Shown: one piece after another, positions 1-64,000 of the stretch
Position numbering within the stretch: position 1 is the stretch's first letter
How the letters are laid out: the number at the start of each line of letters is the position of its first letter
Assembly (NCBI RefSeq): GCF_000377645.1
Contig: NZ_KB898472.1
Location: 62,001 to 126,000 of the forward strand
Source of the DNA: Thiomonas sp. FB-6
Lineage (GTDB): Bacteria > Pseudomonadota > Gammaproteobacteria > Burkholderiales > Burkholderiaceae_C
DNA: 64,000 bases
Direction: 5' to 3'
Program-made: the position numbers and the translations under genes
Notes under the pieces: generated by a model
Seen by the model: only the letters and a program-made list of their open reading frames with translations
Told to the model about the DNA's origin: nothing
The model's database searches: none

Positions 1-14
1 AGATATAACGCCAT

Positions 15-27
15 GCTGCGTCGCAGC
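15..27. promoter_or_regulatory. Short inverted repeat upstream of aceA
   Basis: Six-base arms GCTGCG and CGCAGC flank a single T, about 50 bp before the aceA start. An A/T-rich stretch (TATAAC at 4-9) lies just before it and could be part of a promoter. The position suits an operator for a carbon-source regulator, but the dyad is short and no known regulator site is recognised. The upstream gene is outside the window. Confidence 0.25.
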
Positions 28-77
28 TTTGCAGTACGCTGGGTACCAGTCTCAACACCTCCAACGGAGATCCTCTC

Positions 78-1385
<1,308 letters not shown>

Positions 1386-1426
1386 ACCACCTCCAGGAAA
1401 AGCACACGGCGAAGACCGAGGAGACG

Positions 1427-1495
1427 GCCCCGCGTGAGCGGGGCAGCGCATGAACGGGCAGGGGCCCGGTCCGCGGAAGCGGGCCGGGCCCTTTT
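1427..1495 (+). terminator. Tandem hairpins and intrinsic terminator after aceA
   Basis: Two hairpins follow aceA. The first (1427-1444) has 7-bp arms GCCCCGC/GCGGGGC closed by a GTGA loop. The second (1462-1491) has 13-bp arms with one G-T pair and a GGAA loop, followed immediately by TTTT at 1492-1495. The second is a textbook Rho-independent terminator for aceA. It also protects the convergent smpB gene, whose stop is at 1521. Confidence 0.8.
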
Positions 1496-1520
1496 CCCTG
1501 GGCGCCCGGCGCGTGGCCTC

Positions 1521-1967
1521 TTAGCTGGGGCGGCGCATCAGGCGCGCCTTCTCGCGGTCCCAGTCGCGCTTGGCCTCGGTGTCGCGCTTGTCGTGCATCT
1601 TCTTGCCGCGCCCCAGCGCGAAATCGAGCTTGACGCGCCCCTGCTTCTCGTGCAGGTTCAGGGGCACCAGGGTGTAGCCGCGCTGCTCGACCTTGCCGAT
1701 CAGGCGCCGGATCTCGGCCTTGTGCATCAGCAGCTTGCGCGTGCGGCTGGCGTCGGGGTGCACGTGGGTGGAGGCGCTCTGCAGCGCCGTCACGTTCATG
1801 CCCACGAGGTAGAGCTCGCCGTCGCGGATCAGCACGTAGCCGTCCAGCAGCTGTGCGCGCCCGGCGCGGATGGCCTTGACCTCCCAGCCTTCGAGCACGA
1901 GCCCGGCCTCGAAGCGCTCCTCGAGGAAGTAGTTGAAGGAGGCCTTGCGGTTTTCGGCGATGAGCAT
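1521..1967 (-). CDS. smpB: SsrA-binding protein SmpB
   Basis: Binds tmRNA (SsrA) and delivers it to stalled ribosomes for trans-translation. The 148-residue sequence has the family layout: N-terminal IAENRKA, core [15 protein letters not shown], the H-V-H-P-D loop, and a basic C-terminal tail rich in KK, DKR and RR that enters the decoding centre. The ATG at 1967 gives the expected N-terminus. It is transcribed toward aceA and divergently from ratA, the usual smpB/ratA arrangement in betaproteobacteria. No tmRNA gene is visible in the window. Confidence 0.97.
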
Positions 1968-2072
1968 GGACGGGCAGATGGGGGCGCGGCGCCGCGCTTC
2001 AAGGCTGCGGCTGACGGGGCCGCGCTGGCGCGGCGTTGCGTGCGTGACGGGTGGGCCGCACTCGGGTGTTCC

Positions 2073-2078
2073 TACAAT
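2073..2078 (+). promoter_or_regulatory. Candidate -10 hexamer for ratA-rnfH
   Basis: TACAAT, a 5/6 match to the sigma-70 -10 consensus, lies 22 bp before the ratA ATG in the smpB/ratA divergent intergenic region. No convincing -35 box is seen at the right distance. The same hexamer appears before ffs and dnaX in this window. Confidence 0.4.
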
Positions 2079-2100
2079 CCCTCATTTTACGAACTCGCCC

Positions 2101-2544
2101 ATGGCCCAGGTCCGCAAGTCCGTTCTCATCTGGTACAGCGCGCAGCAGATGTACGCGCTGGTGGCCGACGTGGCGTCCTACCCCCAGTTCCTTCCCTGGT
2201 GCGGAGGGGTGGAGATTCACGAGTCCAGCGAGCACGCGATGCGGGCCACCATCCGCATCGACTTCAAGGGCGTACGCCAGAGTTTCACCACCCAGAACCG
2301 GCAGGAACCCGGGCGCGAGATCCACATGCAACTGGTCGAGGGGCCTTTCAGCCAGTTGCAGGGGCGCTGGCATTTCTTCCCCTTGCAGGACGGGCAGGCC
2401 TGCCGCATCGAGTTCGAACTCGACTACCACTTTTCCAGCCGCCTGGTCGACACCGTGATCGGGCCGGTGTTCGGACATATCGCGAAAACCTTCGTCGAGT
2501 CCTTCGTCGAGCGCGCCGAGCAGGTCTACGGGAGCGCCGGATGA
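2101..2544 (+). CDS. ratA: RatA / COQ10-type START-like protein
   Basis: 147-residue protein of the polyketide cyclase/START-like fold (RatA, YfjG, Coq10 family). It begins MAQVRKSVLI with the typical YSAQQMYALVADVASYPQFLPWC segment, which lines the hydrophobic cavity. E. coli RatA is reported to inhibit ribosome subunit association, and mitochondrial Coq10 binds ubiquinone, so the cellular role is not certain. An upstream in-frame start at 1933 exists but overlaps smpB on the other strand and adds no conserved sequence; the ATG at 2101 fits the family. Its stop overlaps the rnfH start (ATGA), so the two genes are translationally coupled. Confidence 0.93.
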   Translation: MAQVRKSVLIWYSAQQMYALVADVASYPQFLPWCGGVEIHESSEHAMRATIRIDFKGVRQSFTTQNRQEPGREIHMQLVEGPFSQLQGRWHFFPLQDGQACRIEFELDYHFSSRLVDTVIGPVFGHIAKTFVESFVERAEQVYGSAG

Positions 2545-2906
2545 GCGGCGCGGGCCCGACCCTGCGCTGCAGCGTGTTCTGGAGCGACGGCGCCGGCGGG
2601 GACGTGCTGCGCGAGCTGGAACTGCCGGCCGGCGCCACGCTGGCCGACGCGGTGCTCGCCAGCGGCATCGCCGCGCTGCTGCCGGACGCCGGCTGGCGCG
2701 AGCCGGCGGGGGCGCTGCGCCTGGCCGTGTGGGGGCGCCTGCGCGAAGCCGGCGAGGCGCTGCACGACGGCGACCGCGTGGACCTGACACGCCCGCTGCG
2801 CATCGATCCGAAGGAGGCGCGGCGCCTGCGCGCGCGCGGCGCGGACCGGCGCAGGGCCGCCAGGGGTGCTTCGAGGCCCCGCGATCGGGATCCTCAGGCC
2901 GGCTGA
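2541..2906 (+). CDS. rnfH: RnfH/RatB family ubiquitin-like protein
   Basis: 121-residue small protein of the RnfH (UPF0125, RatB) family with a beta-grasp, ubiquitin-like fold. Visible features are the N-terminal strand with SVFWSD, the ELPAGATLADAVLASG segment, the VWGRLREAGEALHDGDRVDLTRPL core, and a basic RIDPKEARRLR tail. The molecular role is not established; the gene sits beside ratA in many proteobacteria. It starts in the ATGA overlap with ratA. Its last 13 bases overlap the 3' end of risS on the opposite strand. The C-terminal 25 residues are highly basic and less conserved. Confidence 0.9.
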   Translation: MSGAGPTLRCSVFWSDGAGGDVLRELELPAGATLADAVLASGIAALLPDAGWREPAGALRLAVWGRLREAGEALHDGDRVDLTRPLRIDPKEARRLRARGADRRRAARGASRPRDRDPQAG

Positions 2907-4291
2907 AGGGTCGGCAGGTCGGCCGGGTCGCGGGGCAGCCACACGCGCACGAGCAGTCCGCCGCCGGGCGCGTTGAGCAATTCGACCCGCCCGCCCATGC
3001 GGGCTACCGTGCGCTCGACGATGGACAGCCCCAGGCCGGTGCCCTTGGCCGAGGTGCGCGCCGCATCCCCGCGGAAGAAGGGGCGCGTGAGCAGCGCCAG
3101 CTGCTCCGGCGGCACGCCGGGGCCGTGGTCGCGCACGGTGATGGCCACCTCGCCGGTGCGCCGCAGGAAGCCGATGTCGACCTCCGCCGCATCCTGCTCG
3201 GCGCCGCGGGCGTAGCGCCGTGCGTTTTCCAGCAGGTTGGTCAGCACCCGCCGCAGTTCCAGCTCGTCGGCCAGCGCCCACGCCGCGGTGCCCGGGTCGA
3301 TGCGGATGCGCAGGTCGCCCCATTTGTCCAGGTCGCTGCGCACGCGAGCGGCCAGTTCCGGAAGGTCCACGCGCTGGTGCACCGGGCTGGCCGAGCGCGC
3401 GTATTCCATGAACTTGCTGATGATCGAGTCGGCCTGCTCGATGTCGTCGATGATGTCGCGCCGCGCCTGTTCGTCGGGCACGCTGAGCTCGGCCTCCAGG
3501 CGCAGCCGGGCCAGCGGCGTGCGGATGTCGTGGGAGATGCCGGCCAGCATCAGCGTGCGCTCCTGCTCGATTTCCTGCAGCGCGCGCGCCATGCGGTTGA
3601 AGCCGCGGTTGACGTCGCGGATCTCCTCGGTGCCCGAGGTCTCGTCGAGCTGGTGCGAGAAATCGCCTTCGCGCACCCGCGCGGTGGCCAGGCTGAGGTC
3701 GCGCAGCGGGCGGTTGACGAATCCGGCGATGACGGCAGCGCCGATCAGCGCCAGCAGCGTCGCCAGCACGCCGCCGATGACCCAGGTCTCGCCGAGCGAC
3801 TCGTCGATGCGCGAGGGGTCCAGCAGCAGCCAGTAGCGGTCGGTGCCGATGCGGAAGCCGATCCACAGGCCCGACTCGCCGTTGACCGAGTCGGCGAAAT
3901 TGAGCTGCTCGTGCAGGCGCGCGCCCACGGTGGTCGCCAGGCGCCGCGTGAATTCGTTGCGCTCCATCGGCGTCCAGCGGTCGGCGCTGTGCCGGGGGTA
4001 GATGTAGATGTCCTCGCGGCGCACCAGTTCGTCGAGCAGGGCGTTGCGGGCCTGCGGCGCCGAATGCACCAGCGCGATGCGCGTGAGGTCGATGAGGCTG
4101 GTGATCTGGCGCGCCGTCTGCTCGATCTGCTGGTCGGTCTGCTGCACCCGGAAGCTCTGGAACCAGGCGGCCAGGCTCACCGACAGCAGCGCCACGATGA
4201 GCACGAAGGTGCGCCAGTACAGGCGACCGGAGAGCTGCCCGAAAAACTGGCGGGCGCGGGATTCGCGCGGGGACGCGGGATTCGCTGGCAT
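2894..4291 (-). CDS. risS: EnvZ/RisS-type sensor histidine kinase
   Basis: 465-residue inner-membrane kinase, partner of the response regulator encoded immediately upstream. Domains in order: TM1 around residues 24-46, a periplasmic sensor loop, TM2 around 165-188, a HAMP linker, the dimerisation/phosphoacceptor segment GISHDIRTPLARLRLE with His near residue 254, then the ATPase domain. The ATPase has an N-box (TNLLENARRY, near 352), G1 (DHGPGVP) and G2 (GTGLGLSIV). The motif order and HAMP fit the EnvZ/RisS group, linked to osmolarity or acid response in other Burkholderiales; the stimulus here cannot be read. Stop and rnfH stop overlap tail to tail. Confidence 0.92.
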   Translation of the reverse strand: MPANPASPRESRARQFFGQLSGRLYWRTFVLIVALLSVSLAAWFQSFRVQQTDQQIEQTARQITSLIDLTRIALVHSAPQARNALLDELVRREDIYIYPRHSADRWTPMERNEFTRRLATTVGARLHEQLNFADSVNGESGLWIGFRIGTDRYWLLLDPSRIDESLGETWVIGGVLATLLALIGAAVIAGFVNRPLRDLSLATARVREGDFSHQLDETSGTEEIRDVNRGFNRMARALQEIEQERTLMLAGISHDIRTPLARLRLEAELSVPDEQARRDIIDDIEQADSIISKFMEYARSASPVHQRVDLPELAARVRSDLDKWGDLRIRIDPGTAAWALADELELRRVLTNLLENARRYARGAEQDAAEVDIGFLRRTGEVAITVRDHGPGVPPEQLALLTRPFFRGDAARTSAKGTGLGLSIVERTVARMGGRVELLNAPGGGLLVRVWLPRDPADLPTLQPA

Positions 4292-4339
4292 GGGTGGCCG
4301 CGGCTCGTGGAATGTGCCGCGGCCGGCGCGCCGCGGGGG

Positions 4340-5068
4340 TCAGGCGTCCTTGGTGTCGGGCACGAACACGTAGCCCACGCCCCACACGGTCTGGATGTAG
4401 CGCGGGTGCGCGGGGTCGATCTCGACGATCTTGCGCAGGCGCGAGATCGCCACGTCCAGGCTGCGGTCGAAGGCCTCGTAGTCGCGCCCGCGCGCCAGCT
4501 CGGCCAGGCGGTCGCGCGACAGCGGCTGGCGCGGGTGGCGCACCAGCGCCTTGAGCATCGCGAACTCGCCGGTGGTCAGGTTGATCAGCTCGCCGTTGCG
4601 CGAGAGCTCGCGGCGCGCCAGGTCCAGGCTGAAGGGGCCGAACACCACGGTTTCGTCGTCGCGCGCCGGCGCGCCGGGCAGTTCGGGGTTGGGCTGGCGG
4701 CGCAGCACCGCGCTGATGCGCGCCAGCAGCTCGCGCGGGTTGAAGGGCTTGGGCAGGTAGTCGTCCGCGCCGACCTCCAGGCCGATGATGCGGTCCACGT
4801 CCTCGCCCTTGGCGGTGAGCATGATGATGGGCGTGAAGTCCTTGGACGCGCGCATGCGCTTGCACACGGTCAGGCCGTCCTCGCCGGGCAGCATCAGGTC
4901 CAGCACGACCAGGTCGAAGCGCTCCTTGACCATGACCCTTTGCATGGTCTTGGCGTCCTCGGCGACGAACACCTCGTAGTTCTCCTGGGTCAGGTAGCGG
5001 CGCAGGAGGTCGCGAATACGGGCGTCGTCGTCGACGACCAGGATTTTCTTCGGCTTGTCTTGTTGCAT
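4340..5068 (-). CDS. risA: OmpR/RisA-type response regulator
   Basis: 242-residue OmpR-family transcription factor. The receiver domain carries the acidic pocket VVDDDARIR, phosphoacceptor Asp57 in LDLMLPGED, the T in IIMLTAKGED and the K in LPKPFNPREL. The C-terminal winged-helix domain ends in RYIQTVWGVGYVF, typical of OmpR. The ATG at 5068 starts MQQDKPKKILVV, matching OmpR/RisA N-termini; frames open further upstream would run antisense through uvrA. It precedes risS by 48 bp in the same operon and is divergent from uvrA across a 171-bp intergenic region. The name is by homology to the Bordetella/Burkholderia RisAS pair. Confidence 0.93.
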   Translation of the reverse strand: MQQDKPKKILVVDDDARIRDLLRRYLTQENYEVFVAEDAKTMQRVMVKERFDLVVLDLMLPGEDGLTVCKRMRASKDFTPIIMLTAKGEDVDRIIGLEVGADDYLPKPFNPRELLARISAVLRRQPNPELPGAPARDDETVVFGPFSLDLARRELSRNGELINLTTGEFAMLKALVRHPRQPLSRDRLAELARGRDYEAFDRSLDVAISRLRKIVEIDPAHPRYIQTVWGVGYVFVPDTKDA

Positions 5069-5221
5069 GGCGAATCCGTCGGTGCCCCGCAGCGCCCGGA
5101 CTCGCACGGTCCGGGCCGCGCAGGACGGGCCCCGCAGTGGGTACCGGATAAATGTAACCGCGTTGCCGCGGCCTCGACAAGTTTCCAAAAGTCTCCGTCG
5201 GGTCTGCCCGGAAACGCGCGA

Positions 5222-5237
5222 CTGCGTATAGTTCCAG
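5222..5237 (+). promoter_or_regulatory. LexA-like SOS box over the uvrA -10
   Basis: The sequence reads CTG, ten bases, CAG and spans a TATAGT hexamer (5227-5232) located 7 bp before the uvrA ATG. LexA boxes of beta- and gammaproteobacteria are CTGT-N8-ACAG; here the outer CTG/CAG triplets are intact, but the inner T and A are both C. A repressor here would cover the -10 and the initiation site. uvrA is a classic SOS gene, which makes the match more plausible than chance, but it is imperfect. Confidence 0.5.
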
Positions 5238-5239
5238 GA

Positions 5240-8200
5240 ATGACAGCGAGCGAAACGACACCCGCCCACGATCCCGGCAGCATCGAATTGCGCGGGGCGC
5301 ACCAGAACAACCTGAAAAATCTCGACCTGTCGATCCCCCTGGGACAGATCGTGGTCGTGACCGGGGTGTCGGGCTCGGGCAAGAGCTCGCTGGCCTTCGA
5401 TACCGTCTACGCCGAGGGACAGCGGCGCTACGTCGAGACCTTCTCGCCCTACGCGCGCCAGTTCCTGGACCGCATGGACCGCCCCCGGGTGGACCATATC
5501 GGCGGCATCCTGCCGGCCATCGCCATCGACCAGACCAATCCGGTGCGCACCTCGCGCTCGACGGTGGCGACCATGACCGAGCTGGCCGACCACCTCAAGC
5601 TGCTGTACGCGCGCCGCGCCCGCCTGGTGTGCCGGCGCTGCGCCGGTGAGGTGCGGCGCGACGACGCCTCCAGCATCGCCGCCGACCTGCGGCGCCGTGC
5701 CGCCGCCGCCGGGGACCCGCGCCTGGTGCTGAGTTTCCCGGTGGCGGTGCCCGCCCAGCTCGAGGAGCAGGTGGTGCTCGACGGCCTGGCGGCCCAGGGC
5801 TACACGCGGGTGCACGCGCGCAGCGGCGCCACGCTGCACGTCGTGCAGGACCGCTTCCGGGCCGGCGGCGTGGAGAGCGCACGCCTGCTGGAAGCCATCG
5901 AGGCGGCGCTGCAGCGCGGCCAGGGCCGCGTGGCGGTGTGGCCGCTGGCCGACGGCGCCGGCGCCACGGAGGGTGCCGGCCCGCCGGAGGCCGACCCCGC
6001 GCAGGCCTGGAGGTATTCCGCCGACCTGCATTGCGCGCGCTGCGACATCGCCTACCGCGACCCCAGCCCGGGGCTGTTCAGCTTCAACTCGGCGCTGGGC
6101 GCCTGCGAGACCTGCCGCGGTTTCGGCCGCACCCTCGGGGTGGACTGGGGCCTGGTGATCCCCGACGCCACGAAAAGCCTGCGCGGCGGCGCGGTCAAGC
6201 CCTGGCAGACGGCCAGCTTCAAGGACGCGCAGCGCGACCTGGAGCGCCACGGCGCCGGCGCCGGCGTGCGCCTGGACGTCCCCTGGAGTCAATTGGAGCC
6301 GCGCGAACGCGACTGGGTGATCGACGGCGACCCCGCCTTCAGCGGCAAGTGGGAGACCCAGTACTACGGCGTGCGCCGCTTTTTCGAGTGGCTGGAGACC
6401 CGCACCTACAAGATGCACGTGCGGGTGCTGCTGTCCAAGTACCGCAGTTCCAGCCTGTGCCCCGCCTGCGGCGGCGCCCGGCTCAAGCTCGACGGCCTGC
6501 TGTGGCGCGTGGGCAGCGCCCAGGCGGCGAGCTCCAGCGGCGCGCAGCGCCTGCGTCCCCACGGCGTGGAGTGGGGCGACGAGCAGATGCGCGAGCTGGC
6601 CGGGCTGAACCTGCACGAGGTGATGCAGCTGCCGGTGGCGCGCGCCTTCGAGTTCTTCGGCGCGGTCGAGCACGAGGCCGGCGCCGACGCGGCCACGCGA
6701 TTGCTGCTGGACGAGATCCGCGCGCGCCTGCGCTACCTGCTCGACGTGGGGCTGGGCTACCTGAGCCTGGACCGCCAGTCGCGCACGCTGTCGGGCGGCG
6801 AGGTGCAGCGCATCAACCTGACCACCGCGCTGGGTACCTCGCTGACCCAGACCCTGTTCGTGCTGGACGAGCCTTCCATCGGACTGCACCCGCGCGACCT
6901 GCACCGCCTGAGCGCGGTCCTGCAGGGCCTGAAAAGCGCCGGCAACAGCCTGCTGGTGGTCGAGCACGATCCGCAGATCATGCTGGCGGCGGACCACCTG
7001 ATCGAACTCGGCCCCGGTGCCGGCGAGCACGGCGGGCAGATCGTGTTCCAGGGCGGCCTGGATGCGCTGCGCCGCGCCGACACCCTGACCGGCGCCTATC
7101 TGCGGGGCGAGCGCAGCGTGCGCCAGTCGCGCACGCTGCGGCGCCTGCGCCGCGACGAGCACGGGCATCTGCAGGCGCCGCGCCTGATCCTGGAGGGCGC
7201 GCGCCAGCACAACCTGCGCGAGCTCACGGTGGAATTCCCGCTGCACGCGCTGGTCGCGGTCACCGGCGTGTCGGGCTGCGGCAAGTCCACGCTGGTGGGC
7301 GACGTGCTGTGGCCCGCGCTGGCGCGCGCGCTGGGCAAGAGCTCGCCCGAGCCCGGCGCCTTTTCGCGCCTGCTCGGCGCCGAGCAGGTGGCCGACGTGG
7401 TGCTGGTGGACCAGAGCGCGCTGGGCAAGACCGCGCGTTCCAACCCGGTCAGCTTCGTCGGCGCCTTCGACGCGCTGCGCAAGCGCTTCGCGGCGCTGCC
7501 GGAGGCGCAGCGCCGCGGCTACACCGCGGGCACCTTCAGCTTCAACAGCGGCGACGGGCGTTGCCCCACCTGCGGCGGCTCGGGCTTCGAGCATGTGGAG
7601 ATGCAGTTCCTCTCCGACGTGTACCTGCGCTGCCCCGACTGCGACGGCCGGCGCTACCGTGCCGAGGTGCTGGAGCTGCGCCTGGACCTGCCCGGCGGGC
7701 GCAGCCTGAACGTGGCCGACGTGCTGGAGCTGACGGTGGCCGAGGCCCTGGAGCTGTTCGCCGGCGAGCGCGACCTGCAGGCCGGGCTGCGCGCGCTGCA
7801 GGCGGTGGGCCTGGACTACCTGCGCCTGGGCCAGCCCACGCCGACCCTGTCGGGCGGCGAGGCGCAGCGCCTGAAACTCGCCGCCTTCCTGGCCGAGGCC
7901 CGGCGCAGTGCCGGGCGCGGGGCCGCGCGCGGTTCGCTGTTCCTGCTCGACGAGCCCACCACGGGGCTGCATTTCGACGACATCGCGCGCCTGCTGCGCG
8001 CGCTGCACGAGCTGGTCGACGCAGGCCACAGCGTGGTGCTGATCGAGCACAACCTGGACGTCGTCGCCGCCAGCGACTGGGTCATCGACCTGGGCCCCGA
8101 GGGCGGCGACGGCGGCGGCACGCTGGTGGTGGCGGGTCCGCCGGAGGAGGTGGAGGCCTGCGAGGCCTCGCACACCGGGCAGGCGCTGCGCGCCTACCGC

Positions 8201-10975
8201 TCGCAGGTGGGCGCCGAGGCGGCCGAGGCCGCGGCCGTGCTGGCCGCCGGCGGCCAGCCGGCCCGGCAGGCCGACGCGGCGGCGAACGACGCGCAGCTGC
8301 TGCAGGTGGCCGAGGAGGGCGGCGCCTACCTGGCGCAGGCGCTGCGCCGCGGGCGCGAAGGTTTCATCGCCATCCGGCGTGCGCGCGAGCACAACCTGCG
8401 CAACGTGGACGTGGACCTTCCGCGCGGCGGCATGACCGTGATCACCGGCGTGTCCGGCTCCGGCAAGAGCTCGCTGGCCTTCGACGTGCTGTTCAGCGAA
8501 GGGCAGCGGCGTTACCTGGAATCCATCAACGCCTACGCGCGCCAGTTCGTGCAGCCGCCGCCGCGCCCGGACGTGGACGCCATCTTCGGCATTCCGCCCA
8601 CGGTGGCCATCGCGCAGCGCACCAGCCGTGGTGGGCGCAAGAGCACGGTGGGCACGCTCACCGAGGTGCATCCCTTCCTGCGCCTGCTGTATGCCAAGCT
8701 GGGCACGCAGTACTGCCCGGACTGCCAGGTGCCCATCGCCCCGCAGACCGAGGAGGCCATCTGCGCCCAGCTGCTGCGCGAGCTGCGCGGCCACTCGGTG
8801 GGGGTGATGGCGCCGCTGGTGGTGCAGCGCAAGGGCGTCTACACGGAACTGGCGCAATGGGCGGCCAGGCGCGGCCACGGCCACCTGTGGGTGGACGGCG
8901 CCTTCCTGCCCACCGAACCCTGGCCGCGCCCGGACCGTTTCCGCGAGCACGACATCTCGCTGCCGCTGGGCGAGGTCGATCTGCTGCCCGAGAACCTGGA
9001 TGCGCTGCGCAAGCTGGTGCACGAGGCCGTGCAGCTGGGCAAGGGCGTGGTGCAGGTGATCTGGCCGCTGCAGCGCCTGCGCCAGGCCATGGCCTCGGGC
9101 GATGTGATCGGTGCCCACGCGGCGCTGGAACTGCGGCGCTTCAGCACCCTGCGCGCCTGCCCGTCGTGCGCGCGCAGCTTCCCCGAACTCGACCCGCGCC
9201 AGTTCTCCTACAACTCGTCGGCCGGCTGGTGTCCGAGTTGTTTCGGAACCGGCGCCCAGCTCGCCGGCTTCCAGGCCGAACACAGCGGCGAGGAGGGCGG
9301 CTGGGGCGATGCGCACGAGGCCGCCGCCTGCGCGCAATGCGCCGGCGCGCGCCTGAACCCGGTGTCGCTGGCCGTGCGCTGGCGCGAGCGCGCGATCCAG
9401 CAGCTGTCGGCGCTGGCGGTGGACGAGGCCCTGCAGTGGTTCGGCGAGCTGAGCCTGCAGCCGCGCGAACAGGCGCTGGGCCGCGACCTGGTGGCGGAAA
9501 TCCTCTCCCGCCTGCACTTCCTGCAACGCGTCGGCCTGGGCTACCTGGCGCTGGACCGCGCCGCGCCCACGCTGTCCGGCGGCGAGGCGCAGCGCATCCG
9601 GCTGGCCGCGCAACTGGGCAGCAACCTGCGCGGCGTGGCCTACGTGCTCGACGAGCCCACCATCGGGCTGCATCCGCGCGACAACCTGCGCCTGCTCGAT
9701 GCGCTGGACGAACTGCGCGCGCGCGGCAGCACGCTGGTGGTGGTGGAGCACGACGAGGACACCATCCGGCGCGCCGACACCATCCTGGACATCGGCCCCG
9801 GCGCCGGGCGCCTGGGCGGCACCGTGGTGGCCATGGGCAATCTGCAGGAGCTGATGCGCCACCCCGATTCCCTGACCGCCCGCTACCTGCGCGAGCCGCT
9901 GCGTCACCCGCTGGTGCCGCGTCCGGCCACCGGTGCGCGCACGCCGGCGCTGGATCTGCGCGGCGCCCACCTGCACAACCTGCGCGAGGTCGACGTGCGC
10001 TTCCCGCGCGGGCGGCTTTCCGTGCTCACCGGCGTGTCGGGATCGGGCAAGTCCAGCCTGGCGCGCGGCGTGCTGTTCGCCAGCGCGCGCGCGCTGCTGT
10101 CCGGAGAAGGCGCGCCGGTGGGCTGCAAGGCGCTGCTGGGGCTGGAGGGCCTGGAGCGCGTGCTGGAGGTCGACCAGACCCCGATCGGCAAGACCCCGCG
10201 CTCCTGCCCGGCCACCTACGTGGGCATCTGGGACGACATCCGCAAGCTCTTCGCCGACACCCTGGAGGCGCGCATGCGGGGTTTCAGCGCGGCGCGTTTT
10301 TCCTTCAACACCGGCGCCGGGCGCTGCCCCACCTGCGACGGGCAGGGAGCGGTGCGCGTGGAGATGAACTTCCTGCCCGACGTGATCCAGGCCTGCGAGG
10401 ACTGCGGCGGCCTGCGGTTCAACCCCGAGACCCTGCAGGTGCGCCTGCGCGGACTGTCGGCCGGGGAGGTGCTGGATCTCAGCGTGGAGGCCGCGCTGGA
10501 ATTCTTCGCCGCGCATCCGCGCATCACCCGCGCGCTGCAATTGCTGCACGACGTGGGCCTGGGCTACCTGCGCCTGGGGCAGCCCAGCCCGCAGCTGTCC
10601 GGCGGCGAGGCGCAGCGCCTGAAACTGGTCACCGAACTGGCCACGGCGAGCGCGCGCCCGACCCTGTACGTGCTCGACGAACCCACGGTGGGCCTGCACA
10701 TGGCCGACGTGGACAAGCTGATCCGCGTGCTGCTGCGCCTGGCCGACGCCGGGCACACGGTGGTGGTGATCGAGCACAACCTGGACCTGATGGCCTCCAG
10801 CGACTGGATCGTCGACCTGGGCCCCGAAGGCGGCTCCGGCGGCGGCACGCTGGTGCGCCAGGGCACGCCGGCGGACTTCGTGCGCCACGCCGACTCCGGC
10901 GGGCATACCGCGCAGGCGCTGGGGCGTTTCATGCACGAGCACGGGCGTTCCGCGCAGGCCGCGCCCGAGGCCTGA
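5240..10975 (+). CDS. uvrA: Tandem double-length UvrA excinuclease subunit
   Basis: 1911-residue ABC ATPase made of two complete UvrA units end to end; ordinary UvrA is about 940 residues. UvrA finds bulky DNA lesions and loads UvrB. Unit 1 covers roughly residues 15-985 and unit 2 roughly 1041-1905. Four Walker A motifs (GVSGSGKSS near 42, GVSGCGKST near 676, GVSGSGKSS near 1070, GVSGSGKSS near 1598) and four LSGGE signatures are intact. Cys-x2-Cys zinc modules are kept in both units, for example CETC and CPTC/CPDC in unit 1 and CPSC and CPTC/CEDC in unit 2. All ATP sites therefore look functional. Start chosen at ATG 5240, since the sequence upstream in frame is antisense to risA. Such fused UvrA proteins occur in Burkholderiales, often alongside a normal UvrA; that copy is not in this window. 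Confidence 0.95.
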   Translation: MTASETTPAHDPGSIELRGAHQNNLKNLDLSIPLGQIVVVTGVSGSGKSSLAFDTVYAEGQRRYVETFSPYARQFLDRMDRPRVDHIGGILPAIAIDQTNPVRTSRSTVATMTELADHLKLLYARRARLVCRRCAGEVRRDDASSIAADLRRRAAAAGDPRLVLSFPVAVPAQLEEQVVLDGLAAQGYTRVHARSGATLHVVQDRFRAGGVESARLLEAIEAALQRGQGRVAVWPLADGAGATEGAGPPEADPAQAWRYSADLHCARCDIAYRDPSPGLFSFNSALGACETCRGFGRTLGVDWGLVIPDATKSLRGGAVKPWQTASFKDAQRDLERHGAGAGVRLDVPWSQLEPRERDWVIDGDPAFSGKWETQYYGVRRFFEWLETRTYKMHVRVLLSKYRSSSLCPACGGARLKLDGLLWRVGSAQAASSSGAQRLRPHGVEWGDEQMRELAGLNLHEVMQLPVARAFEFFGAVEHEAGADAATRLLLDEIRARLRYLLDVGLGYLSLDRQSRTLSGGEVQRINLTTALGTSLTQTLFVLDEPSIGLHPRDLHRLSAVLQGLKSAGNSLLVVEHDPQIMLAADHLIELGPGAGEHGGQIVFQGGLDALRRADTLTGAYLRGERSVRQSRTLRRLRRDEHGHLQAPRLILEGARQHNLRELTVEFPLHALVAVTGVSGCGKSTLVGDVLWPALARALGKSSPEPGAFSRLLGAEQVADVVLVDQSALGKTARSNPVSFVGAFDALRKRFAALPEAQRRGYTAGTFSFNSGDGRCPTCGGSGFEHVEMQFLSDVYLRCPDCDGRRYRAEVLELRLDLPGGRSLNVADVLELTVAEALELFAGERDLQAGLRALQAVGLDYLRLGQPTPTLSGGEAQRLKLAAFLAEARRSAGRGAARGSLFLLDEPTTGLHFDDIARLLRALHELVDAGHSVVLIEHNLDVVAASDWVIDLGPEGGDGGGTLVVAGPPEEVEACEASHTGQALRAYRSQVGAEAAEAAAVLAAGGQPARQADAAANDAQLLQVAEEGGAYLAQALRRGREGFIAIRRAREHNLRNVDVDLPRGGMTVITGVSGSGKSSLAFDVLFSEGQRRYLESINAYARQFVQPPPRPDVDAIFGIPPTVAIAQRTSRGGRKSTVGTLTEVHPFLRLLYAKLGTQYCPDCQVPIAPQTEEAICAQLLRELRGHSVGVMAPLVVQRKGVYTELAQWAARRGHGHLWVDGAFLPTEPWPRPDRFREHDISLPLGEVDLLPENLDALRKLVHEAVQLGKGVVQVIWPLQRLRQAMASGDVIGAHAALELRRFSTLRACPSCARSFPELDPRQFSYNSSAGWCPSCFGTGAQLAGFQAEHSGEEGGWGDAHEAAACAQCAGARLNPVSLAVRWRERAIQQLSALAVDEALQWFGELSLQPREQALGRDLVAEILSRLHFLQRVGLGYLALDRAAPTLSGGEAQRIRLAAQLGSNLRGVAYVLDEPTIGLHPRDNLRLLDALDELRARGSTLVVVEHDEDTIRRADTILDIGPGAGRLGGTVVAMGNLQELMRHPDSLTARYLREPLRHPLVPRPATGARTPALDLRGAHLHNLREVDVRFPRGRLSVLTGVSGSGKSSLARGVLFASARALLSGEGAPVGCKALLGLEGLERVLEVDQTPIGKTPRSCPATYVGIWDDIRKLFADTLEARMRGFSAARFSFNTGAGRCPTCDGQGAVRVEMNFLPDVIQACEDCGGLRFNPETLQVRLRGLSAGEVLDLSVEAALEFFAAHPRITRALQLLHDVGLGYLRLGQPSPQLSGGEAQRLKLVTELATASARPTLYVLDEPTVGLHMADVDKLIRVLLRLADAGHTVVVIEHNLDLMASSDWIVDLGPEGGSGGGTLVRQGTPADFVRHADSGGHTAQALGRFMHEHGRSAQAAPEA

Positions 10976-10980
10976 AACCC

Positions 10981-10999
10981 GGGTCCCGGAGCCGGACCC
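10981..10999. terminator. Hairpin between convergent uvrA and miaA
   Basis: Six-base arms GGGTCC and GGACCC flank a 7-base loop in the 30-bp gap between the uvrA stop (10975) and the miaA stop (11006). Its place between convergent genes suggests a bidirectional terminator. No T-tract follows on either strand. Confidence 0.4.
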
Positions 11000-11005
11000 T
11001 CCTGC

Positions 11006-11956
11006 TCAGGGAGCCCGCAGCAGCCGTTCCACGGCCCGCTGCGCCGCGTCGGCGGCGCAGCAGTCGACCACGCTGCGCGCCGGCATCGCGCGCAGCCAGG
11101 TCAGTTGGCGCTTGGCCAGCTGGCGCGTGGCGGCGAGGGCGCGGGCCTCGAACTGCTCGGCGTCGCAGCGGCCTTCCAGGTAGTCCCAGCCCTGGCGGTA
11201 GCCCACGCAGCGCATGGACGGCAGTTCGGCGTGCAGGTCACCGCGCGCGCGCAGCGCCCGCAGCTCGTCGACGAAGCCGGACTGCAGCATCGTCCGCAGG
11301 CGCAGCGCGATGCGCTGGTGCAGCCAGGCGCGATCCGAGGGTTCCAGCGAGACCACGTGCAGGCTCGGGCCCGTGGCCTCGGGCGCGGCGTCGAAATGGC
11401 TGGACAGAGCTTTGCCGCTGAGTTCCCACACCTCCAGCGCACGCTGGATGCGCTGCGCGTCGGCCGGCTCGATGCGCGCGGCGCTGGCCGGGTCCACCCG
11501 CGCCAGTTCCGCGTGCAGCGCCGGCCAGCCCAGCGCGCGTGCGCGCTGCTCGATGCGCGCGCGCAGCTCCGGGTCGGCCGCCGGCAACGCGTGCAGCCCC
11601 TGCTGCAGCGCGCGCAGGTACAACAGCGTGCCGCCGACCAGCAGGGGTTCACGGCCACGGGCGCGGATGTCGCGGATCAGCGTGCGGGCCTCCTCGGCGA
11701 AACGCGCCGCGCTGTAGCTCTCGGTGGGCTCGACCACGTCGATCAGGTGGTGCGGCACCGCCGCGCGCTCCTCGGGCGTGGGCTTGGCGGTGCCGATGTC
11801 CATGCCTCGGTACACCAGCGCCGAATCCATGCTGACGATTTCCAGGTCCAGGCGGCGCGCCAGCAGCAGCGCCGCCGCCGTCTTGCCGGAGGCGGTGGGG
11901 CCGGTGAGCACGCGCACCGGCGCTTCGGGCCGCGTCGGGGCCTGTTCCTGCGCCAT
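11006..11956 (-). CDS. miaA: tRNA dimethylallyltransferase MiaA
   Basis: 316-residue enzyme that transfers a dimethylallyl group from DMAPP to the N6 of A37 in tRNAs reading UNN codons. The P-loop [12 protein letters not shown] is near the N-terminus, followed by [18 protein letters not shown], the family's [16 protein letters not shown] signature, then HHLIDVV and [12 protein letters not shown]. The tRNA-binding core [15 protein letters not shown] and the KRQLTWLR segment are near the C-terminus. Start set at ATG 11956 (MAQEQAP), 8 bp after the mutL stop, which implies cotranscription. The order mutL-miaA is conserved across proteobacteria. Confidence 0.96.
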
Positions 11957-11964
11957 GGCCTGCT

Positions 11965-13917
11965 TCAGCGCCCGCGCAGGAACAACGCGTCCAGCTCGGC
12001 CAGCGTCACCTGGCGCCACGTGGGGCGCCCGTGGTTGCACTGGTCGGAGCGCTCCGTGATTTCCATGTCGCGCAGCACCGCGTTCATCTCGGCCAGGTTC
12101 AGGCGGCGCCCCGCGCGCACGGCGCCGTGGCAGGCCATCGTGGCCAGCAGGCCGTCGCGCCGGCGTTCCAGGCGCTGGCTGCTGCCCACGGCGGCCAGCT
12201 CGGACAGCACCTCGCGCGCCAGGCGCACCACGTCGCCGCGCGCCAGCAGCGCGGGCACGGCGCGCACGGCCAGGCTGGACGGCCCGGTGGCGGCGATGTC
12301 CAGGCCCAGCCGGGCCAATTCCTCCGCGTAGTCCTCCACCGCGCCCATCTCGGCCTCGGTGGCGGCGAAGCCGGCCGGAATCAGCAGCGGCTGCGCGGCC
12401 AGCACCTGCAGTTCGCAGGCCTGTTTCAGGCGTTCGTACACCACGCGCTCGTGCGCCGCGTGCATGTCCACCACCACCAGGCCGTGGCGGTTCTGCGCCA
12501 GGATGTAGATGTCGTGCAGCTGGGCGATGGCCTGGCCCAGCGGCGCGTCGTCCGCCTGCTGCGCGGGCGCGGCGCAAGGCGTGGCCGCGAAGGCGCCGAG
12601 GGGCTGCGCGCCGGCACCGCCGGGGTCCGCGGCCGGCGCGGCGCCTGTCGGATCCGCCTCGCGCAGCAGCGCCGGGGCGGACGGCGCCAGCGGCGCGTAG
12701 GCGCGCATGAGGCTGCCCAGCGGCAACGCGTCCTGCCGCGGCTCGGCACGCAGCCAAGGCGCCTGCGAGCGCGGCGGCAGGCCTGGCGCGCTCTGCGCGG
12801 GGGCCGCGCCGCCCGAGGCGGACATGGCTTGGAGCGCGGACAGGGGGTGGGCCGCGCCGTCGGTCGCGTTGCCGGGCGCGCTGTCGGTCGCGCTGTCGGG
12901 CGCCGCGCGCGCGCCCAGCGCGGGGGCCAGCGCCGCCTGCACCGCGTGGCGCAGCGCCTGGTGCACGGCCTGGGATTCGCGGAAACGCACCTCGCTCTTG
13001 GCCGGGTGCACGTTCACGTCCACGCGCTCGGGCGGCAGTTCCAGCAGCAGCACGTACTGCGGCTGCAGCTGGCCGTGCAGCACGTCGGCGTAGGCCGCGC
13101 GCACGGCGTGGCCGAGCATGCGGTCGCGCACCCAGCGCCGGTTCACGAACAACTGCTGCACGTCGGCGCGCGCGCGTGCCGCGGTGGGGCGGCACACCAG
13201 CCCGGCCACGCGCAAGGGTCCGACCTCGTGGACCAGCGGCAGGGCGTCGGCGGCGAAGGCCTTGCCCAGCACGTCGGCGATGCGCCGCAGCGCATCGTCG
13301 AGGGCGTCCAGGCGCAGGGTCTGGCGCCCGTCCTGCCACAGCGAGAAGGCCACGCGCGGATGCGCCAGCGCGGCCCGGCGCACCATCTCGACGCACCAGC
13401 CGCCCTCGGTGGGCGCCGATTTCAGGAAACTGCGGCGCGCGGGGATTTCGTGGAACAGCCGGCGCAGGCTCACGCAGGTGCCCGGCGGCGCGGCCGCCGG
13501 CGCCACCGGATGCACGCGGCCGAGTTCGGCGCGCACGCTGGCCGCCGGCTCCGCGCCGCGGCGGCTGACGATCTCCAGTTCGCCCACCGCGGCCATCGAG
13601 GCCAGTGCCTCGCCGCGAAAGCCCAGGCTGCGTGCCTGTTCCAGGTCGTGCAGCGAGGCGATCTTGCTGGTGGCGTGGCGCGCCAGCGCCAGCGGCAGTT
13701 CGGCGGCGGCGATGCCGCAGCCGTCGTCCTCCACCGAGAGCAGGTCCAGCCCGCCTTGCTGCAGGCGCACGGTGATGCGCGTGGCGCCGGAGTCCAGCGC
13801 GTTGTCCAGCAACTCGCGCAGCGCCGAGGCCGGACGCTCCACGACCTCGCCGGCGGCGATCTGGGACACCAGGGTATCGGGCAGCGCGCGGATCGGCGCC
13901 GGGCCTTCGGAATGCAT
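11965..13917 (-). CDS. mutL: DNA mismatch repair protein MutL
   Basis: 650-residue mismatch-repair mediator. The N-terminal GHKL ATPase has [32 protein letters not shown] and [10 protein letters not shown] long Ala/Pro-rich linker spans roughly residues 335-445. The C-terminal domain carries [12 protein letters not shown] and QCNHGRPT. These correspond to the DQHA(x)2E(x)4E and CPHGRP motifs of MutL proteins with latent endonuclease activity, with Q to M and P to N changes. E. coli MutL lacks them. ATG 13917 is chosen because [13 protein letters not shown] leads straight into the ATPase domain. TATACT lies 6 bp before the ATG with no visible ribosome-binding site, so the transcript may be leaderless. 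Confidence 0.96.
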
Positions 13918-13923
13918 GCGCCC

Positions 13924-13929
13924 AGTATA
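13924..13929 (-). promoter_or_regulatory. Candidate -10 hexamer 6 bp before mutL
   Basis: On the minus strand TATACT (5/6 to the -10 consensus) is followed by six bases and the mutL ATG. Transcription from it would begin at or next to the start codon. No clear -35 is present; the region upstream is the 81-bp repeat. Confidence 0.45.
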
Positions 13930-13944
13930 CTTTCCAGCTTTCGA

Positions 13945-14106
13945 GGGCCCCCAGGGCCGGGCGGTGCCCGGCCCGCCCCCCGTGGGGGGCAAGGAAACTT
14001 GGGGCGGCCCTGCGTTCCCTTGAGCGGGCCCCCAGGGCCGGGCGGTGCCCGGCCCGCCCCCCGTGGGGGGCAAGGAAACTTGGGGCGGCCCTGCGTTTCC
14101 TTGAGC
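13945..14106. repeat. Two tandem 81-bp REP-like repeats
   Basis: Two head-to-tail copies (13945-14025 and 14026-14106) differ by one base, and the first seven bases of a third copy follow. Each copy holds three dyads: a 9-bp stem GGGCCGGGC/GCCCGGCCC with a GGT loop, a C6/G6 arm pair around GT, and AAGGAAAC/GTTTCCTT (perfect in copy 2). The dense palindromes and intergenic location are typical of REP/BIME-like elements. They fill the space between divergent mutL and the DedA gene and could affect supercoiling or promoter function. Presence elsewhere in the genome cannot be checked here. Confidence 0.8.
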
Positions 14107-14133
14107 GGGCCCCTCGGCCGCGCGCCGCCTACG

Positions 14134-14781
14134 ATGCACCAGATCCAAGAGCTGATCCACCTGCTGCTGCATTTCGACGCCGAGTTGACGCGCCTGATCG
14201 GGGTCTACGGCGCCTGGATCTGGGCGCTGCTGTTCGGCATCGTGTTCCTGGAGACGGGGCTGGTGGTCACCCCCTTCCTGCCCGGCGACTCCATGCTGTT
14301 CGTGGTCGGCGCGCTGTGCGCCTCGGGCAGCCTGCACCTGGGCACCGGGCTGGCGCTGCTGTGGGCGGCCGCGGTGCTCGGCGACTCGCTCAACTACAGC
14401 ATCGGCAAGGCCGTCGGGCACCGCGTGTTCGCGTGGAACCACAGCCGCTGGTTCAACCGCCGCGCCTTCGACCGCGCGCATGCCTTCTACGAGCGCTATG
14501 GCGGCATCACCGTGGTCAGCGCCCGCTTCATTCCCTTCGTGCGCACTTTCGCGCCTTTCGTGGCCGGCGTGGCCGAGATGTCCTACCCCCGGTTCCTGGC
14601 CTACAACGCGCTGGGCGCTGCGCTTTGGGTGGGTCTGCTGATGGGTGCCGGCTTCGCCTTCGGCAACCTGCCCTGGGTGCGCAGCCACCTGCCAGCCCTG
14701 AGCCTGGCGGTGGTGGGGGTGTCGCTGCTGCCGCTGGCGCTGGGCTGGCTGCGCGCCTGGATGCGCGCGCGCAGCGCCTGA
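14134..14781 (+). CDS. DedA family membrane protein
   Basis: 215-residue integral membrane protein of the DedA/SNARE-associated (VTT) family. Several members act as undecaprenyl-phosphate or phospholipid translocases. Visible marks are FLETGLVVTPFLPGDSMLF (re-entrant segment with the conserved E and D), the amphipathic YERYGGITVVSARFIPFVRTFAPFVAG loop with two functionally important arginines, and four or five hydrophobic segments. It starts at ATG 14134, just after the 81-bp repeats. It lies divergent from mutL and convergent with amiC, interrupting an otherwise conserved amiC-mutL arrangement. The substrate cannot be assigned. Confidence 0.9.
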   Translation: MHQIQELIHLLLHFDAELTRLIGVYGAWIWALLFGIVFLETGLVVTPFLPGDSMLFVVGALCASGSLHLGTGLALLWAAAVLGDSLNYSIGKAVGHRVFAWNHSRWFNRRAFDRAHAFYERYGGITVVSARFIPFVRTFAPFVAGVAEMSYPRFLAYNALGAALWVGLLMGAGFAFGNLPWVRSHLPALSLAVVGVSLLPLALGWLRAWMRARSA

Positions 14782-14796
14782 GACCGCGACGGTCCG

Positions 14797-14818
14797 GGCA
14801 GGGGCCGCGGCCCCTGCC
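14797..14818. terminator. Perfect palindrome between DedA gene and amiC
   Basis: A 22-base perfect palindrome (arms GGCAGGGGCC/GGCCCCTGCC around GC) lies 15 bp after the DedA stop and 7 bp beyond the amiC stop. It fits a bidirectional terminator for convergent genes; there is no T-run. Confidence 0.5.
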
Positions 14819-14824
14819 GTGGTC

Positions 14825-16234
14825 TCAGACCATGGTGCGGCGCCGCGCCAGCGGCGGGCGCGTGCCGAGATAATCGCGGATGCCTTCGAGAATGGCCCGC
14901 GCCATCTTGCGCCGGTAGGCCGGGGTCTGCAGCCGCGCCTCTTCCTCGGGGTTGCTGATGAAGGCGGTCTCCACCAGCATCGACGGCACCGTGGGCGACT
15001 TGAGCACCACGAATCCCGCCTGCTGCACCTGGCGCGAATGCAGATGCACGATCGAGCCCATGCGCCGCAGCGTGGGCGCGGCCATCTTCAGGCTGGCGTC
15101 GATCTGCGCGGTGGTCGACATGTCCAGCATGACCTTGGCGACCTGGTAGTCGTGGGCCTGGATGTCGATTCCGCCGATCGAGTCGGCGGCGTTCTCGCGC
15201 TGCGCCATCAATCGCGCCTCCACGCTGGAGGCGCCACCCTCGGACAGGCAGAACACCGAGGCCCCGCGCGCCTGCGGCGTGTACCAGCCGTCGGCATGGA
15301 TGGAGGTGAACAGGTCGGCGTTGGCCCGCTGGGCCTTTTCCACGCGCATCCACAGGGGTACGAAAAAATCGCTTTCGCGGGTCATGGCCACCCGCATGTT
15401 GGGCGTGCGCTGGACCAGTTCGCGCAGTTCATGCCCGATCAGCAGCACCATGTCCTTCTCGTGCACCCCGCTGGGCCCGGTGGCGCCCGGATCCTCGCCG
15501 CCATGGCCGGGATCGAGCATCAACAGCACGCTGCGTTGCGGGCGCCGGTCGCGCCGCGGCGGCTCCTGGCGCGCCACCGTGCCGCCGTCGTCGTGCCGGC
15601 CCTGCGCCACCTCGGGCGTGCGCGGCGCGTCCAGGCTGGAACGGTGCTGCTGCAGCCAGTCCCCCAGCGTGTCCTCGCGGCCATGGGTCAGCGAGGTCGG
15701 CTCGGCCGACGCGCGGCCCGCCCGGGCCTGCAGTTGCGGCTGCTCCTGGGACGGGGCCTGCGGCGGGGATGGGGATGGCGATTGCGACTTGCCCAGCGCC
15801 AGCAGGGAATTCGGCCCCACCGGGTAGAGGTCGAAGACCATGCGGTTGCGGTAGGCGGCCACCGGCGGCAGCGTGAACACCTGCGGGTGAACCGCCTGCT
15901 TCAGGTCCAGCACCAGGCGCACCACGTCGGGCGCGTACTGCGCCACCCGCACGTCGCGGATGAAGGGATCGTCGGGGCGGATCTTGCCCACCAGCTCGCG
16001 CAACTGCGGGTCCAGGTTCAGGCCCTTCACGTCGACCACCAGGCGCGGCGGATCGGGAACCAGGAAATGACTGGCGCTGAGCGCCTGGTCCGATTCCAGC
16101 GTGACGCGGGTGTACTCCGAGGCCGGCCACACGCGCACCGCGACGATGGTCGCGCCGCGCGCGATGGCCGGCGCGCCCAGCAGCAGGGCGATGCTGGAAC
16201 TGTGGACCAGGAACCTGCGACGGTCGGTGCTCAT
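14825..16234 (-). CDS. amiC: N-acetylmuramoyl-L-alanine amidase, Tat-exported (AmiC)
   Basis: 469-residue periplasmic amidase that cuts the peptide stem from peptidoglycan during cell separation. It starts with a twin-arginine signal (DRRRFL followed by a hydrophobic stretch and ARGA). An AMIN domain (about residues 35-140) targets septal peptidoglycan, and a Pro/Ser/Gln-rich linker follows. The Amidase_3 catalytic domain has the zinc ligands in DPGHGGEDPGA, E in HEKDM, H in SIHADGW, and the catalytic E in LVETAFISNPEEE. ATG 16234 is preferred over an in-frame start at 16312 because a GGGAGAG site precedes it and it exposes the Tat motif. It lies 43 bp downstream of tsaE, in the same transcript. 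Confidence 0.95.
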   Translation of the reverse strand: MSTDRRRFLVHSSSIALLLGAPAIARGATIVAVRVWPASEYTRVTLESDQALSASHFLVPDPPRLVVDVKGLNLDPQLRELVGKIRPDDPFIRDVRVAQYAPDVVRLVLDLKQAVHPQVFTLPPVAAYRNRMVFDLYPVGPNSLLALGKSQSPSPSPPQAPSQEQPQLQARAGRASAEPTSLTHGREDTLGDWLQQHRSSLDAPRTPEVAQGRHDDGGTVARQEPPRRDRRPQRSVLLMLDPGHGGEDPGATGPSGVHEKDMVLLIGHELRELVQRTPNMRVAMTRESDFFVPLWMRVEKAQRANADLFTSIHADGWYTPQARGASVFCLSEGGASSVEARLMAQRENAADSIGGIDIQAHDYQVAKVMLDMSTTAQIDASLKMAAPTLRRMGSIVHLHSRQVQQAGFVVLKSPTVPSMLVETAFISNPEEEARLQTPAYRRKMARAILEGIRDYLGTRPPLARRRTMV

Positions 16235-16277
16235 GTCGGGCTCTCCCTTGCGCGGCGCGCCGGGCGGGCCCGGCGCT

Positions 16278-16799
16278 TCATCCGGCGTGCGCTTGCGCGT
16301 ACGCCCATCCATCGATCACGGCCTCCCCGGCGGGACTGCCGCTGTGCAACGAGACCTCGCGGGAATCGCCCCGCGGGGTGATGCGGATGTCCAAATCCGC
16401 CGTAGGCAAGCCCGGGGCCCGTTCGGGCCATTCCACGAAACACAGGGACTTGCCGTCCAGCACATCCCCCAGACCGGCATCGAGCCATTCGTCTGGAGAT
16501 GAAAATCGATACAGATCAATATGATAGGCCGTAATCTGGACAGACCGCTTCAATTCTAGGTCAAGTTTTTCCAGGCTGTAGGGTTCTACCAACGCATAAC
16601 TGGGGCTCTTGATGCGTCCGCGCACCCCCAGTTCCCGCAGCACCGCGCGTACCAGCGTGGTCTTTCCGGCGCCGAGTTCGCCGTGCAGCGCGATCCGCAG
16701 CGGCGGCAGGCCGCGGGCGCGCAGCGCGCGGCCCAGCTCGGCGCCGAGCCGGGCGGTGGCGGTGTCGTCGGCGCAGTGACGGAGCAGGGTGGCGGTCAT
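16278..16799 (-). CDS. tsaE: tRNA threonylcarbamoyladenosine biosynthesis ATPase TsaE
   Basis: 173-residue P-loop ATPase that works with TsaB and TsaD to make t6A37 in ANN-decoding tRNAs. Key segments are the Walker A GELGAGKTTLVRAVL, the SPSYALVEPY motif and the HIDLYRF segment. The FVEWPERAPGL segment carries the conserved E-W. Start ATG 16799 gives a normal TsaE N-terminus. A start at 16877 in the same frame would add 26 residues including a PTPD repeat encoded by a 12-bp tandem repeat; neither start has a clear ribosome-binding site. It heads the tsaE-amiC unit and is divergent from queG. Confidence 0.94.
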   Translation of the reverse strand: MTATLLRHCADDTATARLGAELGRALRARGLPPLRIALHGELGAGKTTLVRAVLRELGVRGRIKSPSYALVEPYSLEKLDLELKRSVQITAYHIDLYRFSSPDEWLDAGLGDVLDGKSLCFVEWPERAPGLPTADLDIRITPRGDSREVSLHSGSPAGEAVIDGWAYAQAHAG

Positions 16800-16800
16800 G

Positions 16801-16848
16801 GACTCGGGCGTGGGATCGGGCGTGGGATCGGGCGTGGGATCGGGCGTG
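16801..16848. repeat. 12-bp tandem repeat upstream of tsaE
   Basis: Four consecutive 12-base units; three are identical (GGATCGGGCGTG) and the first differs at two bases. They lie directly before the chosen tsaE ATG and would encode a PTPD repeat if translation began at 16877. Copy number may vary between strains by slipped replication. Confidence 0.85.
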
Positions 16849-16881
16849 GGACCATGGGGCGCGCGGGTTTCGCGCATTGCG

Positions 16882-16887
16882 TAGCAT
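16882..16887 (+). promoter_or_regulatory. Candidate -10 hexamer 6 bp before queG
   Basis: TAGCAT is followed by six bases and the queG ATG at 16894, with no ribosome-binding site in between. The same hexamer at the same spacing precedes ogt (18058-18063). It matches the -10 consensus at 4/6, and no -35 is evident. Confidence 0.35.
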
Positions 16888-16893
16888 GCCGGC

Positions 16894-18060
16894 ATGGTCA
16901 CCGAGCATGCACCTCCCGCGCCGGCGCGGGGTTTCGACGGCGCGCGGCTGCTGCGCGACATCCGGGAGCACGCGCGGGCGCTGGGATTGTCCCAGATCGC
17001 CGTCAGCGATCTGCAACTGGGCGACACCGAGGCGCACCTGGCGCGCTGGCTGGAGCAGGGCATGCACGGCACCATGGACTACATGGCGCGCCACGGCCTG
17101 GCGCGCGCACGGCCGGCGGAGTTGCTGCCGGGCACCTTGCGCGTGATCACCGCGCGGCTGGACTACCTGCCCGAGCAGGCGCCGGCCGGCTGGCGGGCGC
17201 TGGAATGGCGGCGCCTGGAGCAGCCCGGGCAGGCGGTGGTGTCGCTGTACGCACGCGGCCGCGACTACCACCGCGTGCTGCGCCAGCGCCTGGCCCGCCT
17301 GGCCGAATTCATCGCGCGGCAGGCGCAGCCGCGGGTGTTGCGGGCCTTCACCGATTCCGCGCCGGTACCCGAGGTCGCGCTGGGCGCGCGCTCCGGGCTG
17401 GGATGGAGGGGCAAGCACAGCCTGCTGCTGCACCGAGACGCCGGCTCCATGTTCTTCCTGGGCGAGATCTACACCGACCTGGAACTGCCCGTCGAGGGGC
17501 CGGTGGAGGCCCACTGCGGAAGCTGCACCCGCTGCCTGGACGTGTGCCCCACCCAGGCCATCACCGCGCCCTACGTGGTCGACGCCCGGCGCTGCATTTC
17601 CTACCTCAGCATCGAGCTCGACGGGCCGATTCCCGAAGAGCTGCGCGCGCCCATGGGCAACCGCATCTACGGCTGCGACGACTGCCAGCTGGCCTGCCCG
17701 TGGAACCGCTGGGCGCGGCGCTCGCCGCTGCCCGACTTCCTGCCCCGCAACGGGCTGGATCGCGCCGGCCTGCTGGATCTGTGGGCCTGGGACGAGGCCG
17801 CCTTCGAATCCCGCACCGAGGGCAGCGCGATCCGGCGCATCGGCTACGCGCGCTGGCGCCGCAACCTGGCGGTGGCCCTGGGCAACGCGCGCCGTTCGCT
17901 GCCGGCCGGCGATGCCCTGCAGGGGCCCCTCGAACAGGCCCTGCGGGCCGCGCTGCCCGCGGCCGGCGCCCTGGTGGCCGAGCACCTGCAGTGGGCGCTG
18001 CGCCAGACTCCCGGCGCCGGGCTCCGCGCCGCCGCGCCGCCGGCTCCCTCGACGCCGTAG
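16894..18060 (+). CDS. queG: Epoxyqueuosine reductase QueG
   Basis: 388-residue cobalamin-dependent iron-sulfur enzyme that reduces epoxyqueuosine to queuosine in tRNA, the last step of Q synthesis. The N-terminal half carries the DUF1730 cobalamin-binding region with MDYMARH and SLYARGRDYH. The two 4Fe-4S clusters are bound by CGSCTRCLDVCPTQA (about residues 207-221) and GCDDCQLACPWN (about 260-270). Length fits the family. The gene is divergent from tsaE and followed by ogt. Another Q-pathway gene, queF, is at 45.2 kb. Confidence 0.95.
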   Translation: MVTEHAPPAPARGFDGARLLRDIREHARALGLSQIAVSDLQLGDTEAHLARWLEQGMHGTMDYMARHGLARARPAELLPGTLRVITARLDYLPEQAPAGWRALEWRRLEQPGQAVVSLYARGRDYHRVLRQRLARLAEFIARQAQPRVLRAFTDSAPVPEVALGARSGLGWRGKHSLLLHRDAGSMFFLGEIYTDLELPVEGPVEAHCGSCTRCLDVCPTQAITAPYVVDARRCISYLSIELDGPIPEELRAPMGNRIYGCDDCQLACPWNRWARRSPLPDFLPRNGLDRAGLLDLWAWDEAAFESRTEGSAIRRIGYARWRRNLAVALGNARRSLPAGDALQGPLEQALRAALPAAGALVAEHLQWALRQTPGAGLRAAAPPAPSTP

Positions 18061-18063
18061 CAT
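18058..18063 (+). promoter_or_regulatory. Candidate -10 hexamer overlapping the queG stop
   Basis: TAGCAT includes the queG stop codon TAG and lies 6 bp before the ogt ATG. It repeats exactly the hexamer and spacing seen before queG. Function is inferred from that recurrence only. Confidence 0.3.
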
Positions 18064-18069
18064 GTGGTC

Positions 18070-18615
18070 ATGAAGCCTGCGGGAGACCTTGCACGAAGGC
18101 CCGGCGCGCCGTGGGATGCGGTGCTGCAGCTGCCTTTCGGCCGCCTGGGCGTGCATTGCACCGAGCACGAGCTGCTCTACACCGAATACCTGGTCGGTGA
18201 GGCCGCGCGCACGCCAGCGACGGCGCCGGGCAGCGCCTTGTTGCGTGAAGTGCAGGCCCAACTGCTGGCCTATTGCCGCGATCCGGGTTTCCGTCCGGAA
18301 CTCCCGCTGGCCGCGCGCGGCACCGCGTTCCAGCGCCGGGTGTGGGCCGCGATGTGCGAGATCCCGGCCGGACGCACGCGTAGCTACGGCGACGTGGCGC
18401 GCGAACTGGGCAGCGCGGCGCGCGCGGTGGGCCAGGCCTGCGGCGCCAACCCCTTCGCGCCGCTGGTTCCCTGCCACCGCGTGGTCGGCGGCGCCGGGCT
18501 GGGCGGCTTCGCCCACTCCAGCGACGAGGGCGGCGAACTGCTGGGCATCAAGCGCTGGCTGCTGCGCCACGAGGGGGCGCTGCCCGCGGGCGCGCCGGGG
18601 CTGTTCGATGCCTGA
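18070..18615 (+). CDS. ogt: Methylated-DNA--protein-cysteine methyltransferase (Ogt/Ada C-domain)
   Basis: 181-residue suicide repair protein that removes alkyl groups from O6-alkylguanine to its own cysteine. It has the active-site motif VPCHRVVG near residue 135, the helix-turn-helix RSYGDVARELGSAARAVGQACGANP with the arginine finger, and the LLGIKRWLLRHEG C-terminal helix. It starts at ATG 18070; a GTG at 18064 is possible but adds only two residues. Its last 8 bases overlap xerD, so the two are coupled. It lies 9 bp after queG. Confidence 0.93.
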   Translation: MKPAGDLARRPGAPWDAVLQLPFGRLGVHCTEHELLYTEYLVGEAARTPATAPGSALLREVQAQLLAYCRDPGFRPELPLAARGTAFQRRVWAAMCEIPAGRTRSYGDVARELGSAARAVGQACGANPFAPLVPCHRVVGGAGLGGFAHSSDEGGELLGIKRWLLRHEGALPAGAPGLFDA

Positions 18616-19606
18616 AATCCAGACCGCGCCGGCGGCGCCCGCGCGCCGCGGGCGGGTGCGCGCCAGCGATGCCTGGCCTCCCGTGCGAGTGGCCTGCCAG
18701 GGCGCCATCGACGCCTTTTGCGACGCGCTGTGGCTGGAACAGGGCCTGGCCGCGAACACGCTGGCCGCCTACCGCACCGACCTGGGCCTGTTCGCACGCT
18801 GGCTGGCTTCGGGCGGGCGTGCCGCGCTGGACCAGGCGGCCGAGGCCGACGTCATGGCCTACCTGGCCGCGCGTTTCGCCGGCAGCAAGGCCAGCGCCTC
18901 GAACCGGCGCCTGGTGGCGCTGCGACGTTTTTTCGCGTGGCTCGTGCGCGAGGGCCGCAGGGACGACGACCCCACGCTGAAGCTCGAACGCGCGCGCCAG
19001 CCGGCGCGCCGGCCGTCGACCCTCAGCGAGGCTCAGGTGGAGGCCCTGCTGGCTGCGCCCCGGCTGGATGATCCTCTCGGACTGCGCGACCGAGCCATGC
19101 TCGAACTGCTGTACGCCAGCGGCTTGCGGGTCAGCGAGTTGGTGGGGCTGCGCATCGCCGACCTCAGCCTGGACGAGGGCGTGGTGCGGGTGCTGCGCGG
19201 CAAGGGCGGCAAGGACCGCCTGGTGCCCTTCGGCGAGCAGGCCTCGGAATGGTTGCGCCGCTACCTGGGCGAGGCGCGCGGCGAACTGCTGCACGGCGCG
19301 CCCAGCGATTTCGTGTTCGTCACCGCGCGCAGCGCCGGGCGCGGGCGCGGCGCCAGCGTGGGCATGACCCGGCAGATGTTCTGGACCCGCCTGCGCGCGC
19401 TGGCGCAGCGCGCCGGCATCGACGCTCCGCTGTCGCCGCACACCCTGCGCCACGCCTTCGCCACGCACCTGCTGGACCATGGCGCCGACCTGCGCGTGGT
19501 GCAACTGCTGCTGGGCCACGCCGATATCTCCACCACCCAGATCTACACCCACGTGGCGCGCGAGCGCCTGCGCCAGCTGCACGCGCGCCACCATCCGCGC
19601 GCCTGA
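18608..19606 (+). CDS. xerD: Tyrosine recombinase XerD
   Basis: 332-residue site-specific recombinase that, with XerC and FtsK, resolves chromosome dimers at dif. The N-terminal SAM-like core-binding domain has the LAANTLAAYRTDLGLFARWL segment. The C-terminal catalytic domain has R in SGLRVSEL, K in GKGGKDRLVP, HxxR in PHTLRHAFATHLL, and H and the nucleophile Y in LLGHADISTTQIYTHV. It is about 35 residues longer than E. coli XerD, owing to an Ala/Arg-rich N-terminal tail. Single copy and no flanking mobile features, so it is a housekeeping Xer rather than an integrase. XerC versus XerD is judged from overall similarity and is not certain. Confidence 0.88.
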   Translation: MPEIQTAPAAPARRGRVRASDAWPPVRVACQGAIDAFCDALWLEQGLAANTLAAYRTDLGLFARWLASGGRAALDQAAEADVMAYLAARFAGSKASASNRRLVALRRFFAWLVREGRRDDDPTLKLERARQPARRPSTLSEAQVEALLAAPRLDDPLGLRDRAMLELLYASGLRVSELVGLRIADLSLDEGVVRVLRGKGGKDRLVPFGEQASEWLRRYLGEARGELLHGAPSDFVFVTARSAGRGRGASVGMTRQMFWTRLRALAQRAGIDAPLSPHTLRHAFATHLLDHGADLRVVQLLLGHADISTTQIYTHVARERLRQLHARHHPRA

Positions 19607-19665
19607 GCGGACGGCGGGCGCAGGCGGGCATCCGCGGATTTCCCAACCTGGACCCCGAGGCCCCG

Positions 19666-20268
19666 ATGTTCCCCCAGCACGATTTCTGGTCCACCCTGAT
19701 CCTGCTGCTGCTGATCCTGGACCCCTTCGGCAACATGCCGGTGTTCCTGGCCGTCACGCACCAGCTGGAGCCGCGCCGCCGCGTGTGGGTCACCCTGCGC
19801 GAAAGCCTGATCGCCTACCTCGTGCTGCTGGCCTTCATGGCCGGCGGCCGCGGCTTCCTGGAACTGCTGGGACTGCGGCAGGCCTCGCTGGAGGTGGCCG
19901 GCGGCGTGATCCTGCTGCTGGTGGCGATCAAGATGATCTTCTCCGGCTCCGAGACCATGTTCGGCCAGAGCCAGCAGCGCGAGCCGCTGATCTTCCCGCT
20001 GGCCGTGCCGCTGCTGGCCGGCCCCTCGGCGCTGGCCGCGGTGCTGCTGCTGAGCTCGGCCAACCCCGGTGCCGTGGTGCTGCGCGTGGGGGCGCTGACC
20101 GCGGCCATGGGCATCACCGCCGGGCTGCTCCTGCTGGCCGAGCAGATGTTCCAGCGCCTGGGCGACGCCGTGATGCGCGCGGCCGAGAAACTCATGGGCC
20201 TGATCGTCTCGGCCATCGCGGTGAACATGCTGCTGGAAGGCGTGCGCAGCTATTTCCAGATGCGCTGA
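19666..20268 (+). CDS. MarC family integral membrane protein
   Basis: 200-residue inner-membrane protein of the MarC/YchE/YhgN (UPF0056) family. It has six predicted hydrophobic segments with the family signatures ILDPFGNMPVFLAVT near the N-terminus and PLAVPLLAGPSALAAVLLL in the middle. MarC proteins were once linked to multiple antibiotic resistance, but that role has been withdrawn and the function is unknown. ATG 19666 is preceded by a GAGG ribosome-binding site. It follows xerD by 59 bp and faces the GloVer gene. Confidence 0.9.
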   Translation: MFPQHDFWSTLILLLLILDPFGNMPVFLAVTHQLEPRRRVWVTLRESLIAYLVLLAFMAGGRGFLELLGLRQASLEVAGGVILLLVAIKMIFSGSETMFGQSQQREPLIFPLAVPLLAGPSALAAVLLLSSANPGAVVLRVGALTAAMGITAGLLLLAEQMFQRLGDAVMRAAEKLMGLIVSAIAVNMLLEGVRSYFQMR

Positions 20269-20305
20269 CCCACGGAGGCGCCCGCGGCACCTTGAGCAGC
20301 ACGGC

Positions 20306-21508
20306 TCAGCAGGCCTCGAACACCCCGCCCGCGTCGTGCTGGCCGCCGTAGGGCGCGCTTCCGTAGATGCGCCCGTCGGGGCTCAGCACCAGCTGGCCCG
20401 AAGGCACCGAGACGTCGGCGGCGCCGAAGGCGTGCAGCAGCGTGACGCCTCCGGCTGCGTCCAGCGCCAGCAGGGCCCCGTCGCCATGCATGGAACCCAG
20501 GCTGGTCGTGAACAGCAGGCGGCCTCGCGCGTCCTGCACCGGCGCCGACAACGGTGCCGTTCCGTGCGCGGTCTGGCGCAGCTCGAGCAGCAGGCGTGGC
20601 TTGCCGTCCGGCGCGGCCGCGAACACACAGCCCGCGTTGGCGGGGCCGCCGGCATAGGCGGTGCCGAGCAGGCTGCCGTCCCGGGCCCGCGCCAGGCCGG
20701 CCGAGGGCAGCTTGCAGGAGGAGAACTCGCGCAGCGAGAACAGCACATGTTCCTGCGCGTCGCGCGGCGAGTACCCGAACACACCCCCGGAATCGAGCGC
20801 GCCGCCGTAGGCGCCGGTGCCCAGGATGGTGTCGTCCCCGGCCTGCACCAGGGGCCCCGAGGGTTGGCGCAGGTCGCCGGGGGCGCCGAACTCATGCAGC
20901 CCTTCGAAGACGCCCGCCGGCGTGATGCGGAATAGCACCCCTTGATCGTGGCGGCCGCCCTGGAGCGTGGTGCCGTACAGCGCGCCATCGCGCGCCTCCA
21001 GCAGGGGCGCGTCGGGGTGGGCTCCATCGGCGCCGGAGAAGACGTGCAGCAGGCTGGCCTCGCCCGAGGCCTCCAGGCGGTAGACCACGCCCTTGCCGTG
21101 AAGGCCGCCGAGCTGGGTGGTGCCGTACAGCCGGCCGTCGCCCGCCAGGGTCGGCGCGGTGGTGGGATCGGCGCCGTCGGCGGCGCCGCCGGCGAAGTCG
21201 TGCACGATGGTCTCGCTGCCATCGAGCGCCAGGTCGAACACCGCACCATAGCCGGCGCTGCCGCCGCCGGTGGTCACACCCAGCAGGTGGCCGCGGGCGT
21301 CCAGCAGCAGGCCGTCGCCAGGGCGCGTGCCGTCCGCACCGTCGGGCACGAAGGCATGCACGACGCGCAGGCCGCAGGCGGCCGGGTCGGAGGCGGCGTG
21401 GGCCGGGACGGCGGCAAGCAGCGAGCACGCGAGCAGCGCGCCGGGCAGGGTCGGGGCCCGCGCGGCGCGCAAGGCGGCGAGCATCGTGGTGAAAGGGCGG
21501 CAGGCCAT
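20306..21508 (-). CDS. Exported seven-repeat GloVer (TIGR03803-like) protein
   Basis: 400-residue protein with a Sec signal peptide (hydrophobic segment ending PAHAA near residue 40). The mature part is built of seven repeats of about 50 residues, each with a core like YGTTxxGGxxGxGVVF followed by a strand like LLHVF. Examples are YGTTQLGGLHGKGVVY, YGTTLQGGRHDQGVLF and YGSAPYGGQHDAGGVF. This matches the Gloeobacter/Verrucomicrobia (GloVer) tandem repeat family and suggests a seven-bladed beta-propeller in the periplasm or outside the cell. Function is unknown. No sorting anchor follows the last repeat, which ends at FEAC, leaving a C-terminal cysteine. A GGAG site precedes ATG 21508. The flanking genes do not suggest a pathway. 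Confidence 0.78.
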   Translation of the reverse strand: MACRPFTTMLAALRAARAPTLPGALLACSLLAAVPAHAASDPAACGLRVVHAFVPDGADGTRPGDGLLLDARGHLLGVTTGGGSAGYGAVFDLALDGSETIVHDFAGGAADGADPTTAPTLAGDGRLYGTTQLGGLHGKGVVYRLEASGEASLLHVFSGADGAHPDAPLLEARDGALYGTTLQGGRHDQGVLFRITPAGVFEGLHEFGAPGDLRQPSGPLVQAGDDTILGTGAYGGALDSGGVFGYSPRDAQEHVLFSLREFSSCKLPSAGLARARDGSLLGTAYAGGPANAGCVFAAAPDGKPRLLLELRQTAHGTAPLSAPVQDARGRLLFTTSLGSMHGDGALLALDAAGGVTLLHAFGAADVSVPSGQLVLSPDGRIYGSAPYGGQHDAGGVFEAC

Positions 21509-21571
21509 GACGAGGGCTCCAGGCAGGAAGGGCGGGCGCCCTCAGCTGATGCGGCCGGGCACCCGGATCAC

Positions 21572-21635
21572 GGCGCCCATGGCGCCGCGCCGTTCGCATC
21601 TGATCACGCCACCGCGGCGGCGCGCAGGCGCCGCC
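21572..21635. other. Two hairpins between qmcA-type gene and GloVer gene
   Basis: The 156-bp gap holds GGCGCC-CAT-GGCGCC (21572-21586) and GGCGGCGC-GCAG-GCGCCGCC (21616-21635, 8-bp perfect stem). The latter lies 30 bp beyond the qmcA-type stop and could end the nfeD-qmcA transcript, though no T-run follows. The remainder has no recognisable promoter. Confidence 0.4.
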
Positions 21636-21664
21636 ATCAAGCCCCTGCGGGGCCCAGGGAGGGC

Positions 21665-22597
21665 TCAGCGCGCCGCGCGCTCGGCGGGGCCGGCGGCGGT
21701 GCCCTTCCACACCGCCATCGCCGAGGCGATCAGGCCGGCCGCCTGGCTCATGTCGCCGGGGACCACCAGCGTGGTGCTGGTCTTGGCCAGACGCCCGTAG
21801 GCCTCCAGCGCCTGCTGGGCCACCTTGAGCTGCACCGCGTCGCTGCCGCCGGGCTGGCCGATGGCCTGGGCCACCAGTTCGATGGCGTGCGCGGTGGCCG
21901 CGGCCACCGCCTCGATGGCCGCCGACTCGCCCTGGGCGCGGTTGATGGCCGCCTGGCGTTCGCCCTCGGAGCGCTCGATCGCGGCCTGGCGCTCGCCCTC
22001 GGCCTGGTTGATCTGCTGCTGGCGCGCGCCCTCGGAGGTCGCGATCACCGCGCGCTTCTCGCGCTCGGCCGTGATCTGGCGCTGCATCGCGTGCAGGATC
22101 TCGGCCGGCGGAGTCAGGTCCTTGATCTCGTAGCGCAGCACCTTGACGCCCCAGTTGGCCGCGGCCTCGTCCAGCGCCGAGACCACGCTGTGGTTGATGA
22201 AGTCGCGCTCCTCGAAGGTCTTGTCCAGTTCCAGTCGGCCGATCACCGAGCGCAGCGTGGTCTGCGCCAGTTGTGAGATGGCGATCACGTAGTTCGACGA
22301 GCCGTAGCTGGCACGCATCGGGTCGGTGACCTGGAAATACAGGATGCCGTCCACCGTCAGCTGGGTGTTGTCGCGGGTGATGCACACCTGGCTGGCGATG
22401 TCCAACGGCACCTCCTTGAGCATGTGCCGGTAGGCCACGCGATCGATGAAGGGCACGATCAGGCTCAGCCCGGGGGCCAGCGTGCGGTCGTACTTGCCCA
22501 GGCGCTCGACCACCCAGGCATGCTGCTGCGGCACCACCTTGATGCCGCGGGAGGCCACCAGCACGGCGATGACCACGAGGATGACGGCGAATTCCAT
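21665..22597 (-). CDS. SPFH/stomatin-like membrane protease regulator (QmcA family)
   Basis: 310-residue membrane-anchored SPFH-domain protein, stomatin/paraslipin type. It has an N-terminal transmembrane helix (EFAVILVVIAVLVAS), the SPFH core beginning VVPQQHAWVVERLGKYDRTLAPG and RSVIGRLELDKTFEERDFIN. A Glu/Ala/Gln-rich coiled coil then contains direct repeats of EGERQAAI, and the C-terminus forms the oligomerisation segment. Family members scaffold membrane microdomains and bind FtsH-type proteases. It lies 14 bp downstream of an NfeD-like gene; the SPFH-NfeD pair is a very common two-gene operon. Confidence 0.93.
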   Translation of the reverse strand: MEFAVILVVIAVLVASRGIKVVPQQHAWVVERLGKYDRTLAPGLSLIVPFIDRVAYRHMLKEVPLDIASQVCITRDNTQLTVDGILYFQVTDPMRASYGSSNYVIAISQLAQTTLRSVIGRLELDKTFEERDFINHSVVSALDEAAANWGVKVLRYEIKDLTPPAEILHAMQRQITAEREKRAVIATSEGARQQQINQAEGERQAAIERSEGERQAAINRAQGESAAIEAVAAATAHAIELVAQAIGQPGGSDAVQLKVAQQALEAYGRLAKTSTTLVVPGDMSQAAGLIASAMAVWKGTAAGPAERAAR

Positions 22598-22611
22598 GAC
22601 GGGCTCCGGGT

Positions 22612-23058
22612 TCAGGAATGGGGGGAGGGGGCCTGGTCCAGCGCGTCCAGCACCAGGGTGTTGGCGTCGACGGCGGCGATGCGGAAGCGCCCGGGCAGCG
22701 CGCGGCCGCGCCCCAGGCGCGCCTGCCAATCGGTGCCGCGCCAGCGCACGCGCGCGTTGCCGTTGTCGTCCCAGCGCTCGACCTCGAGCACCGAGCCGAT
22801 GTCCAGGTTCAGGTCGCGGTTGGTCTGGGTGGAGCGGCGCGGCTGGCGCCGCCGGAGCCCGTACAGGGCGGCGACCGCCCCGAGGCCCACCAGCGCGGCC
22901 GCGCTCCATTGCAGCGCCGGCTCCAGGCCCAGGTGGGCGGCCAGGGCGGCGGCGGCGGCTCCCACGGCGAGCATCAGCAGGTAAAAGCTGCCGCTGCCCA
23001 GTTCCAGGGCGACCAGCACGGCGGCGGCGATCCACCATTGCAGCGGGGTGCTCGGCAT
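22612..23058 (-). CDS. NfeD-like membrane protein
   Basis: 148-residue short NfeD (NfeD1b type, YbbK partner of QmcA). It has two or three N-terminal transmembrane helices (WWIAAAVLVALELGSGSFYLL and the following Ala-rich segments). A C-terminal OB-fold domain has GSVLEVERWDDNGNARVRWRGTDW and AVDANTLVL. It is thought to assist the SPFH partner encoded downstream. The first gene of the two-gene minus-strand operon, it is divergent from the decarboxylase gene. A TATGAT hexamer at 23089-23094 on the minus strand, about 30 bp before the ATG, is a candidate -10. Confidence 0.9.
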   Translation of the reverse strand: MPSTPLQWWIAAAVLVALELGSGSFYLLMLAVGAAAAALAAHLGLEPALQWSAAALVGLGAVAALYGLRRRQPRRSTQTNRDLNLDIGSVLEVERWDDNGNARVRWRGTDWQARLGRGRALPGRFRIAAVDANTLVLDALDQAPSPHS

Positions 23059-23152
23059 GGCGTGTAGGTGGGTGGCTTCGACTCCCGCATCATAGACAAG
23101 AGCGAGGACGCGCGCGCGCGAAGGGTGGGCCGGCCGCACCCCGGCTGCTCTA

Positions 23153-23158
23153 CACTTG
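23153..23158 (+). promoter_or_regulatory. Candidate -10 for the decarboxylase gene
   Basis: TACACT (4/6 to the -10 consensus) lies 47 bp before the ATG in the 147-bp divergent region shared with nfeD. No reliable -35 is seen. Confidence 0.3.
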
Positions 23159-23205
23159 CGCGCGCAGGCCCGGTGGCGGGCCCCTGGCCACGGCACGGCA
23201 CCCCC

Positions 23206-25473
23206 ATGCGCTTCAATTTTCCCATCGTCATCATCGACGAGGACTTCCGCTCCGAGAACAACTCGGGCCTGGGCATCCGCGCGCTCGCCGCGGCCATCGA
23301 GGCCGAGGGCAGCGAGGTGCTGGGCGTGACCAGTTTCGGCGACCTGGCCAGTTTCGCGCAGCAGCAGTCGCGCGCCAGCGCCTTCATCCTGTCCATCGAC
23401 GACGAGGAGTTCGCGTCGGTCGAGGCCGGCGAGGAAGCGCCGGTGATCAAGACCCTGCGTCAGTTCATCGGCGAGATCCGCTTCCGCAACGCCGAGATCC
23501 CGATCTACCTGTACGGCGAGACCCGCACCTCGCGCCACATCCCGAACGACATCCTGCGCGAACTGCACGGCTTCATCCACATGTTCGAGGACACGCCGGA
23601 GTTCGTCGCCCGGCACATCATCCGCGAGGCCAAGGCCTACCTGGATTCGCTGGCCCCGCCGTTCTTCCGCGCGCTCGTGGGCTACGCGGCCGACGGTTCC
23701 TACTCCTGGCACTGCCCCGGACACTCCGGCGGCGTGGCCTTCCTGAAAAGCCCCGTCGGGCAGATGTTCCACCAGTTCTTCGGCGAGAACCTGCTGCGTG
23801 CCGACGTGTGCAACGCGGTGGACGAACTCGGCCAGCTGCTGGACCACACCGGGCCGGTGGCGGCCTCCGAGCGCAACGCCGCGCGTATCTTCCACGCCGA
23901 CCACCTGTTCTTCGTCACCAACGGCACCTCCACCTCCAACAAGATGGTGTGGCACTCCACGGTGGCTCCGGGCGACGTGGTGGTGGTGGACCGCAACTGC
24001 CACAAGAGCGTGCTGCACGCCATCATCATGACCGGGGCGCTGCCGGTGTTCCTCACACCCACGCGCAACCACTACGGCATCATCGGCCCCATCGCGCGCG
24101 AGGAGTTCCAGCGCGAGAACATCGAACGCAAGATCGCCGCCAACCCGCTGACCGCGCACCTGGCCGGCAAGGTCAAGCCGCGGGTGCTCACCATCACGCA
24201 GTCCACCTACGACGGCGTGCTGTACAACGTCGACACCATCAAGCAGATGCTCGACGGCTACATCGACACCCTGCACTTCGACGAGGCCTGGCTGCCCCAC
24301 GCCACCTTCCACCCCTTCTACGCCGGCATGCATGCCATCGGGGAGGGCAGGCCGCGCACCCGCGAGTCCATGGTGTTCTCCACCCAGTCCACGCACAAGC
24401 TGCTGGCCGGGCTGAGCCAGGCCTCGCAGATCCTGGTGCAGGACTCGCAGACCCGCAGCCTCGACCGGCCCCGCTTCAACGAGGCCTACCTGATGCATTC
24501 GTCGACCTCGCCCCAGTACGCCATCATCGCCTCCTGCGACGTGGCCGCGGCGATGATGGAGCCCCCCGGGGGCACCGCGCTGGTGGAGGAGAGCATCGTC
24601 GAGGCGCTCAACTTCCGCCGAGCCATGCGCAAGGTGGCCGAGGAGTTCGGGCACGACTGGTGGTTCCGCGTGTGGGGCCCGGAGGAGGAACTGGCGCCCG
24701 AGGGCATCGGCGCGCGCGAGGACTGGATGCTGGGCAGCAGCCACGACTGGCACGGTTTCGGCGAGCTGGCCCCCGGCTTCAACATGCTCGACCCGATCAA
24801 GGCCACGGTGATCACCCCGGGGCTGGACCTGCACGGCAACTTCGCCGCCACCGGCATCCCCGCGGCGGTGGTCACCAAGTACCTGGCCGAGCACGGCGTG
24901 ATCGTGGAGAAGACGGGGCTGTACAGCTTTTTCATCATGTTCACCATCGGCATCACCAAGGGCCGCTGGAACACCCTGCTGACCGCGCTGCAGCAGTTCA
25001 AGGACGACTACGACCGCAACCAGCCGCTGTGGCGCATCCTGCCCGAGTTCGTCGCCCAGCATCCCATGTACGAGCGCGTGGGCCTGCGCGACCTGTGCCA
25101 GCGCATCCACACCGCCTACCAGGGCAACGACGTCGCGCGCCTGACCACCGAGATGTACCTGTCGAGCCTGCAGCCGGCGATGACTCCCACCGAGGCCTAC
25201 GCGCGCATGGCCCACCGCGACATCGAGCGCGTGGACATCGACGAGTTGGAAGGGCGCATCACCACGGCGCTGCTGACCCCCTACCCGCCGGGCATCCCGC
25301 TGCTCATTCCCGGCGAGCGCTTCAACGCCAAGATCGTGCGCTACCTGCAGTTCGCGCGCGAGTTCAACCGCCAGTTCCCCGGCTTCGCCACCGACATTCA
25401 CGGCCTGGTCGAGGAAGAGGACGCCGACGGCCGCAAGCGCTACTGCATCGACTGCGTGCGCACGGCGCGTTGA
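23206..25473 (+). CDS. Orn/Lys/Arg PLP-dependent decarboxylase
   Basis: 755-residue fold-III PLP decarboxylase of the bacterial ornithine/lysine/arginine group. An N-terminal wing (response-regulator-like) domain starts FNFPIVIIDEDFRSENNSGLG. The PLP core has HCPGHSGG, FFVTNGTSTSNKMVWHS, the aspartate in LHFDEAWLPHA, and the Schiff-base lysine in STHKLLAGLSQAS at residue 398. The C-terminal domain ends around FATDIHGL. The reaction yields CO2 plus putrescine, cadaverine or agmatine; I cannot assign the substrate from sequence. Ornithine or lysine is most likely by resemblance to other Burkholderiales. It stands alone, divergent from nfeD. Confidence 0.93.
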   Translation: MRFNFPIVIIDEDFRSENNSGLGIRALAAAIEAEGSEVLGVTSFGDLASFAQQQSRASAFILSIDDEEFASVEAGEEAPVIKTLRQFIGEIRFRNAEIPIYLYGETRTSRHIPNDILRELHGFIHMFEDTPEFVARHIIREAKAYLDSLAPPFFRALVGYAADGSYSWHCPGHSGGVAFLKSPVGQMFHQFFGENLLRADVCNAVDELGQLLDHTGPVAASERNAARIFHADHLFFVTNGTSTSNKMVWHSTVAPGDVVVVDRNCHKSVLHAIIMTGALPVFLTPTRNHYGIIGPIAREEFQRENIERKIAANPLTAHLAGKVKPRVLTITQSTYDGVLYNVDTIKQMLDGYIDTLHFDEAWLPHATFHPFYAGMHAIGEGRPRTRESMVFSTQSTHKLLAGLSQASQILVQDSQTRSLDRPRFNEAYLMHSSTSPQYAIIASCDVAAAMMEPPGGTALVEESIVEALNFRRAMRKVAEEFGHDWWFRVWGPEEELAPEGIGAREDWMLGSSHDWHGFGELAPGFNMLDPIKATVITPGLDLHGNFAATGIPAAVVTKYLAEHGVIVEKTGLYSFFIMFTIGITKGRWNTLLTALQQFKDDYDRNQPLWRILPEFVAQHPMYERVGLRDLCQRIHTAYQGNDVARLTTEMYLSSLQPAMTPTEAYARMAHRDIERVDIDELEGRITTALLTPYPPGIPLLIPGERFNAKIVRYLQFAREFNRQFPGFATDIHGLVEEEDADGRKRYCIDCVRTAR

Positions 25474-25520
25474 ATCTTGGATGATTTCTTGCGTTTTCCA
25501 TCCCACCGGCCGCTACTTCT

Positions 25521-25550
25521 ATTGCGCAACGTCGAGCGGGGTTTCGCAAT
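25521..25550. other. 10-bp inverted repeat in an AT-richer gap
   Basis: ATTGCGCAAC and GTTTCGCAAT flank a 10-base loop; nine of ten positions pair. It lies 48 bp after the decarboxylase stop in a 199-bp gap (25474-25672) that is noticeably less GC-rich than its surroundings. It could be a terminator stem without a T-run or a regulator site. The rest of the gap shows no gene. Confidence 0.4.
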
Positions 25551-25672
25551 ACACGGTACTCAGCGGGGGGCAGCTCAGCGCGATGTCCACGCCCAACGTT
25601 GCGGCCGGTGCCAGTCCGCAGGGGCTGGCGGTACGCTGAAATTTCCGGGGGCCCGGCTGGCCCGGCCCCGCC

Positions 25673-25930
25673 TCAGCGCCGCTCCCGCCGGTACTGTTCG
25701 AACAGGCGCTGCTGCTGTTGGGGCGACAGGCGGCGGTAGCGCTGCTGTTCGCGCAGGATGTCCTGGCGGCGCTGCGGGGGCAGGTGGTCCCAGCGCTGCA
25801 CGCGCTGCTGCCAGTGCGGGCCGCCGGGGCTGCCGCGGGGGACCTGGGCCTGTGCCGGCAGGCTCAGCAAGGCGAGGGCCGCGAGCACGGCGCCGGCCAG
25901 CGCCCTGCGCGGGTCAGGCCGTGCCGCCAT
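25673..25930 (-). CDS. Small exported DUF3106-like protein
   Basis: 85-residue protein with a signal peptide (ALAGAVLAALALLSLPAQAQ) and a short, very basic and Gln-rich mature region. The W-x2-LPPQRRQDIL and YRRLSPQQQQRLF segments recall the repeated W..L.P.QR.L pattern of DUF3106 proteins. These are encoded in many betaproteobacteria next to an ECF sigma factor. Start at ATG 25930 overlaps the end of the anti-sigma-like gene by 17 bp, so the three genes form one operon. A periplasmic role in the sigma response is inferred from context only. Confidence 0.7.
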   Translation of the reverse strand: MAARPDPRRALAGAVLAALALLSLPAQAQVPRGSPGGPHWQQRVQRWDHLPPQRRQDILREQQRYRRLSPQQQQRLFEQYRRERR

Positions 25931-26378
25931 GGCCGTTCTCCGTGCCGAGGGCCTGCGGGTGCGAGGCCAGCCATTCGTAGAAGTCCAGGTTCTGCACCGC
26001 ATCGGCCACCTGGGGGGTGGCGGGAGCCGCCGTGGCGCCCGCGGCCGGAGCGCCGGGCGAGGAGCCCAGCAGCGCGGGCAGGATGCCGAAACTCAGGCCC
26101 GCGAGGCCCGCGGTGACCATGCCGGCGGCCACCACCCGCGCCCAGCGCAGGCGCCGCCCGGGCGTGGCACGGCGCGCCGCCAGGCGCGGAAGCACCTGCA
26201 GTTCCTGGGCCAGATCCCGCCCGAAGCGGGCGTGAGCGGCCAGGCGCGCATCGGCGGCCATGGCCTGCTCGAAGCGCCGCGCCTCGGCGGCGTCCAGGCA
26301 GCCGGCGCGCCAGCGGTCGGCCAGGGCGCGCGGATCGGCGCCCAGCGATTCGAATCCCGAGTTGGTTTCAGTCTGCAT
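25914..26378 (-). CDS. Putative membrane anti-sigma factor
   Basis: 154-residue protein with a cytoplasmic N-terminal part of about 80 residues containing DRWRAGCLDAAEARRFEQAMAAD, which resembles the four-helix anti-sigma domain. One transmembrane helix (RVVAAGMVTAGLAGLSFGILPALL) and a periplasmic tail ending LDFYEWLASHP follow. The cysteine in AGCLD stands alone, so this is not a zinc-binding HxxxCxxC (ZAS) anti-sigma factor. It starts inside the last 11 bases of the ECF sigma gene, the classic arrangement of a sigma/anti-sigma pair. Assignment rests on topology and position. Confidence 0.62.
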   Translation of the reverse strand: MQTETNSGFESLGADPRALADRWRAGCLDAAEARRFEQAMAADARLAAHARFGRDLAQELQVLPRLAARRATPGRRLRWARVVAAGMVTAGLAGLSFGILPALLGSSPGAPAAGATAAPATPQVADAVQNLDFYEWLASHPQALGTENGHGGTA

Positions 26379-26994
26379 GATGGTCGGGCCCCCCCGAAGC
26401 CGGATTATCGTCCCGCAGCCACTCGCGCAGGCGCGTGAGCGCGCGCAGGTGGTGGGTCTTCACGCTGCCTTCGCTGATGTTGATGACCCGCGCGGTGTCG
26501 GCGATGGTCATGTCCTCCATCTCGCGCAGCAGGAATACCTGGCGCTGGCGCGAGCTCAGGCGCGCCACCGCGTCGGCGATGCGCCCGGCCAGTTGCAGGC
26601 TGCCGACCTGCTGCTCGGGCCCGGGCGCCTCGTCGGCCAGGCTTTCCCAGCCTGGCGCCTCGCCGTCGGCCTCGTCGCCGCCGGCGAAAAAGAAGTCGAA
26701 CACCCGCTCGACCTTGCGCCGGCGGTGCCAGTCGGTGATGCGGTTGCGCAGGATGCCGTAGAACAGGGGTGCCCACTCGGCCTCGGGCTTGTCCGGGTAG
26801 CGCGCCACCAGGCGCTCCAGGCTGTCGTGCACGAGGTCGGCGGCGACGTGGCTGTTGCCGGAGGTCTCGAGCAGGGCCAGGCGCAGGGCCCGCGGGCGCA
26901 CCTCCAGGCAGAAGCGCTCGAGCGCGGGGCGGGTGCTCACGGACGGGACACGTTCGGCTCGGACATGCGCGGGAGCATAGGCGGTCAGGGACAT
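26368..26994 (-). CDS. ECF-type RNA polymerase sigma factor
   Basis: 208-residue extracytoplasmic-function sigma factor. Region 2 has LETSGNSHVAADLVHDSLERLVARY and APLFYGILRNRITDWHRRRKVERVF. A linker rich in acidic residues and Gly follows, then region 4 with RLSSRQRQVFLLREMEDMTIADTARVINISEGSVKTHHLRALTRLREWL. The type resembles the RpoE-like sigma of other Burkholderiales. First gene of a three-gene operon with an anti-sigma-like and a DUF3106-like gene. ATG 26994 is chosen as the first ATG that leaves region 2 complete; a shorter N-terminus is possible because residues 1-20 are not conserved. Divergent from dapC. Confidence 0.9.
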   Translation of the reverse strand: MSLTAYAPAHVRAERVPSVSTRPALERFCLEVRPRALRLALLETSGNSHVAADLVHDSLERLVARYPDKPEAEWAPLFYGILRNRITDWHRRRKVERVFDFFFAGGDEADGEAPGWESLADEAPGPEQQVGSLQLAGRIADAVARLSSRQRQVFLLREMEDMTIADTARVINISEGSVKTHHLRALTRLREWLRDDNPASGGPDHHAD

Positions 26995-27020
26995 GGGCGG
27001 TAGCGGCGTGGTGCCGGCTG

Positions 27021-27039
27021 CTGGTACTGGGGGTACCAG
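27021..27039. promoter_or_regulatory. Dyad upstream of the ECF sigma gene
   Basis: Perfect 7-base arms CTGGTAC and GTACCAG with a 5-base spacer (TGGGG) lie 27-45 bp before the sigma start codon, inside the 180-bp sigma/dapC divergent region. It may be an operator or a 5'-leader hairpin. An A-rich tract (GTAAAAAGATG, 27091-27101) farther from the gene could belong to the sigma promoter. The remaining sequence has a possible dapC -10 (TAGAAT, 27142-27147). Confidence 0.45.
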
Positions 27040-27174
27040 GCCGTACGTGGCGTCAACGTGTCGCGGGGCGCGTTGCGCGACAGCGCATGCGTAAAAAGAT
27101 GTAACCAGACGTGGATTCGCGCGTCGGACCGCGCCCCTTCCTAGAATGGGGCGCTTTCGCTCCCGCCCCGCACC

Positions 27175-28362
27175 GTGAACCCGCTGCTCGACCGCCTCCG
27201 CCCGTACCCCTTCGAAAAGCTGCGGGAACTCACGCGGGACATCCGCCCCAACCCCCAGTTGCGCCCGATCAGCCTGGGCATCGGCGAGCCGCGGCATCCG
27301 ACGCCGGCCTTCATCCGCCAGGCGCTGGTCGACCACCTGGACGGGCTGGCGGTGTACCCGGCCACGCTGGGCATGCCGGAGCTGCGCCAGGCCTGCGCCG
27401 ACTGGGCGCGCCGGCGCCACGGCGTGGAACTGGACCCGGCCACGCAGGTCATCCCGGTCAACGGCTCGCGCGAGGCGCTGTTCGCGCTGGCGCAGACGGT
27501 CATCGACCCGGGCCGCCCGGGCGCGCTGGTGCTCAGCCCCAATCCCTTCTACCAGATCTACGAGGGCGCCGCGCTGCTGGCCGGCGCCGACTGCCGCTTC
27601 GTGCCGGCCGACCCGGGGCGCAATTTCGGGCTGGACTGGGACGCGGTGTCCGAGGACGAATGGCGCCGCACCCAGCTGGTGTACGTGTGCACCCCGGGCA
27701 ACCCGACCGGCGCGGTGATGGGCCTGGAGGAGTGGAAGCGCCTGTTCGAGTTGTCGGACCGGCACGGCTTCGTCATCGCCAGCGACGAGTGCTACGGCGA
27801 GATCTGGTTCGGCGAGCAGCCTCCGCTGGGCGGTCTGCAGGCGGCGCGCGAACTCGGGCGTGAGGACCTGCGCAACCTGGTCATGCTGAGCTCGCTGTCC
27901 AAGCGCTCGAACGTGCCGGGGCTGCGCTCGGGCTTCGTCGCAGGCGACGCGCGCGTGCTCAAGTCCTTCCTGCTGTACCGCACCTACCACGGCAGCGCGA
28001 TGGGCCCGGCCGTGCAGCAGGCGAGCATCGCCGCGTGGAACGACGAGCGGCACGTGGAAGAGAACCGGCGCCTGTACCGCGAGAAGTTCGCGCGCGTGCT
28101 GCCCATGCTGCAGCCGGTGCTGGACGTGGCGTTGCCCGACGCGGCCTTCTATCTGTGGGCGGCCACGCCGATCGATGACGTCGCCTTCGCCCGGGGCCTG
28201 CTCGAAAACTACAATTGCACGGTTTTGCCGGGCAGCCTGCTGGCGCGCGAGCAGGACGGGCGCAACCCCGGCGCCGGGCGCGTGCGCCTGGCCCTGGTGG
28301 CGGGAGTCGACGAATGCGTCGAGGCCGCCGAACGCATCGCCGCCTACGCGCGCGGCCTTTGA
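27175..28362 (+). CDS. dapC: Succinyldiaminopimelate transaminase DapC
   Basis: 395-residue fold-I PLP aminotransferase that converts N-succinyl-2-amino-6-ketopimelate to N-succinyl-LL-diaminopimelate in the lysine/peptidoglycan pathway. It begins [20 protein letters not shown], typical of betaproteobacterial DapC. PLP-contact motifs are [32 protein letters not shown] and the lysine in [14 protein letters not shown] at residue 243. The start is GTG 27175. A possible -10 (TAGAAT) lies 27 bp before it and no ribosome-binding site is evident. It is followed by dapD after 23 bp. The assignment as DapC rather than a general aminotransferase rests on the adjacent dapD and dapE. Confidence 0.93.
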
Positions 28363-28385
28363 TCCACCTTTCGAAGCAACCATCC

Positions 28386-29207
28386 ATGAGCAATTCACTG
28401 CAAAGCATCATCGACCAGGCCTGGGAAAAGCGCACCGAGTACGGCCCCGGGTCGGCGCCCAGCGATCTGCGCGACGCGGTGTCGCAGGTGCTGGCCGAAC
28501 TCAACGCCGGGCGCGTGCGCGTGGCCGAGAAGATCGACGGCGAGTGGGTCACCCACCAGTGGATCAAGAAGGCCGTGCTGCTGAGCTTCCGCATGACCGA
28601 CAACGAGATGATGCGCGCGGGGGATCTGCACTTCTTCGACAAGGTGGAGACCAAGTTCAGCCGCCTGGGCGAGGACGAGATGCGCGCCACCGGCGTGCGC
28701 GTGGTGCCGCCGGCGGTGGCCCGCCACGGCGCCTACCTGGCCCCCGGCGTGGTGCTGATGCCTTCCTACGTGAACATCGGCGCCTACGTGGGCGAGGGCA
28801 CGATGGTCGATACCTGGGCCACCGTGGGTTCCTGCGCGCAGATCGGGCGCAACGTGCACCTGTCGGGCGGCGTGGGCATCGGCGGGGTGCTGGAGCCGAT
28901 CCAGGCCAACCCGACCATCATCGGGGACAACTGCTTCATCGGTGCGCGCTCGGAAGTCGTCGAGGGCGTGATCGTCGAGGACAATTGCGTGATCTCGATG
29001 GGCGTGTACATCGGAAAGTCCACCAAGATCTACGATCGGGCCACCGGCGAGGTGATGTACGGCCGCGTGCCCGAGGGCTCGGTGGTGGTGTCGGGCAACC
29101 TGCCCAGCGCCGACGGCCGCTACAGCCTGTATTGCGCGGTGATCGTCAAGCGCGTGGACGCGCAGACCCGCGCCAAGACCGCGATCAACGAACTGCTGCG
29201 CGACTGA
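28386..29207 (+). CDS. dapD: Tetrahydrodipicolinate N-succinyltransferase
   Basis: 273-residue trimeric acyltransferase that moves succinyl from succinyl-CoA to tetrahydrodipicolinate, the step before DapC. The left-handed beta-helix is visible as hexapeptide repeats between about residues 105 and 225, with [30 protein letters not shown], the [11 protein letters not shown] active-site region and [14 protein letters not shown]. Length matches E. coli DapD (274). ATG 28386 gives the conserved [14 protein letters not shown] start. Confidence 0.97.
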
Positions 29208-29232
29208 AACAGCCCCCCGGCGGAGGACGCAC

Positions 29233-30375
29233 ATGTCGACCATGGAACGCCTGCTGCAGCTGATGGCCGAGAAAAAGGCCTCGGACCTGTACGTCAGCGC
29301 CAACGCGCCGATCCAGATCCGCATCAACGGCCAATCGGTGCCGATCAACCGGCAGGTCATCGCGGCGCAGGATCCCGCCAAGCTGCTGGGCGAGATCGTC
29401 GACGAGCCACGCATGCGCGAGCTGCACGAGCGCGGCGAGCTGAACCTGGCCATCGCGCGCGAGGGGCTGGGCAGTTTCCGGGTCAGCGCCTTCCTGCAGC
29501 GGGGCACGGTGGCGGTGGTGGTGCGCTACATCCCCGGCGAGATCCCCGCGCTGGACACGCTGAACCTGCCGCCGGTGCTGGCCGAGCTGGTCAAGCAGCG
29601 CCACGGGCTGATCCTGGTGGTCGGCTCCACCGGCTCGGGCAAGAGCACCACGCTGGCCTCGATGCTCGACCATCGCAACCAGCAGATGAGCGGGCACATC
29701 CTCACGTTGGAGGAGCCGGTCGAGTACCTGTTCCACAACCGCCGCTCCATCGTCAATCAGCGCGAGATCGGCATCGACGCGCGCGACCTGGCCATCGGCC
29801 TGAAGAACGCGCTGCGCCAGGCCCCCGACTGCATCATGATCGGCGAGATCCGCGACCGCGAGACCATGGCCGCGGCGCTGAGCTATGCGCTGTCCGGGCA
29901 CCTGTGCCTGGCCACGCTGCATGCGTCGAACAGCCACCAGGCGCTGAACCGCATCCTCGGCCTGTTCCCGCTGGACATGCGTCCGGCGCTGCTGTCGGAC
30001 CTGGCCGCCGGGCTGCGCGCGGTGATCTCCCAGCGCCTGCTGCCGGCGCGCACGGGCGGGCGCATCCCGGCCGTGGAGGTGCTGCTGAACACCCAGCTGG
30101 TCCGCGAGCTCATCGTCAAGGGCGACCTCGGCGGCGTGCGCGAGGCCATGGAGAAGTCCATGGCCGAGGGCTCGCAGAGCTTCGAGCAGTGCCTGGCCGA
30201 CATGGTGCAGGACGGGCGCGTGTCCCGCGAGGAAGCGCTGGCGGCCGCCGATTCCCCCACCAACCTGCTGTGGCGCCTGCAGAACGACTTCTCCGCGCGC
30301 CCCGCGGCGCAGGCCGCCGCGCCCGAGGCCGACGAACCCTCGTTCCGCGACATCTCGCTCGACCTGGGCGCCTGA
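29233..30375 (+). CDS. pilU: PilT/PilU-type twitching motility ATPase
   Basis: 380-residue hexameric secretion-superfamily ATPase that powers type IV pilus retraction. The N-terminal PAS-like domain starts MSTMERLLQLMAEKKASDLYVS. The RecA-like domain has Walker A GSTGSGKSTTLASML (about residues 131-145), the Asp box LTLEEPVEYLF, Walker B CIMIGEIRDRETM and the His box LATLHASNSHQALNR. The long C-terminus ending FRDISLDLGA and the overall length favour PilU over PilT. A strong GGAGGA site precedes ATG 29233. It lies between dapD and dapE; no other pilus gene is within the window. Confidence 0.9.
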   Translation: MSTMERLLQLMAEKKASDLYVSANAPIQIRINGQSVPINRQVIAAQDPAKLLGEIVDEPRMRELHERGELNLAIAREGLGSFRVSAFLQRGTVAVVVRYIPGEIPALDTLNLPPVLAELVKQRHGLILVVGSTGSGKSTTLASMLDHRNQQMSGHILTLEEPVEYLFHNRRSIVNQREIGIDARDLAIGLKNALRQAPDCIMIGEIRDRETMAAALSYALSGHLCLATLHASNSHQALNRILGLFPLDMRPALLSDLAAGLRAVISQRLLPARTGGRIPAVEVLLNTQLVRELIVKGDLGGVREAMEKSMAEGSQSFEQCLADMVQDGRVSREEALAAADSPTNLLWRLQNDFSARPAAQAAAPEADEPSFRDISLDLGA

Positions 30376-30417
30376 AGGGGTGAACCCGAGCGCCCCCGGC
30401 AGCCCCACCTTGCCCCG

Positions 30418-31584
30418 ATGACTTCCACGAGCGACACCCCCACGCTGGACCTGGTCCGCGAACTCATCCGCCGCCCCTCGGTGAGCCCGGCCGACGCCGG
30501 CTGCCAGGCGCTGCTGGCCGAGCGCCTGCGCGCCTGCGGTTTCGCCTGCGAGACCCTGAGCAGCGGCCCCGAGGACTGGCGGGTGGACAACCTTTGGGCG
30601 CTGCGCGAGGGCAGCGCCGGCGCCCGCTCCCCGGTGCTGGTATTCGCCGGGCATACCGACGTGGTGCCCACCGGGCCCCTGCAGGCCTGGAGCAGCGATC
30701 CCTTCGAGCCCAGCCTGCGCGATGGGCGCCTGTACGGCCGCGGCGCGGCCGACATGAAAAGTTCCCTGGCGGCGATGGTGGTGGCGGTCGAGCAGTTCCT
30801 GCGCGCGCATCCGGAGCCGCGCATCTCCATCGCCTTCCTGCTCACCAGCGACGAGGAAGGCCCGGCGCGCGATGGCACGGTCAAGGTCTGCGAGGAGCTG
30901 CGCCGCCGCGGCCAGCGCCTGGACTGGTGCATCGTCGGTGAGCCCACCAGCACGGCCATGCTGGGCGACGTGATCAAGAACGGGCGCCGCGGCTCGCTGT
31001 CGGGCAGGCTCACCGTGCATGGCGTGCAGGGCCACGTGGCCTACCCGCAGCTGGCGCGCAACCCGGTGCACCTGGCGGCGCCGGCGCTGGCCGAGCTGGC
31101 CGCGACCGTCTGGGACCAGGGCGACGAGCATTTCCCGCCCACCACCTGGCAGATCTCCAACATCCATGCCGGTACCGGCGCCAGCAACGTGATCCCAGGC
31201 GACATGGAGCTGATGTTCAATTTCCGCTTCAGCCCGGCCTCGCCCGCGCCCGCGCTGCAACGACGCGTGGCCGAGGTGCTGCAGCGCCACGGCGTGGCGC
31301 ACACCCTGGAGTGGACCCTGGGCGCCGAGCCCTTCCTGACCCGCCCCGGCGAGCTCTCGCGCGCGCTGGTCGAGGCCATCGCCGAGGAAACCGGGGCGCG
31401 CGCCGAGTTGTCCACCACCGGCGGCACCTCGGATGCGCGCTTCATCGCCAAGGTCTGCGAGCAGGTGGTGGAGTTCGGCCCGCCCAACGCCAGCATCCAC
31501 CAGATCGACGAGCACATCGAATTGCGCTTCCTGGAACCGTTGGCCGGCGTGTACCGCCGCACCCTCGAGGCGCTGGCGCTCTGA
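30418..31584 (+). CDS. dapE: Succinyl-diaminopimelate desuccinylase
   Basis: 388-residue zinc-dependent M20 family hydrolase that releases succinate from N-succinyl-LL-DAP. Metal ligands and catalytic residues are seen in [11 protein letters not shown] (His and Asp), [14 protein letters not shown], and LTSDEEGPA (catalytic Glu plus metal Glu). The dimerisation domain holds [10 protein letters not shown] and the oxyanion His region, and the final metal ligand is near [10 protein letters not shown]. It shares a TGATG stop/start overlap with prmB, so translation is coupled. Completes dapC-dapD-dapE in one transcriptional direction. Confidence 0.96.
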
Positions 31585-32477
31585 TGCCCGGGCCGCGTTT
31601 CTCGCAGGTCTGGCGCGACACCGCGCGGCGCCTGTCGGATGCCGGGCTGAGCTACGGCCAGGGCACCGAGGACGCGGACCAGGAGGCCGCGTGGATGCTG
31701 GTGCACAGCCTGGGCTGGCCGCTGCTGGAGAGTTTCGCGCGCCTGCCGGCGCTGCAGCGCCGCGTCGTGCCCGAGGCCGCGCTGCGGCGCCTGCAAGCGC
31801 TGCTGGAACAGCGCCTGGGCACGCGCCGACCGTTGGCCTACCTGCTGGGCGAGGCCTGGCTGCACGGCCAGCGCTTCCTGGCCGACGAGCGCGCCATCGT
31901 GCCGCGTTCCCTGATCGCCGAGTTGCTGGACCAGGGGCTCGAGCCCTGGCTGCGCACCGAGCCCGCGCGCATCGCCGACATCTGCACCGGCGGGGGCAGC
32001 CTGGCCATCCTGGCCGGGCAGCGCTGGCCCGGTGCCGGGGTGACGGCCTGCGACCTCTCCGAGCCGGCGCTGGAGCTGGCGCGCGCCAACGTGGAACTGC
32101 ACGGCCTGGGCGCTCGCGTGCGCCTGATGCGCTCGGACCTGTTCGCGGCCTTCGAGCCGGGCCTGCGCTTCGACCTCGTGCTGTGCAATCCTCCCTACGT
32201 GAACGAGGCCTCGATGCGCGCGCTGCCGCGCGAATTCCTGCACGAGCCGCGCCTGGCGCTGGCCGGCGGCGACGACGGCATGGACCTGGTGCGCCGCTTG
32301 CTGCGCGATGCGCGTGAGCGCCTGCGGCCGCAGGGCGTCATGGTGGTGGAGATCGGCCACGAGCGCGCGCATTTCGAGGCGGCCTTCGAGCGCCTGCCGG
32401 TGCATTGGCTGCCGGTCAGCGCCGGCGAGGACGCGGTGTTCCTGGTCGAGGCCGCCGCGCTGGAAGCACTCGCATGA
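31584..32477 (+). CDS. prmB: Ribosomal protein uL3 glutamine methyltransferase PrmB
   Basis: 297-residue SAM-dependent N5-glutamine methyltransferase acting on ribosomal protein L3. SAM-binding motif I is DICTGGGSLAILAG, motif II VTACDLSEPALELAR, and the catalytic NPPY is in LCNPPYVNEASM. The substrate-recognition N-terminal helical domain with RRPLAYLLGEAWLHGQRF distinguishes PrmB from PrmC less sharply. The DapE neighbour and the FLADERAIVPRSLIAELL segment favour PrmB. Overlaps dapE (TGATG) and yheS (ATGA). Confidence 0.9.
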   Translation: MPGPRFSQVWRDTARRLSDAGLSYGQGTEDADQEAAWMLVHSLGWPLLESFARLPALQRRVVPEAALRRLQALLEQRLGTRRPLAYLLGEAWLHGQRFLADERAIVPRSLIAELLDQGLEPWLRTEPARIADICTGGGSLAILAGQRWPGAGVTACDLSEPALELARANVELHGLGARVRLMRSDLFAAFEPGLRFDLVLCNPPYVNEASMRALPREFLHEPRLALAGGDDGMDLVRRLLRDARERLRPQGVMVVEIGHERAHFEAAFERLPVHWLPVSAGEDAVFLVEAAALEALA

Positions 32478-34432
32478 TCCGCCTGCAAGGCCTGAGCCTG
32501 CGCCGCGGCGCGAAGGAGGTGCTGGACCAGGCCGAGCTGACCGTGCAGCCCGGCGAGAAGCTGGGCCTGGTGGGGGCCAACGGCGCCGGCAAGTCCTCGC
32601 TGTTCGCGCTGCTGCTGGGCCAGCTGATCGAGGACGGCGGCGCCCTGGAATTCCCCGCCCACTGGCGGGTGGCCTCGGTGGCGCAGCAGGTGCCGGACGA
32701 GGACTGCGAGGCGGCCGAGTTCGTCTGCCGTGGCGACACGGCGCTGCAGGAGGCGCTGCGCGCCAGCCGCGAGGCCGAGCACGACGGCGATGCGCAGCGC
32801 ATCGCCGCCGCCGCCGAGGCGCTGGAGCTGGCGCAGGCCTACAGCGCCCGCGCGCGTGCCGAGGCGCTGCTGCTGGGCCTGGGCTTCGGGCAGCAGGCGC
32901 TGCGCCAGCCGGTGCGCAGTTTCTCCGGCGGCTGGCGCATGCGCCTGGCGCTGGCGCAGGCCCTGTTCCAGCCTAGCGACTGCATGCTGCTGGACGAGCC
33001 CACCAACCACCTCGACCTGGACGCGCTGGTGTGGCTGGAGAGTTGGCTGTCGCGCTACCCCGGCACCTTGCTGGTGATCTCCCACGACCGCGAGTTCCTG
33101 GACGCCGCGACCCGCGTCACCGTGCACCTGGAGCAGGGGCGCCTGAGCCGCTACGCCGGGGGCTACACGGCCTTCGAGCAGCGGCGCGCGCAGGCGCTGA
33201 CGCAGCAGGCGCAGGCCTACACGCGCCAGCAGGCGGACATCGCGCGCCTGAACTCCTTTGTCGAGCGTTTCCGCGCCAAGGCCACCAAGGCGCGCCAGGC
33301 GCAAAGCCGGCTGAAGGCGCTGGAGCGCATGCAGCTGCTGGCGCCGGTGGTGCTCAGCCACCCCGTGCAGTTCGAGTTCCTGCAGCCGCAGCGCCAGCCC
33401 CAGCAGTTGCTGCGCGCGCGCGGCCTGGACTGCGGCTTCGGGCCGGCGAAGCCGGTGCTGCGCGGGGTCGAGCTCGACGTGCTGGCCGGTGCGCGCATCG
33501 GCGTGCTGGGCGCCAACGGTCAGGGCAAGTCCACGCTGGTGAAGACCCTGGCCGGGGTGCTCGAGCCGCTGGGCGGCAGCCTGCATGCGGGCGAGGGCGT
33601 GGTGCTGGGCTATTTCGCGCAACAGGAAATGGACGTGCTGCGCCCGGACGAGACGGCGATGCAGCACCTGCAGCGCCAGGCCCAGGCGAGCGAGCGCCCG
33701 GGCACCACCCAGGACTGGCGCGACTGGCTGGGCCGCTTCCAGTTCAGCGGCGAGCTGGCGGCGCAGCCTGTGGGCACCATGTCCGGCGGCGAGCGCGCGC
33801 GCCTGCTGCTGGCGCTGCTGGTATGGCAGCGCCCGAACGTGCTGCTGCTGGACGAGCCGACCAATCACCTGGATCTGCCCACCCGCGAGGCGCTGAGCTT
33901 CGCCCTGCAGGAGTTCGGCGGCGCCATGCTGCTGGTCTCGCACGACCGCGCGCTGCTGCGCGCGGTGTGCGACGAGTACTGGCTGGTGGCCGACGGCGGC
34001 GTGCGCGCCTTCGACGGCGACCTGGACGACTACCAGCGCTGGGTGCTGGAGCGCGCGCGCGAGGCGGCGCGCGCAGGCGCGGGCCGGGATGCGGCGCAGG
34101 AGCCGGGGCGCGAAGGGGCGCCGGAAGCGGGCGAGGGCGCGCAGGCCGGGCCGGAGAACCGGCGCGAACAGCGCAAGGCCTCGGCGCGCCAGCGCGCCGA
34201 GCGCGACCGAGCGCTCGCACCGCTGCGCCAGGCGCAGGCCGCCGCGCAACGCCGCCTGGACCAGATGGAAGCACGCCGCGGCCAGCTCGAGCAGGCCCTG
34301 GCGGCCGCCACGCCGAGCCCGGCCGAGCGCGCCGAGGCCGGTCGCGAGCTCAAGCAGTTGCTGCAGGACATCGAGGACTGCGAGCTGGAGTGGCTGGATC
34401 TGGAGCAGCGCATGCAGGGGCTGCAGGCCTGA
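32474..34432 (+). CDS. yheS: ABC-F translation factor, YheS/Uup-like
   Basis: 652-residue cytoplasmic ABC-F protein with two ATPase domains and no membrane segment. Domain 1 has GANGAGKSS, SFSGGWRMR and LLDEPTNHLDLDALVWLE. The ABC-F linker (P-site tRNA interaction motif) is the basic helix FVERFRAKATKARQAQSRLKAL at about residues 258-279. Domain 2 has GANGQGKST, MSGGERAR and LLDEPTNHLDLPTRE. The C-terminal 120 residues form a charged coiled coil. Family members relieve ribosome stalling. Overall layout and many local segments match E. coli YheS. Coupled to prmB by an ATGA overlap. Confidence 0.92.
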   Translation: MIRLQGLSLRRGAKEVLDQAELTVQPGEKLGLVGANGAGKSSLFALLLGQLIEDGGALEFPAHWRVASVAQQVPDEDCEAAEFVCRGDTALQEALRASREAEHDGDAQRIAAAAEALELAQAYSARARAEALLLGLGFGQQALRQPVRSFSGGWRMRLALAQALFQPSDCMLLDEPTNHLDLDALVWLESWLSRYPGTLLVISHDREFLDAATRVTVHLEQGRLSRYAGGYTAFEQRRAQALTQQAQAYTRQQADIARLNSFVERFRAKATKARQAQSRLKALERMQLLAPVVLSHPVQFEFLQPQRQPQQLLRARGLDCGFGPAKPVLRGVELDVLAGARIGVLGANGQGKSTLVKTLAGVLEPLGGSLHAGEGVVLGYFAQQEMDVLRPDETAMQHLQRQAQASERPGTTQDWRDWLGRFQFSGELAAQPVGTMSGGERARLLLALLVWQRPNVLLLDEPTNHLDLPTREALSFALQEFGGAMLLVSHDRALLRAVCDEYWLVADGGVRAFDGDLDDYQRWVLERAREAARAGAGRDAAQEPGREGAPEAGEGAQAGPENRREQRKASARQRAERDRALAPLRQAQAAAQRRLDQMEARRGQLEQALAAATPSPAERAEAGRELKQLLQDIEDCELEWLDLEQRMQGLQA

Positions 34433-34486
34433 GACGCCGCGCGGGCCGCCTGCCCTGGGCTTGCCGCGCGGGACCTCGGCGGGCGC

Positions 34487-35890
34487 TCAGGTCGCCGCCC
34501 GGGCCGCCGCCCGGGCCGACACCAGCTGGCGCCGCGTGACCCGCAGCAGCAGGGTGCCGATGCCCGCCGCGGCCAGCGCCAGGCCCGCGCAGTAGGCGGC
34601 CCAGAAGCCCGCGGCTCCGCGAAGCGCCGGCGGGCTCAGCCCGCCGAGGCCCAGCCCCAGCACGCAGCCTCCGGCCAGGCCCACGCCCCACAAGGCCAGC
34701 GCGTACAAGGCGCCGGGCAGCGCGGCCACGTGCCACGAGCGCAAGGCGAAGGCGCTGCAGGCCTGCAAGGCGTCGAAGACCTGGTAGGCCGCCACCAGCG
34801 CGAGCAGATGCATGGCCACCGCCGCCACGCGGGGGTCGCTGCTGTACCACACGGCGATGTGCCCGCGCAGCAGCAACAGCGCCAGCGCCGCTGCCGCCGA
34901 TACCCCCACGGCGGCGGCCACGCCGCTCCAGGCCGCGTGCACCGCGCCCTGCGCGCGGGATGCGCCGAGCTGGCGCGCCACCAGCGAACCGGTGGCGATG
35001 GACATGGACAGCGGCAGCATGTACATCACCGTGGCCACGCTGATGGCCACCTGGTGCGCGGCCAGCTGCACGGTACCGGTGCGCGCGATGAACAGCGCCA
35101 TGCCGGTGAAGGAAGACACGTCCACCAGCACCGTCGCGCCGATGGGCAGCCCCAGGCGCAGCAGGGCGAGCAACTGGCGCGCCTGCGGCGGATCGAAATG
35201 CCCCAGCGCGCGCAAGGTGCGCAGCGCCGGGTCGCGCCCATGCTGGCGCCAGGCGCCGGCCAGCAACAGCCACTGGGTGAGGGTGGTAGCCGCCGCGCAG
35301 CCCAGCACACCGTGGCCGGCCAGGCCGTGCAGGCCCAGCGCCGCGGGCGCCACCAGCAGCGCGTTGAGCAGCAGCTTGCAGCCCAGGCCCAGCGCCTGCT
35401 GCACGGTCACCAGCATCGGCCGCCCGATGGACTGGCCCAGTGCGACATGAATGCGGTAGAGCATGGCGGCCGGCAGGCCCAGCGCCAGCACGCGCAGGTA
35501 CTCCACGGGCAGCGCCGCGCCGCGGTGGCCGGTCAGGCGCAGCAGGGGCTGCGGCCACAGCAGCAGCAGGCAGCCCAGCAGCGCGAGCATGCCCGCCAGC
35601 CACAGCCCCTGACGGAACACGCCGGCGACGCCCCCGAGGCGCGCGGCACCCGCCTCGCGGCCCAGCGCGGGCAGCAGCGCCTGCGTGACGCCGTCGAGGG
35701 CCAGGTAGGTGGTCATGTACACGGCCTGGCCCAGCGCCAGCGTGGCCAGGCCCAGGGTGTCGCCGCCGCGGCCGAGCATGACGGTGTCGGCCACGCCGAA
35801 GCCCACCACCGCCAGCTGGCCCGCCAACACGGCGCCGGCCAGGCGCAGCAGCTCGCGCAGCGGGCCGCGCGGATCAGCGCCGCGGCTCAT
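34487..35890 (-). CDS. MATE family efflux transporter
   Basis: 467-residue inner-membrane protein with about 12 hydrophobic segments and internal two-fold repeat. MATE features include GQLAVVGFGVADTVMLGRGG in the first helix pair and the matching second-half segment GLPIGATVLVDVSSFTGMALFIARTG. AAHQVAISVATVMYMLPLSMSIATGSLVARQLGA is the most conserved MATE stretch. It probably exports cationic compounds using Na+ or H+; the substrate is unknown. Its ATG is inside the stop of the upstream glycosyltransferase-like gene (ATGA overlap). It converges on yheS across 54 bp. Confidence 0.9.
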   Translation of the reverse strand: MSRGADPRGPLRELLRLAGAVLAGQLAVVGFGVADTVMLGRGGDTLGLATLALGQAVYMTTYLALDGVTQALLPALGREAGAARLGGVAGVFRQGLWLAGMLALLGCLLLLWPQPLLRLTGHRGAALPVEYLRVLALGLPAAMLYRIHVALGQSIGRPMLVTVQQALGLGCKLLLNALLVAPAALGLHGLAGHGVLGCAAATTLTQWLLLAGAWRQHGRDPALRTLRALGHFDPPQARQLLALLRLGLPIGATVLVDVSSFTGMALFIARTGTVQLAAHQVAISVATVMYMLPLSMSIATGSLVARQLGASRAQGAVHAAWSGVAAAVGVSAAAALALLLLRGHIAVWYSSDPRVAAVAMHLLALVAAYQVFDALQACSAFALRSWHVAALPGALYALALWGVGLAGGCVLGLGLGGLSPPALRGAAGFWAAYCAGLALAAAGIGTLLLRVTRRQLVSARAAARAAT

Positions 35891-37584
35891 CGCCGGGTGT
35901 CATCGCGGCGCCACAGGCGCAGCAGTTCGTCGTTCTCGCCGGGGCGGTGCCCGGTCCACAGGACCTGGCCGCGCACCGGCCACGGCAGGTAGTCCCCACG
36001 GGTGAGGGTCAGCACGTAGGGCGCGCGCCAAGACTCGGGCCAGGCGCCCGGCAGGAAGCGGGCGTCGCTCCAGTAGCCCAGCAGGCCCTGCTGCGAAGGG
36101 TTGAGTCCCAGGGTCTGCACGCGAGGCGTCGGCCCCGCGCCGTGCTCCTGCAGCGCCATGCGCACCTGCTCGCCCAGCGAGCGGTAGCTGCTGGCGTAGT
36201 CGAGCACCGGCAGCCACAGCGTGGCGACCAGCGCCCATACCAGGGTCACGCCGCCGGCCGACAGCACCATGCCTTTCCAGATCGGATGCCGGTGGCGTCC
36301 GGCGCGCCAGGAGGCCACCGCCGCCCAGGCCGCGGTGGCCAGCATGGCCAGCAAGGTGGGCAGCAACTGCAGTTGGGCATGGAAGCCTGGGGCCAAGCGG
36401 GCAATGTTGGCGGCCGGGTGGGCCGGCTCGCCGGTGAGCAGCGCGATCCACAGCAGCCACACGACGAAGGCGAGCAGGCTGAAGAACATCAGCGCGAACC
36501 AGTCCAGCGCGGCCAGGCTGCCGCGGCGCATCACGGGAAGCGCCAGCGAAGCCAGCACGGCGGCCGCCGGCAGCACCAGCAGCAGCGGTGCGCTGCCCGA
36601 AGTGCTCAGGAAGGCGGAGAACAGGCACAGCGTGCCCAGCGCCACCGGGGCCAGCACATGCCAGGCGCCCAGCGAGGCGCGCCAGCGCCAGACCGCCCAG
36701 GCCGCCAGCGGCCAGGCCGGCCACAGGAACCAGGCGAGCACGCCCAGCAGGTGCGAGGCCGAGCGCATCGTGGGCAGGCGAGCCTCGGTGGCACCGTGCA
36801 CATGCCACAGCACGGCGGCGCAGGCGGCGATGCACAGCGCCAGGGTGAGCGCGGCTGCCGCGCGGCTTCCGCGCAGCGCCGGCGCCGGCAGCAGCACCGC
36901 GATCAGCAGCGCGGCGGACAGCGCCAGCCACGGCGCGCCGCACAACGCCAGCGCCAGCAGCCCCGCGGCCAGCGCCAGGCAGGCCCGCAGGCGGCGCGTG
37001 GGCAGCAGCGCCAGGCCCAGCAGCAGGCTGCCGGCCCCGGCCAGTTGCACCAGCGCCGGCGTGGTCTCGTGGCCGCGCACCAGCAGGCCCAGGCAGGCCA
37101 GCAGGCTCAGCAGCGCGCCGTCGGCCATGGCGCGGGCGTAGTCCTTGCGCGCGATGGGTTCGCCGAAGGCCGGCTGCACGGGCTGGGCCTCATCGCGCAG
37201 CGCGAGCTGGTAGGCCGCATGCCAGACCTGCGCCAGGCAGGCGGCCAGCAGCAGCATGAAGGGCAGGCGCGAGGCCGCGGGCGCGCCGAACCAGCCCTTG
37301 AAGGCCTTCAGCGCCAGCGCGCCCAGCCAGTAGGCGATCCAGCCGCCGCCGATGCCGTGGCCCCACAGGGTGGGCTGCAGCCAGCCCGAGTGCCCGGTGG
37401 CGATCTGCCAGGCCACGCCGAAGGTCTGGCCGTCACCGGTCCAGGGGTCGCGGCCGATGAAACCAGGCAACACGTAGGCCGCGCACAGCAGCCACAGCGG
37501 CCAGCGCGGCAGGCGCGCCACGCTTTCGCTGCTCACCACCGGGCGGGGGGCCGGCGTGCGCGAGGTCTCTGCGCGAGAGTTCAT
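35887..37584 (-). CDS. ArnT/PMT-like membrane glycosyltransferase
   Basis: 565-residue multi-pass protein. The first periplasmic loop contains RDPWTGDGQTFGVAWQIATGHSGWLQPTLWG. The D/E-containing RDPW...W segment is like the first loop of GT39/GT83 polyprenyl-phosphate sugar transferases such as ArnT. Roughly 12 hydrophobic segments follow, then a soluble C-terminal domain (about 90 residues) ending in the MATE start. It may glycosylate lipid A or another envelope component; acceptor and donor cannot be told. ATG 37584 is used; a TTG at 37614 would place the start inside the rpmE2 terminator. It is transcribed with the MATE gene. Confidence 0.72.
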   Translation of the reverse strand: MNSRAETSRTPAPRPVVSSESVARLPRWPLWLLCAAYVLPGFIGRDPWTGDGQTFGVAWQIATGHSGWLQPTLWGHGIGGGWIAYWLGALALKAFKGWFGAPAASRLPFMLLLAACLAQVWHAAYQLALRDEAQPVQPAFGEPIARKDYARAMADGALLSLLACLGLLVRGHETTPALVQLAGAGSLLLGLALLPTRRLRACLALAAGLLALALCGAPWLALSAALLIAVLLPAPALRGSRAAAALTLALCIAACAAVLWHVHGATEARLPTMRSASHLLGVLAWFLWPAWPLAAWAVWRWRASLGAWHVLAPVALGTLCLFSAFLSTSGSAPLLLVLPAAAVLASLALPVMRRGSLAALDWFALMFFSLLAFVVWLLWIALLTGEPAHPAANIARLAPGFHAQLQLLPTLLAMLATAAWAAVASWRAGRHRHPIWKGMVLSAGGVTLVWALVATLWLPVLDYASSYRSLGEQVRMALQEHGAGPTPRVQTLGLNPSQQGLLGYWSDARFLPGAWPESWRAPYVLTLTRGDYLPWPVRGQVLWTGHRPGENDELLRLWRRDDTRR

Positions 37585-37610
37585 CGGGTCGGGCGGCGAG
37601 GGTCGATCGG

Positions 37611-37640
37611 CCAAACAAAACGGGCAGCCAGGCTGCCCGT
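37611..37640 (-). terminator. Intrinsic terminator of rpmE2
   Basis: A 9-10 bp GC-rich stem (ACGGGCAGC/GCTGCCCGT around a 3-base loop, 37620-37640) is followed on the minus strand by TTTGTTT. It lies 47 bp after the rpmE2 stop and is the clearest Rho-independent terminator on this strand. Confidence 0.85.
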
Positions 37641-37687
37641 CGGATTCCGCGGGGGGGCGGGCCGGCCGGAGCCGGTCCCGCGGACCC

Positions 37688-37957
37688 TCACTTCTTGCTG
37701 CCGGCCGCTGCCGCGCGAGCGAACTTCTGGCGGAACTTGTCGACGCGGCCGCCCAGCGAGTCGATGCTCTTCTGGGTGCCGGTGTAGAACGGGTGCGACT
37801 CGGACGAGGTGTCCAGCTTGAACAGCGGGAGCTCGCGGCCGTCGTCCATCTTCACCGTTTCGCGCGTGGCGGCGGTCGACGGGATGACGAACTTGGAGCC
37901 GTTGGACAGGTCCACGAAGCACACGTCGCGGTATTCGGGGTGGATGCCAGGTTTCAT
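37688..37957 (-). CDS. rpmE2: Ribosomal protein bL31 type B
   Basis: 89-residue large-subunit protein. It begins MKPGIHPEYRDVCFVDLSNGSKFV and has the SESHPFYTGTQKSIDSLGGRVDKFRQKF core. It lacks the two CxxC pairs of zinc-binding L31 (only one Cys, in DVCFV), so it is the zinc-independent C-minus form. ATG 37957 matches the family start; the longer upstream frame is not conserved. It lies between rho and the glycosyltransferase with its own terminator. The 188-bp region upstream (37958-38145) holds its promoter and the rho hairpin. Confidence 0.96.
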   Translation of the reverse strand: MKPGIHPEYRDVCFVDLSNGSKFVIPSTAATRETVKMDDGRELPLFKLDTSSESHPFYTGTQKSIDSLGGRVDKFRQKFARAAAAGSKK

Positions 37958-38112
37958 GGTGTTTTTCCGGAAAATGCGGCCAGCCGCAGCGCAACCGTGC
38001 GAGGCAGTCACCGAGCGCGGTCGCTGTACTTAGCCAAAGACGAGCATTATCGCACGAACGGAGTGGCTTCTCCACCTCGCGGCTCGCAGGCCGCTCGGAT
38101 TCGGCGGGCGCG

Positions 38113-38134
38113 CGGATGTGCGCAGGCACATCCG
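38113..38134 (-). terminator. Hairpin just after rho
   Basis: Perfect 9-bp stem CGGATGTGC/GCACATCCG with a GCAG loop, 11 bp past the rho stop. No T-run follows on the minus strand. It could stabilise the rho mRNA end or act as a weak terminator before rpmE2. Confidence 0.5.
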
Positions 38135-38145
38135 CTGGTCCCGCC

Positions 38146-39408
<1,263 letters not shown>

Positions 39409-39818
39409 GGCGGGGGTTTGGCGAGAAAGACGAGGAGCGCGAACGGAAATCGGCTGCGGGGTTCCGGGGATCGCGCCGCATGCGCTTCAAGGCGCGGCGT
39501 GCGGATCCGGGAGGGACGGGCGATCGGGAGAAGGGGGGGATGCGGCTTGCGGGCCGCACGCAAAGCGGAGGTTGTTCGCTTCGGGTGCACTGCCGGTTCG
39601 CGCGCCATGTCGTGCATGGGCCACCGCTCCGGCGTCATCGGTGTTGTGGGGTTCCGGCCCGCGTCTGGCGGGTCGCGCATGGCGCGGCCGGGTTGCGCAC
39701 CCGATTCCGCAGGGCGTGCTCGGCGGACAGGCCGCGCAGCAGGCCGCGCCGGGCTCGGGCTCCGCAGGCCAGGCGCCGGCAGGGTCCAGCCCCGCCGGAA
39801 TCCAGGCCTTGCGGCGGA
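39409..39818. other. Gene-free gap between trxA and rho
   Basis: 410 bp between the trxA stop and the rho start, both minus-strand genes. I see no convincing protein gene on either strand. A 6-bp hairpin TGCGGC/GCCGCA (39541-39558) and several GC-rich short dyads are present. The segment likely holds the rho promoter and 5' leader; rho is often autoregulated through its leader in other bacteria, but nothing here proves that. Confidence 0.6.
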
Positions 39819-40145
39819 TTATATATTCGCGTCGAGGAAGGAGGTCAGTTGCGACTTGGACAGAGCGCCCACCTTGGTGGCCGCGACCTCGCCGCCCTTG
39901 AACAGCATCAGCGTGGGAATGCCGCGAATGCCGTACTTGGCGGGCACGTTGCGGTTTTCGTCGACATTGACTTTCATGATCTGCAGGCGGCCCTGGTATT
40001 CGCCGGCGATCTCGTCCAGGATCGGCGCCACCATGCGGCAGGGGCCGCACCATTCCGCCCAGTAGTCGATGAGCACGGGGGTCGACGACTTCAGCACGTC
40101 CTGCTCGAAGGACGCATCGGTGGTGTGTTTGATCAGATCGCTCAT
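39819..40145 (-). CDS. trxA: Thioredoxin 1
   Basis: 108-residue cytoplasmic thiol-disulfide reductase. The redox motif WCGPC occupies residues 32-36, and the cis-proline is in [15 protein letters not shown]. Length equals E. coli TrxA (109). ATG 40145 ([13 protein letters not shown]) matches thioredoxin N-termini; the frame runs open further upstream but is not conserved. The order trxA-rho is shared with E. coli. A TAAATA/TTAAAT segment at 40215-40221 about 70 bp upstream on the minus strand may be the promoter. Confidence 0.98.
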
Positions 40146-40305
40146 GAAGGTTCCAGGTCTCAGCACGATTCCGCCCGCCACGGCGCGGGGCGAATCGGCG
40201 TTCCGCACAGCCTCTATTTAACTCCGAATCCGGAATCCGGGTTTCGCGCGGCGAGCGCCGCATCGCGGCGCTTCCACCGGCGAAGGCCATGGAAGGGAAT
40301 GGGGG

Positions 40306-40403
40306 TGACGAGCCGTACCCCCGGCACTTGCGGGAAACGGCTGTGGCTGCTCCGTTCCCGGCCTGACCAGGTTCACCGCGCCGCAATGCGGGGCGGCCCG
40401 TCA
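40306..40403 (-). ncRNA. ffs: 4.5S signal recognition particle RNA
   Basis: The minus strand encodes about 98 nt that fold into one long hairpin. The 5' end TGACG pairs with CGTCA at the 3' end; GCCG/CGGC, CCCC/GGGG and TTGCGG/CCGCAA follow inward. The apex has the universal SRP pattern: GGTCAGGCC, a GGAA tetraloop closed by CCG/CGG, then AGCAGCC. This is the Ffh-binding domain IV. A TACAAT -10 sits 6 nt before the predicted 5' end at 40403. Bounds are from folding and could shift by a few bases. Location next to dnaX is common in Burkholderiales. Confidence 0.9.
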
Positions 40404-40409
40404 GGGTCT

Positions 40410-40415
40410 ATTGTA
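40410..40415 (-). promoter_or_regulatory. -10 element of ffs
   Basis: TACAAT on the minus strand, 6 nt upstream of the folded RNA's 5' end at 40403. The spacing to the RNA end is independent support for both calls. Confidence 0.65.
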
Positions 40416-40450
40416 AGCACGGCGCGCGGTTGCGTGCGCCGGGGGCCCCT

Positions 40451-40456
40451 TACAAT
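40451..40456 (+). promoter_or_regulatory. -10 element of dnaX
   Basis: TACAAT followed by 7 bases and the dnaX ATG; TTGCGT at 40430-40435 is a possible -35 with a short 15-bp spacer. No ribosome-binding site intervenes. The two back-to-back TACAAT boxes of ffs and dnaX are 35 bp apart. Confidence 0.5.
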
Positions 40457-40463
40457 CCCTCCC

Positions 40464-42263
40464 ATGTCGAGTACCGTGCTTGCGCGCAAGTGGCGCCCCA
40501 AGACCTTCGCCACCCTGGTCGGACAGGATCACGTGGTGCGTGCGCTGACCCACGCGCTGCAGCGGCGGCGCCTGCATCACGCCTATCTGTTCACCGGCAC
40601 GCGAGGCGTGGGCAAGACCACCCTCGCGCGCATCCTGGCCAAGTCGCTGAACTGCACCGGGCCCGATGGGCAGGGTGACATCACTTCCGAACCCTGCGGT
40701 GTGTGCCCCTCCTGCATGGAGATCGACGCCGGGCGCTTCGTCGACTACATCGAACTGGACGCCGCTTCCAACCGGGGCGTGGACGATATGACGCGTCTGC
40801 TCGAGCAGGCCGTCTACAAGCCCACGGCGGGGCGCTTCAAGGTCTACATGATCGACGAAGTGCACATGCTGTCCAACCACGCGTTCAACGCCATGCTGAA
40901 GACGCTCGAGGAGCCTCCGCAGCAGGTGATGTTCGTGCTCGCCACCACCGATCCGCAGAAGGTGCCGGTGACGGTGCTCAGCCGCTGCCTGCAGTTCGCG
41001 CTGAAGTCGGTGCCGCCGGCGGCGGTGGCCTCCCATCTGCAACAGGTGCTGCGGGCCGAGGGCGTGGACTTCGAGGCCGCGGCGCTGCAGGCGCTGGGCC
41101 GCGCGGCCCGCGGCTCGATGCGCGATGCGCTTTCGCTGGCCGACCAGGCCATCGCCTTCGATGCCGGGCGGGTCAGCGCCGAGGGCGTGCGCCAGATGCT
41201 GGGCGCCGTCGATTCCGGCTATCTGTTCGACCTGCTGCGCGCGCTCGCGCGCGGCGACGCGCAGGCGCTGCTGGAACTGGCCGAGACCATGGACCAGCGC
41301 GCGCTGTCGCTGCCGCAGGCGCTGGAGGACCTGGCCGCGCTGCTGCAGCGCCTGGCCGTGCTGCAGGTGCTGCCGCAGAGCCTGGACGAGCACGATCCCG
41401 ACGCCGCCGCGCTGCGTGAACTGGCGGCCGCGCTGTCCCCGGAGAGCCTGCAACTGACCTACAGCATGGTGCTGCAGGGCCGCGGCGAACTGGGCCTGGC
41501 GCCCGATCCGCTGTGCGGCTTCAGCATGGTGCTGCTGCGCCTGCTGTCCTTCGCGCCGGTGGCCACGGCGCCGGCGGCGCGCGCGCTGGACGCCATCGAG
41601 CGTGCGGCGCCGCGCGCGAATCCCGGCGAGCCCGCGCCGCGCCGGCTGTCCGGCGCCCAGGACGGCGCGGTGCCGCGCCAGGCCGAGGCCGCGCCGGTGC
41701 GCAGGTCCGCGCCCGACGCGGCGCCGGCCGTGCAGCCCGAGGCCGAGGCCCTCGCCGACCCGGAACCCGAGCCTGCGCCCGAGGGCCCCGAGCCCACCGC
41801 GGTGCAGGACGCGGGCGGGCCCGGCGCGCAGCCCCGGGGCGCGGAGATCGTGCCTGCCGGCGGCCAGACCGACGGCGAGCTCGGCGGCGAGATCGATGAC
41901 TGGCCCGCGCTGGCGCGCGAGCTGCCGCTGGTGGCGCTGGCGCGCAGCCTGGCGCTGCAAAGCGAGTGGGTGGGCGCGCGGGACGGCGCCTGGGTGCTGC
42001 GCGTGCCCAGCGAGCAGTACACGCGCGCCGGCGCGCTGGAGCGCGTGCAGGCGGCGCTGAGCGAGCGATTCGGCCGCTCGGTGGTGCTGCGCGTGGAGGT
42101 GGGCGCGGTGCGCGACACCGCGCACCTGCGCGCCGCGGCGCTGCGCGCGCAGCGCCAGCAGGAAGCCGAACAGGCCATCGCGGCCGACCCGCTGGTGCGT
42201 CAACTGGTCGACGAGTTGGGGGCGCAGATCGTGCCCGGCTCGGTGCGCCCGGTGGACGCCTGA
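40464..42263 (+). CDS. dnaX: DNA polymerase III subunit tau
   Basis: 599-residue clamp-loader ATPase that joins the replicase core to the sliding-clamp loader. N-terminal AAA+ domain: Walker A FTGTRGVGKTTLAR near residue 45, zinc-binding cysteines including CGVCPSC, Walker B MIDEVHMLSNHAF, sensor 1 VLATTDPQKVPVTVLSRC. A Pro/Ala/Glu-rich linker spans about residues 370-460. The C-terminal tau domain contains DDWPALARELPLVALARSLA. ATG 40464 gives the canonical MSSTVLARKWRPKTF start. I see no A-rich slippery site of the E. coli type, so a separate gamma product by frameshifting is not indicated. Confidence 0.96.
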   Translation: MSSTVLARKWRPKTFATLVGQDHVVRALTHALQRRRLHHAYLFTGTRGVGKTTLARILAKSLNCTGPDGQGDITSEPCGVCPSCMEIDAGRFVDYIELDAASNRGVDDMTRLLEQAVYKPTAGRFKVYMIDEVHMLSNHAFNAMLKTLEEPPQQVMFVLATTDPQKVPVTVLSRCLQFALKSVPPAAVASHLQQVLRAEGVDFEAAALQALGRAARGSMRDALSLADQAIAFDAGRVSAEGVRQMLGAVDSGYLFDLLRALARGDAQALLELAETMDQRALSLPQALEDLAALLQRLAVLQVLPQSLDEHDPDAAALRELAAALSPESLQLTYSMVLQGRGELGLAPDPLCGFSMVLLRLLSFAPVATAPAARALDAIERAAPRANPGEPAPRRLSGAQDGAVPRQAEAAPVRRSAPDAAPAVQPEAEALADPEPEPAPEGPEPTAVQDAGGPGAQPRGAEIVPAGGQTDGELGGEIDDWPALARELPLVALARSLALQSEWVGARDGAWVLRVPSEQYTRAGALERVQAALSERFGRSVVLRVEVGAVRDTAHLRAAALRAQRQQEAEQAIAADPLVRQLVDELGAQIVPGSVRPVDA

Positions 42264-42273
42264 TGTCCATGGC

Positions 42274-42297
42274 GCCGTCCCGGTATTCCGGGGCGGC
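42274..42297 (+). other. Hairpin between dnaX and ybaB
   Basis: 10-bp stem GCCGTCCCGG/CCGGGGCGGC with one G-T pair and a TATT loop, starting 11 bp after the dnaX stop and ending 50 bp before ybaB. It may attenuate read-through or set an RNA processing boundary. No T-run of terminator type follows. Confidence 0.45.
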
Positions 42298-42347
42298 ATT
42301 TCGCGGCGCACCGCGCCGCAACGACGATTTCGCACTCAGGAGCTTTC

Positions 42348-42677
42348 ATGTTCAACAAGGGACAACTCTCGGGCCTGATGAAGCAGGCCCAGGCCATGCA
42401 GGACAACATCAAGCGCGTGCAGGAGGAACTCGGGCGCATCGAGGTCGAGGGCCAGTCCGGCGCCGGCCTGGTGAAGGTGCTGATGAGCTGCAAGCACGAG
42501 GTGCGGCGGGTCGCCATCGACCCCAGCCTGCTCGGCGAGGACCGCGACATGCTGGAGGATCTGGTGGCAGCCGCCTTCAACGACGGGCTGCGCCGCGCCG
42601 AGGCCACGGCGCAGGAAAAGATGGCCGCGGCGACCGCCGGCATGCCGCTGCCCCCCGGCATGAAGCTGCCGTTCTGA
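42348..42677 (+). CDS. ybaB: YbaB/EbfC nucleoid-associated protein
   Basis: 109-residue dimeric DNA-binding protein of the YbaB/EbfC family. It shows [49 protein letters not shown] and the C-terminal [12 protein letters not shown]. It binds DNA and its exact role (nucleoid organisation, recombination) is unsettled. It lies between dnaX and recR, the standard dnaX-ybaB-recR operon, with AGGAG before the ATG. Confidence 0.97.
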
Positions 42678-42702
42678 GCTTCGAGCCCAAGCGGAGCAGC
42701 CC

Positions 42703-43317
42703 GTGAATCATGCGCAGGCCCCGACGCAGGTCCCGGCGCTGGACGCGCTGGTGGAGGCGCTGCGCGCCTTGCCCGGCGTGGGGCCGAAGACGGCCGCGCG
42801 CATGGCCTATCACCTGCTGCAGCACGACCGCGAAGCGGCCGAGGCGCTGCAGCTGTCGCTGCAGCGCGCGCTGCTGGCGGTGCGCCGCTGCACCCTGTGC
42901 AACACCTACACCGAGTCGGAGGTCTGCGCCACCTGTTCCGACACGCGCCGCGACAGGCGCCTGCTGTGCATCGTCGAGACCCCCGCCGACCAGGCTGCGG
43001 TGGAGCAGTCGATGAGCTACCGGGGCCTGTACTTCGTGCTCATGGGCCGGCTCAGTCCGCTGGACGGGATGGGGCCGAAGGACATCGGGCTGGACCGGCT
43101 GGTGCAGCGCCTGCGCGGGGATGGGGTGGAGGAGATCATCCTGGCCACCAACTTCACCAACGAGGGCGAGGCCACCGCGCATGTGATCGCCGAGACCCTG
43201 CGGCCGCTGGACCTGCGCATCACCCGACTCGCGCGCGGCGTGCCCTCCGGCGCCGAACTCGAATATGTGGACCTGGGCACCATCGCGCGGGCGCTGGTCG
43301 ACCGCCGCGGGGCCTGA
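42703..43317 (+). CDS. recR: Recombination mediator RecR
   Basis: 204-residue component of RecFOR, loading RecA on gapped DNA. The N-terminal helix-hairpin-helix contains [17 protein letters not shown], the zinc finger is C-x2-C...C-x2-C ([20 protein letters not shown]), and the Toprim domain has [11 protein letters not shown] and [13 protein letters not shown]. The start is GTG 42703, after GCGGAG. Its TGA directly abuts the TTG proposed for the next gene. Confidence 0.97.
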
Positions 43318-43995
43318 TTGAGCTCCACCGGCCCGCACGCCTGCGGCTCCAGCGCCGCCCGCGGCGCAGGGCCCGCGCTGTACCTGATCACCCCCCAGCC
43401 CGAGGGAGCGGATGCGGCCTTCCTGCAGGCGCTGCGCGCCAGCCTGCAGGGCCGCGAGCCGGGCTCGCTGCTGGTGCAGTTCCGTGCCCAGGGCCTGGAG
43501 CCCGCCCGTTGGCGCCGGCTGGCCGACGGGGTGCGGGAGATCTGCCTCGAACGCGGCGCGCCGCTGCTGCTCGGGGCTGGCGGGCTGCCTGGCGCCGACG
43601 CTGCGCAGCGCATGCGCTGCGCGTGCGAACTGGGCGCGCAGGGGCTGCAGCTGCCGTCGCGCCTGCTGGCGCAGCCGGACTGGCGCGAGGCCTGCCTGGG
43701 CAGGCCGGCGGGCCTGCTGGTGTCGGCCTCCTGCCACGATGCGGCGCAACTGGAGGCGGCTGCGGCCCTGCGCGCCGATTTCGCCACCGTCTCGCCGGTC
43801 CTGCCCACGATCAGCCATCCGGGCGCGCCGGGCCTGGGATGGGCTCGGCTGGGCGAGCTCTGCCGCGGGACACGGCTGCCGGTGTACGCGCTGGGCGGGC
43901 TCCGCGCGGGGCATCTGGCGCTGGCGCTCGAGGCGGGCGCCGCGGGCGTCGCGGGCATCCGCGGGCTGTGGGAACGCGGTGGGGATGCGGCGTAA
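43318..43995 (+). CDS. Stand-alone ThiE/TenI-like TMP synthase family protein
   Basis: 225-residue TIM-barrel protein of the thiamine-phosphate synthase/TenI family. Strand 1 is LYLITP, and later segments are LLVQFRAQGL, GLQLPSRLL, LVSASCHDAAQLEAA, FATVSPVLPTISHPGAPGLGW and VYALGGL. The SPVLPTxSHPGxPGLGW pattern and the GIRGLW end match the C-terminal domain fused to MutT-type Nudix hydrolases in many proteobacteria. Here no Nudix domain precedes it. The K and R phosphate-binding pattern of true ThiE is not obvious, so enzymatic synthesis of thiamine phosphate is doubtful. Start TTG 43318 is the only in-frame start before strand 1 and directly follows recR; uncertain. Confidence 0.72.
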   Translation: MSSTGPHACGSSAARGAGPALYLITPQPEGADAAFLQALRASLQGREPGSLLVQFRAQGLEPARWRRLADGVREICLERGAPLLLGAGGLPGADAAQRMRCACELGAQGLQLPSRLLAQPDWREACLGRPAGLLVSASCHDAAQLEAAAALRADFATVSPVLPTISHPGAPGLGWARLGELCRGTRLPVYALGGLRAGHLALALEAGAAGVAGIRGLWERGGDAA

Positions 43996-44018
43996 TATGC
44001 GCGAATTCGCATTTACGC
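43990..44018. promoter_or_regulatory. Nested dyads upstream of the NHL gene
   Basis: A perfect 10-base palindrome GCGAATTCGC (44001-44010) is enclosed by arms GCGTAA (43990-43995) and TTACGC (44013-44018). This AT-richer patch starts inside the end of the ThiE-like gene and ends 13 bp before the NHL start codon. It looks like an operator or promoter-proximal hairpin. Confidence 0.5.
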
Positions 44019-44031
44019 AAGTAAAACTCCT

Positions 44032-45111
44032 ATGAGTCTGCGCCGCCGCCAGTTCCTGCAAGCCGCCTGCACCGTCGCCGCTTTCGGCGCTTCAGCCTGG
44101 TCGTCGTCGGCGCGGGCGGAGCAGGCAGGCAGCCTGAGCCTGTGGGCGGGCGACCTGCGCCAGCACGGGCATGTGGACGGGCTGGGCGCGGCCGCGCGCT
44201 TTTTCGACCCGCGCGGCCTGTGCGCCGACCCCCACGGCGGTGTGCTGGTGGCCGACGCCGCCAACGCCACGGTGCGCCGCATCGGCGCGGACGGCAGGGT
44301 GAGCAGCCTGGCAGGGGTGCCGGAATTGCGCAAGACCGTGGAGGGGCCCGCCGCCCAGGCCGGCTTCGTCGGCCCCGACGCGCTGGCCGTGGGAGCCGAC
44401 GGCAGCATCTACGTGGCCGACTCCTACGCCAACACCCTGCGCCTGCTGCGTGACGGCACCGTGAGCCTGCTGGCCGGCGCCGACCAGTTGCCCGGCTATG
44501 CGGACGGCCCCGGGGCGCAGGCCCGTTTCAATCACCCGGTGGGGATCGCGGTGGATCCGCGCAGCGGCGACCTGCTGGTGGCCGACGCCTACAACCACAC
44601 CATCCGCCGCGTCGGGCGCGACGGGCTGGTGTCCACGGTAGCGGGCACGCCGGGCATCAACGAGCACCGCGACGGACCGGCACGCCACGCCCTGTTCAAC
44701 ACCCCGGTGGGCGTCGCCGTGCACGGCGACGGCAGCGTCTACGTCAGCGAATACTTCAACCACGACATCCGGCGCATCAGCCCGAAGGGCGAGGTGAGCA
44801 CGGTGGCGGGAATGCCCGGCCAGCCCGGCGACCTCGACGGGCCGGGGCCGCGCGCGCAGTTGCGCAGGCCGCAGCAGATCGCCTTCGACGCCGCCGGCGT
44901 GCTCTACATCGCCGATGCCGGCAACCTGGAACTGCGCGCCCTGGGCGGCGACGGAGTGCTGCGCACCGTGGCCGGCACCCAGGGCGGCGAACTCGCCGCG
45001 CCGGGCCCGCTGCCGGCCGCGCTGGGCGCTCCCTATGGCGTGGCCCCCGGCCCGCAAGGCAGCATCGCCGTGAGCAGCGGCCAGGCCGTGCTGCTGGTGC
45101 GCAGCGCCTAG
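44032..45111 (+). CDS. Tat-exported NHL-repeat beta-propeller protein
   Basis: 359-residue protein with a twin-arginine signal (SLRRRQFLQAACTVAAFG, cleavage near ARAE, residue 30). The mature part is six NHL repeats of about 50 residues. Each has a DGxGxxARFxxPxGxAVDxxG turn, a YVADxxNxxIRRI strand and an STVAG end, predicting a six-bladed propeller. Repeats 3 and 4 are the most regular. NHL propellers bind proteins or small ligands, and some are enzymes; no function can be given. Tat export suggests folding, possibly with a cofactor, before export. A nested dyad lies directly upstream. Confidence 0.85.
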   Translation: MSLRRRQFLQAACTVAAFGASAWSSSARAEQAGSLSLWAGDLRQHGHVDGLGAAARFFDPRGLCADPHGGVLVADAANATVRRIGADGRVSSLAGVPELRKTVEGPAAQAGFVGPDALAVGADGSIYVADSYANTLRLLRDGTVSLLAGADQLPGYADGPGAQARFNHPVGIAVDPRSGDLLVADAYNHTIRRVGRDGLVSTVAGTPGINEHRDGPARHALFNTPVGVAVHGDGSVYVSEYFNHDIRRISPKGEVSTVAGMPGQPGDLDGPGPRAQLRRPQQIAFDAAGVLYIADAGNLELRALGGDGVLRTVAGTQGGELAAPGPLPAALGAPYGVAPGPQGSIAVSSGQAVLLVRSA

Positions 45112-45112
45112 G

Positions 45113-45140
45113 CGCCGCGCCCCGACGTGCGGGGGCGGCG
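45113..45140. terminator. GC-rich hairpin between NHL gene and queF
   Basis: CGCCGC and CCCC pair with GGGG and GCGGCG around a 7-base loop with a one-base bulge, in the 56-bp gap between convergent genes. Likely a bidirectional terminator; no T-run. Confidence 0.45.
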
Positions 45141-45167
45141 GCTGCGTCCCGCGCGCGCCAGCCGGCC

Positions 45168-45665
45168 TCAGCCGGAGTGCGGCAGCGCGGGCTGGGCGGT
45201 GGCGAAGCGGCTCAGGTCCACCGTGGAGGCCTGCTTCCAGCCGCGCTTGCGGTGTTCCACCACCACGTTGGTGTAGATGCCGCCCCGCACGTACCACTGC
45301 GCGGTCACGCGCAGGTAGCGCGGCGCGATGGCCTTCACGATGTCGTCCAGGATGGTGTTGGTCACCTTCTCGTGGAACGCGCCTTCGTTGCGGTAGCTCC
45401 ACATGTACAGCTTCAGGCTCTTGAGCTCGATGCAGGCGCGGTCGGGGATCATGTCCAGGTCGATGCGCGCGAAGTCGGGCTGGCCGGTCAGCGGGCACAG
45501 GCAGGTGAACTCGGGCACCTGCATGTGGATGTGATAGTCGCGCCCGGGGGCCGGGTTCGGGAAGGTCTGCAGGGTCTTGGCGGGCTGGGTGACGACAGAC
45601 GGTGCGCGCTCGGCGCCGGCGGCGGCCTTCGGACTCTTGGGACTCTTGGGGCTCTTGGAATTCAT
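45168..45665 (-). CDS. queF: NADPH-dependent 7-cyano-7-deazaguanine reductase QueF
   Basis: 165-residue unimodular (YkvM-type) QueF that reduces preQ0 to preQ1 in queuosine synthesis. The substrate-binding cysteine is in [14 protein letters not shown]. The family signature [20 protein letters not shown] carries the catalytic and NADPH-contact residues. The first 13 residues are an SPK repeat encoded by a 9-bp tandem repeat (45631-45657), not part of the conserved fold. The gene faces the NHL gene and is divergent from smc. A GATAAT hexamer at 45710-45715 on the minus strand is a good -10 candidate. Confidence 0.95.
45631..45657. repeat. 9-bp tandem repeat in the queF N-terminus
   Basis: Three units GGACTCTTG, GGACTCTTG and GGGCTCTTG encode the SPK repeat at the QueF N-terminus. 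Copy number may vary between strains. Confidence 0.8.
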
Positions 45666-45776
45666 GGCTGCGGGACCCTGGAAATCGGGCGGACATCGGG
45701 AAAACGCGCATTATCCGGCAGCGGGCCGCCAGGCGCAGTCGCCGGCCACGGGCCCTGGGCGCCGCGGCGCGGGTGC

Positions 45777-45847
45777 TATCATGCCGGACGCGGCCCACGC
45801 CGCATATTTTTTGTTTGAAATCCGATATTTAAGCGAGTTTCAGCAAC
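45777..45847 (+). promoter_or_regulatory. Promoter and AT-rich leader of smc
   Basis: TATCAT at 45777-45782 is a -10 candidate. The leader that follows includes CATATTTTTTGTTTG and ATATTTAAG, a marked AT-rich island in a GC-rich region, ending at the GTG start. The low structure could substitute for a ribosome-binding site, since no good GGAG is present. Confidence 0.45.
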
Positions 45848-48800
45848 GTGCGACTGTCCACCATCAAGCTCGCCGGGTTCAAGTCTTTCGCCGAGCCGGC
45901 GGCGTTCAACCTGCCGGGGCAGCGCGTGGGCGTGGTGGGGCCCAACGGCTGCGGAAAATCCAACATCATCGACGCCGTGCGCTGGGTGCTGGGCGAATCG
46001 CGCGCCTCCGAGCTGCGCGGCGATTCGATGCTGGACGTGATCTTCAACGGCTCGGGCACGCGCAAGCCGGCCGGGCGCTGCAGCGTGGAACTGGTGTTCG
46101 ACAACAGCGACCACCGGGTCAGCGGCAGTTTCGGGCAGTACACGGAAATCGCTGTCAAGCGCGTGCTCACGCGTGACGGCGGGTCGAGCTATTTCATCAA
46201 CAACCAGCCGGTGCGCCGGCGCGACGTGCAGGACATCTTCCTCGGCACCGGGCTGGGCTCGCGCTCCTACGCGATCATCGGCCAGGGCACGATCAGCCGC
46301 ATCATCGAGTCGCGTCCCGAGGAACTGCGGGTGATGCTGGAAGAGGCGGCCGGTGTGTCCAAGTACAAGGAACGCCGCCGCGAGACCGAGAACCGGCTGC
46401 ACGGCACGCGCGAGAACCTGCTGCGGGTGCACGACATCCTGCGCGAGCTCGGCGGCCAACTGGACAAGCTCGAGCAGCAGGCGGCGGTGGCGCAGCGCTA
46501 CAACGAGTTGCAGCAGCAAAGCCAGTTCAGCCAGCACGCGTTGTGGCTGCTGCGCCTGCGCGAGGCCGAGCAGCGCCAGGGGCGCCTGCGCGAGCAGGGC
46601 GGCCGCGCCCAGCTGGAGCTGGAGCAGCACACTGCGCGCCTGCGCGCCGCCGAGGCCGAGCTGGAACAGTTGCGCCAGGCGCAGTACGCCTCGGCCGAGA
46701 CCCTCAACGGCGCGCAGGCCGAGTTGTATGCCGCGCAGGCCGAGGTGGCGCGCCTGGAGGCGGAGATCCGCTACGTCGTGGAGGCGCGCGAACGCGCGCA
46801 GCGCGGCCACGCCGAGCTGCGGGATCAACTCGGCCAGTGGCAGCAGCGCCAGCAGCAGGCGCGCGCCGATGCCGAGACCGCCGCCATCGAGATCGAGACC
46901 GCCGAGCAGTCCCAGCAGCAGGCGGCGGCGCGCGTGGAGGAGCAGGGCGAGCTGATTCCCGCGCTGGAGGCGCGCCTGGCCGACGCGCAGATGCGCGCAG
47001 CCGAATTCCGTGCGCAGGCGGCGGCGGCGCAGCAGCGCCTGCAGGCCGAGGCCGAGCGCCAGCGCAACCTGGGCCAGCAGCGCCAGGCGGTGGAGCAGCG
47101 CATGCAGCGCCTGCAGGCCGAGCGCCGGCAGCTGGCCGCGCCCGACCTGGCGCGCCTGGCCGAGCTCGACCAGCAGCATGCGGCGCTGAGCACGGCCTGC
47201 GAGCGCGCGCAGGCCGAGGTCGACGAAGGCCAGCAACGCGCCCCGCGCCTGCAGGCCGAGCGGCAGCAGGCGCAGCATCAGGCGCAGCAGGCTGCGGCCA
47301 CGCTGACCGCCACCACCGCGCGCATGCAGGCGCTCAAGGCCTTGCAGGAAAAGGTCATGACCGAAGGGCGCCTGCAGCCCTGGCTGGCTCGTCATGGGCT
47401 GGAATCCATGGCGCGGCTGTGGAGTCGCATTCAGGTCGAGCCGGGCTGGGAGGACGCGCTGGAGGCGGCGCTGCGCGAGCGCCTGGCGGCGCTGGAGCTG
47501 CGCGCGCTGGACGGTGCCGGCGCGCTGGCGGCCGACCCGCCGCCGGCCAAGCTGAGCTTTTTCTCGCCGCCGCAGGGCGCCGTGCCGCCCGCCGCCCCGG
47601 CGGGCCTGCGCCCGCTGGCCGCGCTGCTTCGCGTGGGCGACCCCGGGCTGCGCGCGGTGCTGGAGGACTGGCTGGCCGCGGTGTACACGGCCGATTCGCT
47701 GGCCCAGGCGCTGCAGCGTCGCGACAGCCTGCCGCCGGGAGCCGTGCTGGCGACGCCCGAGGGCCACATGGTGGCGCGCCACAGCGTCAGCCTGTACGCC
47801 GCCGACAGCGAGCAGGCCGGCCTGCTGGCGCGGGCGCAGGAGATCGACAACCTGGAGCGCCAGCAGCGCGCGCAGCAATTGCTGGCCGGACAGGCGCAGG
47901 ACGCCGCGGCGCTGGCCGAGGCCGAGTTCGCGCGCGCGCAAGAGCAGCTGTCCCAGGTCACGCGCGACCTGCAATCGCTCACCCAACAGGCCCACGGCGT
48001 GCAGGTGGATCGCCTGAAGCTGCAACAGCAGCAGCAGGAATCCAGCGCCCGCGCCGAACGCCTGGACGCGGACCTGGCCGAGGCCGCCGCGCAGGAGGAG
48101 GAATTGCAGATCCAGCTGGCCGAGAGCGAGGCGCGCTTCGAGCAGCTCGACGCCGAGCTGGGCAACAGCCAGCAGCAGCATGCCGACCTGGATACCGTGG
48201 CGCTGCGCGAGCAGTCCGAACTGGCGCAGGCGCGGGCCACGCTGCGCAACCTGGAGCAGGAGCAGGCGGAGAGCGCCTACGCGGTGCGCAGCCTGCAGCA
48301 GCGCATGGCCGACGCGCAGCGCATGGACGCCACCGCGCAGCAGCAGATCGACGCCGCGCAGGAACGCCTGCGCGCGGCCGAGGAAGAACTCGAACGCCTG
48401 CACGACGAAAGCGCCCGCGCCGGACTGCAGGAGGCGCTGGAGGCGCGCGAGCAGGCGCAGCAACGGCTGCAAGCCCGGCGCGCCGAGCACGACGAGCTCA
48501 GCGCCAGGGTGCGCGCCACCGAAGAGCAGCGCGTGCTGCTGGAGCGCGAGCTGGAGCCGCTGCGCGCGGCCATCGGCCAGCGCCAGCTCGACGAGCAGGA
48601 GGCACGGCTGCAGGCGCAGCAGTTCGAGCAGCAACTGGCCGAGGCGCAGGTGGACCTGGCCGCGCTGCAGCAGGAGCTGGAGGCGCGCAGCGACCTGGCG
48701 CCCGAGCAACTGGCGCGCGACGCCCAGCGCCTGCAGCGCGAGATCGCCGCGCTGGGCGCGGTGAACCTGGCCGCGCTGGACGAGTTGCAGCAGTCGCGCG

Positions 48801-49366
48801 AGCGCAAGGGATTCCTGGATGCGCAGAACGCCGACCTGGAACAGGCGGCGAACACCCTGGAGGATGCGATCCGGCGCATCGACGCCGAGACCCGCACCCA
48901 GCTGCGCCAGACCTTCGACGAGGTCAACAAGCATTTCGGGCGCCTGTTCCCGGAACTCTTCGGCGGCGGCTCGGCGCGCCTGATCATGACCGGCGAGGAA
49001 ATCCTGGACGCCGGCGTGCAGGTGATGGCCCAGCCCCCCGGCAAGCGCAACAGCACCATCCACCTGCTGTCCGGCGGGGAGAAGGCGCTGGTGGCCATCG
49101 CGCTGGTGTTCGGCATTTTCCACCTCAATCCCGCGCCGTTCTGTATCCTGGACGAGGTGGACGCGCCGCTGGACGACGCCAACACCGAACGTTTCGCGCG
49201 CCTGGTGGAGACCATGTCCGACGCCACCCAGTTCCTGTTCATCTCGCACAATAAGATTGCGATGGCGATGGCCGAGCAATTGGTGGGCGTGACCATGCAG
49301 GAACAGGGCGTCTCGCGCCTGGTGGCGGTGGACATGGACTCCGCCTCGCGCATGGTCGCGGCCTGA
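45848..49366 (+). CDS. smc: Chromosome segregation protein SMC
   Basis: 1172-residue SMC ATPase of the condensin complex with ScpA and ScpB. The N-terminal head has Walker A GPNGCGKSN near residue 32 and the Q-loop/RVLTRDGGSSYFIN region. A long coiled coil follows, very rich in Ala, Gln, Glu and Arg. The hinge falls roughly between residues 500 and 650. A second coiled coil leads to the C-terminal head with LLSGGEKALVAIALVFG (near residue 1072), Walker B CILDEVDAPLDDAN and the D-loop. The start is GTG 45848, which gives the conserved MRLSTIKLAGFKSF. It precedes zipA and ligA in the order common to Burkholderiales. Confidence 0.97.
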   Translation: MRLSTIKLAGFKSFAEPAAFNLPGQRVGVVGPNGCGKSNIIDAVRWVLGESRASELRGDSMLDVIFNGSGTRKPAGRCSVELVFDNSDHRVSGSFGQYTEIAVKRVLTRDGGSSYFINNQPVRRRDVQDIFLGTGLGSRSYAIIGQGTISRIIESRPEELRVMLEEAAGVSKYKERRRETENRLHGTRENLLRVHDILRELGGQLDKLEQQAAVAQRYNELQQQSQFSQHALWLLRLREAEQRQGRLREQGGRAQLELEQHTARLRAAEAELEQLRQAQYASAETLNGAQAELYAAQAEVARLEAEIRYVVEARERAQRGHAELRDQLGQWQQRQQQARADAETAAIEIETAEQSQQQAAARVEEQGELIPALEARLADAQMRAAEFRAQAAAAQQRLQAEAERQRNLGQQRQAVEQRMQRLQAERRQLAAPDLARLAELDQQHAALSTACERAQAEVDEGQQRAPRLQAERQQAQHQAQQAAATLTATTARMQALKALQEKVMTEGRLQPWLARHGLESMARLWSRIQVEPGWEDALEAALRERLAALELRALDGAGALAADPPPAKLSFFSPPQGAVPPAAPAGLRPLAALLRVGDPGLRAVLEDWLAAVYTADSLAQALQRRDSLPPGAVLATPEGHMVARHSVSLYAADSEQAGLLARAQEIDNLERQQRAQQLLAGQAQDAAALAEAEFARAQEQLSQVTRDLQSLTQQAHGVQVDRLKLQQQQQESSARAERLDADLAEAAAQEEELQIQLAESEARFEQLDAELGNSQQQHADLDTVALREQSELAQARATLRNLEQEQAESAYAVRSLQQRMADAQRMDATAQQQIDAAQERLRAAEEELERLHDESARAGLQEALEAREQAQQRLQARRAEHDELSARVRATEEQRVLLERELEPLRAAIGQRQLDEQEARLQAQQFEQQLAEAQVDLAALQQELEARSDLAPEQLARDAQRLQREIAALGAVNLAALDELQQSRERKGFLDAQNADLEQAANTLEDAIRRIDAETRTQLRQTFDEVNKHFGRLFPELFGGGSARLIMTGEEILDAGVQVMAQPPGKRNSTIHLLSGGEKALVAIALVFGIFHLNPAPFCILDEVDAPLDDANTERFARLVETMSDATQFLFISHNKIAMAMAEQLVGVTMQEQGVSRLVAVDMDSASRMVAA

Positions 49367-49424
49367 GCCCGGCACAGGCAAGCTCGTCGCAGCCCCCCAA
49401 CCGTATCGAGAGGAAGGCATATCC

Positions 49425-53600
<4,176 letters not shown>

Positions 53601-53612
53601 CGGGCGCCGGGC

Positions 53613-54608
53613 TCAGACCGCGCCCAGGCGCTCCACGTAGCTGCGCACGCCCCGCGCCACGTCGGCGAAGGCGTGCTCGCAGCCCACCGAGCGCAGGCTG
53701 TGCAGTTCGGCCTGGGTGAAGCACTGGTACTTGCCGTGCAGCGCGGTGGGGAAGTCGATGTAGGCCACCAGTTTCTCGTCGACCATCTGGCGCAGCGTGA
53801 GCGCGTCCTGGCCTGCGCGCGCGCGCAGGGAGTTGACCACCGCGTGGGCGATGTCGTTGAAGGGTTGCGCGCGTCCGCTGCCCAGGTTGAACACGCCGCT
53901 ATGCCGCGGGTTGTCGAAGAACCACAGATTCACCGCCACCACGTCGTCGACGAACACGAAGTCGCGCATCTGCTCGCCGGGCCCGTAGCCGCCGTAGGCG
54001 CCGAACAGTTCCACGCGCCCGTGCTCGCGGAACTGGTTGTAGTGGTGCCAGGCCACCGAGGCCATGCGGCCCTTGTGCTGCTCGCCGGGGCCGTAGACGT
54101 TGAAATAGCGGAAGCCCGCGACCTGGCTGCGCGCGCCGTGCAGGCGACGGCGCACCAGCTGGTCGAACAGCAGCTTGGAGTAGCCGTACACGTTCAGCGG
54201 CCGCTCGTATTCCGGCAGTTCCACGAAGCGCTCGCTGGCGCCGTAGGTGGCGGCGCTGGAGGCGTAGAGCAGGCGTGCGCCGCGCTCCAGGCAGGCTTCC
54301 AGCAGCATGCGGCTGGCGGCGTAGTTGTTGTCCATCATGTAGCGGCCGTCGTGCTGCATGGTGTCGGAGCACGCGCCTTCGTGGAACACCGCCTCGACGG
54401 TGCCGAAGCGGCCTTGCGCGAAGGCCTCGTAGAAGGCCGTCTTGTCCAGGTAGTCGCTGATGCGCAGATCCACCAGGTTGCGGAACTTGTCGGCCTGGGT
54501 CAGGTTGTCCACCGCGATGATGTCGGTGATGCCGCGGGCGTTGAGCCCGCGCACGATGTTGCTGCCGATGAAGCCGGCCGCGCCGGTGACGATGATGCGA
54601 TGCGACAT
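53613..54608 (-). CDS. hldD: ADP-L-glycero-D-manno-heptose 6-epimerase
   Basis: 331-residue SDR epimerase that makes ADP-L-glycero-D-manno-heptose for the LPS inner core. The NADP-binding loop is [16 protein letters not shown], followed by SSAATYG, the catalytic Y-x3-K in [11 protein letters not shown], and the substrate region [19 protein letters not shown]. Length matches RfaD of E. coli (310) with a slightly longer C-terminus. It is the last gene of the minus-strand run from pheA, 40 bp after hldA. Confidence 0.96.
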
Positions 54609-54648
54609 GATGGAATGCTTCCTCGATGCTTCGCGCGCCTGGCGCGCC

Positions 54649-55593
54649 TCAGGCCCCTTCGGGCCATAGTTCGGCCGGGCTGACCGCGGCGGTGCCCAGC
54701 TTGCCGACCACGATTCCCGCGGCGCGGTTGGCGGTGCGCACGGCCTCGTCGAGCCCGGCGCCGGCGCCGAGCATCACGGCCAGCGTGGCGATCACCGTGT
54801 CGCCCGCGCCGGACACGTCGTACACCTCCTTGGCCTGCGCCGGCACGTGCAGGTGACCGTGCTCGCCGAACAGGCTCATGCCCTCGTCGGCGCGGGTGAC
54901 CAGCAGGGCTTCGAGATTCAGTTTCGCGCGCAGGGCCTGCGCTCGTTGTTCCAGCTCGGCCTCGTCGCGCCATTCGCCGCCGGTGGCCAGCGCGAATTCG
55001 GCGCGGTTGGGGGTGATCAGCGTGGCGCCGGCGTAGCGCGAATAGTCTCGCCCCTTGGGGTCGATCAGCACGCGGCGCCCCTGCGCGCGGGCGAGCTGCA
55101 CCATGCGCTCGACGTGGCTGAGCCCGCCCTTGCCGTAGTCGGACAGCAGCACCACGTCGTGGAAGGCCAGTTCCTGCGCGTAGCGGTCCATCAGGTCCAG
55201 CAGCACCTCATGGTCGGGCGTGGACTCGAAGTCCAGGCGCAGCAGCTGTTGCTGGCGCGAGACCACGCGCAGTTTCATGGTGGTGCGCAGGCCGGGCACC
55301 TGGCGCAGCGCGCTGCGGATCGGGGTATCGGCCACGAGGTGGGCCAGCCTGCGCCCGGCGTCGTCGCTGCCCACCACGCTGAGCAGGGTGGTCTGCGCGC
55401 CCAGCATGGCGGCGTTCAGCGCCACGTTGGCGGCGCCGCCCAGGCGGTCCTGCTCGCGCTGCACCAGCGCCACCGGCACCGGGGCCTCGGGGGAAATGCG
55501 CTCCACGCTGCTGAACCAGTAGCGGTCCAGCATCACGTCGCCGACCACCAGCACGCGCGCCTGGCGCAGTCGTTCGGGACTCATCGATGGCAT
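54649..55593 (-). CDS. hldA: D-glycero-beta-D-manno-heptose-7-phosphate kinase
   Basis: 314-residue PfkB/ribokinase-fold kinase corresponding to only the N-terminal half of E. coli HldE. It starts with [28 protein letters not shown] and [14 protein letters not shown], and ends with the ATP/anion-hole motif [15 protein letters not shown] carrying the catalytic Asp. The nucleotidyltransferase half (HldC) is absent and is expected elsewhere in the genome, as in other betaproteobacteria. Start ATG 55593 lies 2 bp after the lapB stop; ATG 55584 three codons in is also possible. Confidence 0.94.
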
Positions 55594-55595
55594 GC

Positions 55596-56768
55596 TCAAG
55601 CGCCTGTGAGGGAAAGTTCTTCGCTGCGCCGCGGCGGATAGGTGTCCCAGCCCATGCAGGCCGGGCAATGCCAGGCGTAGCTGCGCGCCTCGAAGCCGCA
55701 GGCGGCGCAGCGGTAGCGCTGGCGGTTGGCCAGCGCGCGGTCCAGCGCCTGTTCGAGGGCGCCGCGCAGGGTCTCGTTGTCGGGCGAGGCCTGTGCCTGC
55801 TCGACCGCGCGGCGCGCCGCCAGCAGGCTGCCGTGCGCCTGCAGGTACTGCAGGCTGACGCGGCGCCGCTGCTCGGCGTCCGGCTCCAGCGAAAGCAGCG
55901 CGTCCAGCAGCTCGATGGCGGGGCTCTCCTGCAATTGCGTACGCAGCCACTCCAGGCCGGCCTGATGCTGTTGCGTGTCGCGAAACAGGCGTGCCACGTC
56001 GGCCGCCAGCACCGAGGCGAATTCCGGGCGCAACGTGGCGGCGCGGCGCAGGTGGGCCAAGGCCTGCGCGGAGTCGCCCTGCTGCTCGGCGATGACCGCG
56101 CGCAACTGCCAGGGGCGTACGGCCTGCGGGTCGGCGGCTCCGGCCCTGTCCAGCGAATCCTGCGCCGCCGAGTAGTCGGCGTCGCGGCGCTGGCGCAATG
56201 CGATCTCGCACCAGTAATGGGCGATCTGGCGCCCCCAGCTGCCGCCGCCCAGGCGCTCCAGGCGCTGCGCGATGTCGATGGCCGAGTTCCATTCGCGCGT
56301 GCGCTCGTGGATCTGCAGCAGCGCCGCCAGGGCTTCGGACTGGTAGGCCGTGCCGGTCAGCGCCGTGTACACCGCCTCGGCGCGATCGAGCAGGCCAGCC
56401 TTGAAAAAGTCCTGCGCCAGGGCGATCTGCGCGCGCTGGCGCTCCGCCGCCGGCAGGTCGGCGCGCGACAAGAGGTTCTGGTGCACGCGCACCGCGCGCT
56501 CGTATTCGCCGCGGCGGCGGAACAGGTTGCCCAGCGCGAAATGCAGGTCGACGGTGTCGGGGTCGGCGGTCACCGCCTCGATGAAGGCGTCGATCGCCTT
56601 GTCCTGCTGTTCGCTCAGCAGGAAGTTCAGGCCGCGGAAATAGGCCAGCGAGGCGTCGCGCCGGTGCTTGCCGTCATGGCGCAGCTGCAGCAGGTCCAGC
56701 CGCGAGGCGAGCCAGCCCAGGCCGAAGGTGGCCGGCAGCGCGAGCAGCCACCACAGTTCAAACTCCAT
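55596..56768 (-). CDS. lapB: LPS assembly regulator LapB (YciM)
   Basis: 390-residue inner-membrane protein with an N-terminal transmembrane helix (FELWWLLALPATFGLGWLA). About nine TPR-like repeats follow, for example DASLAYFRGLNFLLSEQQDKAIDAF and VDLHFALGNLFRRRGEYERAV. The C-terminal rubredoxin-type zinc module has CAAC and CPAC. LapB adapts LpxC for degradation by FtsH, setting LPS synthesis. ATG 56768 matches family N-termini; ATG 56780, four codons earlier, has a better ribosome-binding site (GGGGGTG). It overlaps lapA by 11 bp and is followed by hldA and hldD, other LPS genes. Confidence 0.95.
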   Translation of the reverse strand: MEFELWWLLALPATFGLGWLASRLDLLQLRHDGKHRRDASLAYFRGLNFLLSEQQDKAIDAFIEAVTADPDTVDLHFALGNLFRRRGEYERAVRVHQNLLSRADLPAAERQRAQIALAQDFFKAGLLDRAEAVYTALTGTAYQSEALAALLQIHERTREWNSAIDIAQRLERLGGGSWGRQIAHYWCEIALRQRRDADYSAAQDSLDRAGAADPQAVRPWQLRAVIAEQQGDSAQALAHLRRAATLRPEFASVLAADVARLFRDTQQHQAGLEWLRTQLQESPAIELLDALLSLEPDAEQRRRVSLQYLQAHGSLLAARRAVEQAQASPDNETLRGALEQALDRALANRQRYRCAACGFEARSYAWHCPACMGWDTYPPRRSEELSLTGA

Positions 56769-57087
56769 CGGGTGTCCCATCGATCACCCCCGCGGCCAGC
56801 GGACTCGGCGCCGCGGCTTGCGCGGGGCGCGCGGGCTCGGCCTGCGGCAGCGGCGAGCTCGCGGCCAGATGGCGCTGCAGGCGCCGCGCGCGCAGCCAGC
56901 CGGGCAGCATGACCGCGATGCCCAGCAGCACGCCCAGCGCGAAGGCGGCCAGCAGCAGCACGAACAGAGGCGCGCGCCACTGCGTGCCGAACAACAAGTG
57001 GAGCACGGTGGGCTCCAGGTTGTTCAGCGCCAGGCCGAACAGCAGCAGGAACAGGATCAGGCGGACGAACCAGTTGAAGGCGCGCAT
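56758..57087 (-). CDS. lapA: LapA-family (DUF1049) membrane protein
   Basis: 109-residue protein with two transmembrane helices (RLILFLLLFGLALNN and FVLLLAAFALGVLLGIAVML) and a Pro/Ala-rich cytoplasmic tail. The NLEPTVLHLLFGTQWRAPLF loop is typical of the LapA/YciS family. It partners LapB in LPS assembly control. It lies between ihfB (99 bp upstream) and lapB (overlapping), an arrangement common in betaproteobacteria. Confidence 0.93.
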   Translation of the reverse strand: MRAFNWFVRLILFLLLFGLALNNLEPTVLHLLFGTQWRAPLFVLLLAAFALGVLLGIAVMLPGWLRARRLQRHLAASSPLPQAEPARPAQAAAPSPLAAGVIDGTPDGV

Positions 57088-57186
57088 CGGATGAGGGACG
57101 TCGAACGGCGATCGACCCGGAGGCTCCGGGACATGCTGGAGGATTCTAGGCCCCTCGGTGGGGGCAGGACGCGCTTGGCGCAGCCC

Positions 57187-57480
57187 TCAATCTTGCGAAT
57201 TCTCGTGGTCGACGAGCTGGCGCAGGGTCTTGCCGGGCTTGAAGTGGGGCATGCGCTTCTCGGGCACGACCACACGCTCGCCGGAACGCGGATTGCGGCC
57301 GATGCGGGCCGGACGGTGGCTCACGGAAAAACTGCCGAAACCCCGGATTTCCACCCGGTGGCTGTTCTCCAGCGCATCCGACAGGGCGTCGAGGATGGTC
57401 TTGACCGCCAGTTCGGCATCGCGATGGGTGAGCTGGGCGAAACGCGCCGCGAGCTGGTCGACGAGGTCGGATCGGGTCAT
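57187..57480 (-). CDS. ihfB: Integration host factor subunit beta
   Basis: 97-residue DNA-bending subunit. It begins [14 protein letters not shown], has the beta-arm segment [29 protein letters not shown] with the intercalating proline in the RNPRSG tip, and ends [12 protein letters not shown]. Pairs with IhfA (not in the window). It lies 131 bp after rpsA beyond a strong hairpin, the same rpsA-ihfB order as in E. coli. Confidence 0.97.
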
Positions 57481-57568
57481 GGTCGCTGGGACAATGGGGC
57501 TGGCGCCCGGGCGGGCCGGGCAGAAAATCGGCGCCGCGGGCTCGAGGCCCCGGCGCCGTGTCGCTGCA

Positions 57569-57604
57569 CCGCGGGAGCGGCCGCCTGCGCGGCCGCTCCC
57601 GCGG
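57569..57604 (-). terminator. 16-bp perfect hairpin after rpsA
   Basis: A 16-bp perfect GC-rich stem with a CTGC loop begins 8 bp after the rpsA stop and 89 bp before the ihfB start. There is no T-run, so it may terminate weakly, block 3' exonucleases, or separate the abundant rpsA mRNA from ihfB. Confidence 0.7.
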
Positions 57605-57611
57605 GTCCTGC

Positions 57612-59324
57612 TTACTCCTGGCCCTGGTTGTCCAGCTTGGCGCGCAGCAGGGCACCCAGGCTGGTGGTGCCGGTGGCCTCACGCTGTTCGCCGGCCAGAC
57701 GGGTCAGCGCTTCCTGCTGGTCCACGTTGTCCTTCGCCTTCACCGACAGCTGGATGCTGCGGTTCTTGCGATCGATGTTGATCACCAGCGCGGAGACCTC
57801 ATCGCCGTCCTTCAGCAGGTTGCGGGCGTCTTCCACGCGGTCGCGCGAGATCTCCGAGGCGCGCAGGTAGCCCTCGACGTCGTTGCCCAGATCGATCACC
57901 GCACCCTTGGCATCGACCGACTTGACCGTGCCGCTGACGATCTTGCCCTTGTCGTTGATGGCGGCGAAGTTCATGAACGGATCGCCTTCCATCTGCTTGA
58001 TGCCCAGGGAGATGCGCTCGCGCTCGATGTCGATGCCCAGCACCACGGCCTCGACTTCCTGGCCCTTCTTGTAGTTGCGTACCGAGGCTTCACCGGCTTC
58101 GTTCCACGACAGGTCGGACATGTGCACCAGGCCGTCGATGCCGCCGGGCAGGCCGATGAACACGCCGAAGTCGGTGATCGACTTCACCGGGCCGCTGACG
58201 CGGTCGCCGCGGTTGTGGTTCGACGCGAACTCCTCCCAGGGGTTCGGACGGCACTGCTTCATGCCCAGGCTGATGCGGCGGCGATCCTCGTCGATCTCCA
58301 GCACCTGCACCTCGACCTCGTCGCCCAGCTGCACGACCTTGCTCGGGGCCACGTTCTTGTTGGTCCAGTCCATCTCGGACACGTGGACCAGGCCCTCGAT
58401 GCCCGGCTCGATCTCGACGAAGGCGCCGTAGTCGGTGAGGTTGGTGACCTTGCCGAACAGGCGGGTGCCCGAGGGGTAGCGGCGCGACACGCCGACCCAG
58501 GGATCGTCGCCCATCTGCTTCAGGCCCAGGGAGACGCGGTTCTTCTCGGCGTCGTACTTGAGCACCTTGGCGTCGAGCTCCTGGCCCGGGGTGACCACCT
58601 CGCTGGGGTGGCGCACGCGGCGCCAGGCCAGGTCGGTGATGTGCAGCAGGCCGTCGATGCCGCCCAGGTCCACGAAGGCGCCGTAGTCGGTGATGTTCTT
58701 GACCACGCCGTGCACGATCTGGCCTTCCTTCAGGCTCTCGAGCAGCTTGGCGCGTTCCTCGCCCTGGCTGGCCTCGACCACCGCGCGGCGCGACAGCACC
58801 ACGTTGTTGCGCTTGCGGTCGAGCTTGATGACCTTGAATTCCAGGGTCTTGCCCTCGAAGGGCGTGGTGTCCTTGACCGGACGCGTGTCGAGCAGCGAAC
58901 CGGGCAGGAAGGCGCGGATGCCGTTGATCATCACGGTCAGGCCGCCCTTGACCTTGCCGGTCACGGTGCCGGTGGCGAACTCGCCGGACTCCAGGGCCTT
59001 CTCCAGGGACATCCACGACGCCAGGCGCTTGGCCTTGTCGCGCGACAGCATGGTGTCGCCGTAGCCGTTTTCCAGCGCGTCGATGGCCACCGAGACGAAG
59101 TCGCCCACCTGGACCTCGACCTCGCCGTGGTCGTTCTTGAATTCCTCGATCGGGATGTACGCGTCGGACTTCAGTCCGGCGTTGACGATCACGAAATTGG
59201 GGTCGACACCGACGACCTCGGCGGTGATCACCTCACCGGTGCGCATGTCGCGCGTCTTGAGCGATTCCTCGAACAGGGCGGCGAAGGATTCGCCAGACGT
59301 GCTGGCGCTGGGGTTGACAGACAT
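57612..59324 (-). CDS. rpsA: 30S ribosomal protein bS1
   Basis: 570-residue S1 with six S1/OB repeats, matching the gammaproteobacterial form (E. coli 557). Repeats 3-6 are recognisable from G[18 protein letters not shown] cores such as [82 protein letters not shown] and [30 protein letters not shown] 59324 has a GAGAAAG site; an upstream in-frame extension is not conserved. It follows the aroA-cmk gene by 74 bp. Confidence 0.98.
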
Positions 59325-59398
59325 GGATGACTTTCTCGTCCGCGGGAGGCCCCGCGGGGTTCGTGGCAAGGCCTGGGCACGCGCCTTGCGCGCCGTGC

Positions 59399-61387
59399 TC
59401 AGGTACGTTCGCGCCACCACTGCAACACGCGGGCCACCGTCGCATCGACGTCCAGCTCCGCGTTGTCCAGCGGCAACGCGTCCTGCGCGGCCGCCATCGC
59501 CGCGACGCTGCGCGAGGCATCGCGCGCGTCGCGCGACTCAAGATCGCGCAAAACATCCTGTAGTCTAGTCGAAATGCCCTGGGAAATCAATTGCTTAACC
59601 CGGCGCTCAGCGCGCGTGCGCGCGCTGGCCACCAGGAACACCTTCAGGCGGGCGTCCGGAAACACCACCGTGCCCATGTCCCGGCCGTCGGCAACCAGGC
59701 CCGGGGCGCGGCGCTGCGCGCGCTGCAGGCCCAGCAGGGCCTCGCGCAGCCGGGGCAGGGGGGCGATGGCCGAGGCGGCGTTGCCCACCTGCTCGCTGCG
59801 CAGTTCGCGGCTGACGTCGGCGCCGTCGAGCAGCACGGCGCCGTCGCGCCAGGCCACCGGCAGGCGTCGCGCCAGTTCGGTCAGGCGCGGCTCGTCGTCC
59901 AGCGCCACGCCCAGCCGCAGGGCACGCAGCGCGGTGGCGCGGTACAGGCTGCCGGAATCCAGCACGTGCCAGCCCAGGCGCTCGGCCAGCCGCGCCGCCA
60001 GCGTGCCCTTGCCGGAGGCGGTGGGGCCGTCGATGGCCAGCACCGGCACCGGGCGGGCCACCCGCGCGAAGGCCTCGAAATAGCCGGGGAAGGTCTTGCC
60101 CACGCAGCCGGGGTCCTCGATGCGCACGTCGGCGGGGCCGAAGCTGGCCAGCGAGAAGCACATGGCCATGCGGTGGTCGTCGTAGGTGGCGATGCTGGCG
60201 CCGTGCCAATCGGCCTCGGCCAGCGGCCACACGCGCATCCAGTCCTCGCCCGCCTCGACGCGCGCGCCCAGCTTGCCCAGTTCCGTGCGCATGGCGTGGA
60301 TACGGTCGGTTTCCTTCACCCGCCAGCTGCCGATGCCCCGCAACAAGGTGGGGGAGTCGGCGAACAGCGCGGTCACCGCCAGGGTCATCGCCGCGTCCGG
60401 AATGGCCACGCAGTCGATGTCGCCGCCGGCCAGGCGTTCGCGTCCGGCGCGCAGGCCGCGGGCCTCGATCCAGCCCTCGCCCCAGGCGATGTCGGCGCCC
60501 AGGCTGTCGAGCACGCGGGCGAATTGCACGTCGCCCTGCAGGCTGGTGGCGTCCACGCCCAGCACTCGCACCGGCCCGCCCTGGCCGTGCAGGCCGCCGA
60601 GGGCGCCGGCAGCCAGGAAATAGGAGGCGGAGGAGGCATCGCCCTCGACCTGCAGGCGGCGCGGGCTGCGCAGCCGGCTGCCGGCGGGCACCACGAAGCG
60701 CTGCCAGTCGTGATTGCGCACCTGCACCCCGAAGCGCTCGAGCAGCGCCAGCGTGAGCGCCACGTAGGGGCGCGAGATCAGCGTGCCCTCGACCTGCACC
60801 TCGATGTCGGCCTCGGCCGACAGCAGCGGCAGCGCCAGCAGCAGCGCGGTGAGGAACTGGCTGGACACGTCGCCGCGCACGCGCAGCGGTGCATCGATGC
60901 GCGGGTGCCCGCTGCCGATGCGCAGCGGCGGATAGCCCGCCTGAGCCAGATAGTCGACGGCGCAGCCCATGGCGCGCAGCGCGTCCACCAGGTCGCCGAT
61001 CGGGCGCTCGTGCATGCGCGGCACGCCGCGCAGCACGTAGTCGCCGCCCAGCACGGCCAGCGCCGCGGTCAGCGGGCGCACCGCGGTGCCCGCGTTGCCG
61101 AGGAACAACTCGGCGGGGCCGCGAGCCAGGCGCGCGCCGCAGCCATGAACCACCACGGGCGCGTCGGCCGAGCCCGCGCGGCCCTCCACGCGCACGCCCA
61201 GCAGGCGCAGCGCGTCCAGCATCACCCGGGTGTCGTCCGAATCCAGCAGGCCGGGCAATTCGACCGGGCCTTCGGCCAGCGCGGCCAGCAGCAGCACGCG
61301 GTTGGAAATGCTCTTCGAGCCGGGCAGTTGCACGCTGCCGGCGGCGCCGATCAGCGGCGGGAGGTCGAGGTGTTCAGGTCGCGTCAT
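59399..61387 (-). CDS. aroA-cmk: Bifunctional EPSP synthase / cytidylate kinase
   Basis: 662-residue fusion. Residues 1 to about 440 are AroA (5-enolpyruvylshikimate-3-phosphate synthase): [17 protein letters not shown], the phosphoenolpyruvate loop [32 protein letters not shown] and [12 protein letters not shown] are present. From about 445, [20 protein letters not shown] starts the cytidylate kinase domain (P-loop), with [29 protein letters not shown] and a C-terminal arginine-rich lid. The two genes are separate in E. coli but adjacent. Start ATG 61387 overlaps the end of tyrA by 14 bp. All catalytic motifs of both halves look intact. Glycine (G) in [10 protein letters not shown] is the class I, glyphosate-sensitive type. 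Confidence 0.96.
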
Positions 61388-62315
61388 CGGCGGGAGAGGG
61401 GGAGGCCCAGTCCCGGCGCGACTGACTGGCCTGTCGGATGAGGGATTCGAGCACGGTCCAGTTGCCCTGGCGCAATTGCGCCTCGAAGCCGGCGACGGCC
61501 TGCTTGAACATTTGCAGTTGCTGCAGCACTTCGGCCGAGTTGGCCTGGAATACGTCCCGCCACATCGTCGGGTCGCTGCCGGCGATGCGGGTGAAGTCCC
61601 GGAATCCGGGGCCCGCCAGTTGCAGGAAGCTCGAGCCCTGCGGCTGGCGCGCGATGGCGTAGACGAAGGCGAAGGCCAACAGGTGGGGCAGGTGGCTGAC
61701 CGCGGCGAAGGCCGCGTCGTGCTCGCGCGGGTCCATCACCGAGACCACGCCGCCCAGCGCCTCCCAGACCTGCGTGGCGGCGTCCACGAAGCGCGCGGGG
61801 TTGGCCTCCAGCGGCGTGACCACCACCCGTCGGCCGTCGAACAGATCGACCTGGGCGTGCTGCACGCCGCTGCGATCGCTGCCGGCGATGGGGTGGCAGG
61901 GCACGAACTGGCGCGCCGCCTCGCCCAGCGCCTGTTGCGCCGCCTCGGCCACGTCGGCCTTGGTGCTGCCCACGTCCAGCAGCAGCGCGCTGTCGTTCAG
62001 GCCGAGCCGGATCTGGCGCAGCAGCGGCCCGATCGCCGCCACCGGTACGGCCAGCAGCACCAGGTCGGCACCGGTCGCGGCCTGCAGCGCCGAGTCGGCC
62101 CCGCGGTCGATGACGCCGGCCTTGATCGCCGCCTGGATGGTCGACGGCGACTTGCTGTAGCCCACCACCTCCTGCGCCAGCGCGGCTCGCTTGGCCGCCA
62201 GCGCGAAGGAGCCGCCGAGCAGGCCCACGCCGAGCACCGCCAGGCGGCGGAACTGCGGCCGCAGCGCGCCCGGCGCGGGCGGCGCCGGGCGCTGGGCGGG
62301 GGTTCGCGAAACCAC
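61374..62315 (-). CDS. tyrA: Prephenate dehydrogenase
   Basis: 313-residue NAD(P)-dependent enzyme that makes hydroxyphenylpyruvate (or tyrosine from arogenate). The dinucleotide loop is [20 protein letters not shown], followed by [15 protein letters not shown], the catalytic [11 protein letters not shown], and [16 protein letters not shown]. No chorismate mutase domain is fused, and no C-terminal ACT domain is seen. The start is GTG 62315, 8 bp after hisC; no ATG lies in the first 25 residues, so this is the best choice. Confidence 0.94.
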
Positions 62316-62323
62316 GGCCGGGC

Positions 62324-63448
62324 TCAGGCCAGCGCCTTGCGCAGCGCGGCGAGGCAGCGCTGGTTCTCCGCCTCGGTGCCCACGGAGATGCGCAGCCAGG
62401 GGCCGAGCCCGTAGTTGTCCACCGGGCGTGCGATCACGCCCTGCGCCAGCATGGCGCGTGCCACGCGGGCGCCGGCCTTGTCGTCGTCGCCGACCCGCAC
62501 GAGCAGGAAATTGCCATGCGACGGCACGCGCTGCAGGCCCAGTTCGTCGATGCCCGCTTCGAGCTGGCGCATGCCGGCCTGGTTGAGTTCGGAGGAACGG
62601 CGCACGAATTCCTGGTCGCGCAGCGCGGCCAGCGCCGCGGCCTGCGCCAGGTTGCTGGTGTTGAAGGCCGAGCGCACGCGGTTGAGCACGTCGCCCAGCG
62701 CCGGCTGCACGGCGCAGTAGCCGATGCGCAGCCCGGCCAGGCCGTAGGCCTTGGAGAAGGTGCGCGAGACCACCAGGTTGGGGTGGCGGCGCAGCAACTC
62801 CAGGCTGGCGCCGTGCAGCGAGGGATCCAGGTACTCGACATAGGCCTCGTCCAGCACGATCACCACGCGCTCGGGCACGCTGCGCACGAAGGCCTCGATC
62901 TGCTCCGGGCTGGCCAGGGTGCCGGTGGGGTTGTTCGGATTGGCCACGTAGACCAGCCGGGTCGTGGGCTCGATGGCCGCCGCCATGGCCGGCAGGTCGT
63001 GCCCGAAATCCCGCGCCGGCACGACGATGTGCCGCGCGCCGCGCTGCTGCACCGCCGAGGCGTAGACCACGAAGCCGTACTGGGAGTACACGCAGGAGTC
63101 GCCCTCGGCCAGCAGCGCGCGCGCGGCCATTTCCAGGATGTCGCTGGAGCCGTGGCCGAGCACGATCCACGAGGCATCCACGCCCAGGTGCCGGGCCAGC
63201 GCGGCGCGCAGCTCGAAGGCGTCGTTGTCGGGGTAGCGCGGGGCCTCCAGCGCGGCGTCCAGCATGGCCTGGCGCGCGGCCGCGGACATGCCCAGCGGGT
63301 TTTCGTTGGAGGCCAGCTTGACGATGGAACCGGGGTCGAGCCCGAACTCGCGGGCGACCTCGGAAATCGGGCGGCCGCCGACGTAAGGGTTGATGCTGCG
63401 CACCGATTCGGTGCCCCAGTCGGTGGTGGAACGGGCGACGTTGGACAT
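62324..63448 (-). CDS. hisC: Histidinol-phosphate/aromatic aminotransferase
   Basis: 374-residue fold-I PLP aminotransferase. Family motifs are INPYVGGRPISEVAREFGLD, KLASNENPLGMS, VLGHGSSDILEMAARALL, NPNNPTGT, VLDEAYVEY and the Schiff-base lysine in SRTFSKAYGLAGLRIGY. It sits between pheA and tyrA, so it may act mainly as an aromatic aminotransferase (phenylpyruvate and hydroxyphenylpyruvate). The genome may hold a second hisC in the his operon; not testable here. Confidence 0.93.
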   Translation of the reverse strand: MSNVARSTTDWGTESVRSINPYVGGRPISEVAREFGLDPGSIVKLASNENPLGMSAAARQAMLDAALEAPRYPDNDAFELRAALARHLGVDASWIVLGHGSSDILEMAARALLAEGDSCVYSQYGFVVYASAVQQRGARHIVVPARDFGHDLPAMAAAIEPTTRLVYVANPNNPTGTLASPEQIEAFVRSVPERVVIVLDEAYVEYLDPSLHGASLELLRRHPNLVVSRTFSKAYGLAGLRIGYCAVQPALGDVLNRVRSAFNTSNLAQAAALAALRDQEFVRRSSELNQAGMRQLEAGIDELGLQRVPSHGNFLLVRVGDDDKAGARVARAMLAQGVIARPVDNYGLGPWLRISVGTEAENQRCLAALRKALA

Positions 63449-63485
63449 GGCGGAAGTTCGAAAACGGCTGTGCAGGATCGGGGGT

Positions 63486-64000
63486 TCAGTCCTGGCGGAT
63501 CGGGTAGGAACCCAGGTTCTTGAAAAAGGCGCAGTGCGCGCGCAGCGCCTGCAGGGCGGCGGCCACCGCAGCGTCCTGCGCGTGGCCCTCCAGGTCGACG
63601 TAGAACATGTACTCCCAGTCCCCCGAGCGCGCCGGACGCGACTCGAAGCGGGTCATGCTCACGCCGTGCTCGGCCAGCGGGCGCAGCATGGCCACGACCG
63701 CGCCGGCCACGTTGGGCACGGCCAGGATCAGGCTGGTGCGGTCGTGGCCGCTGGGCGCGGGAGTCTCGGCGCCCAGCACCACGAAGCGCGTGCGGTTGCC
63801 GACCTCGTCCTGGATATGGGAGGCGGCCACGCGCAGCCCGTACAGGCCGGCCGCGTGCTCGCCGGCGATGGCCGCCAGGCTCTCGTCCTGCGCGGCCAGG
63901 CGCGCGGCCTCGGCGTTGCTGGCCACGGCGCGGCGCTCCACGCCGGCGAGATTGGCGTCCAGCCACTGGCGGCATTGCGACAGCGCCTGCGGATGCGCCA
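63486..64000 (-). CDS. pheA: Prephenate dehydratase PheA, C-terminal part (cut by window)
   Basis: The window ends inside this gene; the 171 visible residues are the C-terminal half. They show HPQALSQCRQWLDANL and the dehydratase catalytic region with the TRF motif in GNRTRFVVLG. The regulatory ACT domain from about SLILAVPNVAGAVVAMLRPLAEHGVSM carries the ESRP phenylalanine-binding motif (RFESRPAR) and ends AFFKNLGSYP. Converts prephenate to phenylpyruvate, with feedback by Phe. Any N-terminal chorismate mutase domain would lie beyond the window. It is first in the pheA-hisC-tyrA-aroA/cmk order. Confidence 0.95.
   Translation of the reverse strand, partial: AHPQALSQCRQWLDANLAGVERRAVASNAEAARLAAQDESLAAIAGEHAAGLYGLRVAASHIQDEVGNRTRFVVLGAETPAPSGHDRTSLILAVPNVAGAVVAMLRPLAEHGVSMTRFESRPARSGDWEYMFYVDLEGHAQDAAVAAALQALRAHCAFFKNLGSYPIRQD

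Follow-up and report, generated by a model that had tools for sequence, protein, structure and literature searches.

A conserved, promoter-like DNA block with partial dyad symmetry before a twin-arginine NHL propeller gene in Thiomonas

The propeller gene, its neighbours and the dyad

The gene analyzed here, which encodes an NHL beta-propeller, lies in a 64,000-nt window of Thiomonas sp. FB-6 (the whole stretch of DNA that was analyzed), where it follows a TMP-TENI gene on the same strand and converges with queF (Table 1). Its ATG at 44032 is separated by a 13-nt spacer (44019-44031) from an imperfect dyad, the GCGTAA/TTACGC arms of which enclose a perfect 10-bp palindrome. This arrangement had been pointed out in a first-pass annotation, together with a twin-arginine signal on a six-bladed propeller, and both descriptions were borne out: the arms, the palindrome and the spacer are present in the sequence, twin arginines, as read by eye, occur in all 27 visible N-termini among 28 Thiomonas genomes, and the structure model of the protein has six blades.

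Table 1. Coordinates of the genes and sequence elements at the propeller locus (positions within the window)
Feature	Position	Strand	Remarks
TMP-TENI gene (thiamine monophosphate synthase-like, 'thiE'), 225 aa	43318..43995	+	Upstream of the propeller gene; stop inside left arm of the dyad
Imperfect dyad GCGTAATATGCGCGAATTCGCATTTACGC	43990..44018	+	Pairing from fold, compared across species
Outer arms of the dyad, GCGTAA / TTACGC	43990-43995 / 44013-44018	+	
Proposed -10 hexamer TAATAT	43993..43998	+	Overlaps thiE stop codon (43993-43995)
Inner arms of the dyad, ATGCG / CGCAT	43997-44001 / 44008-44012	+	T43996 bulged
Perfect 10-bp palindrome GCGAATTCGC	44001..44010	+	
Second conserved element ATTCGCAT	44005..44012	+	Putative transcript start/early leader
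Twin-arginine six-bladed NHL beta-propeller gene, 359 aa	44032..45111	+	
queF (preQ1 synthase, QueF-II)	45168..45665	-	Convergent neighbour; conserved synteny

The propeller gene was detected in all 28 genomes of the genus, with one match each; the named relatives comprise Thiomonas delicata DSM 16361, two Thiomonas sp. MAGs and MAGs labelled Proteobacteria, Betaproteobacteria or Burkholderiales. At the family level, 25 of 150 genomes, two of them from the genus, matched the propeller profile at 1e-20, where up to 13 candidates were scored in each genome. Among the candidates scored outside the genus, one genome (G075) matched nearly the whole profile at 4e-118 and another (G100), within a 786-aa frame, matched it from position 9 to 355 at 4e-56; the remaining matches were weaker, partial or located in longer frames.

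The gene order ybaB-recR-(thiE)-propeller-queF-smc, with queF convergent, was observed in 25 named loci as far as their contigs reach, with the propeller flanked in almost all cases by recR (or thiE) and queF-smc. The exception is T. delicata (L097), in which the propeller comes after recR but no queF or smc match was found within 5 kb downstream. Of the 14 named loci from the window's clade, 13 have a thiE match ahead of the propeller, as does one other locus, L098. The TMP-TENI gene scored best against Nudix-family model PRK08999 (151 bits, under the cut-off of 245), where the match covers the C-terminal part of the model; this ORF gave no Nudix match, and its similarity ends near residue 190 in several relatives. 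In addition, the gap between the propeller gene and queF, which converge, contains a G+C-rich stem-loop without a T-run (45113-45140); folding of the 71-nt region was not better than that of shuffled sequences.

The outer arms and the inner palindrome have different axes, being centered at 44004 and 44005.5, respectively. The best pairing of the dyad consists of 6+5 pairs with one bulged base, and the same pairing was chosen when the 29-mer was folded alone as RNA (-11.4 kcal/mol, z -2.11); in its 71-nt context, the fold was unremarkable (z -1.11). A single copy of the arms pattern GCGTAA-N10..24-TTACGC is present in the window, whereas 100 shuffles give an expectation of 0.01. The palindrome with at most one mismatch occurred six times against 4.19 expected and was thus unremarkable when considered alone. 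Elsewhere in the window, seven sites can form 6+5-pair hairpins; judged by eye, all are G+C-rich.

Conservation of the block and loss of pairing

The 25-nt core of the block, TAATATNCGNGNATTCGCATNTACG (at most three mismatches), was found in 11 of the 28 genomes, once each and always directly before the propeller gene; away from this gene, neither the core nor its backwards control pattern had any site in the 28 genomes. The 17 genomes without the core are four from the window's own clade (G009, G011, G014, and G019) and 13 others. Over the 29-nt block, the window and four relatives (L008, L009, L010, and L012) are identical at 28/29 positions, while their agreement at fourfold-degenerate sites of the propeller gene is 0.58-0.67. 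The longest run identical in all five is 28 nt in the block versus 13 nt in the coding sequence, although in single species pairs 10-39 of 1064 coding windows also reach at least 28/29. A chance palindrome within an unconstrained spacer would agree with the expectation of about four inner palindromes per window (one mismatch) and with the arms pattern, which is not enriched in the genus (eight sites in 6 of 28 genomes; 84 for the backwards control), but such an origin is hardly credible, being contradicted by the near-complete conservation of the block in relatives that have diverged to this extent at fourfold sites.

Phylogenetic analysis of the protein split the genus into the window's clade (clade A, n=15) and another clade (clade B, n=12); L028, which begins at a contig edge, was omitted from the tree and from the upstream comparison, and 27 of the 28 loci were used. 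The clade A alignment (A2) contained 13 distinct sequences from 15 species, L008, L009 and L010 having been merged into a single row as they share one 29-mer, and its invariant columns were located in TA-TAT, in AT-CG-AT and at one A of TACG. Five of the six TAATAT columns were invariant, and the sixth was kept in 12 of 13 rows. Judged from these alignments, the DNA block is real, constrained and gene-specific, and resembles a control region.

The pairing behaved differently from the sequence. Across the 15 species of clade A, all 11 pairs are kept in two species, ten in six, nine in one, eight in two, and five or six in four; thus, pairing drops from 11/11 to 5/11, the constant part across relatives being TAATAT and AT-CG-AT. 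In the 11 block-bearing species, the varying pairs (columns 1-29, 2-28, 6-24, and 10-21) always changed on one side without compensation. Double-sided changes affected 3 of 11 pairs and 4 of 143 cells; all of these cells come from the four rows that diverge most, and two are G-U. The covariation score and the paired fraction were somewhat above those of shuffles, 25/500 and 19/500 of which, respectively, reached them, and sliding the register by -2 gave a covariation score of 0.094, above the 0.086 of the true register. Moreover, the 29-mer of L006 folded at -13.6 kcal/mol (z -3.89), better than all 200 shuffles. Given this fold and a pair count above the shuffles, the block may have a structural or operator role; the constraint, however, probably does not act on the dyad symmetry itself. 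A terminator or RNA hairpin was also considered and rejected, since no T-run follows the dyad and, of the 29-mers from seven relatives, four folded weakly (-1.1 to -5.1 kcal/mol), although that of L006 folded strongly.

The dyad had been proposed as a marker by which co-regulated genes could be found, and searches of the genome and the genus revealed the element at no other gene. A second block site with fewer than three mismatches was not found in the own genome, where a shorter block pattern gave five sites, namely, the exact propeller site and four with three mismatches. Two of the eight arms sites in the genus are located at the propeller gene (G000 and G021), and the remaining six have different interiors. 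The 14-nt core TGCGCGAATTCGCA had three exact sites in the genome and 107 sites with at most two mismatches, versus 28 for its backwards control; the other exact copies are L030, the coding start of a 355-aa ORF, and L031. The inner stem ATGCG-N4..8-CGCAT was found at no fewer than 62 genome sites, versus 4 for the backwards control. A family of looser inner-stem sites is possible, and a multi-gene regulon is not indicated by this evidence. One 14-nt core copy with one mismatch (L035:1501-1514; G000:C3:150964-150977) has no TAATAT and is located between two other-strand genes, by eye yidD and yidC, in the spacer before yidC.

These patterns bear on whether the dyad could be an operator, bound over the -10 hexamer by a dedicated, gene-specific regulator of the repressor type, ancestral in the clade and lost in some lineages. 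Such an operator would account for the eight clade A species that hold 10 or 11 pairs, in which the symmetry covers both conserved words, for a single-copy block conserved over 25-29 nt, which is more than a -10 box requires, and for the frequent inner stem. It is less easily reconciled with the uncompensated changes at the four varying pairs, with the lack of a second genomic site, and with the four clade A species that keep TAATAT or TATTAT with just five or six pairs; a dedicated single-gene operator is thus possible but unlikely. What stands of the first-pass proposal of the dyad as a control candidate is a real, conserved and gene-specific block, and what is not supported is the symmetry as the property that counts, because the pairing decays and the -10-like hexamer stays. 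Likewise, lack of conservation of the dyad, which had been named as an argument against the proposal, holds for the full 11-pair dyad (2 of 15 clade species, with six more keeping ten pairs) but not for the 25-nt sequence. A dyad seen in one genome can therefore be mistaken for an operator when its conserved parts are single promoter words.

A putative promoter for the propeller gene

Sigma-70-type promoters of beta-proteobacteria share a -10 consensus, and by this consensus we take TAATAT to be the -10 hexamer of the propeller gene. Within the 70 nt examined upstream of each start, 26 of 27 Thiomonas regions contained TA[AGT][TC]AT, located 34-48 nt 5' of the start, the only region without it (L021) carrying TAGGAT; the distance for L022 was counted from a start two codons too early and is 6 nt short, which leaves the range unaffected. 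At a similar distance, clade B has TAGCAT (10 regions), TAGTAT (1) or TAGGAT (1), so that TAGCAT or TAGTAT accounts for 11 of 12. In three clade B loci (L023, L026, and L027), GTACGGAA after TAGCAT/TAGTAT resembles the stretch after the second conserved element in the window's clade, and ATTCGCATTTACGGAAATAA of L008 and ATTAGCATGTACGGAAATAA of L026, both within 75 nt 5' of the propeller start, differ at 2 of 20 bases. The -10 box may have shifted by ∼14 bp between the clades, and this possible shift weakens a strict column-by-column argument.

The hexamer pattern TANNAT is scarce in the G+C-rich window, with 19 sites over both strands of 64 kb. In 3,873 nt upstream of 32 genes (from crude gene calls), four sense sites versus one antisense site were counted; the short spacer of the propeller itself is not among the upstream regions with matches, and the reversed pattern is useless as a control because TANNAT reads identically backwards. 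As a comparison, the smc upstream region has TATCAT in the window and in 23/23 loci compared (L097, without an smc match, and L098, with one, were outside the comparison), and since this region sits between divergent genes, TATCAT would be only presumptively the smc promoter. Thus, the reading of TAATAT as a -10 hexamer is based on the presence of TA[AGT][TC]AT in 26 of 27 regions, the rarity of TANNAT and the smc TATCAT control. The segment before smc (45763-45847) also contains a conserved TGCTATCAT box of the extended -10 type, together with another conserved word, AAATC, in the window and 23 loci.

No -35 hexamer was recognisable at 16-18 nt, and a promoter scan of 42000-46000 gave no site. 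Promoters with a -10 element and no -35 hexamer exist and are missed by such a scan, so the absence of a -35 lowers the promoter claim to a degree. Compared with sigma-70-type beta-proteobacterial promoters, the block is alike in having a TA--AT hexamer at a near-constant distance from the start, and it differs in lacking a recognisable -35, in its second conserved word downstream and in its partial dyad symmetry. Collectively, the region looks like an ordinary, conserved, promoter-like region in which the symmetry is incidental or clade-specific.

In the reading that we consider probable, the dyad would coincide with a conserved promoter of the sigma-70 type that serves the propeller gene alone. 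Transcription would start near 44005, and ATTCGCATNTACG..AAAT would form an early transcribed leader of ∼25-30 nt. The symmetry would mostly be a side effect of the conservation of two words, TAATATGCG and CGCATTTACG, and would decay where one partner drifts; the protein would be exported in folded form via Tat and would act as a six-bladed NHL scaffold for binding in the periplasm. If so, a striking palindrome becomes a testable promoter map for a propeller kept by all 28 genus genomes examined. A more speculative variant, which seems rather doubtful, is that a regulator bound to the dyad over the -10 hexamer switches the propeller alone, and that the other clade has its -10 box ∼14 bp downstream as TAGCAT, without an operator.

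The propeller could also have no promoter of its own and be read from recR-thiE, in which case the read-through transcript would contain the block as a leader or as an RNA hairpin. Although the propeller gene follows thiE (or recR, where no thiE match is present) closely on the same strand, and the isolated 29-mers of the window and L006 fold well, the in-context fold is not special, the fold is weak in most of the relatives' 29-mers tested, and a -10-like hexamer is present in nearly every upstream region, making this scenario improbable. A short upstream ORF starting at ATG 43997 (MREFAFTQVKLL, 12 codons, its stop overlapping the propeller start) was rejected, since the ATG is present in just 9 of 15 clade A species and its frame relative to the propeller varies.

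Predicted fold and possible role of the propeller

The AlphaFold2 model (16 sequences) had a pLDDT of 91.7, the signal region being of low confidence. Six blades were assigned from the strand order of the model, in which an N-terminal strand closes the last blade. Consistent with an NHL-repeat propeller, the protein scored far above the cut-offs, with 88.9 bits for Pfam NHL (PF01436; cut-off 20) and 91.9 bits for teneurin NHL (PF25021), and an NHL match was present in 16/16 aligned members (E 0.001). Two other families were marginal, with no single stretch passing: SMP-30/gluconolactonase-like PF08450 (27.0 bits, cut-off 26.3; 15/16 members at E 0.001) and phytase-like PF13449 (28.0 bits, cut-off 27.6). 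For the window protein, Virginiamycin B lyase (29.1 bits) was below its cut-off of 50, and similarity to the scytonemin-related NCBIfam families ScyF and ScyD-ScyE was weak (68.0 and 54.4 bits, below cut-offs of 350 and 80).

Among the best 50 solved chains, those with NHL domains had Z scores of about 30-42; unlike them, the window protein is a stand-alone propeller with a twin-arginine signal. The nearest solved relative by sequence profile was the teneurin-like protein TLP (PDB 9ifo and 9pt5; E about 1e-48), which also ranked first in Foldseek at 33% identity, but there the propeller belongs to a larger chain of >2,000 residues. The best fold matches by VIA-align were the NHL domains of SOQ1 from the plant thylakoid lumen (Z 42.3, rmsd 1.6 over 307 residues) and of NHLRC2 (Z 41.1, rmsd 1.9 over 304 residues). 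According to PMC6107167, NHLRC2 and SOQ1 have a thioredoxin-like domain with CCINC, CC(I/V)NC, fused to the propeller, and NHL repeats often serve as protein-protein interaction modules. The window protein differs in that no thioredoxin-like family is among the Pfam matches of its ORF. A split SOQ1-like pair with a separate thioredoxin was rejected, as no CC(I/V)NC motif was found in the window or in L127-L134, the loci of the genome's eight Thioredoxin_8 matches.

When the structure matches were looked for by name in a plasmid collection, 29 records were obtained, none of which covered 80% of the query, and no paper linking Thiomonas with NHL repeats or NHL with Tat was found in the literature searched. 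An enzyme signature was not established for the propeller. Its N-terminus, MSLRRRQFLQ, contains the twin arginines, and a tatC gene is present in the genome, by which Tat export is possible. Considering the model and these comparisons, this protein is most likely a binding scaffold that Tat exports in folded form to the periplasm. In one relative (L023 of G006), the propeller signal ends in a lipobox-like LWLAC-S, and this propeller might be a Tat lipoprotein.
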